NCBI GenBank assembly: GCA_022823365.1
Contig: JAJDXG010000019.1
Coordinates: forward strand, 1 to 64,000
Direction: 5' to 3'
DNA length: 64,000 nucleotides
Origin: Gemmatimonadota bacterium
GTDB taxonomy: Bacteria > Gemmatimonadota > Gemmatimonadetes > Longimicrobiales > Gaopeijiaceae
Below the pieces are notes generated by a model that did not search any database, was not told the DNA's origin, and saw only the letters and a program-made list of their open reading frames with translations. The number at the start of each line of letters is the position of its first letter. Position 1 is the first letter of the stretch. Made by a program: the position numbers and the translations under genes. Below are positions 1 through 64,000 of this stretch, piece by piece.

Positions 1-301
1 GTACCCGTGCTCCTCCCTGGACCCGTCCCACATGCACCGGGAGGCTCCCGAGGCTCCGAGGGCTATCGCACCATTTACTCAAATGACTTGCGGTGCTACC
101 CTTCGCGAGCGCCGCAAACCGCGGCTCCGGCGGACTCTCCCTTCGGGTGAAGCGCACCGCACGCAGCCACCTCTCCAGGTTCCCGATGCGACTTCCAGGA
201 CGTCACCCGTCTCGACACCTCCCAAGATCCGGACGCCGCCCGCGATCATTTTGGCGAAGGCCGCACCTTCGCGCCGGCGCCGAACCAGGGCATTTGCCCT
301 C
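1..301. other. Left-edge stretch without a recognised gene
   Basis: The dioxygenase reading frame stays open back to position 32, but the extra residues are arginine/proline-rich and resemble no protein family. I treat this stretch as the upstream region of that gene. A locally AT-richer patch around 70-90 could hold a promoter, but I cannot assign hexamers with confidence. Confidence 0.4.
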
Positions 302-1273
302 ATGACCCGGCATCCCTTCGACTGCGATTTCAGGGTTACCGCCGAGCAGAAGATCCAGTTCCGGCGCGACGGGTGCGTCAAGCTGGACGGATTCCTGAAC
401 GAGCAGGTACTCCGCATGCTGCGTGATCGGGTGGAAGTCGAGATGCAGCGGGAGACCGTCAACTCGACGACCCCCGCCCTCTATCGGGTGAAGTATGGCG
501 TGGAAGGCGACAAGGGCAGCGTCTTCGAACTGCTGGCGCGCCGTTACTTCCGGCAGACGCTGACCGATCTGACGGACAACGATCTCTTCTTTACGGGCGA
601 ACAGATCTTCGAAGTGGAACAGAACGCCGACATCGGATCGACCTGGCATGTCGGCGTGGACAGTTTCGGCTATCAGTACGCGGAAGAGTTCGGATGCACA
701 CTATGGGCGCCACTGCAATCGGTGAATACACGCGCGCAACGGGGAGGAATGGCATACGTTCCTCAACACGTCATTTCGGGAGAATGGGTTTTCGAACAGA
801 TCGAGCCGGCCCTCGTGTCCACACTCAGGGCCAAGGAGAAAGCGGGCATCAAGACGAGCACAGTCGACTACGTGTCCATGCGGCACGGCGTCCTCAATTC
901 GCCGGCGATGCTCGAGATACTTGAGAGCCACCGCGTCGAGGACGACTTCGAGCCCGGCGACGCGCTCCTGTTCAACAAGATGGTCGTGCATCGAGGCGTG
1001 GCGCTCGAAGAGGGCCCGCTTGCCAAGCGCGCGGCCTATGTGATGCGTTTCGTCGAGGCGGGATCGCGCTACGATCTACAGCGAGCGCGAAATCTCGACT
1101 ATCCCACCCAGCGGTACCGGACAGGCCTCTTCGCATACAAACCCCTCACTCGCAAGCCCATCGAAATCGCTGAAGCCGGAGCAGCGGACGGCGACCTCAT
1201 TTCGGAATGTGCGTACTTCGGTGACCCCGACCGTCGAATGCTCCGCCGTGAGCAGCGCCCCGAACGTGCATAG
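302..1273 (+). CDS. Phytanoyl-CoA dioxygenase (PhyH) family Fe(II)/2-oxoglutarate enzyme, HxG metal motif
   Basis: A 323-residue protein with the PhyH-type fold: an N-terminal substrate region, a proximal metal motif at H116-V117-G118, a distal histidine at H230 (VVHRG) and an arginine about 13 residues later that would bind 2-oxoglutarate. Classical members hydroxylate through an H-x-D...H triad. Here the Asp position is Gly, the pattern seen in Fe/2OG halogenases (H-x-A/G), although D120 lies close by. The ATG at 302 is chosen because everything upstream in frame lacks family similarity; no clear ribosome binding site is visible. The gene converges on the amidohydrolase gene with 25 bases between stops. 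The family call is firm. Halogenase versus hydroxylase is open and the substrate unknown. Confidence 0.8.
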   Translation: MTRHPFDCDFRVTAEQKIQFRRDGCVKLDGFLNEQVLRMLRDRVEVEMQRETVNSTTPALYRVKYGVEGDKGSVFELLARRYFRQTLTDLTDNDLFFTGEQIFEVEQNADIGSTWHVGVDSFGYQYAEEFGCTLWAPLQSVNTRAQRGGMAYVPQHVISGEWVFEQIEPALVSTLRAKEKAGIKTSTVDYVSMRHGVLNSPAMLEILESHRVEDDFEPGDALLFNKMVVHRGVALEEGPLAKRAAYVMRFVEAGSRYDLQRARNLDYPTQRYRTGLFAYKPLTRKPIEIAEAGAADGDLISECAYFGDPDRRMLRREQRPERA

Positions 1274-1298
1274 CTGCGGGTCTCGACGCGGGTAGAAA

Positions 1299-2786
1299 TC
1301 ACTCCCCTCCCGGCGGCGGCACATCCACCGCCGCGAAGTCGGGCAGGTCCTCCGGGCCGCGGGGGCCGATCTTCCCCTTCGAGGACTCGCGCAGCTCGGC
1401 CGGATCGTAGGCCACCCCGTCCTTGAACACCATGCGCACGTCGCGGGTGTTGCGGATGTCGTCCAGCGGACTCGCTCCGAGGATGACCAGGTCGGCGATC
1501 TTGCCTGCTTCGATGGTGCCCAGGTCATCCTCCACCCGCAGGGCCGTGGCCGCGTTGATGGTCGCGAACCTGAGCACGGACGCCTCGGGGATGCCCGACT
1601 TCACGAACAGCGCCAGCTCGCGGTGCACCGAGAACGGTGAGAAGAACTCGCCCGTGGACGGGTGGTCGGTTCCCATCGTGATCAGGTGCCCGCCCCCCAT
1701 GTCGTAGAAGCGCTTGACGAGCCGCTGCTTGACGTTGTAGATGCGCTCGAACTGCTCGCTCACGCGCCGGGGCTCCGCGGCGAGGCGCTCCTCGACGAGG
1801 TCGCGGGCGTACGGGGTCAGGTAGCTCATCTCGTCCGCGAAGTTCTCGAAGATGTCGGGATCGCGCCCGCCCGAGTATCCGTACGCGCTCATGGTCGCGT
1901 TGTAGTTGACGCCCTCGTCGAGGTATAGCTGGGCAATGCGCTCGAACTCGGGCATGTCCGGGGTCATGTCCTCGAAGGAGGCGTAGGCGGAGCGCTCCGC
2001 CGGCATTGCATCCCCGCCCATGAAGTGCTCGATGCGGTCGATGCCCATGTGGATGGCATCGCGCGGGTTGACCGAGCCCAGGAAGCCCGAGCCCAGATGG
2101 CCGGTGACGGAGAGCCCGTGGTAGTGCGCCCGCTCGATCAGCGCCTCCAGATGCGGGGCCCTGATGGTCTTGGCCTTGAAGCCCGCCACCCCCTCCTCGA
2201 CCAGCGCGTCCACCTGGCGGTGGACGTCCTCGACCGGCAAGAAGGGATCCCATCCCACCCGCGCCGAGCCGAAGTAGGGCCCGGACCGGAGGAGCCGCGC
2301 GCCCACCTGCTCGCCCGACTGCAGGCGCTCCTGCAGGGCACGCATTTTGTCCGGGCTCGCTTCCCCGTTCGGGAAGGTGCTGGTCACCCCGTTTGCCAGA
2401 AAGAGCGCGGGGTAGACGCCCGTCTCGTCGACGCGGCCCTCCCCCAGCAGGTCGACGTGGAAGTGGGCGTGCAGGTCGAGCATGCCGGGGAGGATCACCT
2501 CCCCCTCCCCGACCTCCACCACGGCGGCCCCGGCCGCGACCGCCTCCGACGCAGCCACGGCGTCCACAGCCTGGAAACGCCCGTCCGCCATCACGATTCC
2601 CGGATTGGGGACCACGGCGTCCCCGGTCCCGTCGAACAGGCCGCCACCCCAGACGACCGTCACATCCGACGTTGCAGGCGCCCGCTCCTCCGCCGCCGGC
2701 GAGCATGCCGCGGCGACGAGCGCGAGGAAGGCGCAACCCAGCACCGCGCGTCCCGCGACGATTCCGTATGCCCTGAACCCGATCAT
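1299..2786 (-). CDS. Exported lipoprotein amidohydrolase (metal-dependent)
   Basis: A 495-residue amidohydrolase-superfamily enzyme. It opens with a hydrophobic segment and lipobox (VAAAC), so it is probably a membrane-anchored periplasmic lipoprotein. Visible metal-site elements are the HAHFH motif after strand 1, a candidate carboxylated lysine in GFKAKT, histidines in TGHLG and IEHFMGG, and the aspartate in MGTDHP. The C-terminal TIEAGKIADLVIL segment closes the composite beta-sandwich of this family. The ATG at 2786 has an AGGAG site; longer in-frame starts would run into susD. It follows susD by 29 bases, so the operon susC-susD-amidohydrolase is likely and the enzyme may process the imported substrate, perhaps a peptide-like or cyclic amide compound. 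The substrate is not predictable. Confidence 0.88.
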   Translation of the reverse strand: MIGFRAYGIVAGRAVLGCAFLALVAAACSPAAEERAPATSDVTVVWGGGLFDGTGDAVVPNPGIVMADGRFQAVDAVAASEAVAAGAAVVEVGEGEVILPGMLDLHAHFHVDLLGEGRVDETGVYPALFLANGVTSTFPNGEASPDKMRALQERLQSGEQVGARLLRSGPYFGSARVGWDPFLPVEDVHRQVDALVEEGVAGFKAKTIRAPHLEALIERAHYHGLSVTGHLGSGFLGSVNPRDAIHMGIDRIEHFMGGDAMPAERSAYASFEDMTPDMPEFERIAQLYLDEGVNYNATMSAYGYSGGRDPDIFENFADEMSYLTPYARDLVEERLAAEPRRVSEQFERIYNVKQRLVKRFYDMGGGHLITMGTDHPSTGEFFSPFSVHRELALFVKSGIPEASVLRFATINAATALRVEDDLGTIEAGKIADLVILGASPLDDIRNTRDVRMVFKDGVAYDPAELRESSKGKIGPRGPEDLPDFAAVDVPPPGGE

Positions 2787-2815
2787 GATGCGTACTCCTG
2801 GAGACTGTTTCGGGT

Positions 2816-4099
2816 CTAGCCCGAGAGGTTGACGTTGTTGTTCACCTCGATGTCGGGCAGCGGCATGCAGCTGTAGGGCTGGAAGCTGTTGCCCTTGTGG
2901 TTCACTCCCTGCGGGAACTGGATGTTGTGGCGGATCATGTCGCTGTGCCAGTGGCCCTCCAGGAAGAAGGTGCGCTTCCGCTCCTCCAGGATGGTCGCCA
3001 GCATGTCGTCGACCTCGCTCATCCGGATGTGGGGAATCCCGTACACGTCCCGCACCCGGTTCAGCGCGTCGAGCGCGGCCTGCCCCATGCGTGCCTCGGC
3101 GATGATGAATTGCGCCTCGCGCCATGACGCGATGGGAATGGGATCGTCACGCGCCGTGTACTTGAGCTGGTCCCACTGGTCGGTTTCGCCGTCCTGGCCC
3201 TTCCGCCCCGTGTTCACCACCGGCACGCGCGGATCCGGCATTCCGGCGACCTCCAGATCACGCCAGGCGAAGCCCACCGACAGGTAGTCGGTCTCGGTGC
3301 GGTTGTAGGTGGAGTTCTCGCGCCGGATCTGGGCGGTCGAGTATTCGGCGTTGCGCACAAACCCCTCGGGCACCTGCTCCGCGTCCGCTGCGGCTTCCGA
3401 CAGATTCCCCAGATCCAGGTTCGCGCGCGCCCGTCCCACGCGCGCCATGTTGACGATGGATGGATCCGAGGCCTGGCTGATCGCGGTGGTGAAGCGCTCC
3501 GCGGCGAGCGCCAGCACCTCACGCGGCTGCATGAGCGGTCCGTTGTCGAGCGCCATCTCGCAGTAGTTCTCGCCCAGGTGGACAAGGCTGTAGCCCGCGT
3601 ACGCGTTCAGGGTGCCCAGCACGTTGGACTTGTCGGGAACGTCCGCGTCGCTGAACTCGGTGATGCGGCGCACGGCGTCCTCGGCCAGGAAGCGGGCTCT
3701 CTGGAAGGGCGTGTAGTAGCCGTAGTTGGTGGCCGCCCGGGAGGTCGAACAGGCGCCCGAGGTGGCCCGGATTTCGGTCTCCCCGCGCCAGCCCCAGACG
3801 TTGGAACTGAGGAAGAAGTTGGAGGCGATGAACTCGCCCGTGAGAAATGCGTTGGTGGGAACCAGGGTGTTGAGGGCGCACTCGAACTCGCCCAGGGCGC
3901 TGATCATCATGGTGCCGGCCAGCGCCGGATCGTCGAGCGCGGCGTCCTCGACCTGCCCGGGGATCTCCACCTCCAGAAGGGACTCACAGGCTACCGCTCC
4001 CGCGAGCAGAATGCCGCTCAGAATCGCGATCGTCCGGGAACCCCTTCCCTGCCGGCGAGTCCGGCGCCGGCGTCCGATGTATTCGCTATACCGTCTCAT
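2816..4099 (-). CDS. RagB/SusD family nutrient-uptake outer-membrane lipoprotein
   Basis: A 427-residue SusD-like lipoprotein. A very basic n-region and a hydrophobic core end in lipobox AGAVAC, followed by the acidic linker typical of surface SusD proteins. The rest is helix-rich (TPR-like), with family-typical PDPR, an EAQFIIAEAR helix and a C-terminal CMPLPDIEVNNN segment. SusD proteins cap the SusC barrel and capture substrate. The ATG at 4099 has GAGGTG upstream. An ATG at 4156 (446 residues) also has a good GGGAGG site, but would give an unusually long n-region. It follows susC closely and is clearly its partner. Confidence 0.9.
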   Translation of the reverse strand: MRRYSEYIGRRRRTRRQGRGSRTIAILSGILLAGAVACESLLEVEIPGQVEDAALDDPALAGTMMISALGEFECALNTLVPTNAFLTGEFIASNFFLSSNVWGWRGETEIRATSGACSTSRAATNYGYYTPFQRARFLAEDAVRRITEFSDADVPDKSNVLGTLNAYAGYSLVHLGENYCEMALDNGPLMQPREVLALAAERFTTAISQASDPSIVNMARVGRARANLDLGNLSEAAADAEQVPEGFVRNAEYSTAQIRRENSTYNRTETDYLSVGFAWRDLEVAGMPDPRVPVVNTGRKGQDGETDQWDQLKYTARDDPIPIASWREAQFIIAEARMGQAALDALNRVRDVYGIPHIRMSEVDDMLATILEERKRTFFLEGHWHSDMIRHNIQFPQGVNHKGNSFQPYSCMPLPDIEVNNNVNLSG

Positions 4100-4166
4100 T
4101 GTCGTCACCTCGCGCCCCTGCGGATTGGATTCGCTGCTTCGAAGGTCGATCATCATTCCACCTCCC

Positions 4167-7100
4167 TCAGAAGCTCAGGCGCACGTTCGCCGTGAAGCTG
4201 GCGAACGGCGGCATGACGGTCTGCTGATCCGCGCGGATGTTGCCGGTGCTGCGCAGTTCCGCGTCCCAGGACCATCTCCCTCCGAATCCCCCCGGAGGCA
4301 TCACCCGGCCGTCGCGCCAGGTGCCCCATCCGTGGGCTTTGGTCCAGAGCATGGCCATGTTGCGTGCGGACACGCTGATGACGCCCCGGGAAGCTCCGAT
4401 GTGCGTGAGCAGGTCCCCGGGAATGCTGTGGCTCGCCCCGACCTCCCGAAGGCGCAGGAATCCGCCCTCGTGGAAGCCCATGGTATTGTTCTCGTACTGG
4501 CGCCGCGCCTGCACCTCGGGAATGCAGCGGCAGATCACGGCCTCGGTCACGCCGATGTTGTGCGCGGCGCGCAGCTCGGAATTGAAGTTCCAGTGGCCTC
4601 CGTTGCCTTCGATGCGCGCGTAGAGGCGCAGGTTGTTGATGCTGAAGCTGTTGGTGATGCCGACCTGCCAGGTGGGCGTGGACGGGGCCCAGTGGACGTC
4701 CGGCGCGCCCGCGCAGTCCACGCCGGATCCGCCGGAGTCGATGCCGCCGACGCCGGTTCCGCCATCGCACATCGCCGAGGTCACGAAGCCGCCGGCGTCG
4801 ATCTGTGCCGACAGCACGCGCTTGGCGAAGAAGGCGCCGATGGAGTAGCCCTCGTAGTGGGACTGCTGGCCACCCGCCGGAACGAACGACAGCCCGCCCA
4901 GATCCTGGATCTCGTTGTTCATGGTGGCGAACTGGCCGCTGATGTCCCAGTTGAAGACCGGCCCTTCCACGGCTCGGAAGTCGACCCCGACCTCGTTCCC
5001 CCAGGCTTTCACCTCGGCCAGGTTCACAATCTGGCTGCCGGAGAAGCCCGTGGACGTCGGAACCGGGCGCTGAACGATGGCGTCCTTGATGGTGCGGTCG
5101 TAGCGGCTGAAGATGAGTTCCAGGCGTCCGCCCAGCAGGCTCAGATCGAAGCCGTACTCCAGCTCCTCGCCGCGCTCCGGCTTGAGCTGCGGGTTGCCGA
5201 AGGAGCCGGGGAGCAGACCGGGCTGGTCGCCGAAGCCCACGCCCGGCACGTAGAGGCGCGCCGCGTCGAAGGTGCCGGGCTGCTGTCCGGCGGCGCCCCA
5301 GGCCGAGCGCAGCCTCAGCTGTTCGATCCAGCCCACGTCGAAGAAGTCCTCTTCGGTGACGACCCAGGTAGCGCTGAACTTGGGGTAGACGGCCGCGTCG
5401 AAGTCGGCCCCGAAGGCGCTGTTGTCGTCTCCCCGCACCGCTGCGGTGAGGAAGACGCGGTTGTTCCAGTCCAGCTGCTGCTGGACGTAGGCGCCCAGGG
5501 TGATGTTCTCGGTGAAGTTCTCGCCGCTGTCGCGGTCGGCGCCGCCGCTCACGGTCGTGATGGGCACCGCCGGGAACTCCGATCCCTCGGCTTCGATGAT
5601 GGAAGTCTGGCGCTGGTAGTACTGCACGCCCACCGAGCTGGTGAGCCGGAGGCCGGGACGCACATCCAGGAAGGCCGATCCGCTGTAGTCGAGCGTGGTG
5701 AAGCGGTTGGCGATGCGCGCCACGTCCTTCAAGCCGAGACCGCGCCTTCCCCAGAAATGCGAGCGGCCCTCGGGCTGGCGCGGGATGAGCACCCAGTCGA
5801 CCGCCTCGCCCCGGTCCAGACCGAAGGAGAGCCGGTGCGTGGTCCACTCCGCGGGATTGTATCCGAACTCGAGGCTCGTGGTGATGCGGTCGTTGTCGGC
5901 CCGCGTGACGTGCTTGGACCACTCCTCGGGGGGCGCCACCATGAAGCCGCGCTGCGGTGTCTCGATGGTGCTCGGAAATCCCCAGATGATGCCGCTGAAG
6001 GGCTCGGCGCCGAACCCGCCCCGGTTCTGGGCGAGCCGCACCCGGTTCTGCATGTATCCGGTGCTGGTCCGGAGCGAGACATCCTCGGAGAGCACCAGGT
6101 CCAGATTGACGCGGGCGTTGAGACGGGTGGCGAAGTCGTAGCCCACGATGCCCTCGTCGTCGTCCCAGGAGAGCGACGTGTAATAGCGCACGTCCTCGGT
6201 GCCTCCCCTCAGCCCCAGGTTGTAGCCCTGCTGGAGGCCGGTGCGGAAGATGGGCGGGCGTCCCGCGTCGATCTCCTGTTGGACGAGGTTGAAACCCTCG
6301 AGCTGCCCAGTGTTGGCGTTTCTGCGCCACTGGAGGCCGTTGGCACACGCGAGCGCGTCCAGCGATGCGGGGTTGTTGTAGCAGGAGGCGGGATCCCCGC
6401 CCGCGCGGCCCGCGGGATTCTGGAGCCAGTTTGCCCCGCTGCGCACGCTGATGTCAAAGCGGGGCTCGCCCACCGCTCCGCGCTTGGTGATGATCTGGAT
6501 CACGCCGTTGGAGGCCTCGGTGCCGTAGAGGGTGGCTGCCGAGGGCCCCTTGATGACCTCGATGCTCTCGATGTCCTCGGGGCTCAGGTCGTTCAGGCGG
6601 CTGACCCGGGCTCCGCCGCGCACGCCCGGTCCGCCGCGCGGGTTCGAGTCCATGCGGATGCCGTCGATGTAGACGATCGGGTCGTTGCCGAGCGACATGC
6701 TGGTGGTGCCGCGGATGCGGATCGGCGACCCGGTGCCGACCTGGCCGGCCGATGGCAGCATGATCATGCCGGGGGTGCGCTGGGCCAGGAGCGTCTGGAC
6801 GTTTGTGACCGGCGCGACTTCAAGCACTGCGGCCGCGTCCACCGTCTCCACCACGTTGCCGATGGCGCGGCGCTGGGTTCCGCCGGCGGTGCCGGTGACC
6901 ACGATCTCGTCGAGCGCGAGCGCCTCCTCGCGCAGCGACACGTTGATCTCCGTGGCCAGGTCGGCGGTGACGTTGGCGGTCACGGTCTGCGTGCCGAAGC
7001 CCAGGCTTTCGAAGGCGACCTCGTGGCTTCCGGCGGGGACGCTCAGGATGTAGCGCCCGTTCTGGTTGGTGGCGGTGCCCAGGTCAAGTCCCTGGATGTA

Positions 7101-7259
7101 GACCTGGACTCCGGCGAGGGGTTGGAGGGTTTCGGCGTTGACCACCTGGCCGACGAGATTGCCCGTTTGGGCAGCGGCGGGCGTGCCGGAGGCAAGGACC
7201 ACAGCCAAGGCTCCGGCCAGGCAGGCAAGCGCCCGTGCGAACGGACGAGACTTACCCAT
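4167..7259 (-). CDS. SusC/RagA family TonB-linked outer-membrane receptor
   Basis: A 1030-residue TonB-dependent transporter. Order: signal peptide (cleavage near AAAQ), carboxypeptidase-regulatory-like domain (about 30-115), a TonB-box-like stretch (LDEIVVTGTAGG), plug domain ending in the SusC signature around GPSAATLYGTEASNGV, then a long beta-barrel finishing with F at the C-terminus (VRLSF). It imports oligomeric substrate with the adjacent SusD, driven by TonB. The ATG at 7259 has an AGAGGAG site. It is the first gene of a susC-susD-amidohydrolase operon transcribed away from the cyclophilin gene. It is clearly paralogous to the receptor at 33033-36080, including a shared GTAGG-QRRA segment before the plug. 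Confidence 0.93.
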   Translation of the reverse strand: MGKSRPFARALACLAGALAVVLASGTPAAAQTGNLVGQVVNAETLQPLAGVQVYIQGLDLGTATNQNGRYILSVPAGSHEVAFESLGFGTQTVTANVTADLATEINVSLREEALALDEIVVTGTAGGTQRRAIGNVVETVDAAAVLEVAPVTNVQTLLAQRTPGMIMLPSAGQVGTGSPIRIRGTTSMSLGNDPIVYIDGIRMDSNPRGGPGVRGGARVSRLNDLSPEDIESIEVIKGPSAATLYGTEASNGVIQIITKRGAVGEPRFDISVRSGANWLQNPAGRAGGDPASCYNNPASLDALACANGLQWRRNANTGQLEGFNLVQQEIDAGRPPIFRTGLQQGYNLGLRGGTEDVRYYTSLSWDDDEGIVGYDFATRLNARVNLDLVLSEDVSLRTSTGYMQNRVRLAQNRGGFGAEPFSGIIWGFPSTIETPQRGFMVAPPEEWSKHVTRADNDRITTSLEFGYNPAEWTTHRLSFGLDRGEAVDWVLIPRQPEGRSHFWGRRGLGLKDVARIANRFTTLDYSGSAFLDVRPGLRLTSSVGVQYYQRQTSIIEAEGSEFPAVPITTVSGGADRDSGENFTENITLGAYVQQQLDWNNRVFLTAAVRGDDNSAFGADFDAAVYPKFSATWVVTEEDFFDVGWIEQLRLRSAWGAAGQQPGTFDAARLYVPGVGFGDQPGLLPGSFGNPQLKPERGEELEYGFDLSLLGGRLELIFSRYDRTIKDAIVQRPVPTSTGFSGSQIVNLAEVKAWGNEVGVDFRAVEGPVFNWDISGQFATMNNEIQDLGGLSFVPAGGQQSHYEGYSIGAFFAKRVLSAQIDAGGFVTSAMCDGGTGVGGIDSGGSGVDCAGAPDVHWAPSTPTWQVGITNSFSINNLRLYARIEGNGGHWNFNSELRAAHNIGVTEAVICRCIPEVQARRQYENNTMGFHEGGFLRLREVGASHSIPGDLLTHIGASRGVISVSARNMAMLWTKAHGWGTWRDGRVMPPGGFGGRWSWDAELRSTGNIRADQQTVMPPFASFTANVRLSF

Positions 7260-7550
7260 GCGTACTCCTCTGGAGGCGCGTACTGCCGAGTGAGCCGCCA
7301 GGAGGTGGACCCGTCGGAGGAACGGGTCGCGTGGGCCAGCTGCCTGGCGGGGGTCCAAACTGTCCGAGAACGCCTCCACGGTGATTCTACGACTCGCGTC
7401 AAGAGGCGGCCAGTCCGCGGTGGCGGGCGCGGGGCGCGGGAGACGCGGCCTCGCTCTACCCGGATTGGACACGCCCTCCCGGCGGCGTCAGGTTCAGAGA
7501 GGCGGGGTGAAGCAGGCCTCGCCCGTTCATGCCGATCCGGGAGGTGGCCG
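7260..7550. other. Divergent promoter region between susC and cyclophilin genes
   Basis: About 290 bases separate the two divergent starts, so promoters for both operons must lie here. I see no strong -35/-10 pair or operator palindrome. Confidence 0.4.
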
Positions 7551-8258
7551 GTGGCTCCAGTAGTTGGAAGCGAGAGCGGCCGCCGGTGGTGGGTGGTGGC
7601 GCTGGCGGCGCTGTTCGGGGCAGGCTGCGCGCCCGGGGACGGCGGCTCGGCTCCCACCAATCGCGAGATCCTGCTCGATCCCACACTCCCGGCGTGGAGC
7701 GAAGCCGCCCCCGACACCTTCGTGGCTCGCTTCGAGACCAGCGCGGGTGATTTCGCCATCGAGGTGGTGCGGGCCTGGGCGCCCGTCGGGGCGGACCGTT
7801 TCTTCAACCTGGTGCGACACGGCTACTACGACGACGCGCGCTTTCACCGCGCGGTCCCGGACTTCATCGTGCAGTGGGGGCTCGCGGGCGACCCCGAGGT
7901 CACGGCCGCGTGGATCGGCCAGACCATCCCGGACGACGAGGCGGTGTTGGCCAGCAACGTGCGCGGAACCGTTGCGTTCGCCTTCACTGAGCCGCACACC
8001 CGCACCACGCAGGTGTACATCAACCTTGTGGACAACAGCCGTCTGGACGCGCAGGGCTTCCCGCCCTTCGGCCGGGTGGTGGAGGGGATGGAGGTTGTGG
8101 ACCGCATCTACCCGGGGTACGGCGAGAGCTCCGGGGGCGGCCTGCGGCGCGGCGAGCAGAGCGCGATCGTGGCGGGTGGCAACGACTATCTCGACCGCGA
8201 GTTCCCGATGCTCACCCGCCTCCTGAGGGCCACGGTGGAGCACGGCTCGAAGGAGTGA
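7551..8258 (+). CDS. Exported lipoprotein cyclophilin-type peptidyl-prolyl cis-trans isomerase
   Basis: A 235-residue protein: a short basic start, hydrophobic segment and lipobox (FGAGC), then one cyclophilin domain. Recognisable catalytic elements are FHRAVPDFIVQ (the Arg, Phe and Gln of the active site), GTVAFAF and TTQVYINL. It would catalyse proline isomerisation during folding of periplasmic or outer-membrane proteins. The GTG at 7551 is chosen because GGGAGG lies just upstream and the lipoprotein signal begins there; the frame remains open far upstream only as an antisense shadow of susC. It ends two bases before the start of the plug-domain gene, so the two are co-expressed. Confidence 0.88.
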   Translation: MAPVVGSESGRRWWVVALAALFGAGCAPGDGGSAPTNREILLDPTLPAWSEAAPDTFVARFETSAGDFAIEVVRAWAPVGADRFFNLVRHGYYDDARFHRAVPDFIVQWGLAGDPEVTAAWIGQTIPDDEAVLASNVRGTVAFAFTEPHTRTTQVYINLVDNSRLDAQGFPPFGRVVEGMEVVDRIYPGYGESSGGGLRRGEQSAIVAGGNDYLDREFPMLTRLLRATVEHGSKE

Positions 8259-8260
8259 CC

Positions 8261-8698
8261 ATGGAATCCATACGGGTGAAGGACCGCCCGACCGGCGCGC
8301 GACCCTGGCTGCAGCGGGTGCTGCCCCTTGCGGTGGCAGTCGTCTCAGCCTGCGTCGTGGGAACCCCCGGACCCGCGCGCAGCACGTCACAGGGAGACAT
8401 CACGCGTCCCGAACTGGAACAGATTCTGAGCGAGAGCGCATACCAGGCGGTCGAGCAGCTGCGGCCGTCATGGCTCTTCTATCGGCGCACCCCCACGATC
8501 TCGAACCCCAATCCGGAACCGGCCGTGTACGTCGACCAGGCGAAGCTGCTCGCGCTGGACGATCTGCGGAGCATTCCCGTGCAGGACGTGGAGCAGATCC
8601 GCTTCCTCTCCTCCCGGGACGCGACCACCATCTACGGGACCGGCCACATGTGGGGCGCGATCGTGGTGACCACCCGACGGCCCGGCGGGCCGGCCTGA
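8261..8698 (+). CDS. Small lipoprotein with a stand-alone TonB-receptor plug-like domain
   Basis: A 145-residue protein with an N-terminal hydrophobic segment and lipobox-like VVSAC. The second half (VYVD, then DVEQIRFLSSRDATTIYGTGHMWGAIVVTT) aligns by eye with the end of SusC plug domains (VYIDG, then DIESIEVIKGPSAATLYG). No barrel follows. The ATG at 8261 has an AAGGAG site that overlaps the cyclophilin stop, so the two are translationally linked. Its role is unknown; it could interact with TonB or compete with receptors. A weak inverted repeat (8704-8710 with 8726-8732) follows the stop and might act as terminator. Confidence 0.72.
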   Translation: MESIRVKDRPTGARPWLQRVLPLAVAVVSACVVGTPGPARSTSQGDITRPELEQILSESAYQAVEQLRPSWLFYRRTPTISNPNPEPAVYVDQAKLLALDDLRSIPVQDVEQIRFLSSRDATTIYGTGHMWGAIVVTTRRPGGPA

Positions 8699-8841
8699 CG
8701 AGCGTCGGCCGACGAGCGGCCTGGCGGCCGACCCGACCGGCGAGCATCGAACAGCCTGACGCGGGACCCATGCCGGTCGATCGAATCCGACGTGCCGGAC
8801 ACTTGACCTGACCCTCCTGTCCGTGGATCTTCAGAACAAGT

Positions 8842-8856
8842 TGAGAATGAGTCTCA
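8842..8856. promoter_or_regulatory. Putative Fur box (7-1-7 inverted repeat)
   Basis: TGAGAAT-G-AGTCTCA is a near-perfect 7-1-7 palindrome close to the Fur consensus TGATAAT-N-ATTATCA, in an AT-richer patch of an otherwise GC-rich gap. It lies 71 bases before the start of the helix-hairpin-helix lipoprotein gene. Function as an iron-responsive operator is inferred from the match and from the PepSY gene downstream. Confidence 0.55.
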
Positions 8857-8927
8857 TTTTAGGCTGCGTGTTGAGCGCGTGTGTGACGACGCACGCAACG
8901 AGACTCGCCACAGGAAACGGAGGAAGC

Positions 8928-9638
8928 GTGTCCCGCAGTCACACCGCAACACTCGCCCTGGTCTTGATTCCGTTGCTGTCAGCCGGCTGTGCCGGGGGCG
9001 GCGATGCTGCGGAATCCGAATCCGCCGCCGCCGTGTCCGTCGAGGCCATGGGCGGTATGGATGCCACCGGTGCCAAGGCCGCCCTCGCCAACCCCAACCT
9101 CGCCACCGGAGATGAGCTGACCGCGGTCCCGGGGATGACGGCGGAGGCTGCCGCGGCGGTTGCCGGCGGACGGCCCTACCTGCGCGCGGCGGATCTGCAC
9201 GAGGTGCTGGCGGGGGCGATCGGAGAAGAGGCGGCTCTGGGAGCCTACCGCGCGCTTTGGCTGCCGATCAATCTCAACGATGTGACGAACGACGAGATTC
9301 TGCTGATTCCGGGCGTCGGGGATCGGATGGCGCATGAGTTCGAGGAGTACCGCCCTTACCTGGATATGGGTGAGTTCCGCATGGAGATCGGGAAATACGT
9401 GGACGAGAACGAGGTGGAGCGGCTCGCCCGGTACGTGTACGTCCCGATCGACCTGAACAGGGCCACCCGCGAAGAGATCATGGCGGTTCCGGGGATGAGC
9501 GAACGCATGGCTTACGAGTTCGAGGAGTACCGCCCCTACACCGACCTCGACCAGTTCCGGCGCGAGATCGGAAAGTACGTAGACGAGAACGAGGTCGCGC
9601 GGTTCGAGCGCTACGTGACGCTGAACCAGGGCGGATAG
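8928..9638 (+). CDS. Helix-hairpin-helix repeat lipoprotein
   Basis: A 236-residue lipoprotein (lipobox LLSAGC) with a short acidic Ala/Ser/Glu linker and three ComEA-like helix-hairpin-helix units. The second and third are nearly identical 60-residue repeats (start of each: NLNDVTNDEILLIPGV and DLNRATREEIMAVPGM; both carry EFEEYRPY and EIGKYVDENEV). The first unit is degenerate. HhH domains often bind DNA, but an anchored extracytoplasmic copy next to a PepSY protein suggests another role. The GTG at 8928 has GGAGG upstream. Longer in-frame starts would place coding sequence across the Fur-like box. Probably an operon with the PepSY gene 43 bases downstream. Confidence 0.78.
   Translation: MSRSHTATLALVLIPLLSAGCAGGGDAAESESAAAVSVEAMGGMDATGAKAALANPNLATGDELTAVPGMTAEAAAAVAGGRPYLRAADLHEVLAGAIGEEAALGAYRALWLPINLNDVTNDEILLIPGVGDRMAHEFEEYRPYLDMGEFRMEIGKYVDENEVERLARYVYVPIDLNRATREEIMAVPGMSERMAYEFEEYRPYTDLDQFRREIGKYVDENEVARFERYVTLNQGG
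9267..9626 (+). repeat. Two tandem 180-base coding repeats (HhH units)
   Basis: Unit 1 spans about 9267-9446 and unit 2 about 9447-9626. They encode consecutive 60-residue helix-hairpin-helix units with blocks of identical residues, consistent with an internal duplication. Confidence 0.7.
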
Positions 9639-9681
9639 GGGCGCGGGCGGGGCGCCACCTTCGTCGACTTGGCGGCGTCAG

Positions 9682-10836
9682 ATGCGGATGATCCGCGCAG
9701 TCATCTTCTGGCTGCACCTCGCTGTGGCCGCGGCCGCCGGGCTGGTTATTCTGATGTTGGCGGCGACGGGGGTGGTCCTGTCGCTCGAGGAAACGGTGAC
9801 GGGGCTTGCGGAGCGGCGGTATTTCGTGGGCGCGCCGGAGGGTGTGGAACGGCTGCCCCCGGAGGAGATCGCGGTGGCGTCCGGGTTCACGGCGACTTCA
9901 CTGAGCTATCGGTCGGATCCGCGCGCGCCCGTCCGCGTCTTCGAGGGGCGGGACCGGTACGCCCGCGTCAATCCGTACACGGGGCAGGTTCTGGCAACGG
10001 GACCGGGCGGACTCGAGCGGTTCTTCGAAGCCGTTCACAACTGGCACCGCTGGTTCAACGTCTCGGGAGGCTCGGTGCGTCGTGCCCGGGCGGTGACCGG
10101 GGCGGTCAACGTGGCCTTCCTCTTTCTGCTGCTTACCGGGCCGATCCTTTGGATTCCGCGGCCCGTCACCCGGCGGTCGCTCGCCAGCGTGCTCTTTCTC
10201 CGCCGCGGGGCGAGGGGCCCCGGGCGCGACCTCAACTGGCACCAGGTGGTCGGGATCTGGTCCGTCCTGCCACTGGCAGCGATCGCGGCCACGGGGGTCG
10301 CCACCTCGTATCCGGCTGTGGGAGATCGGGTCTATCCGATGGTGGGCAACGCCGTGCCCGCCGGGGCATGGGCGGTCGCATCGGCGTCCAAAGCGGTGAG
10401 GGTTGACGGGACGGCGATTTCGGAGAACTCGGCTCGCGTGGCGGAACCGGACCTGAGGGCCGTGCTCGCGACCGCGGAGGCATGGGCGCCGGGGTGGCGG
10501 ACCTTGATCCTGAACCTGCCGCGCCCCGCGGACAGCGAGGTGCGCGTCGAGGTGCGGGGGGGCCGCGCAGGCCAGCCTCACAAGACCGGCTTCCTCACCG
10601 TGGACGCCGCCTCCGGCGCCGCGCGCGCATGGGAGTCCTTCGCCGACGATTCGCCCGCACGGCGGGCCCAGCAGTTCCTGCGGTACGCGCACACGGGGGA
10701 GTACTGGGGGCTCGGGGGGCAACTGTTGGCAGGATGCTTCTCGTTGGCCGCCACGCTGATGGTGTGGACCGGCCTTTCGCTGGCCGTGCGGCGGCTGCGA
10801 CGTCTTGTCAGCTCCCGGCGGGGGCCGCAGAGATAG
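9682..10836 (+). CDS. PepSY-associated transmembrane protein (iron-uptake type)
   Basis: A 384-residue integral membrane protein of the PepSY_TM family. There is a TM helix near the N-terminus (LHLAVAAAAGLVILML), a periplasmic PepSY region with conserved VNPYTGQV, the motif VHNWHRWF entering the second TM helix, a third helix after DLNWHQVVGIW, and a last helix near 350-370 preceded by RYAHTGEYWG. The histidines at helix ends may carry haem. Members are commonly found in iron-siderophore operons and resemble ferric reductases. The Fur-like box upstream of the preceding gene fits. The stop codon abuts the thrS stop (TAGCTA), so the two genes converge with no spacer. Confidence 0.85.
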   Translation: MRMIRAVIFWLHLAVAAAAGLVILMLAATGVVLSLEETVTGLAERRYFVGAPEGVERLPPEEIAVASGFTATSLSYRSDPRAPVRVFEGRDRYARVNPYTGQVLATGPGGLERFFEAVHNWHRWFNVSGGSVRRARAVTGAVNVAFLFLLLTGPILWIPRPVTRRSLASVLFLRRGARGPGRDLNWHQVVGIWSVLPLAAIAATGVATSYPAVGDRVYPMVGNAVPAGAWAVASASKAVRVDGTAISENSARVAEPDLRAVLATAEAWAPGWRTLILNLPRPADSEVRVEVRGGRAGQPHKTGFLTVDAASGAARAWESFADDSPARRAQQFLRYAHTGEYWGLGGQLLAGCFSLAATLMVWTGLSLAVRRLRRLVSSRRGPQR

Positions 10837-12759
10837 CTACCAGCGCGCCCGGCTGCGGATGTCTTCGGCGACCTGCCCGGCGAACGCCTCGCGCTCCATG
10901 ACCACTTGCTTCCTGCCCGCGCCGCGCCTGCGCACCGCCACCGTCCCCGCCTCGGCCTCGCGCTTCCCCACCACCCCCATGTAGGGCACCTTCTTCACCT
11001 CCGCCTCGCGGATGCGGTAGCCGAGGGTGTCCTGGTCGTCCAGTTGAGCGCGCGCTCCCTTCGCGCGCAGGAGGTCCACCAGCTCGCGGGCGCTCTCGCT
11101 CCATACCTCCGAGACGGGAAGGACGCGCACCTGCTCCGGGGCCAGCCACACCGGGAAGGCGCCCGCGTAGTGCTCCACCAGCCCGCCGATGAAGCGCTCC
11201 ATCGACCCCAGCATGGTGCGGTGGATGACCACCACGTTGTGGCGCTGGTTGTCGCTGCCCACGTAGTCGAGGCCGAAGCGCTCGGGCATCAGGAAGTCGA
11301 GCTGGAAGGTCGGCCCCTGCCACTTCCGCCCGAGCGCATCCACGAGCAGAATGTCCACCTTGGGGCCATAGAAGGCACCTCCGCCCTCGTCGACCTCGTA
11401 ATCCTGACCGCGTTCCTCGAGCACGGCTGCGAGCGTGCGCACCGCGGCGTCGTAGACCGCGGGGTCGCCGATCGCCTTCTCGGGACGCGTCGAGAGCGCC
11501 ACCTCGAACTGGTAGCCGAACACGTCCAGCAGGTACGCGACCAGGCCGAGCAGGCGATGGTATTCATCGCTGATCTGGTCCTCGCGGACGAAGATGTGGG
11601 CGTCGTCCTGTGTGAACGACCTCACCCGCAGCATCCCGTGCAGCGTACCCGTGCGTTCGTAGCGGTAGCAGGTGCCGAGTTCCGCATAGCGGAGCGGGAG
11701 ATCGCGGTAGGAGCGGCTCCGTGAGCGGTAGATCATGAAGTGATGCGGGCAATTCATCGGCTTCATGCGGAAGCGGTTCCCCTCGTCGGCCATCGGGGGA
11801 AACATGTCTTCGCTGAAGACCTCCAGGTGCCCCGAGATGCGGTACAGCTCCTCGCGCGCGACGTGCGGGCTGTAGACCAGTTCGTAGCCGTGCTCGAGCA
11901 GCGTCGTCTTCAGGAACTCCTCCACCGTATGGCGGACCAGGCCCCCGTTCGGATGCCAGAGGATGAACCCGGACCCGACCTCCTCCTGGATGCTGAACAG
12001 GTCCAGCTCCCTGCCGAGCACGCGGTGGTCGCGCCGGCGCGCCTCCGCGAGCCGCTCCAGGTGCTCGTCCAGCGCCTTCCTGCTGAAGAACGCGGTGCCG
12101 TAGATGCGCTGCAGCATCTGGCGGTTTTCGTCGCCCCTCCAGTAGGCGCCTGCGGTGGAGAGCAGCTTGAAGTGCTTCACGCCGCCGGTGGAGGGTACGT
12201 GTGGTCCGCGGCACAGGTCCAGGAAAGGGCCGTCCTCGTAGACCGTGATCACCTCGTCGTCGGCCATCTCCTCCAGCCGCTCCAGCTTGAGCGGGTCATC
12301 CGCGAAGAGTTCCCTGCCCTCCTCCTTGCTGATGCGGCGCCGTTCGAAGGGGAAGTCGGCGGCGACCACCTCGCGCATACGCACCTCGAAGGCCTCCAGG
12401 TCTTCGGGCGTGAAGGGTTCGTCGACCTCGAAGTCGTAATAGAAGCCGTCCTCGATCGAGGGGCCGAAGCCGATACCGGCGCCGGGACGCAGCTCGCGCA
12501 CCGCGGTGGCCAGGACGTGCGCGGCCGAGTGGCGCAGCACGGGGAGGGCGTCGTCGTCCCTGCTGGTGAGGATGCGTACTTCGGCGCCCGGCGAGACCGG
12601 CCGAGCCAGGTCGACCACCTCGTCGTCGACTACCGCCGCCAAGGCGGCGCGGGCCAGTCCGGGGCCGATGCCGGCCGCGATGTCGGCGGCGCTGCTGCCG
12701 CGCGGCGTCTCGATGGCGCTGCCGTCGGGGAGCCGCACCTGGATGGATTCGTCAGCCAT
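10837..12759 (-). CDS. thrS: Threonine--tRNA ligase
   Basis: A 640-residue cytoplasmic enzyme charging tRNA-Thr. Domains: TGS (about 1-62), editing domain with HSAAH and CRGPH zinc/editing residues, class II catalytic core with motif 2 (MNCPHHF, then CYRYERTGTLHGM) and motif 3 (GSMERFIGGLVEH), and a C-terminal anticodon-binding domain. Full length for the family. ATG at 12759. The groEL terminator lies upstream, so it is probably transcribed on its own. Confidence 0.97.
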   Translation of the reverse strand: MADESIQVRLPDGSAIETPRGSSAADIAAGIGPGLARAALAAVVDDEVVDLARPVSPGAEVRILTSRDDDALPVLRHSAAHVLATAVRELRPGAGIGFGPSIEDGFYYDFEVDEPFTPEDLEAFEVRMREVVAADFPFERRRISKEEGRELFADDPLKLERLEEMADDEVITVYEDGPFLDLCRGPHVPSTGGVKHFKLLSTAGAYWRGDENRQMLQRIYGTAFFSRKALDEHLERLAEARRRDHRVLGRELDLFSIQEEVGSGFILWHPNGGLVRHTVEEFLKTTLLEHGYELVYSPHVAREELYRISGHLEVFSEDMFPPMADEGNRFRMKPMNCPHHFMIYRSRSRSYRDLPLRYAELGTCYRYERTGTLHGMLRVRSFTQDDAHIFVREDQISDEYHRLLGLVAYLLDVFGYQFEVALSTRPEKAIGDPAVYDAAVRTLAAVLEERGQDYEVDEGGGAFYGPKVDILLVDALGRKWQGPTFQLDFLMPERFGLDYVGSDNQRHNVVVIHRTMLGSMERFIGGLVEHYAGAFPVWLAPEQVRVLPVSEVWSESARELVDLLRAKGARAQLDDQDTLGYRIREAEVKKVPYMGVVGKREAEAGTVAVRRRGAGRKQVVMEREAFAGQVAEDIRSRARW

Positions 12760-12859
12760 CGGTCATCTGGATGGTTGCGGGGATTCGGATGCTTCGGGAC
12801 AACGGTCGCCGAAGATACACGGCGGAACGCGAATTGTGCGCGCCGCCGACAAAACGGCA

Positions 12860-12893
12860 AGGAGCCCGGACGACCATCGCCGCCCGGGCTCCT
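12860..12893 (-). terminator. Rho-independent-like terminator after groEL
   Basis: A 10-bp perfect stem (AGGAGCCCGG with CCGGGCTCCT) and a 14-base loop. On the minus strand a short T-rich run (CGTTTTG) follows. It lies 43 bases beyond the groEL stop and separates groESL from thrS. Confidence 0.65.
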
Positions 12894-12936
12894 GGATGTT
12901 CGGCCGGACCAGACGCCGGCCGCGCGGGTCAGGGGA

Positions 12937-14580
<1,644 letters not shown>

Positions 14581-14668
14581 GCTTTGTTTCTCCTCTGTTT
14601 AGAGCCGCGGGCGGCGCCCGGCCGCCACCGGCCCGTCGTGTTGCCGTTCGGTTTCTCGGGGGAAGCGG

Positions 14669-14980
14669 TCAGTCGGTGATGATGGCGAGGATGTCCGACT
14701 CGCGGAGGATGAGCAGCTCCTCGTCGTCCACCGTGACCTCGGTGCCGCTGTACTTGCCGTACAGGACGGTGTCGCCGACGGAGACGTCGGCCGCGATGCG
14801 CGTGCCGTCGTCGGAGAGCTTGCCGGGGCCGACTGCGAGCACGGTGCCCTGCTGGGGCTTCTCCTTCTGGGCGGTGTCCGGGATGTAGAGACCGCCGCGG
14901 GTCTGCTCCGTCTCCTCGGCCGCCTGGATGACGACCCGGTCGGCGAGCGGCTTGATTCTGTTCGCTGCACTCGTTGCCAT
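14669..14980 (-). CDS. groES: 10 kDa co-chaperonin GroES
   Basis: A 103-residue lid of the GroEL chamber. The conserved [10 protein letters not shown] start, the mobile loop ([17 protein letters not shown]-like) and [13 protein letters not shown] are all visible. ATG at 14980 with AGGAG upstream. First gene of groES-groEL; a promoter and CIRCE operator lie directly upstream. Confidence 0.97.
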
Positions 14981-15050
14981 GCGTGGGTTCTCCTGTGAAT
15001 GGTGGTCCGAATACAGGTCTTTCCGGCCGGATCTCCGGCGCGAGCGATTG

Positions 15051-15077
15051 TTAGCACTCCACGCCGAGGAGTGCTAA
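15051..15077 (-). promoter_or_regulatory. CIRCE operator (HrcA binding site)
   Basis: Perfect TTAGCACTC-N9-GAGTGCTAA inverted repeat. This is the known binding site of the heat-shock repressor HrcA. It lies about 70 bases before groES and just downstream of the predicted -10 box, so bound HrcA would block initiation. hrcA itself is not in the window. Confidence 0.96.
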
Positions 15078-15085
15078 CGGCCAGA

Positions 15086-15113
15086 AAAGTACCCCGGGGA
15101 CCACGGATGTCAA
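15086..15113 (-). promoter_or_regulatory. Sigma-70-type promoter of groESL
   Basis: On the minus strand TTGACA (15113-15108) and TACTTT (15091-15086) are separated by 16 bases. The CIRCE element begins 8 bases past the -10 box. Confidence 0.7.
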
Positions 15114-15159
15114 CCCGCGCACGTCCACCCATCACGCCCGCGAAGGCGCGAGACCGTCA

Positions 15160-18100
15160 TCACGGACGGCGGAGCAGTTCCTCCAGCGTGTGCACGGCTC
15201 CGCCCAGGATGACCGTGTGCACGGAGCGGGTCGCGGTGATGTCCTGCAGGGGATCCTCGTCGAGGACGATCAGGTCGGCGAACGCGCCGGGGGCGACCAC
15301 GCCGAGGCGCCCCTCGTACCCGAGGGCTTCGCCGGACTCCGACGTGGTGGCCCGCAGAACATCGACGGGACGCATGCGGCCGTAGCGGACCAGGATCTCC
15401 ATCTCCGCGTGCAGGCTGAGGCCGCGCGGAATGATGGGCGAGTCAGTGCCCATGATGACCCGGCCCCCGCCCTCGAGCACCCGGCGCGGGAGGGAGGACA
15501 TGCGTTCGACCATGCGGCGCGCCAGCGCCAGGTCCGGAGGGATGCGGGTGCTGGCGGACGCGTCCGGGAAGAAAGTCTCGACGCGCGGGTCGTCGAAGAG
15601 GTCGGGCGCCTCGGCGGCGAGCAGGCCATAGCCGCCGTAGATGCCGACCGTGGGCGTGAGGGTCATGCCCGAAGCGGCCAGAAGATCGACCGCGTCCGCA
15701 TAGATCCCGTTGGTCTCGGAGACCTTGGTGGAGTAGCCACGCCGGCTGGTGCCGCGCACATGCTCGACCCCGTCGCCGCCGTACGCGACCGCCGGATAGA
15801 GTTCGTGCGAGCTGACCGGGATGCCGAGGGCGTGTGCTTCGGCGATGGCCCGGCGCTGCATCGGGTCCGAGAGGCGCACGTAGGTCTTGATCATGTCGTG
15901 GCCGAGGGTCGCGGCGCGCCCCATCTGCAGTTCGACCTGCGCGCTCGCGCCAAGGGCGGGCGCGTTGGGGTAGTAGATGCGGCTGCCGTCGATGGTGCCG
16001 CCGGTCCCGAAGATGCGCGGCGCGATGCGCCGGCCGGACTCGCCGGCCTCCTTGGCTTCGGTGAGCTCGTAGCCGTCGCAGGCGGGGCAGCGGGTCGCGG
16101 TCACCCCCCAGGAGAGCCACAGCCGGCCCTTGGACTCCCCGTCGGCCAGGCCGCCGTGGGTGTGCATCTCGATCAGGCCGGGCATGACCACCTGCCCGGC
16201 GGCGTCCACGACCCGGTCGGCGGTGCGCGCGGGGTCGCGGTCGGCCACCTCGGTGATGACGCCATCCTCGATGACGATGTCCACGTCGCGGCGGAGCGTC
16301 TCGGAGCGGCCGTCGAAGAGGGCGCCCGCGCGCACCAGCACCGAGGCCGGCGGCTCCGGCCGCGTCCAGGCGAGGGTGGGAGTGATGTCCTCCGCGGCGC
16401 CGGTGAGCGCGTCGATGCGGCGCAAGCGGTCGTCGCTCAGGTAGACGAGGGACCGCGAGTCGCCGGTCCAGGAGGGATCGTCGGCGGCCTCGTTGGTGAG
16501 GCGGCGGGGAAGGTCGGCGGTCTCGCCGCCGGCGGTCATGGCGACCGTCCAGAGTACGCCGTCGGAGATGTAGGCGACCTGGCGGCCGTCCGGCGACCAG
16601 GCCGGGCCGTCGTTGGCGCGGCTGCCGACCGACCCGTGCAGGGGCAGGTCGAGGTAGCGGTCGGTGGTCTGGAAGGCGGTGGCGAAGGCGAACGGCGCCG
16701 GGTGCCCGCCCGCCCAGGCGGGCAGATCGTGGGTGTGGCCATGGCCGCGGTGGACGGGGCGGACGGGCACCGCGGGAGTGGCCGCACGCGACCCTGCGGT
16801 CGGAACAGGAAGCGCCAGCGCTCCGGGCATCGCGTCCGCGGTGCGGAGCGGGCGGGTGGGCACCACCAGCGCGCGGTTCACGCCCTCCCGGAAGCGTCCC
16901 GAGTAGGGTGAGAGCGCGGAGACCAGCACGGAGGCGCCGTCGGGCGACCAGGAGGGCCGCCCCGCCCCGTTCAACCCCGCGCGCAGCGTCTCCACCACCC
17001 CGGTCGCCAGGTCCACCACCTGCACCGCCGTCCCGGCCGCCGATCCCACGAAGGCGATGCGGCTCCCGTCCGGCGACCACGCCGGCATGGTGGCGGCGGC
17101 CCCTTCGGTCACCCGGCGGTCGCTCCCCGTCCCCAGGTCGCGCACGTACAGGTCGAGCGACCCGTCCCGGTCGGAGGCGAACGCAAGACGACCGCCATCG
17201 GGCGACCAGGCAGGATCGGCCTCGATCCAGGGATCGTCGGTGAGGCGCTCCGCATCCCCGCCGATGGTGTGAAGCCAGAGGTCGCCCAGCGCCGAAAACA
17301 CCACTTGCGTCCCGTCGGGCGAGACCGCCGGCGATACGATGCCGCGCACCTGGAACGGGCCGGGCGCCCGCAGATCCCGCGGCCGCCGCGGATAGCGGGT
17401 CCGGTCGAGAGCCACCGTTGCCGAGAACGCCACGTCCCGCCGGCCGCTGCCGTCGCCCCGGCGCCATCGCACCAGCCCGTCCCCCGTGTGGTACAGGTCT
17501 CCGGCCGCGGTCCAGGATGCCCGGAACGGAAAAACATCCTCTTCCTCGCCGGTAAGGGTACGCGGCTCTCCTCCGCTCACCGCCACGGCGTACAGGCGCG
17601 ACCGCCCTTCCCCTACGGAGTTAAAGGAAAGCGTCCCACCGTCCGCGCTCCAGGAAGGCGCGTTCAACTCGCCCCCGTCCCCTTCCGCGATCCGGCGCGG
17701 CTCCGCGTCTCCCGCCAGGACCGCTGGTCCGCCGTCCCCGGTCAGCCAGATTCCGGACCGGACTCCATCCGCCGCGAACGCGACCTCTCCGCCATCCGGA
17801 GAGAACGCGGGTCCGTATTCGTTGCCGGGCCAGTCCGTCAGCTGTTCGGGGTCTCCGGCGTCCAGCCCCATCACCCACACGTCGTAGCTGCCGCCCCGGT
17901 CCGACGAAAACGCGAGGCGGTCGCCGTCCGGCGACCAGTGGGGCTCGCGGTGGTCGAACCGGCCGCGCGTGTGCTGGCGCAACCCCGTCCCGTCCGCGCC
18001 CACGCTCCAGATGTGGTAATTGCCGTCCCAATACGCCTGGAAGGCGATGCGGCTTCCGTCGGGCGACCATGCCGGCTGGCGCGCATCCCCGACGGGATCG

Positions 18101-18336
18101 GTGAGGGCCCTTGCGGCTCCCCCGCCGGCGGGCATCACCCAGATGCGGCCCAGCAGATCGAGCGCAAGCGTGCTCTCGTCCGGGGAGAGCGCGACGGCGA
18201 CGTTGGTGCCCTCCGAGATCGTGACCTCGATCGTTCTCTCGGGTTCGCCCGCAGACGGGGTCTGTGCACCGGCCGGGACGGGAGCGGCCCCGGCGGCGCA
18301 ACCGATCGCAACCACGACGGCAATGTATCTGGACAC
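15160..18336 (-). CDS. Exported beta-propeller/amidohydrolase fusion protein
   Basis: A 1058-residue secreted protein. Signal peptide (to about PAGAQ), then many TolB/PD40-type propeller repeats (repeated WSPDG motifs, about residues 40-650), then a complete amidohydrolase domain (about 665-1058). The latter shows MHTHGG, candidate metal lysine in MIKTYV, histidines in SSHELYP and VEHVRG, and MGTDSP. Similar proteins are annotated as amidohydrolases or TolB-like peptidases; the propeller may select peptide-like substrates. The GTG at 18336 has AGGAG at good spacing and begins the signal peptide; an ATG at 18372 is possible but poorly supported. The next gene upstream ends 42 bases away. Confidence 0.88.
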   Translation of the reverse strand: MSRYIAVVVAIGCAAGAAPVPAGAQTPSAGEPERTIEVTISEGTNVAVALSPDESTLALDLLGRIWVMPAGGGAARALTDPVGDARQPAWSPDGSRIAFQAYWDGNYHIWSVGADGTGLRQHTRGRFDHREPHWSPDGDRLAFSSDRGGSYDVWVMGLDAGDPEQLTDWPGNEYGPAFSPDGGEVAFAADGVRSGIWLTGDGGPAVLAGDAEPRRIAEGDGGELNAPSWSADGGTLSFNSVGEGRSRLYAVAVSGGEPRTLTGEEEDVFPFRASWTAAGDLYHTGDGLVRWRRGDGSGRRDVAFSATVALDRTRYPRRPRDLRAPGPFQVRGIVSPAVSPDGTQVVFSALGDLWLHTIGGDAERLTDDPWIEADPAWSPDGGRLAFASDRDGSLDLYVRDLGTGSDRRVTEGAAATMPAWSPDGSRIAFVGSAAGTAVQVVDLATGVVETLRAGLNGAGRPSWSPDGASVLVSALSPYSGRFREGVNRALVVPTRPLRTADAMPGALALPVPTAGSRAATPAVPVRPVHRGHGHTHDLPAWAGGHPAPFAFATAFQTTDRYLDLPLHGSVGSRANDGPAWSPDGRQVAYISDGVLWTVAMTAGGETADLPRRLTNEAADDPSWTGDSRSLVYLSDDRLRRIDALTGAAEDITPTLAWTRPEPPASVLVRAGALFDGRSETLRRDVDIVIEDGVITEVADRDPARTADRVVDAAGQVVMPGLIEMHTHGGLADGESKGRLWLSWGVTATRCPACDGYELTEAKEAGESGRRIAPRIFGTGGTIDGSRIYYPNAPALGASAQVELQMGRAATLGHDMIKTYVRLSDPMQRRAIAEAHALGIPVSSHELYPAVAYGGDGVEHVRGTSRRGYSTKVSETNGIYADAVDLLAASGMTLTPTVGIYGGYGLLAAEAPDLFDDPRVETFFPDASASTRIPPDLALARRMVERMSSLPRRVLEGGGRVIMGTDSPIIPRGLSLHAEMEILVRYGRMRPVDVLRATTSESGEALGYEGRLGVVAPGAFADLIVLDEDPLQDITATRSVHTVILGGAVHTLEELLRRP

Positions 18337-18378
18337 TCTAATCTCCTGGGCTGAATCATCGCCGATGTTCAATGATAC

Positions 18379-19560
18379 TCACGCATTTCCACGTTCGTCC
18401 ATCGCCTGCACCCGGGCAGCGCGCAACTCCGACAATGGAACCGCGGGACCGCCCCAGGCCAGGCGTCCCCGGAGTGTGACGATCATCGAGCGCCACCAAC
18501 TCCAGGCGATGACCGCGCTGGCCACCGGAAGCGCCAGTCCGCTCCACCAGCGGAAGCAGGAGACTCTGGCGACGCATATGGCGAACCCCCAGGCAACCAT
18601 CGCGGAAGCGGCGAACAGTGCGGCGGCGAAAGCGTCCACGGGGACGAGCGCGACGGCCAGCACGACGGGTGCGATCCCGGTCCACACGAGTCCCGCCGTC
18701 TGCACGAGGACGGCCGAAATCCGGTAGTCCCTGAACGCGAAGAGGTTCTTTTCCGTCCCCCGGACGAGACCTCGGACGTCCGGATACCACTCGCACCTCA
18801 CGCTGGATTCGGCCCGGACGAGGTCCGAACGGTGGCCGGTCAGTTTCATCAGCCGGCCCAGTTGATAGTCCTCGTCGGGACGCAGCGCCACCCGCCTGTG
18901 TCCCCCGATGGCGCGGTAGGCGTCCGCCCGGAACAGGTTGTAGGCGCCCACGCCGAAGGAGGCTGTGCTCCCTGGGTCGCGAACCTGCCACAGCCGCGCC
19001 GTGACGTGCGCGCCCCAGTGGAACACGATCGTGCAGGCCTGCAGCATCGGACTCCGCATCACCAGCGCCGGCAGGACGGCGACATGGTCCAGCCTGTTTC
19101 TCAGGAGGTGGCGTACCCCGCGCTTCACAGCCCGGCGCCCGAACACAACGTCCCCATCGGTAAAGAGAAGCAGATCCCCCCTGGCCGCCAGCGCCCCATG
19201 CCAGGAAGCGTGGTTCTTCCCGAACCACCCCGCGGGCAATTCCTCGACGTGGAGCACCCTGAGACGGTCGTCTTGCGCGCTCAGCCGATCCGCGATCACG
19301 CCGGTGTGGTCCTGCGAGCGGTCGTCGACGAAGATGACCTCGTAGTCCGGATAGTCCAGGGCGAGCAGCGACGAGAGCGTCTGGTCCACGCAAGCTTCCT
19401 CGTTCCGGGCGGCCACCACCACCGACAGCCGGGGGAGGGGAGGATCGCCGTCGCGGGCGTCTCCGATCCGTTCCAGGCGGAAGACGTGCCGGTAGCTGTA
19501 GAGGGTGACGAGCGTCATGGCCACCCAGACAGCCAGGGTGACGGCGGCGACGATGAGCAT
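18379..19560 (-). CDS. Membrane-bound family 2 glycosyltransferase
   Basis: A 393-residue GT2 enzyme. An N-terminal TM helix is followed by the nucleotide-sugar fold: VVVAARNEE, FVDDRSQD, the metal-binding FTDGD, and an acceptor/acid segment RPDEDYQLG. Two or three TM helices lie at the C-terminus. The layout resembles lipid or carotenoid glycosyltransferases (HpnB/CrtQ-like), but the acceptor is unknown. An ATG at 19560 or a TTG at 19569 could start it; neither has a strong ribosome binding site. It ends shortly before the propeller-amidohydrolase start. Confidence 0.8.
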   Translation of the reverse strand: MLIVAAVTLAVWVAMTLVTLYSYRHVFRLERIGDARDGDPPLPRLSVVVAARNEEACVDQTLSSLLALDYPDYEVIFVDDRSQDHTGVIADRLSAQDDRLRVLHVEELPAGWFGKNHASWHGALAARGDLLLFTDGDVVFGRRAVKRGVRHLLRNRLDHVAVLPALVMRSPMLQACTIVFHWGAHVTARLWQVRDPGSTASFGVGAYNLFRADAYRAIGGHRRVALRPDEDYQLGRLMKLTGHRSDLVRAESSVRCEWYPDVRGLVRGTEKNLFAFRDYRISAVLVQTAGLVWTGIAPVVLAVALVPVDAFAAALFAASAMVAWGFAICVARVSCFRWWSGLALPVASAVIAWSWWRSMIVTLRGRLAWGGPAVPLSELRAARVQAMDERGNA

Positions 19561-19587
19561 GGCGGTCAATGTCGTCCGGGCTTCTCG

Positions 19588-21138
19588 TCAATCCGGGCCA
19601 TGGGGGGCGGATCCGCCGGCTCTTCGCGGGCGCGCGCGCTCCAGCAGCACCACCCGCAACTCACGCCCCAGGGGAGTGAGCCGATACTTCTGCCTGCCGC
19701 TCGTGGGCTTGTCCGGGATCGTCATCTCGATGAGGCCGGCGTCGAGCGCCGGTCGCAGGTAGTTGACCACCAGGTTGCTGCGGTTCCTGAGGCCGAGGCC
19801 CTGGAGAATCTGCACGCGGGATCGCTCGCGATCCAGAACCCGTACCAGGTCCCTGACCTGGACCGTGGTCTTTCGCTCCCAAACTTGCGTGGGATCCCTG
19901 GGTCGGTCAGGGCCCTTTGTCCCGGCATTATGCGGGTTGAACAGGCTTGCCTGCATGGCGGCGAAGTCGTCGTCGTCGATGCCCGAGGGCCGGAGCCGGA
20001 TGGCGGGCGGGCGTCTGAAGCTTGTGATGACTTCGGTTCCGGAAGACTCGATCCGAGGCTCCAGAACCCCATACTCCCGGCAGAGCGACTTCATGCGCCG
20101 GATGCCGGTGCCGAGTCCTCCAACCAGGCCCATGCGGGCGAGCATGCTGTAGAGCAGCGGATTGCGGGGAACGCTCTTGGTTCCCAGATCGCCCTCGTTC
20201 ATTCCCTCGGGCAGCCCGCCGGGGCTGGCGATCACCACGCGGTCCTTGAAGACACGTACCTGCACGTGGTTGCGGGAACGGTAGTCACGGTGGGCGATCG
20301 CGTTCGCGAGCGCCTCGCGCAAGGCCTCCTCGGGGAGCTCGGGACGGCCCCTGGCGTCTTCACGCCAGATCGTGAACTGGACGTTGATTCTCCGCAGAAC
20401 CCACGCCAGCACTTCGTCCGCGATGTCGGGAAGTGAGCCGTGAAAGTCCTGCCGTTCGAGGCTTCCCGCCTCCTCCTTCCCCCGAAAGAGGGCACAGGAT
20501 ACGTGTGCGCTGTCCGTGAACTGGCGGATGTCCTGGGCGAGCAGCCACGCGCCGGCGTAGGTCATCCGGTCTTCGTTGTCGACGAGGCCGAGGTTGCGCA
20601 GCGCCAGGATCGCGTGCATGGCTTCCGGAATCTTCGCCCGAGCGATGAACCGCTCCCAGACGTCGGCTTTGAGATGAGCCTCCATTGAAAAGGCCCCACA
20701 GGGCTCCTTGTCGAAGTGAGCGCGCCCGACAGCGTAGTAGAGATCCTTGATCTCCGCATTCGTCAGTCGCCGGCTGCCGCTCCCCTCGCGCACGAAGGCG
20801 CGCCATCCAATGGAGTAGGGCTTGTACTTCTGGGGCGGGACGGTCACGCGCATCACTTCGCCCACGGTCTCGACCTCCACCATGATCGGCGGGTCGCCGG
20901 ACCGGGCAACAGTGAGCACCTTGACGCGGGTCCGGCGGTGGTTCCCGACGCCGACCACCTCCCCCGAGCTGGACACGCCGAGCAGGATTGTCCCGCCGTC
21001 CCCGTTCGCGAACGCGCACAACTCCCTGCCGAACTCTCGCCCGAGCGAACGTTGGAACTCGACCTCGGGGCCCTCGCCGGCGGCGATCAGGTCAAGGAGC
21101 TCCTGGCGGGTCACCGGGAAGCCGGCCGCCCCGGGCAC
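19588..21138 (-). CDS. AlbA_2/Schlafen-type ATP-binding transcriptional regulator
   Basis: A 516-residue protein. The N-terminal AlbA_2 (Schlafen AAA_4-like) domain has EVEFQRSLG and FANGDGGTILLGV. A GHKL-like C-terminal ATPase region follows (EALREALANAIAHRDY, then GLGTGIRRM), and a winged-helix-like tail ends the protein. Family members are putative DNA-binding regulators, sometimes with defence links. No mobile or defence genes surround this one. The GTG at 21138 is the only in-frame start reaching the conserved N-terminus, but its ribosome binding site is weak. Confidence 0.78.
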   Translation of the reverse strand: MPGAAGFPVTRQELLDLIAAGEGPEVEFQRSLGREFGRELCAFANGDGGTILLGVSSSGEVVGVGNHRRTRVKVLTVARSGDPPIMVEVETVGEVMRVTVPPQKYKPYSIGWRAFVREGSGSRRLTNAEIKDLYYAVGRAHFDKEPCGAFSMEAHLKADVWERFIARAKIPEAMHAILALRNLGLVDNEDRMTYAGAWLLAQDIRQFTDSAHVSCALFRGKEEAGSLERQDFHGSLPDIADEVLAWVLRRINVQFTIWREDARGRPELPEEALREALANAIAHRDYRSRNHVQVRVFKDRVVIASPGGLPEGMNEGDLGTKSVPRNPLLYSMLARMGLVGGLGTGIRRMKSLCREYGVLEPRIESSGTEVITSFRRPPAIRLRPSGIDDDDFAAMQASLFNPHNAGTKGPDRPRDPTQVWERKTTVQVRDLVRVLDRERSRVQILQGLGLRNRSNLVVNYLRPALDAGLIEMTIPDKPTSGRQKYRLTPLGRELRVVLLERARPRRAGGSAPHGPD

Positions 21139-21215
21139 GCCCGCCGGGACATCACATCCTGTATGCTCACTTGTATCATGATGGCTCTAAGGGCTGGCGC
21201 GCGCGGTCGGGGTTG

Positions 21216-22409
21216 TCAAGGGTCCGCGCGGCCTCCCCCGGCCGATGACCCGAGCACCGTGATGGTCGCGGTGCCGACGTAGTTCGCGCCCGCCCTGGTC
21301 GCCTGGGCCCGGATGGTTCCGGTTCCCGGCCCGACGGCCGTGACCAGACCACTGTCGTCCACCGTCACCGCGGCCGCGTTGGACGTCGACCAGACATAGT
21401 CGGTGTCCTCGACCTGGTATCCGTTCCCGTCGAGCGCGAGGGCGCGCAGGCGTACCGAGTCACCGACCCGGGCAAGGGTGTCGACCTGCGGGGTGACGCG
21501 CACCTCCGTCGCAAGCTGGGCGACGGTTACGCCCGCGGAATCGAGCAGTTCCCCGGCGGCCGCGAACACATCCGTGCTGCCGGTGCGCACCGCCGTGACC
21601 AGCCCCGTCGAATCGACGGTCGCGACGGCGTCGTGCTCGGATATCCAGGTGACGGCCAGGGCCGGGCCCGGGTGGCCGTTGGCGTCGACACCGGTCGCGA
21701 CCAGGCGGACGGTATCGGCGAGCGAGAAGAGCGTCAGTGCGGCCGGCACCACATCCATCTCGACGATCACCTGCGAGACGGTGACCGCGGCGGCCCCGCT
21801 GGCCGCGCCCGCCTGAGCGGTGATGCTCGCGGAGCCGTTGCCGGCCGCGGTGACGAGGCCGTTGGAATCGACCGTGGCGACCGCGTCGTCTGCCGATGAC
21901 CAGGTGATGGTTGCGTCTTCGACGGCATTGTCGTTCGCGTCGAACGGCGCGGCGGTGAGCTGTACGGAATCGCCGAGGGCGGAGAACGTGTGCGCATCCG
22001 GCGATACGTCGACGCGCGCCGCCCGCTGCGCGACGGTGACGGAGGCGGTCCCGGCCGCGCTGCCGGATGTGGCCGTGACGGTGGCGTTCCCGTTGGCAAC
22101 GGCGGTCACCAGTCCACCGGCGCTCACGCTCGCGACCGAATTGTCGCTGGTCGTCCAGCTGACGGGCGCCCCCGCCATCGCCTGGCCGCTCTGGTCGGCG
22201 ACGGCCGCGGTCAGCTGGAGCGTCTCGCCGAAGGACGAGAGGTCCATGGAAGCTGGCGAAATGCTGACGGTTGTGGCGACGGGAGGCTCCGGAGGCTCGG
22301 TCGGCGCCGCCTCGTCATCGCCAACACAGGCGACGATCAGAGTCAGCGCCACGATGGGCACCGCTACGGAGCAGGCGGGTCCGGCCCGCCTCGGCTCAGG
22401 TCTCCTCAT
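21216..22409 (-). CDS. Ig-like (BIG2) repeat lipoprotein
   Basis: A 397-residue surface or periplasmic lipoprotein. After lipobox LIVAC and a Pro/Glu linker come four BIG2 domains of about 85-90 residues. Each has the pattern of a size/dynamic strand, VSW or ITWSS, DNSVASV or DAVATVD, then GLVTAV. No catalytic domain is attached, so adhesion or scaffolding is the likely role. The ATG at 22409 has GGGAGGG upstream; an in-frame ATG at 22475 lacks signal-peptide character before it. It is separated from coaX by 126 bases. Confidence 0.82.
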   Translation of the reverse strand: MRRPEPRRAGPACSVAVPIVALTLIVACVGDDEAAPTEPPEPPVATTVSISPASMDLSSFGETLQLTAAVADQSGQAMAGAPVSWTTSDNSVASVSAGGLVTAVANGNATVTATSGSAAGTASVTVAQRAARVDVSPDAHTFSALGDSVQLTAAPFDANDNAVEDATITWSSADDAVATVDSNGLVTAAGNGSASITAQAGAASGAAAVTVSQVIVEMDVVPAALTLFSLADTVRLVATGVDANGHPGPALAVTWISEHDAVATVDSTGLVTAVRTGSTDVFAAAGELLDSAGVTVAQLATEVRVTPQVDTLARVGDSVRLRALALDGNGYQVEDTDYVWSTSNAAAVTVDDSGLVTAVGPGTGTIRAQATRAGANYVGTATITVLGSSAGGGRADP

Positions 22410-22535
22410 GGCCTTCCCTCCCGGTAACAGGGCGGGCTCGGGGTCGTGGGTCGTGCCAACATGATACCCCCGCAAGTCGAGCTTGGTGCGGCTCCGGTTC
22501 GCGGCGGGCTACATGGATGCTCTGCCAGATCATCA

Positions 22536-23321
22536 CTACCCCGAGTGTTCCGCCACATGCTCCCCGGCCAGCTCCAGCCCGATCAGCGTGAGCAGCGGGT
22601 CTACGTGGTCGAAGGCGGCAACGTGCTTCGCCACCAGCGGAGAGAAGCCGCCGGTGCCCACGACCATGGGATCGGCAACGTCCCATTCCGCTCGCACGCG
22701 CTCGATCATCCCCGCGATCGCGTCCATGGTGGTGAAGAAGATGCCGGAGTGGATGCAGGATTCGGTGCGTTTGCCGATCACCCGCTTCGGGGGAATGAAC
22801 TCCACGGGCGGAAGTTTGGCCGTCCGGGCCGCGAGCCACTCCTTGCCGGACATGAGGCCCGGAGCGATGACGCCCCCCTGGAAGCGGCCGTCGGCGGTGA
22901 TGCAGTCGTAGGTGGTGGCGGTGCCCAGGTCGACGACGATGCAGTCGCGCCCGAAGAGCCGGGAAGCGGCCATGGTGTTGGCGACGCGGTCGGCACCCAC
23001 GGTGCGCGGCTCCTGCACGTCCAGGACGATGGGCAGGGGTGTGGACGCGTCGATGACCACCAGCTCCGCGGAACCAAGCCGGGCCGCGGCTTCCCTCAGG
23101 ACATCGGAAGCGGAGGGGACCACCGAGCCCAGCACGACGCGGGTGAGGGCGTCGGGGTCGTGGCCGCCCGAGCGGAGCAGCGCGCCGAGCAGCAGCACAT
23201 ACTCGTCGGCGGTGCGCGGCACGTGGGTGCTCACCCGCCAGCGGCCCGCGACCCCTTCCTCGCCGGGGACGAAAAGCGCGAGCACGGTTTCGGTATTGCC
23301 CACATCCAGTACCAGATGCAT
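22536..23321 (-). CDS. coaX: Type III pantothenate kinase
   Basis: A 261-residue cytosolic enzyme for the first step of coenzyme A synthesis (pantothenate to 4'-phosphopantothenate). ASKHA-fold signatures are DVGNTETVLALF at the N-terminus, GADRVANTMAA and VVDLGTATTYD. Full length. Immediately downstream of birA in the same direction (23 bases), a pairing seen in many bacteria. Confidence 0.95.
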   Translation of the reverse strand: MHLVLDVGNTETVLALFVPGEEGVAGRWRVSTHVPRTADEYVLLLGALLRSGGHDPDALTRVVLGSVVPSASDVLREAAARLGSAELVVIDASTPLPIVLDVQEPRTVGADRVANTMAASRLFGRDCIVVDLGTATTYDCITADGRFQGGVIAPGLMSGKEWLAARTAKLPPVEFIPPKRVIGKRTESCIHSGIFFTTMDAIAGMIERVRAEWDVADPMVVGTGGFSPLVAKHVAAFDHVDPLLTLIGLELAGEHVAEHSG

Positions 23322-23344
23322 GTCGTGTTTCCTCGGGTGGATGC

Positions 23345-24169
23345 CTACGGATCCGGCAACAGCCTCACGCCGCCGGAACGAATCTCGCGCCTCGCGCCTC
23401 CGGATTTCTCGAAGAGGAGCGCCCCCCCGGAGCTGATCCCGCGGGCCGTTCCGGTCTCGCCGCTCCCCAGAACGACGCCGCGGCCCCTGAGGGCATCACG
23501 CCAGGTGAGCTCCCGGTGCAGCGCTCCCTCCAGCCGGGCCGCCCCGGGGATCAGCAGCTCCCGCAGCCGGGCGAGCAGCGCACCCGCGAGGGCAGGCCTC
23601 GACACGGAGGTTGCGCCCATCATGCTCAGCGATCCGGCGCGGCCGCGGAGTTCCGGTGGGAAATCCGCCACGCGTTGCGAGATATTGATGCCCGTTCCGA
23701 TCGCCATGCCCCGGCCCCCGGCGCCGTCGTCCCATGATTCGCACAGGATGCCGCCGACCTTGCGGCCTGCCACGACAAGATCGTTCGGCCACTCGATCTC
23801 CGCCCGCAAGTCCGGGCAGACCTCCTCGATCGCGCGCGCGGCCGCGATTCCGACGAGGAGCGGGACGATGGAATGTGCGGATGGGCGCCTCGCGAGCACC
23901 ACGGTCATCCAGAGCCCGGAGCCGGGCAGGGACAGCCACCGGCGCCCTTCCCTCCCCCGCCCCCGGGTCTGTTCGTCAGCGATGACCACCGAAAACGATG
24001 GCGCGCCGCCGCGGGCGAGGCTGCGGGCGCGGTCGTTGGTGGAACCGAGGCGACCGTGCACTTCGAGGAGCGGCACGCCCCACCGCTCCGCCCAGCGGGC
24101 GACCGGTTCGCCCTGCCAGATCCGGGAGCCGCGGTCGCCGGTGTGCCGGACCGGCCTGCCGCCGCGCAT
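23345..24169 (-). CDS. birA: Biotin--[acetyl-CoA-carboxylase] ligase
   Basis: A 274-residue enzyme attaching biotin to carboxylase carrier protein. It shows GSTNDRARSLA, the biotinyl-AMP loop DEQTRGRGREGR, and WPNDLVV followed by KVGGILCE. The N-terminal winged-helix found in E. coli BirA is absent, so this is a ligase without repressor function. ATG at 24169, 11 bases after the uppP stop. Sequence upstream in frame belongs to uppP. Confidence 0.93.
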   Translation of the reverse strand: MRGGRPVRHTGDRGSRIWQGEPVARWAERWGVPLLEVHGRLGSTNDRARSLARGGAPSFSVVIADEQTRGRGREGRRWLSLPGSGLWMTVVLARRPSAHSIVPLLVGIAAARAIEEVCPDLRAEIEWPNDLVVAGRKVGGILCESWDDGAGGRGMAIGTGINISQRVADFPPELRGRAGSLSMMGATSVSRPALAGALLARLRELLIPGAARLEGALHRELTWRDALRGRGVVLGSGETGTARGISSGGALLFEKSGGARREIRSGGVRLLPDP

Positions 24170-24180
24170 GGCTCTGCCGC

Positions 24181-24984
24181 CTACGCGATCCACAGGTATC
24201 CGAGAAAGAGCAGCCCCAGAATCCAGGGATACAGGGCGAAGCGGTGGAACGAACGGGCGCGCAGCACGGCCAGGAAGATCCTGATGGCAACCAGGCCGGT
24301 CACCGTGGCTGCCACAGCCCCGAATACGAGCGGCGCGGTTCCCACGGCCGACGCCGCGGCTCCGGCATCCAGGAGCTGAAGAAGGGTGGCTCCGAGTATC
24401 GCCGGCACAGACATCAGGAACGAGAACTCGGCCGCGTCGTCGGACGCAACGCCCAGCCAGAGGGCCGCCACCACGGTCGAACCCGAGCGCGAGATGCCGG
24501 GAAGGAGCGCGAATGCCTGGGCGACCCCGATGAGCATCGCGACGCCCAGCCCGCGCGCCCCCGGGAACGGTGCAGGCTGCGGCGTCCCCCGCCGCATCGC
24601 CGCGCGCGCGCTCCACAGCACCCCGCCCGTGACCAGGAACGCCACTCCCGCCGCGGCCGGCGTCTCGAACGCCGCCTCCACGACATCCGCCAGGAGGAAA
24701 TAGACCGCTGCCGCCGGTACGTTGGCGAGGGCGACGAGCCCGAGGTAGCGCCAGGTCCCGGGGTCCAGCCGGACCGATCCCCGCATGAGCGCGCCCACGC
24801 GCCGCCGGTATGCGACCAGCACCGAAACCAGCGTCGCAAAGTGCACGGCGACCTCGAAGGCGACACCGGGAAGTTCGATTCCGAGCAGCGCCTGGCCGAC
24901 GACCAGATGCCCGGAGCTCGAGACCGGGAGGAACTCGGTCAACCCCTGAACCACACCCAGCAGGACGGCTTCCCGGACGCTCAC
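24181..24984 (-). CDS. uppP: Undecaprenyl-diphosphatase
   Basis: A 267-residue polytopic membrane enzyme (BacA type) that recycles undecaprenyl diphosphate for cell-wall synthesis. Both catalytic signatures are visible: LTEFLPVSSSGHL near residue 16 and PGISRSGSTV. About eight TM helices. The GTG start overlaps the miaA stop as GTGA, indicating translational coupling. Confidence 0.95.
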   Translation of the reverse strand: MSVREAVLLGVVQGLTEFLPVSSSGHLVVGQALLGIELPGVAFEVAVHFATLVSVLVAYRRRVGALMRGSVRLDPGTWRYLGLVALANVPAAAVYFLLADVVEAAFETPAAAGVAFLVTGGVLWSARAAMRRGTPQPAPFPGARGLGVAMLIGVAQAFALLPGISRSGSTVVAALWLGVASDDAAEFSFLMSVPAILGATLLQLLDAGAAASAVGTAPLVFGAVAATVTGLVAIRIFLAVLRARSFHRFALYPWILGLLFLGYLWIA

Positions 24985-25943
24985 TGGTCCGGCGTCTCAC
25001 GGCTGGCGCCGCCCCGCGCCCGCCAGACCCCCAGCACCTCGGCGCGTTGAGTTTCGAGCGGCTTCAGGCCATCAATCCTGACTGCGTCCGGGGGCAACTG
25101 GTTGCGGAACCAGGTGAGCTGCCGGCGGGCGTAGCCACGGGTCGCGCGCCGGGTCGCGTCCAGAGCCTCCTCGAGGCCGAGACGTCCCTCCAGGTATCCG
25201 AGGATCTCGCGATAGCCGGTGCCGGACATCCCGGGATCGTCCGCCCCATAGCCGCGAGCGGAGAGAGCGCGGACTTCCTCGATCATTCCCCGCTCGGCCA
25301 TCGTGCCCACGCGCTCGTTGATGCGGCCGTAGAGTTCGTCGCGCGGCAGTTCCAGCACCACGACCATGCCCTCGGCAACCGGTGCGTTCGCCTGCGCGGT
25401 TCGGTGCCACCAGGACAGCGGACGGCCCGTGAGCAGGGTCACTTCGAGGGTGCGCTCGATGCGCTGGACCCCGCCCGCGACCGCGAGCCGGGCCCGTTCC
25501 GGATCCAGCACGCGCACCCAGCGCTCCAGCTCCTCCATCCCGCGCTGCGCAAGGAAACGGCGCAGGCGCGCCACCTGGCCCGGGTCCAGTTTCGGCTCCT
25601 CGAAGAGGGGTTCCATGAGAGCCTTCAAAAAGAAACCGGTGCCTCCCGCCAATACCGGCACCCGGCCGCGCGCGCGGATTCCGTTCATCCAGCGGGCGGC
25701 GTCGCGGGCAAACTCGCCGGCGCTGTAGGATTCGTCCGGATCCCGGATGTCGACGCCGTGATGCGGGATGCGCGCGCGGATGCCGCCGGCCACCTTGTCG
25801 GTGCCGATATCCATGCCGCGGTAGATCTGGCGCGAGTCCATGGAGATGACCTCGCCGTCCAGCGCCTCGGCCACCGCCAGCGAGAGCGCGGTCTTGCCCG
25901 TGGTGGTCGCGCCGGTGATGGCGAGGAACTCAGGTGCGGCCAA
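24981..25943 (-). CDS. miaA: tRNA dimethylallyltransferase
   Basis: A 320-residue enzyme adding the isopentenyl group to A37 of tRNAs reading UNN codons. It shows the P-loop GATTTGKT, DSRQIYRGMDIGTDK, AGGTGFFLKAL and the C-terminal RRQLTWFRNQ. A TTG at 25943 with GGAG upstream gives normal family length and overlaps mutL by 14 bases. A GTG at 25994 is an alternative that would add 17 Cys/Arg-rich residues. Confidence 0.92.
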   Translation of the reverse strand: MAAPEFLAITGATTTGKTALSLAVAEALDGEVISMDSRQIYRGMDIGTDKVAGGIRARIPHHGVDIRDPDESYSAGEFARDAARWMNGIRARGRVPVLAGGTGFFLKALMEPLFEEPKLDPGQVARLRRFLAQRGMEELERWVRVLDPERARLAVAGGVQRIERTLEVTLLTGRPLSWWHRTAQANAPVAEGMVVVLELPRDELYGRINERVGTMAERGMIEEVRALSARGYGADDPGMSGTGYREILGYLEGRLGLEEALDATRRATRGYARRQLTWFRNQLPPDAVRIDGLKPLETQRAEVLGVWRARGGASRETPDQ

Positions 25944-27783
25944 AGCGGCGCTCCAGCTCCGACAGCGACAGGCGCACGGCGGTCGGACGCCCATGCACGT
26001 CGTGATGCGGGAGATCGGTGGCGAAGAGGCGGTCGATCAACTCCCGCATCTCCTCCTGCGACAGCTCCCGGCCGGCCTTGATGGCGCCCTTGCAGGCGAA
26101 GGTCATCGCGATGCGCTCGTGCTGGTTGCGGGCGGCGCGCACCAGTTCCGAGCCGTGGGTCAGCTCGCCGATCATCTCGCGCAGACAGCCCTCGGCGTCG
26201 AAGTACGGATGCGGGTTCGGAACCGCGTGCACGATGATCGAGTTGCCCCCGAACCCGTCGACCTCGAAGCCCGCCCGGGCGAGCATGCCGAACAGCGGCT
26301 CGACGTGCTGATACTCGGCCGGCGACAGGGTCAGCGTGATGGGGAACAGCAGGCGCTGGCCGGGCTGCCCGCCCTTGCCGAAGGCTTCCATCAGCTCCTG
26401 AAAGAGGATGCGTTCGTGGGCGGAGTGCTGGTCGATCATCATCATCCCGCCGCGCACCTCGACGAGGATGTAGGTCCCGTGCAACTGCCAGAGGCGCGCG
26501 GGTTCCACGGGAACTTCCTCGGCCGCAGCGACCGGCCTGGCTGCATCGGCGGCCGCGGGCGCCCCGCTGGCGAAGAGCGCCATCTGTGCATCGGCGGCTT
26601 CGGAGGATGGGTCGGACGACCGGTCAGCAGTCCCGGGAGCGTACTTTGCCGACTCGCGCACCCTGGCCGCGCCTGCGCCGTCGCCAACGGGCGGAACGGA
26701 GGACGGGCTCGATTCGGGCGCCGGATCCTGCACCTTCGAGGTCGCGCCGTCGGACGCGGAGGGGGAGTCGAGCGTGGCGGCGCTTTCCTCACCGGCGAGC
26801 GCGCGCCGGATTTCGTCCTCGATGAAGCCTTCCACCGCGGTCCGGTCGCGGAAGCGCACCTCCAGCTTGGCCGGGTGCACATTCACGTCGACCTCGCCGG
26901 CGGGGAGGTCGAGGTAGAGGAAGAACCAGGGGCGCATGGCCTCGCGAATGGTGGTGCGGTAGGCCCGGCGCACCGCGTCCCTCAGGCCCTTGTCCCGGAA
27001 CGGTCGGCCACCCACGAAAAGGTAGGTGCGGCGCGGGCCGGAACGTGCCTGGTCGGGGCGCTGCAGGAGGCCGCTTACCCGGCCGACCTTTCCCGCCCCG
27101 ACGAACCCGAACATGGAGGCGCGGGCGTCGCTGCCCCACACCCGGCCGACCCGGCGCGCAGGGCCGGGGTCGGCGGGCAGATCCAACAGCGTGCGCCCGT
27201 CGGAGGTGAGGGTGAACGCGACCTCGGGATGGGCCAGGGCGAGCGACGTGAGTTCGGCGGCCACCACCCGGGTCTCCGCGGACCCGCTCTTCAAGAACCG
27301 TCTGCGCGCGGGCGCGTTGAAGAAGAGGTTGGCCGCCTCCAGTGTGGTGCCGCGGGCCCGCGCGTGATCGTCGACACTGGTGATGGTCCCGCCGGTCGCC
27401 CGAATGCGGGTGCCCGCGCCCGACTCGTCGCAGGTCTCGAGGGTCAGCCGCGATACCGCCGCGATGGAGGGCAGCGCCTCGCCACGGAAGCCGAAGCTCG
27501 CGACCCCGCGCAGCTCCCGGGCGCTCGCGATCTTGCTGGTAGCGTGGCGCTCGAGGCACATGATCGCATCCTGGCGCCCCATGCCGGCCCCGTCGTCGAT
27601 CACGCGGATGCGCTGCCTCCCGCCCCGCACCACCTCGACCCGGATGTGCGCTGCGCCGGCGTCCAGGGCGTTCTCGACAAGCTCCTTCACGACCGACGCC
27701 GGACGCTCGACCACCTCGCCGGCGGCGATCTGGTTCGCCACCGAGTCCGGAAGCACCTGGATGGGGCGGGCGGGCGGCGTCAC
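25930..27783 (-). CDS. mutL: DNA mismatch repair protein MutL
   Basis: A 617-residue GHKL ATPase that couples MutS mismatch recognition to strand incision. N-terminal motifs: ENALDAGA, DDGAGMG, ERHATSKI, GFRGEALPSI. A disordered Ala/Ser/Pro linker (about 340-420) leads to the C-terminal dimerisation/endonuclease domain with DQHSAHERILFQE and ACKGAIKA. The usual CPHGRP near the end reads DVHGRP, and the last Glu of the DQHA(X)2E(X)4E motif is shifted, so endonuclease activity is uncertain. The GTG start overlaps the tatD stop as GTGA. Confidence 0.95.
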   Translation of the reverse strand: MTPPARPIQVLPDSVANQIAAGEVVERPASVVKELVENALDAGAAHIRVEVVRGGRQRIRVIDDGAGMGRQDAIMCLERHATSKIASARELRGVASFGFRGEALPSIAAVSRLTLETCDESGAGTRIRATGGTITSVDDHARARGTTLEAANLFFNAPARRRFLKSGSAETRVVAAELTSLALAHPEVAFTLTSDGRTLLDLPADPGPARRVGRVWGSDARASMFGFVGAGKVGRVSGLLQRPDQARSGPRRTYLFVGGRPFRDKGLRDAVRRAYRTTIREAMRPWFFLYLDLPAGEVDVNVHPAKLEVRFRDRTAVEGFIEDEIRRALAGEESAATLDSPSASDGATSKVQDPAPESSPSSVPPVGDGAGAARVRESAKYAPGTADRSSDPSSEAADAQMALFASGAPAAADAARPVAAAEEVPVEPARLWQLHGTYILVEVRGGMMMIDQHSAHERILFQELMEAFGKGGQPGQRLLFPITLTLSPAEYQHVEPLFGMLARAGFEVDGFGGNSIIVHAVPNPHPYFDAEGCLREMIGELTHGSELVRAARNQHERIAMTFACKGAIKAGRELSQEEMRELIDRLFATDLPHHDVHGRPTAVRLSLSELERRFGRT

Positions 27784-28589
27784 TGCGCGGCCGATGAGTG
27801 CTCGATGCGACCCTCGGCTTCCACGGGCTTCAGACCGAAGAAGCGGAGGGCGTTGCGGGTGGTGTAGCGCTCCACCTCTTCCGGGCTCTCACGCCGCACC
27901 TCCGCCACGCCGTCCCGCACCCGCGCCACCCAGGCGGGCTCGTTGCGCCGGCCCCGATGCGGCACCGGCGCCAGGTAGGGTGAGTCGGTCTCGATCATGA
28001 GACGGTCGGAGGGCACCGCCCGCAGAGCTTCCTGGCCGTCGAAGTTCCTGAAGGTCACGAGCCCGGTGAACGAGATGTGCCAGCCGGCGTCGAGCGCTTC
28101 TTCGAGCAGCCTCATCCCGCCGGTGAAGCAGTGGAGCACCCCTCGCGCCGCGTCCCTGAACTCATCGATCACCGCGCGGGTGTCGTCATCCGCGGACCGG
28201 GAGTGCACCACCAGCGGCAACCCTGTGTCGGCTGCCAGGCGGGCATGGGCGCGGAACAGGTCGCGCTGGCGGTCGCGCGGACAGAAGTCGTAGTGGTAGT
28301 CCAGGCCGGTCTCGCCGACCGCGACCAGGCGCGAGGAGGCATTCAGCAGTTCCTCCACCCGACGTACGTCGTCCGGGCCGGCCCGTCCCGCCTCGTGGGG
28401 ATGAATGCCCGCCGTCCCCCACACCTGGCGGTGCGCCCGGGTGAGCTCCGCCACCCGCTCCGCGTCCGCCACCGAAGATGCGATGGAGACGATCGCCCCC
28501 ACCCCGGCGGCGCGCGCCCGCTCGATGGTCTCGACCCGGTCGGCGTCGAAGCGCCGGTCGGTCAGATGGCAGTGGGATTCGAACAGCAT
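27780..28589 (-). CDS. tatD: TatD family metal-dependent DNase
   Basis: A 269-residue TIM-barrel hydrolase with metal ligands in ESHCHL, GETGLDY, VVHSR, HCFTGG and ETDSPYLAP. Family members are 3'-5' exonucleases used in DNA quality control. The ATG at 28589 directly precedes the conserved first strand; the ribosome binding site is weak. Its stop overlaps mutL. Confidence 0.93.
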   Translation of the reverse strand: MLFESHCHLTDRRFDADRVETIERARAAGVGAIVSIASSVADAERVAELTRAHRQVWGTAGIHPHEAGRAGPDDVRRVEELLNASSRLVAVGETGLDYHYDFCPRDRQRDLFRAHARLAADTGLPLVVHSRSADDDTRAVIDEFRDAARGVLHCFTGGMRLLEEALDAGWHISFTGLVTFRNFDGQEALRAVPSDRLMIETDSPYLAPVPHRGRRNEPAWVARVRDGVAEVRRESPEEVERYTTRNALRFFGLKPVEAEGRIEHSSAAQ

Positions 28590-28685
28590 TGCGGTCGTGG
28601 ACCCGGCGGGCCTGGCGACGGCACAGTCAGGGCCGGGAATCCGGGATATCCTGGCCGGCACATCCGCGGGCCCGGCCTCGCGAGC

Positions 28686-29723
28686 TCAGGCGCGAGCGCC
28701 CGCGACCCTCCGCCCTTTCCTGCCTCGCTTCTTCTTCCTGGGCCGGCGCGAGGGCGGGGTTCCGCTCACGGGGCCTCTCGGGCCTCCCCGCTGAGCCTCG
28801 ACCAGATCCTTCGTGCCCCAGCGCCTCTGGATCTCCAGCAGCGCCGGCGATGCTACGAAGATCGAGGAGTAGGTCCCGACCAGGACCCCGAGAATCAACA
28901 CGGTGGTGAAGTCGCGGATCACCGCGCCCCCGAAGATGAGCAGGGCCATCAGCACCCCGAGCGTCGTGCCGGAGGTGAGCACTGTCCTCGGAAGAGTCTC
29001 GTTGATCGACCGGTTGACGAGCGCCACCGGATCCTCGCGGCGGCCGCCCTTCGCGTTCAGGTTCTCCCGCACCCGGTCGAATACGACGATCGTGTCGTTG
29101 AGCGAATACCCGATAATGGTCAGAATGGCCGCCACCGTCGGAAGAGCGATCTCGACCCGGAAGAGCGCCAGGAAGCCGAGCGTGATGAGGCTGTCGTGGA
29201 CGGTCGCGATGACGGCCGCCACGCCGAAGCGGAACTCGAAGCGGATGGCCAGATAGACGAGGGTCAGCGCGAACGAGAACAGGATCGCGAGCGCCGCCTT
29301 CTGCTGGAGTTCCGCGCCGATCTTGGGGCCGACCAGTTCGGTGCGAACCACCTCGATATCGCTATTCGGGAAGGCGCCCTGGATCTGCCCGCGTATCTCG
29401 AGTGCCACCGCCTCCACCTCCCGGTCCTCGGCCAGCGGGGCGCGGATCACGAACTCGTTTCCTTCGCTGCCGATGCTGGTGATGGGAGGGGCCTGGGCGC
29501 CGCCCAGGGCGGACCGCAGTTCCGCAGCGTCCATCGCCTCCTCGAAGCGCACCTGCACGAGCGAGCCGCCGGTGAAGTCCACGCCGTAGTTCTGCCAGCT
29601 GCCGATGAGCACGATGTTCGCCACCATCGACACCAGCGCGATGACGAGCACCACGGCCGAGAAGACGTAGGCCTTCCTGCGCGCCTCGATGAAGCGGTAT
29701 CGCGCGTTTCCGAAGAGTCTCAT
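28686..29723 (-). CDS. secF: Protein translocase subunit SecF
   Basis: A 345-residue inner-membrane protein that, with SecD, uses the proton gradient to pull proteins through SecYEG. It has the N-terminal TM helix, the VDFTGGSLVQVRF periplasmic motif, five further TM helices including SLNDTIVVFDRVREN, and a Lys/Arg-rich C-terminal tail. It lies 20 bases downstream of secD. Confidence 0.96.
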   Translation of the reverse strand: MRLFGNARYRFIEARRKAYVFSAVVLVIALVSMVANIVLIGSWQNYGVDFTGGSLVQVRFEEAMDAAELRSALGGAQAPPITSIGSEGNEFVIRAPLAEDREVEAVALEIRGQIQGAFPNSDIEVVRTELVGPKIGAELQQKAALAILFSFALTLVYLAIRFEFRFGVAAVIATVHDSLITLGFLALFRVEIALPTVAAILTIIGYSLNDTIVVFDRVRENLNAKGGRREDPVALVNRSINETLPRTVLTSGTTLGVLMALLIFGGAVIRDFTTVLILGVLVGTYSSIFVASPALLEIQRRWGTKDLVEAQRGGPRGPVSGTPPSRRPRKKKRGRKGRRVAGARA

Positions 29724-29743
29724 GATTCAGATGGTCTCGCGAT

Positions 29744-31420
29744 TCAGATGCTGATGGGATCCGTGGCCCTCTTCCGGGACAGGTACATGAAGAAGAAGCT
29801 GCGCGTCACGTAGAGCGCGGTGAAGAACGAAGCCAGAATCCCGATCGAGAGGGTTACGGCGAAGCCGCGCACGGGCCCGGTGCCGAACTGGAACAGGATC
29901 AGCGCCGTGATCAGGGTCGTCAGGTTGGCGTCCACGATCGCCGACAAGGCGTTGCCGAAGCCGTCCTCGACCGCGGTGCGCACGGCCCTTCCGGCATCCA
30001 GTTCCTCCCGGATGCGTTCGAAGATGAGCACGTTGGCATCCACCGCCATGCCGACCGAGAGGATGAGCCCCGCGATGCCCGGCACGGTCAGCGTCGCCCC
30101 GAACATGGCCAGGCCGCCCAGCACCAGGACCACGTACACGCCCAGTGCGAACACCGAGAGGACGCCGGCGACGCGGTAGTAGGTGCACATGATCAGGACC
30201 ACCAGAACGAGACCGATCATCCCGGCTATGCGCCCCTGGTCCACCGAGTCCTGCCCGAGGGAGGGGCCGACCGTGCGCTCCTCCATGATGCGCAGCGGAG
30301 CGGGCAGGGCGCCGGCGCGCAGCACCAGCGCGAGGTCGCTCGCCTCCTGCAGGGTCGAACCGCCGAGCTCGATCTGACCGCGGGCGCCGATGCGGTCGCG
30401 GATGACGGGCGCGCTCACCACCTCGCCGTCGAGCACGATGGCGAGGAACTCGCCGACGTTCTGCCCGGTCACCTCGGCGAAGCGGCGGCCTCCCCGGCGG
30501 GACAGCTCGAACTGCACCTGCGGCGTATTGAACTGTTGATCGCGCGCGGAAACCGCGTTCTCGAGCATCTGGCCGGTGATGAAGGCGTCCTCGTTCAGGA
30601 CATACAGCTGGCGATAGATCCTGCCCGTGAGGCCGACGGGATCCATGCCCCACTGGAGCGAAATGTCGCGCGGCATGGCGCGCTGGACCTCCGGGATGCT
30701 CAGAAACAGCTCCGCCGCCTCAACGTCCTCCTCGGCCACCAGGTAGACGCCGTCCTCGCTGCCCTGGTTGAGGAGGGCGGTGAACGGGCTCAAAACGGCG
30801 GCATCGTCCTCTTCGGCCTCGGAAGCGTCGTCCTGGGCGGCCTGCTCGCCTTCCGCGTCCACGGCGGCATCCTCCCCGGCCTCGGCTCCGCCTTCTTCGG
30901 CTGCCGCGGAATCTCCTTCTTCCGACGCGGCCCCGAAGAGCAGTTCCTCGATCGACGATGTCGGGGCCTGCACGTCGCGGCCAAGGCTGCTCAGCGAATC
31001 GGCCCCCAGCGTCGCGACGATCACGCGGTCGATGCGCGGAAGATCGGGGGCGAAATCCACCCACGAGCGCACCAGCTTGAACTCGAGGAAGGCGGCGCGC
31101 CGGATGACGTCCTTGGCCTGATTCTCGTCGCTGATGCCCGCGAGTTCGACGATGATGCGGTCGCTGCCCACCTTCTGGATGAGCGGCTCCTCGACCCCGA
31201 GTTCGTCGATGCGCGTGCGCAGGACCGTCTCGGCGCGGTCGATGGCGTCGGCGCGCGCCTCGTCGGTGAGGGTGCCGTCCGGGTCGTCGATCTCGACCAC
31301 CAGGTGCATGCCGCCCTGCAGATCGAGCCCCAGCTTCAGGCCGTTGGCGTAGATGTAGTAGCCGCAGATCCCGAGGATCACGGCGATGAAGATGATCCGG
31401 CCACGAAGAGACTTCAGCAT
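29744..31420 (-). CDS. secD: Protein translocase subunit SecD, with an acidic insert
   Basis: A 558-residue partner of SecF. It shows LGLDLQGGMHLVVEID, the P1 domain repeats, the GGSTLQEASDLALVLRAGALPAP segment and six TM helices including GMAVDANVLIFERIREE. Between about residues 165 and 207 it carries an Ala/Glu/Asp-rich low-complexity insert (DNA about 30800-30928) in the periplasmic region that ordinary SecD proteins lack. First gene of secD-secF. Confidence 0.95.
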   Translation of the reverse strand: MLKSLRGRIIFIAVILGICGYYIYANGLKLGLDLQGGMHLVVEIDDPDGTLTDEARADAIDRAETVLRTRIDELGVEEPLIQKVGSDRIIVELAGISDENQAKDVIRRAAFLEFKLVRSWVDFAPDLPRIDRVIVATLGADSLSSLGRDVQAPTSSIEELLFGAASEEGDSAAAEEGGAEAGEDAAVDAEGEQAAQDDASEAEEDDAAVLSPFTALLNQGSEDGVYLVAEEDVEAAELFLSIPEVQRAMPRDISLQWGMDPVGLTGRIYRQLYVLNEDAFITGQMLENAVSARDQQFNTPQVQFELSRRGGRRFAEVTGQNVGEFLAIVLDGEVVSAPVIRDRIGARGQIELGGSTLQEASDLALVLRAGALPAPLRIMEERTVGPSLGQDSVDQGRIAGMIGLVLVVLIMCTYYRVAGVLSVFALGVYVVLVLGGLAMFGATLTVPGIAGLILSVGMAVDANVLIFERIREELDAGRAVRTAVEDGFGNALSAIVDANLTTLITALILFQFGTGPVRGFAVTLSIGILASFFTALYVTRSFFFMYLSRKRATDPISI

Positions 31421-31733
31421 TGTGCCACCGCTGGCTCCGGGAGGGTTTCGCGGGTGTGATCCGGCTCGCGTACCGCCCGGGGGGACCTCCTCTGAACCCT
31501 CGAGGCTCCTTCCCGCGAGCGGGATGGGTAGCTATGTAAGTTCGCCAAGCGCCAAACCGGTGTCAATCTGACGCGAACCGGCGCGAGACGCGGCGCAGCC
31601 CCCCCGGTTGCCGCCGGACCGGCGCCACCACGGATTGACGAGCCCGGGCGGGCCGGAAGCCCCGGGACGCAATGCCCAGGACCACCGACCAACCTGTCCG
31701 GGATACGGAGCGGGCGATGTTCGGGTTTCCGCC
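31421..31733. other. Intergenic region between secD start and susD stop
   Basis: About 310 bases. It should hold the secDF promoter and the end of the second susCD transcript. Apart from the -35-like hexamer annotated separately, GC-rich short inverted repeats near 31640-31670 are visible but not convincing as a terminator. No coding potential is recognised. Confidence 0.45.
31538..31566 (-). promoter_or_regulatory. Possible secDF promoter
   Basis: On the minus strand a consensus TTGACA (31566-31561) is followed after about 18 bases by an AT-rich stretch (AACTTACATA). The -10 match is poor. It lies about 120 bases before the secD ATG. Confidence 0.35.
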
Positions 31734-32978
31734 TCAGGTGATGTTGGGGTTCCCGTTCCGCTCGGTGTCGGGCAGCGGGAAGCACTCCATGCCGCCGTAG
31801 GCGTCGCCCACGTAGGGGTGGGACCCGCTCGTAAACTGCGTGATCCTGCCGAGTCGGCGCAGCACGCCCATGCGATGTCCCTCCACGAAGAGTTCGCGAC
31901 GGCGCTGCTCCTGCACCTGCTCCTGGATCGCCTCCGCGTTTCCGCTCGCGAAGTTGCCGGGCAGCCCCGCTCCTTCGAGCAACTCGTTGATGATGGCGAC
32001 GGCGGCCGCGCCTCCTTCCACCTCGGCGATGATCAGACGCGCTTCGGTGTAGCTGGCGAGCCGGATCTCCGCGTCCCGGCTGGCATACTTCTGCTGGAAC
32101 CACATCGGCGTGAGGCCGTCCTGCCCCAGGATTCCCGCGTCCATGACGTTCACCCGGGGATCCGGCATGCCGGCCCACTCCAGGTTCCAGAAGGCGGGAT
32201 CCACCGAGACAGCCTGTTCGACGTGATTGCGGTTGAAGATCTTGTTCTCGCGCACGCTCGCGGCAGTGGAGCGGGTGATGAAGAACTCGAATCCCTCGGG
32301 AACCGCCCGGGCGTCGGCAAGCGCGCCCGCAGTTTGTCCCAGGCTCATCTGGGCTCGAGCCCGGCCCATGTACGCCGCGTTGCGGATGTCGGCATCCGGC
32401 GACTCCAGGGCCATGCTGAAGCGCTCCTTGGCGAGCTCGAAGACTGCCGCGGGCTGCAGTTCGGGCCCGAGATCGAAGGCGGCGCTGCACCATCCCTCGG
32501 CGAACGTCGTATAGCTGTAGCCCGCATAGAGCGCGTTCCTGGCCAGCAGCGACGACCGGTTGGGAACATCGCCGTCGGAGAACCCGCTGATGCGGTTGAT
32601 GGCGTCATCCGCAATGAAACGAGCCTGCGCGAGCGGCGTGTGCAGCGAAGTTGAACTCCCGCATCCGGAGGTGGCGAACGACGCATCCAGGGGCCGCACG
32701 TCCCTGCGCTGATAGGGCACCTGGCCCAGGAAGGTCTGTGAACCCATGAACTCGCCCGAGACCAGCCCGGAGAGCAGCGCGTACTGTGTGTAGGCGCACT
32801 CGAAGGCCCCCTGCGCGCTTACGGTGAGCAATGGAGCGGCCGAGGGATCGTCCAGGGCGTCGGCCGGCGTTTCCCCGGGGAGCGTCACCGACAGGTCGCA
32901 CGCTCCCAGGAAGAGGGTGAGCAACAGGAAGAGAAATCCTCCCTCAATCTTCTTTCGATTATCAAATATGCCTGACAT
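31734..32978 (-). CDS. RagB/SusD family outer-membrane lipoprotein (second locus)
   Basis: A 414-residue SusD-like lipoprotein with lipobox LFLGAC, TPR-like helices, the PDPR segment, a YTEARLIIAEVEGG helix and a C-terminal FPLPDTERNGNPN tail like that of the first SusD. The ATG at 32978 has GGGAGG at good spacing. It sits 54 bases after the susC stop and should form the substrate-capturing lid of that receptor. No enzyme gene follows it in this locus. Confidence 0.9.
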   Translation of the reverse strand: MSGIFDNRKKIEGGFLFLLLTLFLGACDLSVTLPGETPADALDDPSAAPLLTVSAQGAFECAYTQYALLSGLVSGEFMGSQTFLGQVPYQRRDVRPLDASFATSGCGSSTSLHTPLAQARFIADDAINRISGFSDGDVPNRSSLLARNALYAGYSYTTFAEGWCSAAFDLGPELQPAAVFELAKERFSMALESPDADIRNAAYMGRARAQMSLGQTAGALADARAVPEGFEFFITRSTAASVRENKIFNRNHVEQAVSVDPAFWNLEWAGMPDPRVNVMDAGILGQDGLTPMWFQQKYASRDAEIRLASYTEARLIIAEVEGGAAAVAIINELLEGAGLPGNFASGNAEAIQEQVQEQRRRELFVEGHRMGVLRRLGRITQFTSGSHPYVGDAYGGMECFPLPDTERNGNPNIT

Positions 32979-33032
32979 CTATTCCTCCCTTGTTTCCGGA
33001 TTGAGCATTGAGCTTCGCGCGAGACGCGGGCA

Positions 33033-36000
33033 TCAGAACCTGACCCTGAAGGACAGGAGGAAGCTGTGCGGGAGCGGCGCCTGGGTCTGCTGCCAGCCCC
33101 AGGGATTGTCCCGCGTGCGGCGCGTCTCGGGGTCGAGCCCGGGCTGGCTGAAGCTCTCGTGGACCCACGGGGTCCAGATGTTTCGCCCGCTCAGGGTGAT
33201 TGCGGCCCGGGAAACGCCGTACCCTTCGACGAAGTCACCGGGAAGCTCGTAGGTAAGGGAGATCTCGCGCAGGCGGAGGTGATCGTCCCTCTCCATCCAG
33301 GGGTGCTCGATGTCGAAGGTCTGGATTTCCGCGGCCTGGATCGGGTCCAGGGTGCCCATGAGATAGAGCTGGGCGCGCTCGGTGTTGCGGGTGTTGCGGT
33401 CGCGCTGCCAGGTGGTGGTGCTGAAGCGCCGGCTCTCCCAGGTGTAGGTCCAGAGCGCGTTCAGCGTGAGCCCGAGGTTGGGGAGCGCGAGGGACTGGGT
33501 GAACGATCCCTGCCAGACGGGTCCGGGCGGCCCGAGATAGTGGAACGGCGCCTGGGAGCATGGAGTGGGCGCGCGGGAGGGGTCCGGCCCCTCGCACATG
33601 ACGTCGATCAGCCGTGTCGGATTGTTCGGGTCCCAGCGGGCCGAAGCGATGTACTTGCTCCAGTACCCCCCGAGGGGATACCCGACGCGGTGCTGGAAGC
33701 GGCCCCGAGTGTCGGCCTGGATGCGCTCCCGGCCTTCGCCGAGCGAGACCAGCAGGTTGTCGTTGTAGGCGGCGGTCGCCCCGAGATCGAAGCTCATGCT
33801 CGGAGTCCGGATGACCTGGGAGTTCAGGGTGAGCTCGATGCCCTTGTTGTTGACCTCTCCGACGTTGATGAAGCGGGAGCCCGGGAAACCCAGCGAGGGC
33901 GCGACCAGGTCGGCCAGAATCGCGTCGCGCGTGGTCTGATTGTAGTAGGTGAACTCGATGCCCAGGCGGTCGGAGAAGAGACCCGCATCGAAGCCCAGCT
34001 CGAGTTCCGTTCCGACCTCGGGCTTGAGGTCGGGGTTGCCCAGGTTGCCGGGCAGAAGGGCGGGCTCGTCGCCGGGGCCGGTGGTCGGCGAATAGGTGCG
34101 CACCGCCGCAAAGGCGTCCGGCTGCAGGCCCGACTTGCCCCACGCGGCCCGCAGGCGGAAGCTCTCGGCAAAGCCTACGTTCCAGAAGTCGGTGTCGCTC
34201 AGCACCCACGAGGCGCTCAGCTTGGGATAGTAGACCGCGTTGAAGGTCTCCCCGAAGGCGCTGTGGGCGTCGCCGCGGAGCGCCGCGGTCACATACAGCT
34301 GGTCCCGCCAGCCGATCGTCTCCTGGATGAAGAGTCCGGCGCTCTTGGTCTCGACGAAGTCCTCGTCACCCCGTGTCCGCGCCGCCGCCCCCACCGTGGA
34401 AACCGCCGAGTTGGGAAGCTCGTCTCCGCGCGACAAGAGCGTGAGGCTCTCCTTGGTGAAGTACTGTGCGCCGAAGGACGTGGCCGAGGTGATCTCCGAA
34501 GTCAGGTCGAAGCTGGCCGTGACGTTGTAGTCGAACGTGGACTGAAGTCCGCGGTCGTATATGACGTCCTTGCGTCCCTGGCTGAGCCCGGCGTAGGCGA
34601 GGAATCCCCCCGAAGGTACGCGGGGCCAGAAGCGCGAGACCTTGGCGTCGGTGAAGTCCAGGCCCGCCACCAGCCTGTGGGTGAGCCAGCTGAACGGGCG
34701 GTGGGTCGCGGTGATGGACGCCGTGCCGCGGTTCAGCTCCTCGGCAAAGTCGATGTCGTTCTGGGCCTCGGGCGGGCCGACCATGAAGCCGCGCGAGCCG
34801 GTTTCGCGCGATGCCGGGGTGCCCCACAGGAACATCGCGAACATGCCGTAGATGCCGCCCTGGCCGTCCGGGGCGAACCTGCCGTCGCTGCTGATGACGC
34901 CCAGATCCGCGGCGAGATCGAAGTCCTCGGAGACCGCGAGCCCGAGGTTGGTGCGGACCGAGGTCTTCTCGATCTGATTGTTGAACATGTAGCCTTGCTC
35001 GTTGTCGTGACCCACCGACAGGAAGTAGGTGAGGTCGTTGGTGCCGCCCGAGACGCTCAGGTCGTAGTTCTGGAGGTGTCCGGTGCGGAACATCTGCCGG
35101 CCGGCGGCGACCTCCTCGGCGTACAGGTCCTGGCTGATGATCCGCCCGCCGACCAGACCGTAGTTGGTCGGGATGCGCCCGTCCGGGTCGTTGAACCAGT
35201 TGCCGCCCTGTCGGACGGTCAGGCTGACCACGGGCCGGCCGGTCTGGCCCTTGCGGGTGATGATCTGGATGACGCCGTTGGACGCCTCGGTCCCGTACAG
35301 CGTCGCCGCGGCGGGCCCCTTGATGACCTCGATGCGCTCGATCTCTTCGGGGTTGATGTCGTTCAGGCGGGAGGTGCCCGCGCCGCTCGAAGGCCCCGCG
35401 CGGTTGTCGGCGTTGATGCGGACCCCGTCGACGTAGACCAGTGGCCCGGTGTTTGCCTGCCTCGTGCTCGATCCCTGCGTGAGGGTGCCGATGCCGCGGA
35501 TGAGAACGTTTCCGCCGGTGCCGACGTTGCCCCCGCCGATCTGGACGCCGACCCCGGCCACCTGTCCGGCCAGCAGCTGCTGGAAGCTGGCGGGCGCGAT
35601 CTCCTCGATCTGCGCGGAGACCTCGAGGGTGCCCACGACGTTTGCGACCGCCCGGCGCTGCTGGCCCCCGGCGGTGCCGGTGACGATGATCTCGTCGAGG
35701 CCGAGGGCTTCGGAGGCGAGGGTGAAGTCCTGCACCACGGTCTCGCCCGCGGTTACCGTGACCTGGGTGCTCACGGTGCTCATGCCGATGCGCTCGGCGC
35801 GCATCTCGTAGGTGCCCGCCGGCACGTTCACGAGCAGGTAGCGGCCGTCCTGGCGGCTGAGAGTGCCGAGGCCGGCGCCGGCCAGGTAGACCTGGACCTC
35901 GCCGAGCGGGGTGCCCGCGGTCGCGTCGGTGACCTGGCCGGTAATGTTGCCCGGCTCCTGGGCCGCTGCAGGGAGCGCCGCGGCCGCGAGAAGCAGGATG

Positions 36001-36080
36001 AAGGTGAAAGGGTTGGCGGTCCGGGGTGGCCGCCCGCGCGCACGATGGGTGTTGCCGTCAGTGAACCATCGTTTCATCAT
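33033..36080 (-). CDS. SusC/RagA family TonB-linked outer-membrane receptor (second locus)
   Basis: A 1015-residue transporter. Signal peptide (AAALPAAAQ), carboxypeptidase-regulatory-like domain (about 25-110), TonB-box-like LDEIIVTGTAGG, plug with GPAAATLYGTEASNGV, and a C-terminal barrel ending in F (SFRVRF). Paralogue of the 4167-7259 receptor. ATG at 36080 (or the next codon) with GGGGG upstream. It forms a two-gene unit with the SusD gene; the substrate is unknown. Confidence 0.92.
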   Translation of the reverse strand: MMKRWFTDGNTHRARGRPPRTANPFTFILLLAAAALPAAAQEPGNITGQVTDATAGTPLGEVQVYLAGAGLGTLSRQDGRYLLVNVPAGTYEMRAERIGMSTVSTQVTVTAGETVVQDFTLASEALGLDEIIVTGTAGGQQRRAVANVVGTLEVSAQIEEIAPASFQQLLAGQVAGVGVQIGGGNVGTGGNVLIRGIGTLTQGSSTRQANTGPLVYVDGVRINADNRAGPSSGAGTSRLNDINPEEIERIEVIKGPAAATLYGTEASNGVIQIITRKGQTGRPVVSLTVRQGGNWFNDPDGRIPTNYGLVGGRIISQDLYAEEVAAGRQMFRTGHLQNYDLSVSGGTNDLTYFLSVGHDNEQGYMFNNQIEKTSVRTNLGLAVSEDFDLAADLGVISSDGRFAPDGQGGIYGMFAMFLWGTPASRETGSRGFMVGPPEAQNDIDFAEELNRGTASITATHRPFSWLTHRLVAGLDFTDAKVSRFWPRVPSGGFLAYAGLSQGRKDVIYDRGLQSTFDYNVTASFDLTSEITSATSFGAQYFTKESLTLLSRGDELPNSAVSTVGAAARTRGDEDFVETKSAGLFIQETIGWRDQLYVTAALRGDAHSAFGETFNAVYYPKLSASWVLSDTDFWNVGFAESFRLRAAWGKSGLQPDAFAAVRTYSPTTGPGDEPALLPGNLGNPDLKPEVGTELELGFDAGLFSDRLGIEFTYYNQTTRDAILADLVAPSLGFPGSRFINVGEVNNKGIELTLNSQVIRTPSMSFDLGATAAYNDNLLVSLGEGRERIQADTRGRFQHRVGYPLGGYWSKYIASARWDPNNPTRLIDVMCEGPDPSRAPTPCSQAPFHYLGPPGPVWQGSFTQSLALPNLGLTLNALWTYTWESRRFSTTTWQRDRNTRNTERAQLYLMGTLDPIQAAEIQTFDIEHPWMERDDHLRLREISLTYELPGDFVEGYGVSRAAITLSGRNIWTPWVHESFSQPGLDPETRRTRDNPWGWQQTQAPLPHSFLLSFRVRF

Positions 36081-36553
36081 GGATCCCCCTTGGTGAGAAG
36101 ACGGACGGAAGCAAGCTGAGGTGGGGGACGCAGGCGGGGTGGACCCGGACCTGATCGACGAATGGTGCGTCAGTGCCCTCCTGTGGTTGGAATGGGTCAG
36201 GAAACGGGCATGGCCCGAGACTGCGGGGCGGCGGGATTCCGCCGGAGGGGAGGGAGGGAAAACAGGGCGGGGAGGTGCGTGGCGGATGCCGATGAGCGAA
36301 CGCCGGCCAGCGTCAGATAACGCGGGCACGAGGCCGCAGGGAACCCCTTGGAGCGCCAGCCTTCGGCGCGATCGCCGTCGTGCACGGCGGCGCGGACGGA
36401 GGTCGCCCGGTACAGCATCCGGTCCTTCCCGGCTCCCGGTACACAGCAAACCCCGAAACTACAGCGGTACGGGCTTCTACACCATCAGGAACTTCACAGC
36501 CTGATCGCCGGCGGGTATACTCACGGGAACCGAACGGCCCGGACCAGGTCAAC
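36081..36553. other. Intergenic region upstream of the second susC
   Basis: About 470 bases between divergent genes. It must hold the susCD promoter on the minus strand and that of the nucleotidyltransferase on the plus strand. Short frames here have no family resemblance. I find no clear promoter hexamers, palindromic operator or RNA structure. Confidence 0.4.
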
Positions 36554-36943
36554 ATGGACAACGCGAGCAAACACCATCCCCGGCATGCCGAGGTTCCGAA
36601 AAGCCCATCCGTACATCCTGGCCGGACTTCGGAGGTTGTCGAACGCTTTCTGAGGAAGCTGCGCCCGCTCCTGCGCAAGAACTCCGCCCGCTCGGCTTGG
36701 CTCTTCGGCTCTCATGCCCTCGGGACGGCCGCCCCGGAAAGCGACATCGACGTGATCGTTGTCGCCCCAACGGATCGGATCCCAGTCGAACGGTTCCGGG
36801 ACTATCTCCCGGCAATACTGGAAGCCGGTGCGGGGGTGGATTTGTTCGTCTACACCCCAGCGGAGTTCGAGCAGATGCAGGCAGAGGAACGTTCGTTTCT
36901 CTCGCACGCGATGAAGTCCGCGAGGCTCGTTCATGTGGGATAG
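36554..36943 (+). CDS. MNT-type nucleotidyltransferase (antitoxin of a HEPN/MNT module)
   Basis: A 129-residue protein with a minimal nucleotidyltransferase fold: WLFGSHALGTAAPESDIDVIVV gives the GS motif and catalytic D64 and D66, and VDLFV gives D96. In HEPN/MNT toxin-antitoxin pairs this protein neutralises the HEPN RNase, in characterised cases by adenylylating it. The ATG at 36554 has only a weak AGG site. The HEPN remnant begins 11 bases before its stop, the usual overlapping order. All catalytic acids are kept although the toxin is broken. Confidence 0.8.
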   Translation: MDNASKHHPRHAEVPKSPSVHPGRTSEVVERFLRKLRPLLRKNSARSAWLFGSHALGTAAPESDIDVIVVAPTDRIPVERFRDYLPAILEAGAGVDLFVYTPAEFEQMQAEERSFLSHAMKSARLVHVG

Positions 36944-37098
36944 CGCCGCCGAAGCCAACCGCTGGTGGGAGCAGGCCGGGAACGACCTCGAGTTCGCCCA
37001 CATGGCGTTGCGCGAGGGCCAGGGCCGCCATTGAAGCGGCAGAACGGTTTGTGGAACTCGCTCGAAATCATCTCGGGGAAGGCAATCCGGGGGACTGA
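36933..37098 (+). pseudogene. HEPN toxin remnant (internal deletion and frameshift)
   Basis: From the ATG at 36933, 33 codons encode a typical HEPN start (ANRWWEQAGNDLEFAHMALREG) and end at TGA 37032-37034. In the next frame, ending at TGA 37096-37098, AAIEAAERFVELARNHL resembles the last helix of HEPN proteins. Roughly 80 residues expected between them, including the region that should carry the R-x4-6-H RNase motif, are missing. The simplest reading is an internal deletion that also shifted the frame, near 37010-37030. Confidence 0.72.
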
Positions 37099-37160
37099 CG
37101 AAAACCGGCCGCGCGGCGGGCGAACGGATCTCACGCGATCGGACGACACGGGAGTCGCCC

Positions 37161-39137
37161 TCAGTAGCCCACCCCTTCCAGCTCCTCCAGGTAGCCGACA
37201 CCGGGCAGCCTGGCGTCCTCGCCGAGCAGGTAGTAGTCGAAGAAGGCCTCCATGTCGGCGAGCATCTGCCTCGTGTTGTCGAAGCCCCGGACGTAGAAGT
37301 TCTCGCCGGGATAGGCCTTGTAGCGGGCCGGCTTGTAGAGGCGCTGCAGCTCGCGGAAGAACTCGGCCATCTGGGGTGAGCCGGGGTAGCGGCCCTCGCC
37401 GTGGAGGACGAAGACGGGTACCTGGGCGTCGGCGATGTGGTAGTAGGGGGAGTTCGCCAAGTATCGGTCCCGGTGCTCGTCGAGCCGCCCCATCTCCTTG
37501 CGCAACTGCTGCAGGTGGCGGAACTCGCCGTCCTGGAAGAAGGTGACGCGGTCGCAGTAGCCCGACGCCGCGATCACGGCCTGGAAGGTCTCGCCACCGA
37601 AGCTCACCGCCGCGCACGACATGAAGCCGCCGTAGCTGGTGCCCGTGGTGCCGATGCGCTCCGGATGGACGTAGGGCAGGGTTCGGAGATACTCCGCAGC
37701 CGCGACCGCATCCGCGAAGTCGCACTTCCCCCAGCAGCCGTCGTTGGCCTCCTCGAAGTCGCGTCCGTAGCCGGAGCTGCCCCGCACGTTGGGGAGCAGG
37801 ACGACGTAACCGCGCTGCGCGAAGTACTGGATCGCGGGTTCGAAGCTGTCCTCCCACTGGGATGTGGGTCCGCCGTGAGTCCACACGATCGCGGGATGGC
37901 GGCCATCTTCATCGCCCGACCCCTCGGGTGGCCGGTAGAGGTAGGAGGGGATGATGAGCCCGTCCCCGCTCTGGAACTCGACCTTCGTGGGCATGACCAG
38001 CCGGTTCTCGACGCCCTCCATCGGCATCGAGCTGGTCAGCCGGGATTCCTTCCCCGAATCGAGCACGTGGACGATCAGGTCCCCGGGACGAGTTGGAGTC
38101 TCGATGGTGTAGGAGATGCGGCTGCCGTCCGGGGACCATTGGGGCGCGCCGATGACCCCGGATTCCGGACGGGCAACGACGCGGGATTCGCTGCCGTGCG
38201 CGTGCGCGGTGCGGAGCTGGTACGTGCCTCTGTGGTTCTCGACGTACGCGAACGAGTTGCCGTCAGGCGACCACACGCCGTCCGTCTGGTCGGCCTCGGC
38301 CGGAGCAAACGGCCGCGGCTCGCCTCCGGAGCGCGGGACGCTCCAGTAGTTGATCCAACCGGAGCGGTAGGACGGGAATACCACCGTGGAGCCATCCGGC
38401 GAGACCAGCGGATAGCCGAATGTCCCTCCCTCTCCATAGTCGAAGAAGTCCTCGTCCTCTACAATCACCCGCTCTTGACCCCCGTCGGCGGGAACTTCCA
38501 CGATGGCGTGGTCCATCCATTCACCATCGAGTCTCACGAAGAGGACAGACCGGGAATCGGGGCTCCAGGCGGGATAGACCTCCAGTTCCGGGCCATCGGT
38601 CAACCGGCGCGCCTCCCCCGAGGGGACGTCCACAGTCCACACGTCGTATTGTCCGTGGCGATTCCCCGAGAACGCGATGCGCGTGCCGTCCGGCGACCAG
38701 GAGTAGCCCTTGATGAGCCGGCCCCCGTTGGCTGTGGCGCGGATCTCCTCTCCGTCCCCGGGAGACCAGAGCCAGATCTCGGGCGTGCCGCTCTTGTCGG
38801 ACACGTAGGAAATCCAGCGGCCGTCCGGCGACCAGCGGGGTTCGGCCGAGGCGAGGAAATGACCGCTGCCGCCGGTCGAGACGGGAAGTTCGCTGGCCGC
38901 CCCGCCTTCGAGTCGGATCAGCCGCAGGTTCGAGCCTCCCAGCAGGATCCACTCCCCCCCGGGAGCCCAGCGCGGGGTCTCGCCACCGACCGCGGACGAG
39001 AGCGACAGGAGGGTCGCCACCGGAAGCGGCCCGGCTGCGTCCTGGGCGGGAAACGGCGCCAGCCGCGTCGAGGATGTCAGGGCCATGCAGAGCAGGAGCG
39101 AGACGACTGTGAGCATTTTTTCGGCGGGTCGTCGCAT
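37161..39137 (-). CDS. Exported S9-like peptidase (propeller plus alpha/beta-hydrolase), atypical triad
   Basis: A 658-residue secreted protein. Signal peptide, PD40/TolB-type propeller repeats with WSPDG motifs (about 50-370), then a prolyl-oligopeptidase-like hydrolase domain (about 390-650). The nucleophile motif GTSYGG (about S501) and oxyanion HGGP are present. The expected Asp after HGE is replaced (HGEGRYPG), and the expected His in YPGEGH is replaced (YPGENFY). Either other residues supply the triad or the protein is not a working peptidase. ATG at 39137 with GGAG; an ATG at 39164 is weaker. Confidence 0.85.
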   Translation of the reverse strand: MRRPAEKMLTVVSLLLCMALTSSTRLAPFPAQDAAGPLPVATLLSLSSAVGGETPRWAPGGEWILLGGSNLRLIRLEGGAASELPVSTGGSGHFLASAEPRWSPDGRWISYVSDKSGTPEIWLWSPGDGEEIRATANGGRLIKGYSWSPDGTRIAFSGNRHGQYDVWTVDVPSGEARRLTDGPELEVYPAWSPDSRSVLFVRLDGEWMDHAIVEVPADGGQERVIVEDEDFFDYGEGGTFGYPLVSPDGSTVVFPSYRSGWINYWSVPRSGGEPRPFAPAEADQTDGVWSPDGNSFAYVENHRGTYQLRTAHAHGSESRVVARPESGVIGAPQWSPDGSRISYTIETPTRPGDLIVHVLDSGKESRLTSSMPMEGVENRLVMPTKVEFQSGDGLIIPSYLYRPPEGSGDEDGRHPAIVWTHGGPTSQWEDSFEPAIQYFAQRGYVVLLPNVRGSSGYGRDFEEANDGCWGKCDFADAVAAAEYLRTLPYVHPERIGTTGTSYGGFMSCAAVSFGGETFQAVIAASGYCDRVTFFQDGEFRHLQQLRKEMGRLDEHRDRYLANSPYYHIADAQVPVFVLHGEGRYPGSPQMAEFFRELQRLYKPARYKAYPGENFYVRGFDNTRQMLADMEAFFDYYLLGEDARLPGVGYLEELEGVGY

Positions 39138-39398
39138 GGAAGGTCTCCGGAAAGGCAGGATCATACTTGTCTACTTGCCGCGCGCGGACGTCCGGGTCGC
39201 GTGGACCGGAACTTGCAGCCAATGTAGGCCTGTGACGGGGGGCGTTACCACACCTCCGGCAACCTGGCTTTCGGAGACGATGGCTTCCGGGCTCCCGGCC
39301 GCACCGCAGGGGAACCCGAGCCCGACCAGCAGGCCGGACCCGAGTTCGAAGATCAGGAGACCGAGCCGTTGATCAGAACGTGCGCGTTGGCGTGGAGC

Positions 39399-40994
39399 AT
39401 GGGTAGCGCACGCGGTCGTCAGGCAGGGGTTCCAAGGGCTGCGTCCGTGGCCGCAGCCATCTGGGCCAGCGCGTGCGGCGACGGAGGCACCGAGCCCACG
39501 CCAGCCGATCCTCCCCACCCCGCGATGGTCGCGGTAGCGCCCGAGGCTGTAACGCTCAGGACCCTCGGGGACACCGCCCGGATTTCCGCCGATGTACGCG
39601 ACCAGTACGGGGTCGCGATGGCGGGTGCGCACGTTTCCTGGCTCAGCCGGAATCCCACGGTCGCGGAGGTAGACCCGGCGGGGCTCGTGACGGCGGGCGG
39701 CAATGGCACGACGACGGTCGTCGCCGAGACCCGGCACTGGGAAGTGCGGGGAAGCCGAATGTTGGCTGCCGGCCGGATCTCGGACTCGGTGGCAATCCGG
39801 GTGGATGCCCCGACGTTCACGCTGTCCGGTACGGTGACCGACCAGCGGAGGCCCAGCCTGGTGTTGCCCGGCGTTCACGTGCGTCTGGAAGGATGGAAAC
39901 GGACAACCACGACCACCGATGCCGACGGACGGTACAGCTTTCCGAACGTCGGCGGGACCTTGCAGGTGACTGCCCATGCGGAGTTCAGCTACGTCAGCCA
40001 GACGTTGGATGTCCACGTCGACGGAGATCTGACGAAGGACTTTGCGATGGAGCACAACGGCGTGGCTCCATTCAGAGCCACGTCGTGGGTCACGCCGGCC
40101 ATCCTCGGGCCCGACTCAACCGTGCTGGAAACCCTGACGTACGCCGGCCGCGGCATGCGGGAGGTGTATGACCGGCGGTTGCGGAAGTGGATCCGCATCA
40201 ACGCGTTCCTGTTCGACGCACGCATCGTCGAATGGATGGTGGAATTCCGGGCCAATCCGCAGTTCGGCGACGTTGAAACGGCGAAGTGGCATGTCGACAG
40301 GTTCGCGCCATCCCTGGGGCGGTTGCCGGCGGTCTTCCTTGCGGACCTCAACTCGGTGGCGATCAATGGGGGCGATGGCAACTTTGGCGGCAGCCCCGGA
40401 AGCATCCTGATCCACGCCAACGATCCGGCAACCTGGACCACCGCTCGCAAGGGCTTTCTCGAGGAGGTGTTCCTCCACGAGGCCGCCCACGCCGTGCTGG
40501 ACGAGGCACACGCACGCGCCGATGCCTGGCGTGCCGCCCAGGCGGCCGACGGCGTGTTCATTTCCGAATACGCCGGGAACAATCCGGTCCGGGAGGATAT
40601 CGCCGAGACCGCCCTCATGTACTTCGCGGTGCGATATCGGCCGGAGAGCCTGACCCCGGCAGACCGGTGGCGCGTCCTCACCTCGATCCCAAACCGCCTC
40701 GCCTATTTCGAGGAGCAGGATCTGGACATGTCGCCCTACGAGGCGACGGGTTCGCTCATCCCGGGTCTCGAACCCGGCTCAGTCGCGAGCAGTCTCCAGC
40801 GAACAGTGCTCCCCGCACCCGAAGCGGCGGCGGTTGCGGGCGAAGTTGCGGTAGCCCCAGGCGAAGAGGGGCCGTGCGAGCGGGAGCCGGAAGACCCAGC
40901 CCAGACTTGGACCGCGTGGGAGTACCCGCAGCAGTTGCTCGATGGCCTGTGCGCCCTCCCAGGTGTCGCGGGGAGCCGAGCCCGGCGCCACTAG
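39399..40994 (+). CDS. Exported HExxH metalloprotease with Ig-like and carboxypeptidase-regulatory domains
   Basis: A 531-residue lipoprotein (Cys after IWASA). Order: BIG2-like domain (about 42-135), carboxypeptidase-regulatory-like domain (about 140-215), then a metalloprotease-like domain with H360-EAA-H364 and a downstream acidic segment REDIAETALMYF that would give the third ligand, a gluzincin-like layout. The last about 70 residues are low-complexity and lie antisense to the DCC gene, so the true end may once have been near 40779. ATG at 39399; a TTG at 39369 has a better AGGAG site. Confidence 0.72.
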   Translation: MGSARGRQAGVPRAASVAAAIWASACGDGGTEPTPADPPHPAMVAVAPEAVTLRTLGDTARISADVRDQYGVAMAGAHVSWLSRNPTVAEVDPAGLVTAGGNGTTTVVAETRHWEVRGSRMLAAGRISDSVAIRVDAPTFTLSGTVTDQRRPSLVLPGVHVRLEGWKRTTTTTDADGRYSFPNVGGTLQVTAHAEFSYVSQTLDVHVDGDLTKDFAMEHNGVAPFRATSWVTPAILGPDSTVLETLTYAGRGMREVYDRRLRKWIRINAFLFDARIVEWMVEFRANPQFGDVETAKWHVDRFAPSLGRLPAVFLADLNSVAINGGDGNFGGSPGSILIHANDPATWTTARKGFLEEVFLHEAAHAVLDEAHARADAWRAAQAADGVFISEYAGNNPVREDIAETALMYFAVRYRPESLTPADRWRVLTSIPNRLAYFEEQDLDMSPYEATGSLIPGLEPGSVASSLQRTVLPAPEAAAVAGEVAVAPGEEGPCEREPEDPAQTWTAWEYPQQLLDGLCALPGVAGSRARRH

Positions 40995-41183
40995 CTGCAA
41001 CGCGTCCTCGAAGCGGGCCGGGTCGATCCAGGGGAAGCGGGCCGGTACGCCGTTTTCCTGATACGCGACGATCTCGATCGTTCCCGCCGGATCGCGGCGC
41101 CGCAGGTAGTCGATGAAGCGCAGGCAGACCGCGCAGTCGCCATCATAGATGACGGTGTAGCCGCCGGACGCGCCCGGGATCAT
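40779..41183 (-). CDS. DCC family thiol-disulfide oxidoreductase-like protein (DUF393)
   Basis: A 134-residue protein with the defining YDGDCAVC motif at residues 13-20 and a family-typical C-terminal half (GAQAIEQLLRVLP, YRNFARNRRRFGCG). Members are thought to be redox proteins with a thioredoxin-like fold. An extra Cys pair (CGEHC) lies at the C-terminus. Its last 216 bases overlap the metalloprotease gene on the opposite strand. Conservation across its length makes this the better-supported gene in the overlap. Confidence 0.88.
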   Translation of the reverse strand: MIPGASGGYTVIYDGDCAVCLRFIDYLRRRDPAGTIEIVAYQENGVPARFPWIDPARFEDALQLVAPGSAPRDTWEGAQAIEQLLRVLPRGPSLGWVFRLPLARPLFAWGYRNFARNRRRFGCGEHCSLETARD

Positions 41184-41379
41184 ATCGACAGGTGTCGGGG
41201 ATCACGTGAGCGTGCGTGGCATCGCATCGACGTGCGCGGGATCATATGCCTCGGGGTCGCGGGTAGGAGTCCTCCAGAAGCTACCCGCAACGGGCGAAAC
41301 TGTGACAGAAACGGCAACCGCCAGGCCCGATTCGCTATCTTTGCGCCGGAACGCGTCCCTCTCGTCCCCCTGGAGAAGC

Positions 41380-42318
41380 GTGGATACGGCGGAATTCTGT
41401 CGCGAACTCGAACGGCGCCTCGGGCCGGGCCGGATCGAGCGCGACGTGCCGCTCGGTCCCATGACGACCTTCAGGATCGGCGGGCCAGCGGACCTGTTCG
41501 TGCGGGCGCGCACCGCCGACGAGCTGGCGGACGCCATCATGGCGGCACGGGAACTCGGCATTCCGCACTTCCTGCTGGGCCGGGGCGCGAACATTCTCGT
41601 AGGGGACGGCGGCTTCCGCGGAATGGTGATCCGCTCCGAGGTGGGGGGCATCGATTTTCTCGACGACGTGCGCGTTCGCGCGGGCGCCGGAGTGGACAGC
41701 TTCCCGGATCTCATCCAGGCGACGGTAAGGCGCGGACTTGGGGGACTCCACCACTTCGTCGGGATCCCGAGCACAATCGGCGGGGCCATGTGGCAGAACC
41801 TCCACTTCCTCGCTCCGGAACGGGATCGGACGGTCTTCCTCGAGGAGGTCGTGGAATCCGCCGAGATTCTCACCGAGGAGGGAGAGCGCAGGCGCGTCGA
41901 TCTGGACTACTTCCGGTTCGGATACGACTACAGCATCCTGCACGACTGCGACGATGTCGTCCTCACCGCCACCTTCCGCCTCGAACCCACTCCGGCGCGC
42001 GAGCTGCGGCGGGTCATCCGCGAGAACCTGCGCTGGCGCGACGATCGCCATCCCGACCTGTGGCTGTATCCGTGCGCGGGATCAATCTTCCAGAAGATCG
42101 AGGGCATCGGCGCGGGCCGGCTCATCGACGAGTGCGGGCTCAAGGGTCACTCCCACGGCAACGCCCAGATCTTCCACCGGCACGCGAACATCATCGTGAA
42201 CCTGGGTGGGGCGTCGTCCGCGGAAGTCCGCGCACTTATCGACCTCTCGCAGGAGACGGTGGCGCGCGAGACCGGTTACGAACTCGTCCCGGAGATCGTG
42301 TTCGTGGGAGAGTTCTGA
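41380..42318 (+). CDS. murB: UDP-N-acetylenolpyruvoylglucosamine reductase
   Basis: A 312-residue flavoenzyme for the second step of peptidoglycan precursor synthesis. FAD-binding MTTFRIGGPADLF and GRGANILVGDGGFRG, GIPSTIGGAMWQN, the catalytic serine in CAGSIFQK (about S235), and the final glutamate in LVPEIVF are visible. The GTG at 41380 with GGAG upstream gives the usual length; further upstream in frame there is no similarity. It converges on the PQQ dehydrogenase gene (11 bases). Confidence 0.94.
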   Translation: MDTAEFCRELERRLGPGRIERDVPLGPMTTFRIGGPADLFVRARTADELADAIMAARELGIPHFLLGRGANILVGDGGFRGMVIRSEVGGIDFLDDVRVRAGAGVDSFPDLIQATVRRGLGGLHHFVGIPSTIGGAMWQNLHFLAPERDRTVFLEEVVESAEILTEEGERRRVDLDYFRFGYDYSILHDCDDVVLTATFRLEPTPARELRRVIRENLRWRDDRHPDLWLYPCAGSIFQKIEGIGAGRLIDECGLKGHSHGNAQIFHRHANIIVNLGGASSAEVRALIDLSQETVARETGYELVPEIVFVGEF

Positions 42319-42329
42319 GCGCTTTTCGC

Positions 42330-44372
42330 CTACGGCAGGGCCAGCGCTACGTACTCCGCGGGGCTCTCGCTGCCGCCGACGGCGACCACAATGTACTGTT
42401 TGCCGTCATGCATGTAGGTCATGGGGCCGCCGGTGGTACCCGACGGGAGGTCCATCTCCCACACGACCTTGCCTGTCGCCTTGTCGTAGGCCCGGAACTC
42501 GGTTCCCCAGTGGGTGTCGGGGGTGCCGATGACCGCGTCGCTTCCCTCCCCGATGAACAGCAGCGCCGGCGTGAGCAGCGGCGCCGGGCGGTTCGCGTTC
42601 CCGAGGGGGGGCAGATCCAGGTCCTCAAGGAGCGGATGATCGTTGGGGGCATCGCCGTTGGGCGCCATCCAGAGATGCTCGCCCCGGTTCATGTCGATGG
42701 CCGTGATCCGTCCCCAGGGCGGCCGGACGATGGGCAGGCCGTCGATCTCCGCGCGGGGCCATCCTCCCTGCGTGCCGAACTCCATCTCGCCCGGTTCATC
42801 CGTCCTGGACAGGCGCCAGACGTTGGGCAGCGTGAGCGAGACGGCGTAGTAGACGCCCGTCTCCGGATCGAACGCGCCGGTGTGCCAGTTGCCCGCGCCC
42901 CAGGCCCCGGGCACGACGTAGGTGCCGATCTTACCCTCGATCGAGCCCTCTTCCATCGGGGGCGTGAAGAGCGGGCCCAGGACCAGCGAGTCCGCCAGGG
43001 CGAGGGCGCGCTTGTGGATCTCGGGGGTGAAGTCGATCAGGTCCTTCTCGGAGACGCCCTGCCGGTCGAACGGCGGCGGCTTGCTCGGGAAGGGCTGGGT
43101 CGGGGAGGTCACCTCGCCGGGGACCTTCGACTGCGGGACCGCCCTCTCCTCGATGGGCCACACGGGCTCACCCGTGCGGCGATCGAAGGTGAACAGGAAG
43201 CCCGTCTTGCTCGCCTGCATCACCGCGTCGATCGCGCGACCGTCCACGTTGATCCGCCCCAGGACGGGAGGGCCGAGGGTGTCGTACTCCCAGATGTCGT
43301 GGTGCACCATCTGGAAGTGCCAGAGGCGCTCGCCCGTGGCCGCGTCGAGCGCCACGAGGCTGTTCGAGAAAAGGTTGTCGCCGGGACGGTGCCCCCCGTA
43401 GTAGGCGGAGGTCGGGGCACCGAGAGGGACGTAGACGATGCCCAGTTCGTCGTCGGCGCTCAGGCAGCACCACGAGCCCACGTCTCCGGACAGCTCGCGC
43501 GAGCCGTCGCCCCAGGTGTCCGCGCCGAATTGTCCCTCCCGGGGGATGACGTGGAAGGTCCACGCAAGCTCGCCCGTGCGGGCATCGTAGCCGCGGATGT
43601 CCTCCGGCTCGCTGTCGCGCCATTCCGTGCCCGAGTCGCCGGCGCCGTCGACCGTGCCGGCGATGACGATGATGTCGCCGACGACGATGGGTCCCGAGCT
43701 CCAGTTGAACCGGTCCCGGCCTTCGGGCACGAGGTTCACGCTGCCTCCGTCGCCGAACGACGACACGGGCTTCCCGGTCCCGGCGTCGAGGGCGTGCAGC
43801 CAGGATCCGCGCACGGAGATGATGCGCCCGCCGGCGTTGCCGTTGTCGGAGCCAAGGTCCTCGGCGCCCTCCCCGCTCCAGTAGGCGACGCCGCGGAAGC
43901 TGCGTCCGCGCGCGTCTTCCAGGGACGCGGCCTGCTGGACCCAGCGGGTCTTCCCGGTCGCGGGGTCGAAGGCCTCCACCAGACCCACCGCGTTGGGCGC
44001 GTACAGAGTCCCGTCGACGAGAATCGGGGTCCCGCGCAGGTAGTTGTTGAAGGCCAGTTCCGGGAACTCCTCCTGCAGGCTCGCATCGACGCCGGGGCGT
44101 TGCCATGCGATTTCGAGCGACGCGACGTTCTCCGCGCTGATCTGCGTGAGCGGGGAGTACCGGTTGAAGGAGTTCTGGCCGCCGTAGTAGGTCCACTCGG
44201 CGCTGGGTGGAGGATCGCGGTCGGGGTTCGCGCTGGAGCCGTCATTCCCTCCGGGGCCGGCGTCCGCGCAGGAAGAAGCCAGGAAAGAGGCCGTCGTGAC
44301 GAAGCAGGCTGCGAGCGCCATCCGGTTGCGGTGCAGGTCTGTTCCCGTGCTCTTCCTTCGACTCGTGCGCAT
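42330..44372 (-). CDS. PQQ-dependent dehydrogenase, membrane glucose dehydrogenase-like lipoprotein
   Basis: A 680-residue quinoprotein with lipobox ASFLASSC and an eight-bladed PQQ propeller. Blade signatures such as LVALDAATGERLWHFQ, the segment YYGGHRPGDNLFSN and the catalytic-region VHHDIWEYD match soluble or anchored PQQ glucose/alcohol dehydrogenases. A vicinal Cys pair occurs in GSWCCLS. It would oxidise a sugar or alcohol in the periplasm and pass electrons to quinone or cytochrome. No PQQ biosynthesis genes are in the window. The ATG at 44372 has GGAGG. Confidence 0.9.
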   Translation of the reverse strand: MRTSRRKSTGTDLHRNRMALAACFVTTASFLASSCADAGPGGNDGSSANPDRDPPPSAEWTYYGGQNSFNRYSPLTQISAENVASLEIAWQRPGVDASLQEEFPELAFNNYLRGTPILVDGTLYAPNAVGLVEAFDPATGKTRWVQQAASLEDARGRSFRGVAYWSGEGAEDLGSDNGNAGGRIISVRGSWLHALDAGTGKPVSSFGDGGSVNLVPEGRDRFNWSSGPIVVGDIIVIAGTVDGAGDSGTEWRDSEPEDIRGYDARTGELAWTFHVIPREGQFGADTWGDGSRELSGDVGSWCCLSADDELGIVYVPLGAPTSAYYGGHRPGDNLFSNSLVALDAATGERLWHFQMVHHDIWEYDTLGPPVLGRINVDGRAIDAVMQASKTGFLFTFDRRTGEPVWPIEERAVPQSKVPGEVTSPTQPFPSKPPPFDRQGVSEKDLIDFTPEIHKRALALADSLVLGPLFTPPMEEGSIEGKIGTYVVPGAWGAGNWHTGAFDPETGVYYAVSLTLPNVWRLSRTDEPGEMEFGTQGGWPRAEIDGLPIVRPPWGRITAIDMNRGEHLWMAPNGDAPNDHPLLEDLDLPPLGNANRPAPLLTPALLFIGEGSDAVIGTPDTHWGTEFRAYDKATGKVVWEMDLPSGTTGGPMTYMHDGKQYIVVAVGGSESPAEYVALALP

Positions 44373-44523
44373 GGAGACCTCCGTATCCGGTGCGCTGACT
44401 TCCGGCTGCCGAGCTGAACGTAATGCGCGGAGAGATGCGAGGCACCCGGTGGGGACCGGAGCTGGAGGGTTCGTTGCAGGGCGTTGCTTCAGGACCAGCG
44501 GCGTCTCCCGTGAGGAGCCGGAA

Positions 44524-45219
44524 TCAGCCTTCGAGCACTTCGGCTTCGGCGACAGCCAGAAGCGGCTCGGGCGCGATCTCGTGCTCGCCCGGATGAACCA
44601 GCACGCGGAAGGACACACCCAGCTGCTCCAATATCGCTTCCTGAGCCTCCTCCTCCCGTCTGTCACGGAACTTGTCGCGCGCGCCCCGCACGAACGTGAC
44701 GTGCACGCCCTCCAGCCCGGCCGCGAGGGCATCCCGGGTCAGGTCGGTGGCGAGGCCGGCGCCCCAGAGCAACAGCTCGTGCACGTTCGTGTCCCCCAGC
44801 ACCACCCATCGGGACGCGGTGTGCGCCCCCTGCGAGAAGCCGAGCACGACCCTGCGGCGGACGGCGGGCGCGGCAGAGGTTGCCAGCTCCCTGGCGAGCG
44901 CATCCAGATACGCCACGTAGTCCGCGATCTCGTTGTCCCGGTCCTCGCGCGTCATCCAGCTCGCCCCCACGCGGTGCTCCGGCCCGTGCCTCCCCGGACT
45001 CGGATCCACGTAGAAGCGCGAGAGCGCCTCGGGGACCACGACGATGCGCTCCGGGGCATCCAGCACCTCGAAGCGCCGCGCAAAGCGGCGGGCCGCCTGC
45101 CGGTAGCCGTGAAGCGCGAACCAGGCTTCGGCGACCCTGCCGCCCCGGCCCCCCAGCGTGTAGTAGCGAGCCGTGCGCGCGACCCGGATGTGCCGCGTGG
45201 ACAGTCGAGACTCGGTCAT
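44524..45219 (-). CDS. Alpha/beta hydrolase, phospholipase/carboxylesterase-like
   Basis: A 231-residue cytosolic hydrolase. The oxyanion region ALHGY, nucleophile GFSQGAH, acid in RGARDKF and the histidine in HPGEHEI follow the order of carboxylesterase/phospholipase-family serine hydrolases. The ATG at 45219 overlaps the LonN stop (ATGA). Last gene of a coupled MATE-LonN-hydrolase run. Substrate unknown. Confidence 0.82.
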   Translation of the reverse strand: MTESRLSTRHIRVARTARYYTLGGRGGRVAEAWFALHGYRQAARRFARRFEVLDAPERIVVVPEALSRFYVDPSPGRHGPEHRVGASWMTREDRDNEIADYVAYLDALARELATSAAPAVRRRVVLGFSQGAHTASRWVVLGDTNVHELLLWGAGLATDLTRDALAAGLEGVHVTFVRGARDKFRDRREEEAQEAILEQLGVSFRVLVHPGEHEIAPEPLLAVAEAEVLEG

Positions 45220-45803
45220 CGGCGCCGCCCGATCACCTGCTCGAAGATCTCGTCGAGTCGCCCCAGGCGGGCTTCCTCCTTGCGCATCTCCAGGAGATCC
45301 TGCCGCCACTCGGGGTCCACTTGCACGAACGCGGCCAACCGAAACGACACTTCGCTGTTCGCATCGAAATCCGGAGATGTGGGGGAAGAACTCCCGAGGG
45401 CGGAGACGGCGGCGCGGAAGAGATCGATGGAAGCCTGACGCCGTGCCGTCAGCTTTCGCGGGCCGGGCTCGTCGTCGTACTCGGCGACCACGGCCTCGTA
45501 GTACGGCTCGCCGGACTCGAGCCCGTCGTGAATCGCGAACCGGCCCATGCCTTTCACCAGGATGAAAGAGCGTCCGTCCTTAAGCCCGTGATGCCGTTCG
45601 ATCGCGGCCAGCGCGCCGACGCGCCCCTCCTCCACGAGAAAGGGGCCGAAGCGGTCGGAGTCGTGATAGATGAGCCCGAAGCGCTGGTCGGTCTCGAGGC
45701 AGCGCGCCACCATGCGGCGGTAGCGGGGCTCGAAGATGTGGAGCGGGAGCAGTTCCCCGGGGAAGAGGACGACATCGAGCGGGAAGAGGGGCAGGTGCCT
45801 CAT
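45216..45803 (-). CDS. LON peptidase substrate-binding (LonN) domain protein
   Basis: A 195-residue stand-alone LonN domain: LPLFPLDVVLFPGELLPLHIFEPRYR at the start, GLIYHDSD, and a helical C-terminal part. ATPase and protease domains are absent. The function of such proteins is not well known. The ATG at 45803 overlaps the MATE stop (ATGA), so it is translationally coupled to both neighbours. Confidence 0.88.
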   Translation of the reverse strand: MRHLPLFPLDVVLFPGELLPLHIFEPRYRRMVARCLETDQRFGLIYHDSDRFGPFLVEEGRVGALAAIERHHGLKDGRSFILVKGMGRFAIHDGLESGEPYYEAVVAEYDDEPGPRKLTARRQASIDLFRAAVSALGSSSPTSPDFDANSEVSFRLAAFVQVDPEWRQDLLEMRKEEARLGRLDEIFEQVIGRRR

Positions 45804-47191
45804 GCCACGCGTCGTGGCCGGGCCGCCCGGGAGGCGGCCGGATCGTCGATGACCACCCGCCCCACCCCGCGGGCCAGCAGGCGGCGGACCCGGATGAAGA
45901 GCAGGATGGCCACCGCCCCCAGCCCGGCGGCCAGGCCCCACCACAGGCCGCGCGCGCCCATGTCCGCCCCGAAGGCGAGCGCGGCGCTGACCGGAATGCC
46001 GAACACCCAGAAGCCCAGCGCGTTGAAGATGAAGGGCGAGCGGGTGTCGCCCGCGCCGCGCAGCACCCCGGCGGCCACCGCCTGCAGGCCGTCCGCGACC
46101 TGGAAGATTCCCGCGATGGGAAGGAGCGCCACCGCCACCGCGAGCACCCCGGCGTCCGCCGTGTACACGCGGGCCAGCAACCCGGGCGCGCCCAGGAACA
46201 CGCACGCCGTCACCACCATGAACCCGCCGCCCAGCAGCGTTCCGGCTCCGGCCGCCCGCCGTGCTTCCACCATGTCCTCGCGGCCGACGGCGCGCCCAAC
46301 CAGCACCGCCGCCGCGCCCGCGATTCCCAGCGGCACCATGAAGGCGAGCGCCGCCAGGTTGAGCGCCACCTGGTGGCCGGCCATGGTCACGGTGCCCAGC
46401 CACCCCATCATCACGCCGATGAGCGAGAAGGCCCCGAACTCGAGCTGCTGCTGGAATCCCAGGGGCGTTCCGAGCCGGATCATGCGCCCCAGGGCGAAAA
46501 CATCGAACGCCTCTCGCCGGACGCGGGCCAGATAGGGCCTCACGACGCGCCATGAGAGGGCCAGGAGCAACGCGGCCATGAACCAGCGGGCTACGCTCGA
46601 TCCCCACGCCGATCCAACCGCGCCCATCTGCGGAAAGCCCAGGTTGCCGAAGATGAGCACCCAGTTGAGGAACACGTTCAGAAGGTTGGCGGCGACGATG
46701 GTCCACACCACGGGCGCCACCCGGCCCATGGCCTGCAGGCTCTGGCGCAACACCACGAAGGCGTAGAAGGGCAGCATCCCCGGGATGGAGCCGAAGATGT
46801 ACCCCGCGCCGACCGGCACCACTTCACCGGGCTGCCGCAGCCAGACGAACACCGAGCCGGAGGGCAGGAAGAGCAGCGATGCGATCAGCGCCAGAAAGAA
46901 CGTGAGCACGAAGCCGCGCTGGATGCCGCGCGCGACCGACTCGGCGTCATCCGCCCCCACGGCCTGCGCCACGATGGGATCGAGCGCCATCAGCATGCCG
47001 TTGCCGAAGACCGCGATGGTGTAGAAGTAGACGTTCCCGAGCGCCACGGCGGCCAGGTCGGTCGCGGACAGCCGGCCGACCATCATCGTGTCCACCACGC
47101 CCATGAACATCATCCCCACCTGCACCGTCACGATGGGCAGCGAGAGCCGCACCATGCTGGCCAGATGGGCCCGGCGGGGCATCAGGTCCAT
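45800..47191 (-). CDS. MATE family efflux transporter
   Basis: A 463-residue inner-membrane protein with about 12 TM helices in two similar halves, each carrying the MATE Met/Gly-rich pattern (MMFMGVVDTMMVGRLS, then FGAFSLIGVMMGWLG). Such transporters expel cationic drugs or metabolites using sodium or protons. First gene of the overlapping MATE-LonN-hydrolase run. ATG at 47191. Confidence 0.93.
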   Translation of the reverse strand: MDLMPRRAHLASMVRLSLPIVTVQVGMMFMGVVDTMMVGRLSATDLAAVALGNVYFYTIAVFGNGMLMALDPIVAQAVGADDAESVARGIQRGFVLTFFLALIASLLFLPSGSVFVWLRQPGEVVPVGAGYIFGSIPGMLPFYAFVVLRQSLQAMGRVAPVVWTIVAANLLNVFLNWVLIFGNLGFPQMGAVGSAWGSSVARWFMAALLLALSWRVVRPYLARVRREAFDVFALGRMIRLGTPLGFQQQLEFGAFSLIGVMMGWLGTVTMAGHQVALNLAALAFMVPLGIAGAAAVLVGRAVGREDMVEARRAAGAGTLLGGGFMVVTACVFLGAPGLLARVYTADAGVLAVAVALLPIAGIFQVADGLQAVAAGVLRGAGDTRSPFIFNALGFWVFGIPVSAALAFGADMGARGLWWGLAAGLGAVAILLFIRVRRLLARGVGRVVIDDPAASRAARPRRVA

Positions 47192-47257
47192 GAGGAGTCC
47201 CGGGGTCCGCGCGGCGGCGGGTGTGGCATGCGGGGCGAGGCTACCGGGAGCGGCGCC

Positions 47258-47752
47258 TCAGAAATCCAGCATCGAGTCATCGACGTCGCCGGGATCGTCC
47301 TCGATGCCCATGCGCGCGGCTTCCGCGGCACGGATCGGGCGGCGTCCGGAGAATCCTGCGTCCACTTCGTGCCACTGCGAGATGCGCGGCTCCCCGCGGC
47401 GCCAGCACAGGTAAACCCACCGCCCCTCGAACGTGGTCGGGAAGTCGAGCAGGCCGTGCTCCAGGCCTCCGGCCGGAAACCGGATGCCCCTCCCCAGGAT
47501 CTCCTCCTCGACGCAGCGGCGGATGCGCGCGCCCGCCCGCCCCACGCCTTCGCGATGCTTCAGGAACTCGGCGTGATCCGGGTTGGTCGGCGCCATGACC
47601 AGGCGTCCCCAGAGAGCTTCGAGAATCTTGAGCTGCTCGACGTGGCGCTCCAGGTCCTTGCGCGCACGGGCGAGGTCGGCCAGGACGGTCTCGAGCGCGG
47701 GCAGGAGTGCGTTGGCCTCGGCCAGGGTGAAGGCCCTGCGCGGGGATTTCAC
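47258..47752 (-). CDS. DUF2203 family protein
   Basis: A 164-residue cytosolic protein starting [13 protein letters not shown], with a coiled-coil-like stretch ([20 protein letters not shown]) and a C-terminal half containing [21 protein letters not shown] and ISQWHE, all typical of DUF2203. Function unknown. The GTG at 47752 has GGAGG and overlaps the stop of the small gene upstream as GTGA. Confidence 0.88.
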
Positions 47753-47913
47753 CTGGCGCGCGCCTCCAGAGCCGCGAGTCGCCGCTCGATCTCCTCCAGC
47801 TTGTAGAGGATCATCACGTGCGTCTTCTTCGCGTCGATCCCGACAGGGCTGGCGTCGCTGGCAATCTCGCTGGCGATGCGCCGGTAGTCCTTTGCGGATG
47901 GCTGGCTGCTCAT
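47749..47913 (-). CDS. 54-residue hypothetical protein coupled to DUF2203
   Basis: A short protein, [17 protein letters not shown] followed by a hydrophilic middle and a C-terminal amphipathic helix ([20 protein letters not shown]) suited to coiled-coil pairing. The ATG at 47913 has GGGAG. Its stop overlaps the DUF2203 start, so the two products are probably made together and may interact. I do not recognise a named family. Confidence 0.7.
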
Positions 47914-48119
47914 GCGTCGGCTCCCGTGGGTGTTGCCGCGAATCCTCGGGGAGAAGCGCCGGATTGGCAAGCCGGACATCGTCCCGGCGCCGACAGCCTG
48001 AGCGGCGCACCCGCAGTCGGGTTGGCGGATCGGCGCCCGCTGCGCGATCTTGCCCGAGCGACAGCGTTCGGCTCCGATACTTCGACTATTTCGATACCCC
48101 AGGGACGGCAGGCGGCCCG

Positions 48120-49607
48120 ATGAACGATATCACCCGCAGGGAATTCGTATCCGGGAGCGCCGCCCTGGCGATGGGCGCGACGGTGGTGCCCCGCCATGTG
48201 CTGGGCGGCCCCGGATACCAGGCGCCCAGCGACACCCTGGCGATCGCCATCGTGGGCGCGGGCGGAATGGGCGCCGAGAACGCCCAGGAACTCGGCAGCG
48301 AGCGCATCGTCGCCGTATGCGACGTCGATCACCGGCTGGTGGAGAACAAGGTCGAGGAGCGCTCGGTCGACCGTGACGGGAACCCGCGCGAACCCGGTGT
48401 GCGCTGGAAGGAGCAGTACGCCGCGGCGCGCAAGTACACCGACTTCCGCGTCATGCTTGAGCGGGAAGAGGAGGTCGACGCGGTGCTCGTTGCGACCCCG
48501 GACCACACCCACGCGGTCATCGCCGGGGCCGCCATGCGCGCGGGCAAGCACGTCTACGTGCAGAAGCCCCTGACCTGGTCGGTGCACGAGGCGCGCGAGC
48601 TGGGCCGGCTGGCGGAGTCGACCGGGGTCGTCACCCAGATGGGCAACCAGGGCCACTCGAACGACGAGGCGCGCCTGATCAACGAGTGGGTGCAGGCCGG
48701 AGTCATCGGCGTGGTGCGCGAGGTCCATGTGTGGACCAACCGCCCGATCTGGATGCAAGGGCTGCCGCGCCCGGCGGCGCTTCCCGACGACGCCAGCATT
48801 GCCGACCCCGACCGCTCGTGGTGGCCGGGCTCGGCGCAGGAGGCGGTCGCGGCGGGGCTGTGGGCCGACTTCAGGGCACCCGCGCACCTCCACTGGGACC
48901 TGTATCTCGGGCCGATCGCGCGCGAGGTCGCGTACCACCCGATGTACCATCCCTTCCACTGGCGCGGATGGGTCGACTTCGGGGTGGGGGCGCTCGGCGA
49001 CATGGGAGCGCATTTGATCGACCACCCGTTCTGGGCGCTCGACCTGGGGCTTCCCCACGCCATCGAGGCGACCTCCACCCCCTGGGGCGGCCCGGTGGAG
49101 GACCCGGTCTCGTATCCCGTCGCCACCAAGGTGCATTTCGAGTTCGGCCGTCGCGGCGTCCTGCCCCCCGTCGACATGCACTGGTACGACGGCGGGCTGA
49201 TGCCCAGGCGCCATCCGTGGCTCCCGGACGACGTGCCGCTGGATCGCGGCGGCGGCGTGCTCTTCGTGGGCGAGCGCGGGCTGCTGCTGCACGAGACCTA
49301 CGGCCGCAACCCGAAGGTGTATCCGGAGGAGTTGCAGGAGGAGGCGGACGCCGTGCCGCCGGGGTACGCGCGCGTAGAGGGCACCCACGAGATGAACTGG
49401 GCCGACGCCTGCAAGGGAATCGGCGAGGCGGTCTCCCCGTTTTCGTACGCGGCGCCGCTCACCGAGACCATGCTGCTGGGGCTGGTCGCGCTGCGCGCGG
49501 GCCAGGGGGAGCGCATCGAATACGACGCGGCCAGCATGCGTGTCACGAACCACGAGAAGGCCAACGAGTACCTGGTGCGCGAGTATCGGGAAGGATGGAG
49601 CATATGA
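48120..49607 (+). CDS. Tat-exported Gfo/Idh/MocA family oxidoreductase
   Basis: A 495-residue NAD(P)-dependent dehydrogenase-like protein. It begins with a twin-arginine signal ([20 protein letters not shown]). The Rossmann motif [10 protein letters not shown], the nucleotide-binding QKPLTW in place of EKP, and the catalytic-domain segment [11 protein letters not shown] follow. Exported Gfo/Idh proteins act with bound cofactor on sugars or glycosides. First gene of the 3-keto-sugar cluster; its stop overlaps the DUF1080 start as ATGA. The ribosome binding site is weak. Confidence 0.88.
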
Positions 49608-50335
49608 GAACTTTCGCAAGACAATGGCGCGGGGCGGTGCTTCGCTCCGCCCTGTGCGCGGTCCTCCTGGGCCTCTCCGTGTCTCCCGAACTCTCCGGCG
49701 CGCAGGAGCACAACGTACTCACCGCCGCCGAACGGGAGGCGGGGTGGCGGCTGCTCTTCGACGGGCGTTCGCTGGATGGCTGGCGGCGTTACGACGGCGC
49801 CCCGATGACGGGAGGCTGGGTCGTGGAGGACGGGGCGTTGGCCCATGTGCGCGGGGGACGCTCCATCATCACCGAAGACATCTTCGAGGACTTCGAGCTG
49901 GCGCTCGAGTGGAAGGTCGAGCCCGGAGGAAACTCGGGCATCTTCTACCGCGCGGCGCCGGGGGCCGAGGAGATCTTCCACAGCGCGCCGGAGCTGCAGG
50001 TGCTGGACGACGCGGAGCACGCCGACGGACGCAGCCCGCTCACCAGCGCGGGCGCCAACTACGCGCTGCACGGTGTTCCACGGGGGATCGTGCGTCCCGC
50101 GGAAGAGTGGAACCAGGTCCGGATTGTGGTGCGGGGAACCCACGTCCAACACTGGCTCAACGGTGAGAGGGTGGTGGAATACGAGCTGCACAGCGACGAC
50201 TGGAAGGCGAAGGTCGCCGCCAGCAAGTTCGTCGAGTGGCCGGAATACGGCCAGGCGGCGCGGGGGCACATCGGCCTTCAGGATCACGGAAACCGCGTCT
50301 GGTTCCGCAATATCAAGCTGCGGGAGATTCGATGA
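49604..50335 (+). CDS. DUF1080 (3-keto-disaccharide hydrolase domain) exported protein
   Basis: A 243-residue protein with a Sec signal peptide ending near SGAQ and one DUF1080 domain: [28 protein letters not shown], and a C-terminal [20 protein letters not shown]. Characterised members cleave glycosides already oxidised at C3. It is coupled to the Tat-exported dehydrogenase and would act in the periplasm. The ATG at 49604 is preferred; an ATG at 49595 is possible. Confidence 0.92.
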
Positions 50336-50414
50336 TGGCCGGGAGTGAGCGCCTGACCGGGCGACCATCGCGCCTGGACGCAGCCGCGCTGGCGAGCAAG
50401 CCCAGGAGGGTCTC

Positions 50415-51356
50415 GTGACCGGCAAGGCCGCGGGAGGGATGCTGGACCGCCGCCGCTTTCTGGTGGCGCTTCCGGGGGCGGCCGTGGTGGCCGGCGGGCT
50501 GCCGGGGCTGGGCCGGGTGTGGGCTCGGACGGAGGGATGGTCTGTTGGGGCCCCAGGACATCCCGGCTCGGATAGCGGCGGGTCACAGGTGCCCAGCGCG
50601 ATCGGGCTCCAGCTCTACACGGTGCGCTCGGTGATGACCGGCGACCCGGGCGGCACCCTCGCGGCGATCGCCGAGATCGGCTACCAGGAGGTCGAGCTGG
50701 CGGGTCTGTACGGGATGTCCGCGCGGGAGATGAAGGCCCGGTTGGACGCGGTCGGGCTCGCTGCCACCTCGAGCCACCACTCGGTGCAGGAGGTGCGGGC
50801 CGGTTGGCAGGCGACCCTGGAGGCCGCCGTCGCGCTCGGCCAGCGCCTGGTGGTGGTGCCGGCCCTTCCGGCCGCCGAGCGCGACGGGGAGGCGCTGCGG
50901 CGGGTCGCGGACGACTTCAACCGGGCCGGTGAGGCCGCCCGCGCCGCCGGCCTCCGCTTCGGCTACCACAACCACGACTGGGAGATGCGCCCGGGCTCGG
51001 ACGGGGTGCGCCCCATCGACCTGCTGCTCGACCGCACCGACCCGGAGCTGGTCGACTGGCAGATGGACATCTTCTGGGTCGTGCACGGCGGCGCCGACCC
51101 CATGGCCGAACTGGACGCGCGCGCGGGCCGGGTGACCAGCGTCCACGTGAAGGATCGTACCGCCGCGGGCGACATGGTGGACGTGGGCGCGGGAGTGATC
51201 GACTTCCGTCCCGTGCTGGCGCGCGCCGGCGAACTGGGACTCCTCCACCAGTACGTGGAACACGACCAGCCCGGCGACCCGATCGAGAGTGTGCGCGCCA
51301 GCTACCGGGCACTCCGGGACATCGTGCCCTCCGCCCCGGAGGATCAATCGGCGTGA
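50415..51356 (+). CDS. Sugar phosphate isomerase/epimerase family protein with Tat-type signal
   Basis: A 313-residue TIM-barrel protein (AP endonuclease 2/xylose-isomerase-like). The N-terminus has DRRRFLVALPGAAVVAGG, a probable Tat signal. Metal-site candidates are EVELAG, GYHNHDWEM, DIFWVVHGG and HVKDRT. In 3-keto-glycoside pathways such proteins isomerise or eliminate keto sugars. The GTG at 50415 has AGGAGG. The stop overlaps the GMC start as GTGA. Confidence 0.87.
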   Translation: MTGKAAGGMLDRRRFLVALPGAAVVAGGLPGLGRVWARTEGWSVGAPGHPGSDSGGSQVPSAIGLQLYTVRSVMTGDPGGTLAAIAEIGYQEVELAGLYGMSAREMKARLDAVGLAATSSHHSVQEVRAGWQATLEAAVALGQRLVVVPALPAAERDGEALRRVADDFNRAGEAARAAGLRFGYHNHDWEMRPGSDGVRPIDLLLDRTDPELVDWQMDIFWVVHGGADPMAELDARAGRVTSVHVKDRTAAGDMVDVGAGVIDFRPVLARAGELGLLHQYVEHDQPGDPIESVRASYRALRDIVPSAPEDQSA

Positions 51357-53134
51357 GCTCACGCACCCAGGACAGCTACGACGCCATCGTGGTAGGCTCG
51401 GGCGCCGGGGGCGGCATGACCGCCTACGTGCTCGCCTGTTCGGGGCTCCGGGTGCTGATGCTCGAGGCGGGGCGGCACTACGACCCGGTCGCCGAGACCC
51501 CCATGTTCCACCTCCCTCGCGACGCGCCCCTGCGCGGGGGCGGCACCCGCCACAAGCCGTTCGGCTTCTACGACGCGACTGTCGACGGGGGCTGGGAGGT
51601 GCCGGGCGAGCCCTATTCGAGCGCCGAGGGAACCGACTTCCGCTGGTGGCGCGCGCGCATGCTGGGCGGACGCACCAACCACTGGGGCCGCATCTCGCTG
51701 CGCATGGGCGAGTACGACTTCAAGCCGTACTCCCGCGACGGGCTGGGCTTCGACTGGCCCCTCTCCTACGACGATCTCGCTCCCTGGTACGACAAGACCG
51801 AGGCCCTGATCGGCGTCTACGGCTCGAACGAGGGGCTGGAGAACACCCCCAACTCCTCCCCGGGCGTGCTGCTCCCGCCCCCGGCGCCCCGCGCCGAGGA
51901 GCTGCTGACCCGACACCACTGCGGTGATCTGGGCATCCCTGTCATCCCCGCCCACCTCGCAATCCTCACCCGGCGTCTCGACGCGGCCCGCATCGCGCGC
52001 ACCCTCTGGCCCGGCAACGCGCTGGCGCAGCGGGTGACCGAGGAATCCATGGCGGCGCGCGCGGCGTGCTTCTACGCGACCCCCTGCGGCCGCGGCTGCT
52101 CCATCAAGGCCAACTTCCAGACCCCGACCGTGCTGCTGCCCCCCGCCCTGGCTACCGGCAACCTGGACATCATCACCGACGCCATGGTGCGCGAGGTCAC
52201 CATCGACGCGCGCGGGCAGGCGGCCGGGGTGCACTACATCGACAGGAACACACGCCTGGACGAGCATGCCGGTGCCCGCGTGGTGGTGCTCGCGGCCAGC
52301 GCCTGCGAGTCGGCGCGCATCCTCCTCAACTCGAAGAGCTCGCTCCATCCTGACGGGCTGGGCAACGGCAGCGGTCTGGTCGGCAAGTACATCATGGACA
52401 CCGTCGGCGCGGGCGTCGGCGGCCAGATTCCCGCCCTTGAGAACATGCCCCCGCACAACGCGGACGGCGCCTCGGCGATGCACCTGTACATGCCCTGGTG
52501 GCTCTATCAGGAACAGGCAGGCGGGCAGCTCGACTTCGCGCGCGGCTATCATATCGAGTTCGGCGGCGGTCGGCGCATGCCCGGCTTCGGCTTCATGGGG
52601 GGGCTCGCGGAGCTCACCGGGGGCAGCTACGGACAGCGGCTGAAGGACGAGTGCCGCCGCTACTATGGTTCGTTCCTCTGGTTCGACGGGCGCGGCGAGA
52701 TGATCCCCAACGAGGATTCCTTCTGCGAGATCGATCCCGAGGGCGTGGACCGCTGGGGGATCCCGACCCTCAGGTTCAACTGGAAGTGGTCCTCACACGA
52801 GCTGAATCAGGCCCGGCACATGCAGCACACCTTCGCCGACATCATCCAGGCGATGGGCGGCCGCGTCACCAGCGACGTCCACGACGACGGAGCGCGCGCG
52901 ATCGCCGCCCCCGGCGTCATCATCCACGAAGTGGGGGGCGCGATGATGGGCGACGACCCGCGCACCTCCGTGCTCAACCAGTTCTGCCAGTCGTGGGAGG
53001 TCGACAACCTGTTCGTGACCGATGGGGGCTGCTTCGTGTCGAACGCGGACAAGAACCCGACCCTGTCGATTCTGGCGCTGGCGTGGCGCGCGTCGGACTA
53101 CATCGCGGAACAGTTGCGCACCCGGAGCCTGTGA
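51353..53134 (+). CDS. GMC family FAD-dependent oxidoreductase
   Basis: A 593-residue enzyme of the glucose-methanol-choline family. FAD motif VVGSGAGGGMTAYVLA with EAG, GGRTNHWGR, a Cys-rich segment CGRGCSIKANF, and the catalytic pair H525 (HEVGGAMMG) and N568 (NPTLSI). No signal peptide is visible. It is followed at once by a Tat-signal subunit 3, which could carry it through the membrane, as known for gluconate 2-dehydrogenase and glucoside 3-dehydrogenase. Likely C3 oxidation of sugars or glycosides. Confidence 0.92.
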   Translation: MSSRTQDSYDAIVVGSGAGGGMTAYVLACSGLRVLMLEAGRHYDPVAETPMFHLPRDAPLRGGGTRHKPFGFYDATVDGGWEVPGEPYSSAEGTDFRWWRARMLGGRTNHWGRISLRMGEYDFKPYSRDGLGFDWPLSYDDLAPWYDKTEALIGVYGSNEGLENTPNSSPGVLLPPPAPRAEELLTRHHCGDLGIPVIPAHLAILTRRLDAARIARTLWPGNALAQRVTEESMAARAACFYATPCGRGCSIKANFQTPTVLLPPALATGNLDIITDAMVREVTIDARGQAAGVHYIDRNTRLDEHAGARVVVLAASACESARILLNSKSSLHPDGLGNGSGLVGKYIMDTVGAGVGGQIPALENMPPHNADGASAMHLYMPWWLYQEQAGGQLDFARGYHIEFGGGRRMPGFGFMGGLAELTGGSYGQRLKDECRRYYGSFLWFDGRGEMIPNEDSFCEIDPEGVDRWGIPTLRFNWKWSSHELNQARHMQHTFADIIQAMGGRVTSDVHDDGARAIAAPGVIIHEVGGAMMGDDPRTSVLNQFCQSWEVDNLFVTDGGCFVSNADKNPTLSILALAWRASDYIAEQLRTRSL

Positions 53135-53925
53135 TGAGCGAAGAGCGGACGAAGGCGGAGGATCGGCGCGAACGGGTTTTGCCGATCGCCGAGGCGCGTG
53201 AAACGGGCCCGGATGCGCGCAGCATCGACCGCCGCCACGCCCTCAAGGTGATGGCGCTGGCCGCCGCCGCGCCCGGCCTTGCATCGTGCGGTCCCGGACC
53301 TGGTGGCGAAGCCGGGGCCGCGGGCGCATCCGCGGGAGCCGGGGGGATCCCCGCCGGCGGGACCCCCGGCCAGGTCACCAACCCCAACGCGCGCGGCGAC
53401 CTCTGGGATCCCGACCTCCTCTCCCCGGTGGTGCCGTGGCAGCGGACGCTGGAGCCCGGCGAACTGGAATCGCTGGCCGTGCTCTGCGACGTGATCCTGC
53501 CCGCCGACGACCGCTCTCCCTCCGCGAGCGAGGTGGGCGCCCACGACTTCATCGACGAATGGGTCAGCGCGCCCTACGAGGCCCTCCAGGAGGGCGGCGT
53601 GCTGATCCGGGGCGGGCTGGTGTGGCTCGACCGCGAAGCCCGCACGCGCTTCGGCAACGGCGCCCCGTCCGCAAGCGTGCGCTTCCGCGACCTCACGCCC
53701 GCGCAGCAGCAGGCCATCTGCGACGACATCTGCGACCCGGAGCGCGCGGAAGGCGGACCGTTCGAGGCCCCCTCCCTCTTCTTCGACCGGGTGCGCTACC
53801 TCACCCTCACCGCCTTCTGGACCACGGCAGAAGGCATGGACGACCTCCAGTACATCGGCAATACTCCCCTCACCCAATGGGATCCGCCGCCGCCCGAGGT
53901 GCTCCGGCACATCGGGCTCGCCTGA
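53134..53925 (+). CDS. Gluconate 2-dehydrogenase subunit 3-like Tat lipoprotein
   Basis: A 263-residue protein. The N-terminus has a twin arginine (DRRHALKVMALAAAAPGLASC), so both Tat export and lipid attachment are possible. After a Gly/Ala/Pro linker comes the subunit 3 domain: LAVLCDVILPADDRSPSASE, VHDFIDEWV-like region and GFWTTAEG-like end (FWTTAEGMDDLQYIGN). It overlaps the GMC stop by one base (TGATG) and is its expected small subunit. Confidence 0.9.
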   Translation: MSEERTKAEDRRERVLPIAEARETGPDARSIDRRHALKVMALAAAAPGLASCGPGPGGEAGAAGASAGAGGIPAGGTPGQVTNPNARGDLWDPDLLSPVVPWQRTLEPGELESLAVLCDVILPADDRSPSASEVGAHDFIDEWVSAPYEALQEGGVLIRGGLVWLDREARTRFGNGAPSASVRFRDLTPAQQQAICDDICDPERAEGGPFEAPSLFFDRVRYLTLTAFWTTAEGMDDLQYIGNTPLTQWDPPPPEVLRHIGLA

Positions 53926-53950
53926 CCGGCCCTTCCACCTGAACCACGCC

Positions 53951-55441
53951 ATGGCCCCATCCGACGACAACCCATCCGCCAACGCCGGACGCCTCTTCCG
54001 GGGCAGCTGCGTCGCCCTCATCGCGACTTCGGTTGCCTTCGCGACCGTGGGCGCCGTCATGCTCGACCTCAAGAACGAATTCGTGCTCACCAACGAGCAG
54101 GTGGGCTGGATCGGAGGCGCGGCGCTGTGGGGATTCGCGCTCTCCCAGGTGGTCTTCGCGCCGCTGGCCGACACCCTGGGCTTCCGCACCCTGCTGCGCA
54201 CGGCGTTCGCGGCCCATCTCATCGGCACGATCACGCTGATGCTCGGGGGGAGTTTCGCGTACCTCTTCACCGGCGCGCTGATCATCTCCATGGGAAACGG
54301 GCTGGTGGAAGCCGCGTGCAACCCCCTGGTGGCGGCGCTCTACCCGGGCAACAAGACCGTCAAGCTGAACAACTTCCACGTCTGGTTCCCCGGCGGAATC
54401 GTGCTGGGCGGGCTGGCCGCGTACGGGCTCGATCAACTGGCGGCTTCGTCGGCGGGACTGGAGGCCCTCGGGGAGTGGCGGGTGAAGATCGCGCTGATCG
54501 TCATCCCGACCCTGGTCTACGGCCACATGCTGCTGCGGGAGCGGTTCCCGCCCACGGAAGGGGTGCAGGCGGGCGTGTCGGTAGGGGAGATGTTCCGCGC
54601 GGCGCTCACCACGCCGTTCATGCTGCTCATGCTGTTCGCGATGACGATGACCGCGTCCATCGAGATCGGGCCCACCCGCTGGGTTCCGGCGGTGCTGGAG
54701 GCGGGCGGCATTCCAGGCATTCTGGTGCTGGTGTGGATCAACGGGCTGATGGCGGTGCTGCGCCACCGGGCCGGGACGGTCGTGCACCGGCTCTCGCCGC
54801 CGGGCGTGCTGCTGGTGTCGGCGGCCCTCTCCGGCGTCGGGCTGCTCGCCTTCAGCTACGCGTCCGGGACGGCGGCGGTGTTCCTCACCGCGACGGTCTT
54901 CGCCGTGGGCATCTGCTACATCTGGCCCACGATGCTGGGCGTGGTCTCGGAGCGGGTGCCGAAGAGCGGCGCGCTGGGGCTCGGACTGATGGGGGCGGTG
55001 GGGATGGCGACGACCGGGCTGGTGACCGCGCCCCAGATGGGCCGCGTCGCGGACGTGTACGCCCACGACCAGCTTCCGGTGGCGGAGGTGGTGGCGCTCT
55101 TCGAACGCGCCGACGGCGAGCTGGCGACCGTGCCGGGACCGGACGCGAGCGCCGCCCGCGCAGCGGCTGTCGAGGTGGTGGACGAGTACCAGGCGGCGGG
55201 CGCCCTGCCCTCCCCCGCCACGGCCAACGCGCTCCGGCAGATCATCGACTCCGGGGCGGACGAGGGGATCACCGGGGATGCGCAGGCGATCCTCGGTCCG
55301 GCGGACAACTTCGGCGGACGCATCTCCTTCCGCTACCTGGTGCCGCTGTGCGCCGTCCTCATGGTGATCTTCGCCGTGTTGCAGGCGCGCGCCCGACGGG
55401 AGGGCGGATACCGGGCGCGGCGGATCGCCGACGCGGCATGA
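53951..55441 (+). CDS. MFS sugar transporter, FucP-like
   Basis: A 496-residue major facilitator with about 12 TM helices, resembling the fucose/glucose permease branch: EAACNPLVAALYPGNKTVKLNNFHVWFPGG is characteristic. A hydrophilic Ala/Glu-rich loop (about 375-440) precedes the last helix. It would import the product of the periplasmic steps. ATG at 53951, 25 bases after the subunit 3 stop. Confidence 0.88.
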   Translation: MAPSDDNPSANAGRLFRGSCVALIATSVAFATVGAVMLDLKNEFVLTNEQVGWIGGAALWGFALSQVVFAPLADTLGFRTLLRTAFAAHLIGTITLMLGGSFAYLFTGALIISMGNGLVEAACNPLVAALYPGNKTVKLNNFHVWFPGGIVLGGLAAYGLDQLAASSAGLEALGEWRVKIALIVIPTLVYGHMLLRERFPPTEGVQAGVSVGEMFRAALTTPFMLLMLFAMTMTASIEIGPTRWVPAVLEAGGIPGILVLVWINGLMAVLRHRAGTVVHRLSPPGVLLVSAALSGVGLLAFSYASGTAAVFLTATVFAVGICYIWPTMLGVVSERVPKSGALGLGLMGAVGMATTGLVTAPQMGRVADVYAHDQLPVAEVVALFERADGELATVPGPDASAARAAAVEVVDEYQAAGALPSPATANALRQIIDSGADEGITGDAQAILGPADNFGGRISFRYLVPLCAVLMVIFAVLQARARREGGYRARRIADAA

Positions 55442-55442
55442 G

Positions 55443-56699
55443 GTGGCCTTGACCCTCCGCTACGGCATGGTCGGAGGAGGACCGGGCGCCTTCATCGGCC
55501 CTGTGCACCGGATGGCGGCCGCCCTCGACGGCGAATGGCGGCTCTGCGCGGGCGCCTTTTCGGCGGACGCGGAGAAGGCGCGGCAAACCGGCGCGCAACT
55601 GGGGCTGGCAACAGATCGCGCATACGGATCGTGGCAGGAGATGGCGGCGGCAGAAGCAGCTCTCCCGGACGATGAACGCATCCACGCGGTGGTGATCGTC
55701 ACCCCGAACCACCTGCACCATGCGGTGGCGCGCGCCTTTCTGAAGCGGGGCATTCACGTCATCTGCGACAAGCCGCTGGCGGTGACCGTGGAGGAGGCCG
55801 ACGACCTGTGCCGCCTGACCGCGTCGACCGGCCTCGTCTTCGCGGTGACCTACAACTACTCCGGCTATCCGCTGGTTAAGGAGGCGCGCGCGCGGGTGCG
55901 AAGCGGCGCCATCGGCCAGGTGCGCAAGGTGGTGGCGGAGTACTCGCAGGGGTGGCTGGCGGAGCTGCTCGAAGCGGAGGGACACAAGCAGGCGGAGTGG
56001 CGGGCCGATCCGGGGCGCGGGGGGCCGTCCGCCGTGCTGGGGGACATCGGGTCTCACGCACACCACCTCATGCGCTACGTGACCGGCCTGGAGGTGCAGC
56101 GCCTGTTCGCCGACCTGGGCACCGTGGTGGCAGGTCGCGCTGCCCACGACGATGCGGTAGTGCTTCTCGAGCTGGACGGCGGCGTCCGGAGCGTGCTGTT
56201 GGCCTCCCAGATCGCCACCGGCGAACGCAACCACCTGCGCCTGCGCGTCTACGGCAGCGAGGGCGGTCTCGACTGGAACCAGGAGGAGCCGAACCGCCTT
56301 CGCCTCCTGCGGCCGGACGGGTCGGTGCAGGTGCTGCACCGCGCGGCGGGAACCCGCGCTCGCGGCGCCGCGGCCGCCACCCGCCTGCCCGGCGGCCACC
56401 CCGAGGGCTTCGTGGAGGCCTTCGCGAACCTCTACCGGGAAGTGGCGCACGCGGTGCGGGGGCGGCATCGTGAGCGGGCGGGGGTTGGCCCGGCGGGCGG
56501 CGACGAAGCAGCGGATCCCGACTTCCCCACCGTCCGCGACGGCGCGCGCGGCATCCACTTCATCGACGCCGCGATCCGGAGCCACGAGGCGGGGACCTGG
56601 ATCGAGGCAGGCTACGCTCCCCGCCTGACTACTCCACTACGGCGTGCCCGGCCCGGGCCATCACGTTCAAAGCCTGTTCGAAGTCGACCCCAATCGTGA
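55443..56699 (+). CDS. Cytosolic Gfo/Idh/MocA family oxidoreductase
   Basis: A 418-residue enzyme without a signal peptide: Rossmann MVGGGPGAFIG, CDKPLAVT as the EKP-type motif, and GDIGSHAHHLMRYVTG carrying the catalytic histidine region. It would oxidise or reduce keto sugars in the cytosol. The start GTG is one base after the MFS stop. The last about 25 residues are Arg/Pro-rich and probably not part of the fold. The stop overlaps the decarboxylase start as GTGA. Confidence 0.9.
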   Translation: MALTLRYGMVGGGPGAFIGPVHRMAAALDGEWRLCAGAFSADAEKARQTGAQLGLATDRAYGSWQEMAAAEAALPDDERIHAVVIVTPNHLHHAVARAFLKRGIHVICDKPLAVTVEEADDLCRLTASTGLVFAVTYNYSGYPLVKEARARVRSGAIGQVRKVVAEYSQGWLAELLEAEGHKQAEWRADPGRGGPSAVLGDIGSHAHHLMRYVTGLEVQRLFADLGTVVAGRAAHDDAVVLLELDGGVRSVLLASQIATGERNHLRLRVYGSEGGLDWNQEEPNRLRLLRPDGSVQVLHRAAGTRARGAAAATRLPGGHPEGFVEAFANLYREVAHAVRGRHRERAGVGPAGGDEAADPDFPTVRDGARGIHFIDAAIRSHEAGTWIEAGYAPRLTTPLRRARPGPSRSKPVRSRPQS

Positions 56700-58149
56700 C
56701 ATCAAGCAGCAAACAATCCTGCCCCGACGCGACCACGAACGCGTCCGGCGATCTCCGGATGGAGCCGCCGGAGATGCTCGCGCTGGCCCGCGAGACCGCC
56801 GAACTCCTGGTGGATCGGATCGCGAATCTGCCTGCCGAAGGCGCCTGGGACGGCGAATTCAAGCAGGGACTCGACCACCTTATGGTGGAGCCGCCCGAAC
56901 ATGGCTCTCCGGCGGCAGATGTGCTTCGACGAGCCACGCGCGACATCCTTCCGCTGACATTGCGGCTGGACCACCCGCGCTGCTTCGGATTCGTGCCGTC
57001 GTCACCCACCTGGCCCGGCGTGCTGGCCGATTTCCTCGCTGCAGGCTACAACGCCAACACCATCAGCTGGCTGGTCGCGAGCGGTCCCAGCCAGATCGAA
57101 CTGGTCGTAGTCGACTGGATGCGCCGGTGGCTGGGCTATCCCCGGAGCGCCGGAGGGCTCATGACGAGCGGTGGCTCGGCAGCCGCGCTCGACGCTTTCG
57201 TCGCAGCCCGCGAAGCGGCAGGAAACCCGGAGCGCGCCGCCGTATACATGAGCGATCAGAGCCACAGCGCACAGATCCGCGCGGCCAGGATCGTCGGCGT
57301 TCGGCCCGAGTGCGTCCGGCGGGTTGGAAGCGATCCTCACTTTCGACTTGACATGGAGGCGCTGGCGGACGCCGTGGCCGGCGACCGCGCCGCCGGACTC
57401 CATCCCATCGCCGTGTGCGCGAATGCCGGCGCCGGCAGCACGGGTGCCATCGACCCCCTCGAACCGATGGCGGACTACTGCGAGGCCGAGAACATCTGGC
57501 TGCACGTCGATGCCGCGTACGGCGGATTCGCGGCCATTACCGAGAAGGGCACGAAGCTGCTGCAGGGCATCGAGCGGGCCGACTCGATCGGGCTCGACGC
57601 GCACAAGTGGTTCTTCCAGCCGTACGAGGCAGGCTGTCTTCTGGTAAAGAACGCGGAAACCCTCGAACATGCCTTCCGCGTTCCGCATGACATGCTGCAG
57701 GACTCGGTGTGGGGCGCGAACCATCCGAACTTCTCGGACCGCGGCCTGCAGCACAGTCGCCTGTTTCGCGCTCTCAAGATCTGGATGTCGGTCCAGACCT
57801 TCGGGATGGCTGCGTTCCGGCGCGCAGTTTCGCTGGGGATGGAGCTGGCGAGCCGGGCGGAGGAATACATCAACGCGAGCCCGGTCCTGGAGGGGATGAC
57901 GCGCGCTTCGCTGGGCATCGTGTGCTTCCGGGTCAACCCCGCAGGCGGCGGCCTCGATGAAGCATCCCTGGACGCGATCAACCGCAAAGTACTCTCCCGG
58001 GTTTTCTGGGAAGATCGCGCGTTCATGTCGTCGACGCTCGTCGCCGGGCGTTTCGCGCTTCGAATGTGCATCCTCAATCACACGACCACCTGGGACCACG
58101 TGCGAGAGACCCTGGAGACCGCCGAGCGGTTCGGGACCGAGGCGTTGGC

Positions 58150-58153
<4 letters not shown>
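56696..58153 (+). CDS. Group II pyridoxal-phosphate-dependent decarboxylase
   Basis: A 485-residue fold-type I PLP enzyme resembling aromatic-L-amino-acid/glutamate-type decarboxylases. The PLP lysine lies in LDAHKWFF (K304), with the ring-binding aspartate in HVDAAYGG (D272), [12 protein letters not shown] for phosphate binding, and SQSHSAQ-like [10 protein letters not shown] for ring stacking. It would decarboxylate, or possibly oxidatively deaminate, an amino acid or amine. Overlaps on both sides (GTGA and TTGA) embed it between a Gfo/Idh gene and a sugar isomerase gene. An in-frame ATG lies 21 codons downstream. Confidence 0.9.
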
Positions 58154-59166
<1,013 letters not shown>

Positions 59167-59219
59167 TTTCCCCCGGCAACATTCCCCGCCTCTCGGGCAG
59201 TTTACTTCAGAATACACCC

Positions 59220-60308
59220 ATGGACCGGTCTCCGACCCTGGCGGCATCCCGCGCGACGCCGCAAACCCTCCGTCTCCCGCTCCTCGCGATCCTGCTCTCA
59301 ACCCTGGCCACGTGCGAATCCGAGGTCGCGGCACCCGAGGAAGAAGTGTTCGAGGAGGGCGAGATCTCCTTCGATGCGTCCTCCCCCACGGATTTCGTCT
59401 ACCTGAACCTCGCGGACGGGACGCGGGTGAGCCCTTCCGACCCCGCGGCCTCCACCGAATGGCACCTGGCGTTCCGCCGCTTCTCAGTGCGCCTCAACAG
59501 CGGCGTTTCGGGCCCGGGATCCGTGTCGGGGTACAATCTCGGCAACAACGCCTCCTCGTCGGCGGAACAGGTCGTCGCGCTGACGCCCGAGGATGGAGAG
59601 GCGGCGTTCCAGGCCGTCACCGAGGCCGATATCCCGGTTTCGTCCGCCTTCGTGGAGGATGGCCTCGCCCCGGACCCGGGTTCTTCCTGGTTCCGCTTCG
59701 ATCCCCAGGCGGGGACCCTGGTGGCGGATCCGCGGGTGGCATGGAAGGTGCGGGAGAGTTCGGGACGAGGTCACGCGCTCTTTCGCGTCGCGGAGTTGCG
59801 CATGGAGGGACAACGGCCGCTGGGGCTGAACATCGAATACCGGCGCCAGGATCCGGGCGGCGCCCTGGGCGAGGCAGGCATCCTGGGCGTCGACCTCACG
59901 CGCGGTCCGGCGTACGTCGGTTTCGCGGGTGCCGAGCGGCCGCAGCCGGGGAGCTGCGATTGGGATGTCGGCGTGTCGCCCGAGTTCGGCGTACTGGTGA
60001 ACGGCGACTGCGGGGCCGGGACTTTCCCCCTCGACGCCGCGCAGGATTTCACCACGCAGACGCGCGCCGACGACGCCCCCGAGTATGCGGACTTCCTGGC
60101 CGTGATCGCCGGCGCCTTTCCGGCCAGCGTCATCGACGCCGGCGGGATCTTCTGGTACGGAATCCAGAACAACAACCGCCTTTGGCCGACCTACAACGTC
60201 TTTCTGGTGAGGGTGGACCAGGACGTCTACAAGGTGCAGGTCCACGACTACTACAGCGCCACGGGAGCGTCGGGATTCCCGTCCGTGAGGTTCCAGCGAC
60301 TCCGATGA
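59220..60308 (+). CDS. HmuY family haem-binding lipoprotein
   Basis: A 362-residue lipoprotein (Cys after LSTLAT, then an acidic linker). HmuY-family signatures are FVYLNLADGTRV, STEWHLAFRRFSVRLNSG and a C-terminal VDQDVYKVQVHDYYS. HmuY proteins bind haem at the surface and hand it to a TonB receptor; here the receptor starts within the stop codon (ATGA). The haem ligands cannot be assigned by eye. It follows the isomerase gene by 53 bases. Confidence 0.82.
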   Translation: MDRSPTLAASRATPQTLRLPLLAILLSTLATCESEVAAPEEEVFEEGEISFDASSPTDFVYLNLADGTRVSPSDPAASTEWHLAFRRFSVRLNSGVSGPGSVSGYNLGNNASSSAEQVVALTPEDGEAAFQAVTEADIPVSSAFVEDGLAPDPGSSWFRFDPQAGTLVADPRVAWKVRESSGRGHALFRVAELRMEGQRPLGLNIEYRRQDPGGALGEAGILGVDLTRGPAYVGFAGAERPQPGSCDWDVGVSPEFGVLVNGDCGAGTFPLDAAQDFTTQTRADDAPEYADFLAVIAGAFPASVIDAGGIFWYGIQNNNRLWPTYNVFLVRVDQDVYKVQVHDYYSATGASGFPSVRFQRLR

Positions 60309-62512
60309 ACGGGGCCGCGCGCGCGGGATCGATCGCGGCCTTCGGACTCGCAGCCCTCCTGGCGGCTTCGGGCCTGCGCGCTCTGGTGCCATTCGACCTT
60401 CGGGCATTCCCGCCCGCGTCGCAGGAGTTTCCCCTGGGCCAGGTCGTAGACCAGGCGTCGGGCGCGGGCATCGCCGGTGCGGGCCTGATGTGGATTCCGC
60501 CGGGCGGGGCGCGGGGGCCCGGCGGCGACAGCCTGATGCCGTTGACCACCAACTCGCTCGGAGCCTTTGCGCTGCCCGAATCCTGGGGTCCCGGGGGCAG
60601 GGTCGAGTTGACGGCCCTCGGATATGTCGCCCGCACACTCACGTGGGCGGAAGCGGCCGCGGCGGATTGGCGCCTCGAACTTGCGCGCGATCCGCTGGCG
60701 CTGGACGAGGTGGTGGTGACGGCCAGCGTGCGCGCGCGGCGCCGGTCGGAGATCGCCCTGCCGGTGGAGACCATCGAGGCGGCGGAGATCGCCGCAGCCG
60801 GGGCGCCATCCGCGGACCGACTTCTGGAGGAGCTGCCCGGCGTGCAGGTAACCGGGAACGCCCCGACCGGGTCGAACCTCCTGATCCGCGGCATCGGCGG
60901 CGCACGCGTGCTCGTGCTCCTGGACGGGCAGCCGGTCACCGGAACCCTCATCGAGAACCGCGACCTGAGCCGCATGTCGCTCGCCGGCAGCGAGCGGGTA
61001 GAGATCGTGAAGGGTCCGCTCTCGTCTCTCTATGGTTCCGACGCCCTGGGAGGCGTGGTGAACGTCATCACCCGGCTGCCCGCGACCGGCTTTCGCGTGG
61101 ACGCACGCGCGCTGTCGGGAGGCGCGGGCCGGCAGGAGGCGGAGGCGACCGCGAGCGGAGGAGGCCGCCTCCAGTACAGCATCACCGGAGGATGGCGCCA
61201 GGAGAACCAGGTTCCGGGACTCATCAGCGGCGGCCAGGACGCCTTCGCGCGCGTATGGGACGGCCGTTCCCGCCTGCGCTTCGCCGTGACCGACGACTGG
61301 GAGCTGCGCGCCGGCCTCACCTTCCTGCGCGAGCGCCAGCGATGGCCGGTCGGGGGCGGGTTCTCCGGGTTCAACGACAACCGCGGCGTCTCGGGCTGGC
61401 TGGAAACCCGGCGCCGGGCCGGCCTCGGGGAATGGAACGCAACCGTATTCGCCCAGAACTACGAGCATCTCTACCGGAGCGCGCGCGGCGACGCCCCCAT
61501 CGCCGGCGACCGCTCCAACGCCCAGTGGGAGAGGCTCGCCAAGGGTACCGCGGGCTACTCGGGCAGCCGGGGCGATCACGACTTCGACGTTGGCATCGAG
61601 GCCGCGGTGCGCTCCATCCGGTCGCCCGACAAGCTGGTCGAGGAGCGGGCCTCGGACGACCAGCTCGCCGTTTTCGTGCAGGACGCCTGGCGACTGGGCG
61701 CCACGGTGGTGAGCGGCGGCGCGCGCCTCACCCGCAACAGCCGCTGGGGGTCGAACCTGGCGCCCTCGCTGGGGCTGACCCGCGCCTTCGGGGAGAGCCT
61801 GCGCCTTCGCGCCGCCGTCGCCCAGGGCTTCCGCGCGCCGTCCTTCAAGGAGCTGGGCTGGAGGTACGTCAACCTGGCGGCGGGCGTCACCGTCCAGGGC
61901 CATCCCGACCTTCAACCCGAGCGCTCCTGGAACGTATCGGCCGGCGCGGAGTGGCGGGCGGGCGGGCGGCTGCTGGTCGACGCCGAAGTCTACAGCAACC
62001 GCATCCGGAACCTCGTCGAGCTCGGGTTCATCGGCAACGCGCCGAGCGGCCTGCTCGTCTACTCCCCGCGCAACCTGGCCGACGCCGTCACCCAGGGCTT
62101 CGAGCTCTCGCTGCACGCGCTCGCGGGAGACGGCGAGCTCTCCGCGGGCTACGCGTACCTCGACGCGCGCACGGGGTCCGGCGGGCGGCTCGATCGGCGC
62201 GCCAGACACTCCGCGCGAGCCCGCGCCAGCTGGACCGCGGAGGAGTTCCCGGGCCTCCGCCTGGATGCGACCGCCCACTTCACCGGGAGCGCCCCCATCA
62301 TCCTGACCCAGCCCGACGGAACCTCGGTTCCGCTGGGGACCCAGGAGCGATTCACCGCGGTGGACCTGCAGGCGACCCTCCCCATCGCGGACAACCTCGA
62401 GCTGCTCGCCGGCGTCGACAACCTGTTCGACGCCCGGCCCGAGGGATGGCAGGGAATCATCGAACGCCGCTTCCGGATGAGCGTCCGGCTCCGGGAGCTG
62501 TTCGCGGGATAG
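60305..62512 (+). CDS. TonB-dependent receptor, HmuR-like
   Basis: A 735-residue outer-membrane receptor. Signal-like N-terminus, a short carboxypeptidase-regulatory-like domain (about 35-120), TonB-box-like LDEVVVTASV, plug with LPGVQVTGNA and GPLSSLYGSDALGGVVNVIT, and a 22-strand-type barrel. The barrel contains FRAPSFKELGW and HPDLQPERS, resembling the FRAP/NPDL boxes of haem receptors. Coupled to the HmuY-like gene, so haem import is the best guess. Confidence 0.88.
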   Translation: MNGAARAGSIAAFGLAALLAASGLRALVPFDLRAFPPASQEFPLGQVVDQASGAGIAGAGLMWIPPGGARGPGGDSLMPLTTNSLGAFALPESWGPGGRVELTALGYVARTLTWAEAAAADWRLELARDPLALDEVVVTASVRARRRSEIALPVETIEAAEIAAAGAPSADRLLEELPGVQVTGNAPTGSNLLIRGIGGARVLVLLDGQPVTGTLIENRDLSRMSLAGSERVEIVKGPLSSLYGSDALGGVVNVITRLPATGFRVDARALSGGAGRQEAEATASGGGRLQYSITGGWRQENQVPGLISGGQDAFARVWDGRSRLRFAVTDDWELRAGLTFLRERQRWPVGGGFSGFNDNRGVSGWLETRRRAGLGEWNATVFAQNYEHLYRSARGDAPIAGDRSNAQWERLAKGTAGYSGSRGDHDFDVGIEAAVRSIRSPDKLVEERASDDQLAVFVQDAWRLGATVVSGGARLTRNSRWGSNLAPSLGLTRAFGESLRLRAAVAQGFRAPSFKELGWRYVNLAAGVTVQGHPDLQPERSWNVSAGAEWRAGGRLLVDAEVYSNRIRNLVELGFIGNAPSGLLVYSPRNLADAVTQGFELSLHALAGDGELSAGYAYLDARTGSGGRLDRRARHSARARASWTAEEFPGLRLDATAHFTGSAPIILTQPDGTSVPLGTQERFTAVDLQATLPIADNLELLAGVDNLFDARPEGWQGIIERRFRMSVRLRELFAG

Positions 62513-62578
62513 ACCCCGTCACCGCCAGCGCGCGGGGCCCGGATTCCGCTCTCCGCGGCGCAGGCCCATCCCGCCCCG

Positions 62579-62613
62579 CGCCCGAGTCGTCGCGCACCTT
62601 TCCGACTCGGGCG
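62579..62613. terminator. Intergenic stem-loop, possible terminator of the receptor gene
   Basis: An 11-bp perfect stem (CGCCCGAGTCG with CGACTCGGGCG) and 13-base loop between the receptor stop and the next gene. No T-run follows, so termination is a guess; it could also shape the leader of the next mRNA. Confidence 0.45.
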
Positions 62614-62670
62614 GCCAGCACTTATGTTGCGGGGTCTTTCGTCTCCGGTCTCCCTTCTTGCGGTGGGTCA

Positions 62671-64000
62671 ATGGTCAAACGAACGATCACAGCGATGCTG
62701 GCCGCCCTGGTAATCACTCCCACCGTCCTGTCGGCCGCGCAGGGCCTCTCCGACGATGAGCTTGAGCCTCTCGTGGCCCGTGTCGAAGAGGGCGTACTCG
62801 AACGCGCCAAGCTGGCCCAGGTCATGGTGGACAAGATCTTCTCCTTCTCCGAGCTGGGGCAGCAGGAGATCGAGACCTCGGCCTACATTACGGGGATCCT
62901 CGAGGAGAACGGGTTCACCATCGAGCACGCACCCTCGGGCATTCCCACCGGCTGGTTCGCGCGCTGGGGAAGCGGCAGGCCGGTCATTTCCTTCGGGTCC
63001 GACATCGACGGCATCCCCAAGGCCAACCAGAAGCCCGGGGTCGCCTATCACGACCCCCTGATTCCGGGCGCCCCCGGCCACGGCGAGGGCCACAACTCGG
63101 GACAGGCCGTGAACGTGGTGGCGGCGCTCGCGCTCAAGGAGGTCATGGAGGCCGAGGGCATCGAGGGCACGCTCGTGCTATGGCCCGGCGTCGCCGAGGA
63201 GCAGTTGGGCTCGAAGGCCTGGTACGTGCGCGACGGCTATCTCCAGGACATCGACATCACCCTCTTCACGCACGTGAGCAGCAACCTGTCGGTGAGCTGG
63301 GGCCAGGGGAGCGGCACCGGGCTGGTCTCCGTGGAGTTCACCTTCGCGGGCGAGGCCGCGCACGGCGCCGGCGCGCCCTGGCGGGGCCGCAGCGCACTCG
63401 ACGCGGTCGAGCTGATGAACGTCGCCTGGAACTTCCGGCGCGAGCACCTGCGGCCCGACCAGCGCTCCCACTACGTGATCAGCGACGGCGGCGACCAGCC
63501 GAACGTCGTGCCGCCAAGCGCTTCGGTATGGTATTTCATCCGCGAGATGGACTACGAGGACATCAGGCGCAACTTCGACACCGCCATCCGCATCGCCGAG
63601 GGCGCCGCCCTGATGACCGACACCGAGATGTCGTACCGGATCATCGGAGCTGCCTGGCCGCGGCACTTCAACAGGGTGGTCGCCGAGACGATGTACGAAC
63701 ACATCGAAGATGTCGGGCTTCCGGAGTGGACCGACCACGACCACGATTTCGCGAGCGCGGTGCAGGAATCGGTGGGAAGCGTCCCGTCGGGGATGCCGAT
63801 CACCCTGTCGCCCCTGGGTGAGCCGGGGCCGCGCCGGAGTGGCGGATCCGACGATATCGGCGACATCTCGTGGAACGTGCCCACGGTGACCCTGCGCTTC
63901 CCGTCCAACGTGCCGGGGCTTCCGGGTCACCACTGGTCGAGCGCCATGGCGATGGCCACCCCGATCGCGCACAAGGGCGCGGTCGCCGGTGCGCGGGTGA
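62671..64000 (+). CDS. M20 family amidohydrolase, AbgB-like (3' end outside window)
   Basis: The first 443 residues of an exported protein with a signal peptide (ATG at 62671, cleavage near LSAAQ). The M20 fold is clear: FGSDIDG, the metal motif GHGEGHNSG (usually GH-x-CGH), EEQLGSKAW, and a dimerisation domain with AAHGAGAPWRGRSALDAVELMNVAWNF and QPNVVPPSA, close to AbgB p-aminobenzoyl-glutamate hydrolase. It would cleave amide bonds of acyl-amino acids or folate fragments in the periplasm. The frame is still open at the edge. Confidence 0.9.
   Translation, partial: MVKRTITAMLAALVITPTVLSAAQGLSDDELEPLVARVEEGVLERAKLAQVMVDKIFSFSELGQQEIETSAYITGILEENGFTIEHAPSGIPTGWFARWGSGRPVISFGSDIDGIPKANQKPGVAYHDPLIPGAPGHGEGHNSGQAVNVVAALALKEVMEAEGIEGTLVLWPGVAEEQLGSKAWYVRDGYLQDIDITLFTHVSSNLSVSWGQGSGTGLVSVEFTFAGEAAHGAGAPWRGRSALDAVELMNVAWNFRREHLRPDQRSHYVISDGGDQPNVVPPSASVWYFIREMDYEDIRRNFDTAIRIAEGAALMTDTEMSYRIIGAAWPRHFNRVVAETMYEHIEDVGLPEWTDHDHDFASAVQESVGSVPSGMPITLSPLGEPGPRRSGGSDDIGDISWNVPTVTLRFPSNVPGLPGHHWSSAMAMATPIAHKGAVAGARV

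Follow-up and report, generated by a model that had tools for sequence, protein, structure and literature searches.

The open reading frame at positions 302–1273 of the forward strand encodes a 323-aa protein and lies near one end of contig C18: the window, namely the whole 64,000-nucleotide stretch analysed here, is the first 64 kb of this contig, and only 301 bases precede the gene. The open frame extends back to position 32, and the start common to homologues is M302. The protein carries the motif W115-H116-V117-G118-V119-D120, and the preliminary description of this frame, which had read H116-V-G118 together with a distal H230, is borne out by the alignment of these residues with BtnX and Cur Hal. 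The features discussed below are as follows:

302..1273, forward strand: coding sequence for a 323-aa homologue of the BtnX/Cur Hal-type Fe/2OG halogenases (match to BtnX in the PDB over the full length; homologues also begin at M302)
647..649 (cat), forward strand: H116, putative proximal iron-binding histidine (aligns with the WHVG of BtnX and Cur Hal)
653..655 (ggc), forward strand: G118, in the place taken by the Asp/Glu ligand in hydroxylases and presumed to be the halide site (nearly all homologues have Gly)
659..661 (gac), forward strand: D120, found only in the clade of the window protein; BtnX and most of the family have Gln (alignment)
989..991 (cat), forward strand: H230, putative distal iron-binding histidine (aligns with FNKxVxH(R/Q) in BtnX and Cur Hal)
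1028..1030, forward strand: R243, candidate 2-oxoglutarate-binding arginine, 13 residues past H230 (invariant in alignment A1; role presumed)
176..1292, forward strand: DNA stretch common to other phyla, taken as the transferred unit (DNA similarity; GC of the gene against that of the window)

When the PDB was searched by sequence (up to E 10), just two proteins matched, BtnX and Cur Hal, both of which are halogenases with WHVG. The best match was "Biotin halogenase BtnX" (9pv1/9q04; E 8e-112, residues 1–315, full-length), to which the window protein is 56.5% identical over the whole length, and the second was the Cur Hal domain of CurA (3nnf; E 2e-22, residues 87–263). The BtnX chain is residue for residue WP_012187119 of Dinoroseobacter shibae plasmid pDSHI01 (L040:10001-10930) and, by sequence identity, is D. 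shibae Dshi_3684. "Biotin halogenase" is the name given by the PDB depositors, from which the biotin activity of BtnX is taken here, and a literature search found no paper describing BtnX. The earlier assignment to the PhyH family corresponds to no more than a sub-threshold Pfam match: the PhyH model PF05721 scores 16.5 bits, below the cut-off of 22, and no NCBIfam model matched the 323-aa protein. A PhyH hydroxylase was rejected on the basis of this sub-threshold match and of the best hits, which are halogenases. The proposal of a candidate iron halogenase is largely supported, in that the two closest solved proteins are Fe/2OG halogenases sharing W-H-V-G and Cur Hal ranks first by fold. An HxG motif by itself is no proof of halogenation. 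The H-V-G motif is not a chance occurrence: the match to a solved halogenase in which it lies spans the full length, and nearly every homologue keeps G118. We consider it probable that the protein is a mononuclear-iron, 2OG-dependent halogenase of the BtnX/Cur Hal group, and that its gene was acquired alone by horizontal transfer. The family already has a named, solved member in BtnX, and the window protein joins this known family.

A double-stranded beta-helix fold is expected from the homology to the solved BtnX. The AlphaFold model of the window protein had a pTM of 0.66 and a mean pLDDT of 60 (60.2), with active-site loops below 50, and another model had a mean pLDDT of 54.9. Fold comparison of the former, a modest model, gave Cur Hal as the top match (Z 17.5) and, after it, further Fe/2OG enzymes, among them BesD, HalA, HalB and HalD; BtnX, SyrB2 and WelO5 were absent among the fold matches listed (structure library to April 2026). 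Confidence at the active site is low in either model, so the fold matches serve as supporting evidence only.

In the homologues examined, position 118 is Gly in all but two members, L017 (Asp, GAC) and L011 (Glu, GAG), which are 55% and 58% identical to the window protein, respectively. Gly is found in all close relatives (87–99%) and in the other members in which this position is intact, and it is kept in homologues linked to BioY, to polyketide synthases (PKSs) and to LysE. The alignment proposed earlier thus showed G118 to be nearly fixed. The preliminary description had also named homologues with Asp at 118 as evidence against its reading: one such protein, and one with Glu, do exist, whereas all of the 87–99% relatives and the remaining members argue the other way. 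Sequencing error is unlikely for either departure, given the coverages of 230 (L017) and 73 (L011) in the contig names. The tree requires two separate changes, and the carboxylates could represent natural restorations of the 2-His-1-carboxylate triad, as if it had been restored twice. The chance that both departures are Asp or Glu was estimated, by counting the outcomes of single-step changes, at about 1 in 30, which is suggestive only. Both genes, L017:8001-8975 (HVD) and L011:8001-8999 (HVE), adjoin SUP-like PKSs. Position 120 varies: BtnX and most members have Gln, Cur Hal has Gly, L046 has Thr and L017 has Arg, which makes Q/G/T/A/R/L overall outside the clade of the window protein, and Asp is confined to that clade. 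D120, which had been offered as an alternative metal ligand capable of overturning the halogenase reading, is therefore not favoured, since it is not conserved beyond the window's own clade; as a third metal ligand it was rejected as a feature of the family and retains a low probability for the window clade. As a separate observation, one genome (G592) carries a divergently oriented pair of family members (L104/L107) in a SUP-like cluster, one with an intact WHVG and the other, L107, with WQVG. The loss of the proximal His from this paralogue indicates that family members can decay, and L107 may be an inactive partner subunit.

Replacement of the carboxylate by Gly or Ala is an established mark of Fe/2OG halogenases (PMC8407142), in which the halide site is left free and the halogen is delivered to an aliphatic carbon by an Fe(IV)=O(halide) intermediate (PMC8407142, PMC4019311). 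By analogy, H116, H230 and 2-oxoglutarate would hold Fe(II) in the window protein, and the third facial site, left free at G118, would take chloride or bromide. Oxygen and 2-oxoglutarate would then generate an Fe(IV)=O(halide) species that abstracts a hydrogen from an aliphatic carbon, to which the halogen would subsequently move. The direct observations behind this scheme are the homology, the motif and its conservation, the patchy distribution across phyla and the PKS linkage of relatives; halide binding and catalysis in the window protein are what we infer. Halogenase chemistry is likely, the use of halide is suggested by homology and motif, and the protein very probably chlorinates or brominates a small molecule.

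The window protein falls in a well-supported clade of seven sequences from Gemmatimonadota (window, L002 and L007), Gammaproteobacteria (L003) and Acidobacteria (L004, L006 and L102). The stem of this clade is long (0.32 changes per column), and five changes, P114T, Q120D, S232G, M234A and F99G, are fixed in it at otherwise nearly invariant residues, of which P114 and S232 are common even to Cur Hal. Given these changes near the metal, the chemistry or the substrate of the clade could differ. The dN/dS between the window gene and the gammaproteobacterial and acidobacterial copies is 0.29–0.38, consistent with persisting coding constraint in the clade, and the value for the window–L007 pair, 1.2, rests on few changes. 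The gammaproteobacterial copy (L003:8001-8126; 90% identical) contains a frameshift near the N terminus, which is either a real lesion or an assembly error. In another genome (G200), the gene is split over two contig ends (the end of L007 and the start of L018) with about 45 codons common to both, an arrangement suggestive of an assembly that broke within a sequence common to several community members.

The DNA similarity of the window to other phyla is limited to approximately positions 176–1292, amounting to 93% to L003, from position 176, and 91% to the acidobacterial L004 and L006, from positions 266–273. The GC content of the gene is 60.7%, against 68.9% for the window, and the gene or a piece of it occurs in 4 of 121 genomes of the host's family, one of these being a fragment with a stop. 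Taken together, the confined similarity, the lower GC and the sparse occurrence make the window copy look like a single-gene horizontal acquisition. More distant relatives were not found at E 0.001 in a 38-genome sample of the host's family, and a further 40 genomes from the phylum to which the PKS-linked genome G304 belongs yielded no relative. A viral origin was rejected after two scans of viral contigs returned no relative. The gene would thus have entered the Gemmatimonadota lineage singly, from a pool that elsewhere adjoins SUP-like type I PKS clusters. On its 3′ side lie an amidohydrolase (Pfam) and then SusD-like and SusC-like genes, on the opposite strand (named by eye), and the near-identical copy in a congener (G161, L002; 99%) is preceded by FdhD, a MobA-like gene and DUF3500, with no biosynthetic cluster. 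The earlier remark that no biosynthetic cluster is nearby is accordingly right for this genome but does not extend to the nearest relatives, which are PKS-linked.

Among these relatives, those of 87–90% identity adjoin a type I PKS of about 3.4 kaa. Linkage of the halogenase gene and the PKS was found in 12 genomes from six phyla (G298, G299, G300, G301, G302, G304, G307, G308, G404, G436, G572 and G592), in varying gene order; the metagenome-assembled genomes (MAGs) concerned are assigned to Acidobacteria, Gammaproteobacteria, Dadabacteria, Nitrospinota, Gemmatimonadales and Acidimicrobiaceae and, judging from the MAG names and the PKS, would be sponge symbionts. The adjoining PKSs (3.4–3.5 kaa, 51–63% identity between phyla) have the domain order KS-AT-DH-cMT-ER-KR-ACP-KS-AT, and their loci contain a permease (PF00860) and a hydrolase in most cases, a PPTase in several and a Rieske oxygenase in three lineages. 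Sponge sup clusters likewise encode a type I PKS, with mid-chain-branched fatty acids as the proposed product (PMC4245539), and include the permease SupE (PMC3908369); the label "SUP-like" is based on this resemblance in cluster description, and published accounts describe small, monomodular Sup enzymes. In Nitrospinota (L097 and L098, in G402 and G404, and L010, in G303), the halogenase gene is duplicated in tandem and followed by a Rieske oxygenase; in G303 the first tandem copy is broken by a run of N. In the acidobacterial locus L005 (6414-7802), a flavoprotein matching the Trp_halogenase Pfam model precedes the gene, so that two halogenase-like enzymes may flank the PKS.

A second setting is found in Rhodobacterales: bioY-ecfA-ecfT comes after the gene in D. 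shibae, Pseudosulfitobacter, Stappia and Alexandriicola; in Roseovarius, bioY and ecfA come after it, and the record ends at that point. The D. shibae operon (Dshi_3684-3687) is carried on a 191-kb "killer plasmid," and a transposon insertion in Dshi_3684, listed as a 310-aa "2OG-Fe(II) oxygenase" with the insertion at 89405, abolishes the killing of a dinoflagellate, an effect that the authors explain by biotin depletion (PMC8831719). The BtnX gene occupies positions 89186-90118 of pDSHI01, and the insertion site is therefore inside it. Polar effects on the downstream transporter genes are possible, and a role of halogenated biotin in the killing is our own suggestion. In a third setting, homologues with 36–37% identity on plasmids of Pantoea, Klebsiella and Acinetobacter (L041, L042 and L045) are each followed by a LysE-family exporter; this branch probably has a different substrate, perhaps an amino acid. 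A further homologue, on a Streptomyces plasmid (L043:8004-10363), is followed by a protein annotated as GNAT, the second half of which resembles, by eye, an H-x-D-bearing Fe/2OG enzyme of the TauD type.

Three classes of substrate may be envisaged for the window protein. Biotin or a biotin-like acid, suggested by the nearest named enzyme, is tentatively placed foremost, short of an even chance; an acyl chain or product of a SUP-like PKS, suggested by the context of the nearest relatives, comes next in probability, and something else, suggested by the altered residues near the metal, is the least expected. A full account in terms of biotin would run as follows: a biotin-dependent host turns part of its imported biotin into a halogenated antivitamin that harms biotin-dependent neighbours. 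The identity of about 57% to BtnX over the whole length and the requirement of the BtnX gene for dinoflagellate killing (PMC8831719) are in its favour, as is the genome of the host, which contains one BioY (on contig C32) and no BioB above the cut-off and is thus probably biotin-dependent. However, no bioY-ecfA-ecfT operon adjoins the window gene, the only BioY being that on C32; the residues around the metal have changed in the window clade; PKS-linked relatives are nearer than BtnX; and the antivitamin step is conjectural even for D. shibae, for which biotin depletion was proposed. We hold this account to be doubtful. Next in order of probability, and similarly uncertain, is that the enzyme tailors an ACP-bound or free acyl chain in a SUP-like PKS pathway, acting here in trans on a PKS encoded elsewhere in the genome. 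Relatives at 87–90% and more distant ones adjoin the PKS in the 12 genomes in several gene orders, often with the permease, hydrolase and PPTase, and in three lineages with the Rieske oxygenase; Cur Hal works on an ACP-bound acyl group; and the host (G000) itself has a SUP-like PKS (about 3.46 kaa) with a permease and a hydrolase on contig C23 (L083, G000:C23:1-20000). Nevertheless, in both the host and the congener G161, which also carries the PKS, the halogenase gene is on a different contig and hence not beside it; two other congeners (G045 and G078) have the PKS, and no halogenase was found in them as far as searched; and the BtnX branch, judging by its name, uses the free vitamin.

Two other explanations are considerably less probable. 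The protein might be a hydroxylase whose iron takes its carboxylate from D120 rather than from residue 118. D120 is fixed in the window clade against the usual Gln, alongside other changes near the metal, and carboxylates at 118 do occur in the family (L017 and L011), but G118 is unchanged in the window clade and position 120 varies among Q/G/T/A/R/L elsewhere. Moreover, the usual carboxylate ligand is located at His+2, and in known double-stranded beta-helix sites a residue at His+4 is too distant along the strand; this explanation is improbable. It is slightly more improbable still that the gene is decaying after horizontal acquisition and has no present function. The sporadic occurrence in the host's family (including the fragment with a stop), the arrival without partners and the frameshifted L003 copy would fit such decay, whereas the open frame is intact in G000 and G161, the metal ligands are kept and the cross-phylum dN/dS is well below one. 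The preferred reading remains that of a halogenase of the BtnX/Cur Hal group.

What this analysis adds to the preliminary description is the PKS linkage across phyla, the members with Gly changed to Asp or Glu, the clade-specific changes near the metal and the identification of BtnX as a killing-operon gene. SUP polyketide synthases occur throughout high-microbial-abundance sponges, and branched fatty acids are their proposed products. The presence of a BtnX-type halogenase within SUP-like clusters of several phyla suggests halogenation of some of the products or a connection between the cluster and biotin chemistry. The identity of BtnX as the product of a dinoflagellate-killing gene makes a halogenated antivitamin a testable alternative to biotin depletion, and the natural Asp and Glu members provide ready-made pairs for studies of the halogenase/hydroxylase switch. 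It is tempting to speculate, although we think it rather unlikely as a whole, that the gene has been passed among at least six phyla of apparent sponge symbionts, mostly serving SUP-like PKSs and elsewhere making a halogenated vitamin (BtnX of the Dinoroseobacter "killer plasmid"), and that the window clade is a third form, with a new target and a reshaped pocket around the metal. In that case, sponge and algal microbiomes would commonly have halogenated antivitamins or halogenated SUP lipids among their chemical traits.

Among known systems, the window protein most resembles BtnX (9pv1, 9q04), with which it shares full-length homology, the HVG motif, the distal His and the Arg that follows it. 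By contrast, the BtnX gene belongs to a plasmid-borne bioY-ecfA-ecfT operon and the window gene stands alone, and residues 114/120/232/234/99 are P/Q/S/M/F in BtnX and T/D/G/A/G in the window clade. The LysE-linked homologues are of similar length and have an H-I-G motif (read for Pantoea and Klebsiella); their identity is 36–37%, and the LysE exporter on their 3′ side points to another substrate. BesD, HalA/HalB, SyrB2 and WelO5 are alike in chemistry class, the carboxylate being replaced by Gly or Ala, and gave no match in the PDB sequence search (up to E 10). Cur Hal (PDB 3nnf, 3nnj, 3nnl and 3nnm), which chlorinates ACP-bound 3-hydroxy-3-methylglutaryl, shares WHVG and FNKxVxH and is the top fold match; however, Cur Hal is a domain of a PKS, whereas the window protein is a free-standing protein of 323 aa without an HMG cassette nearby.
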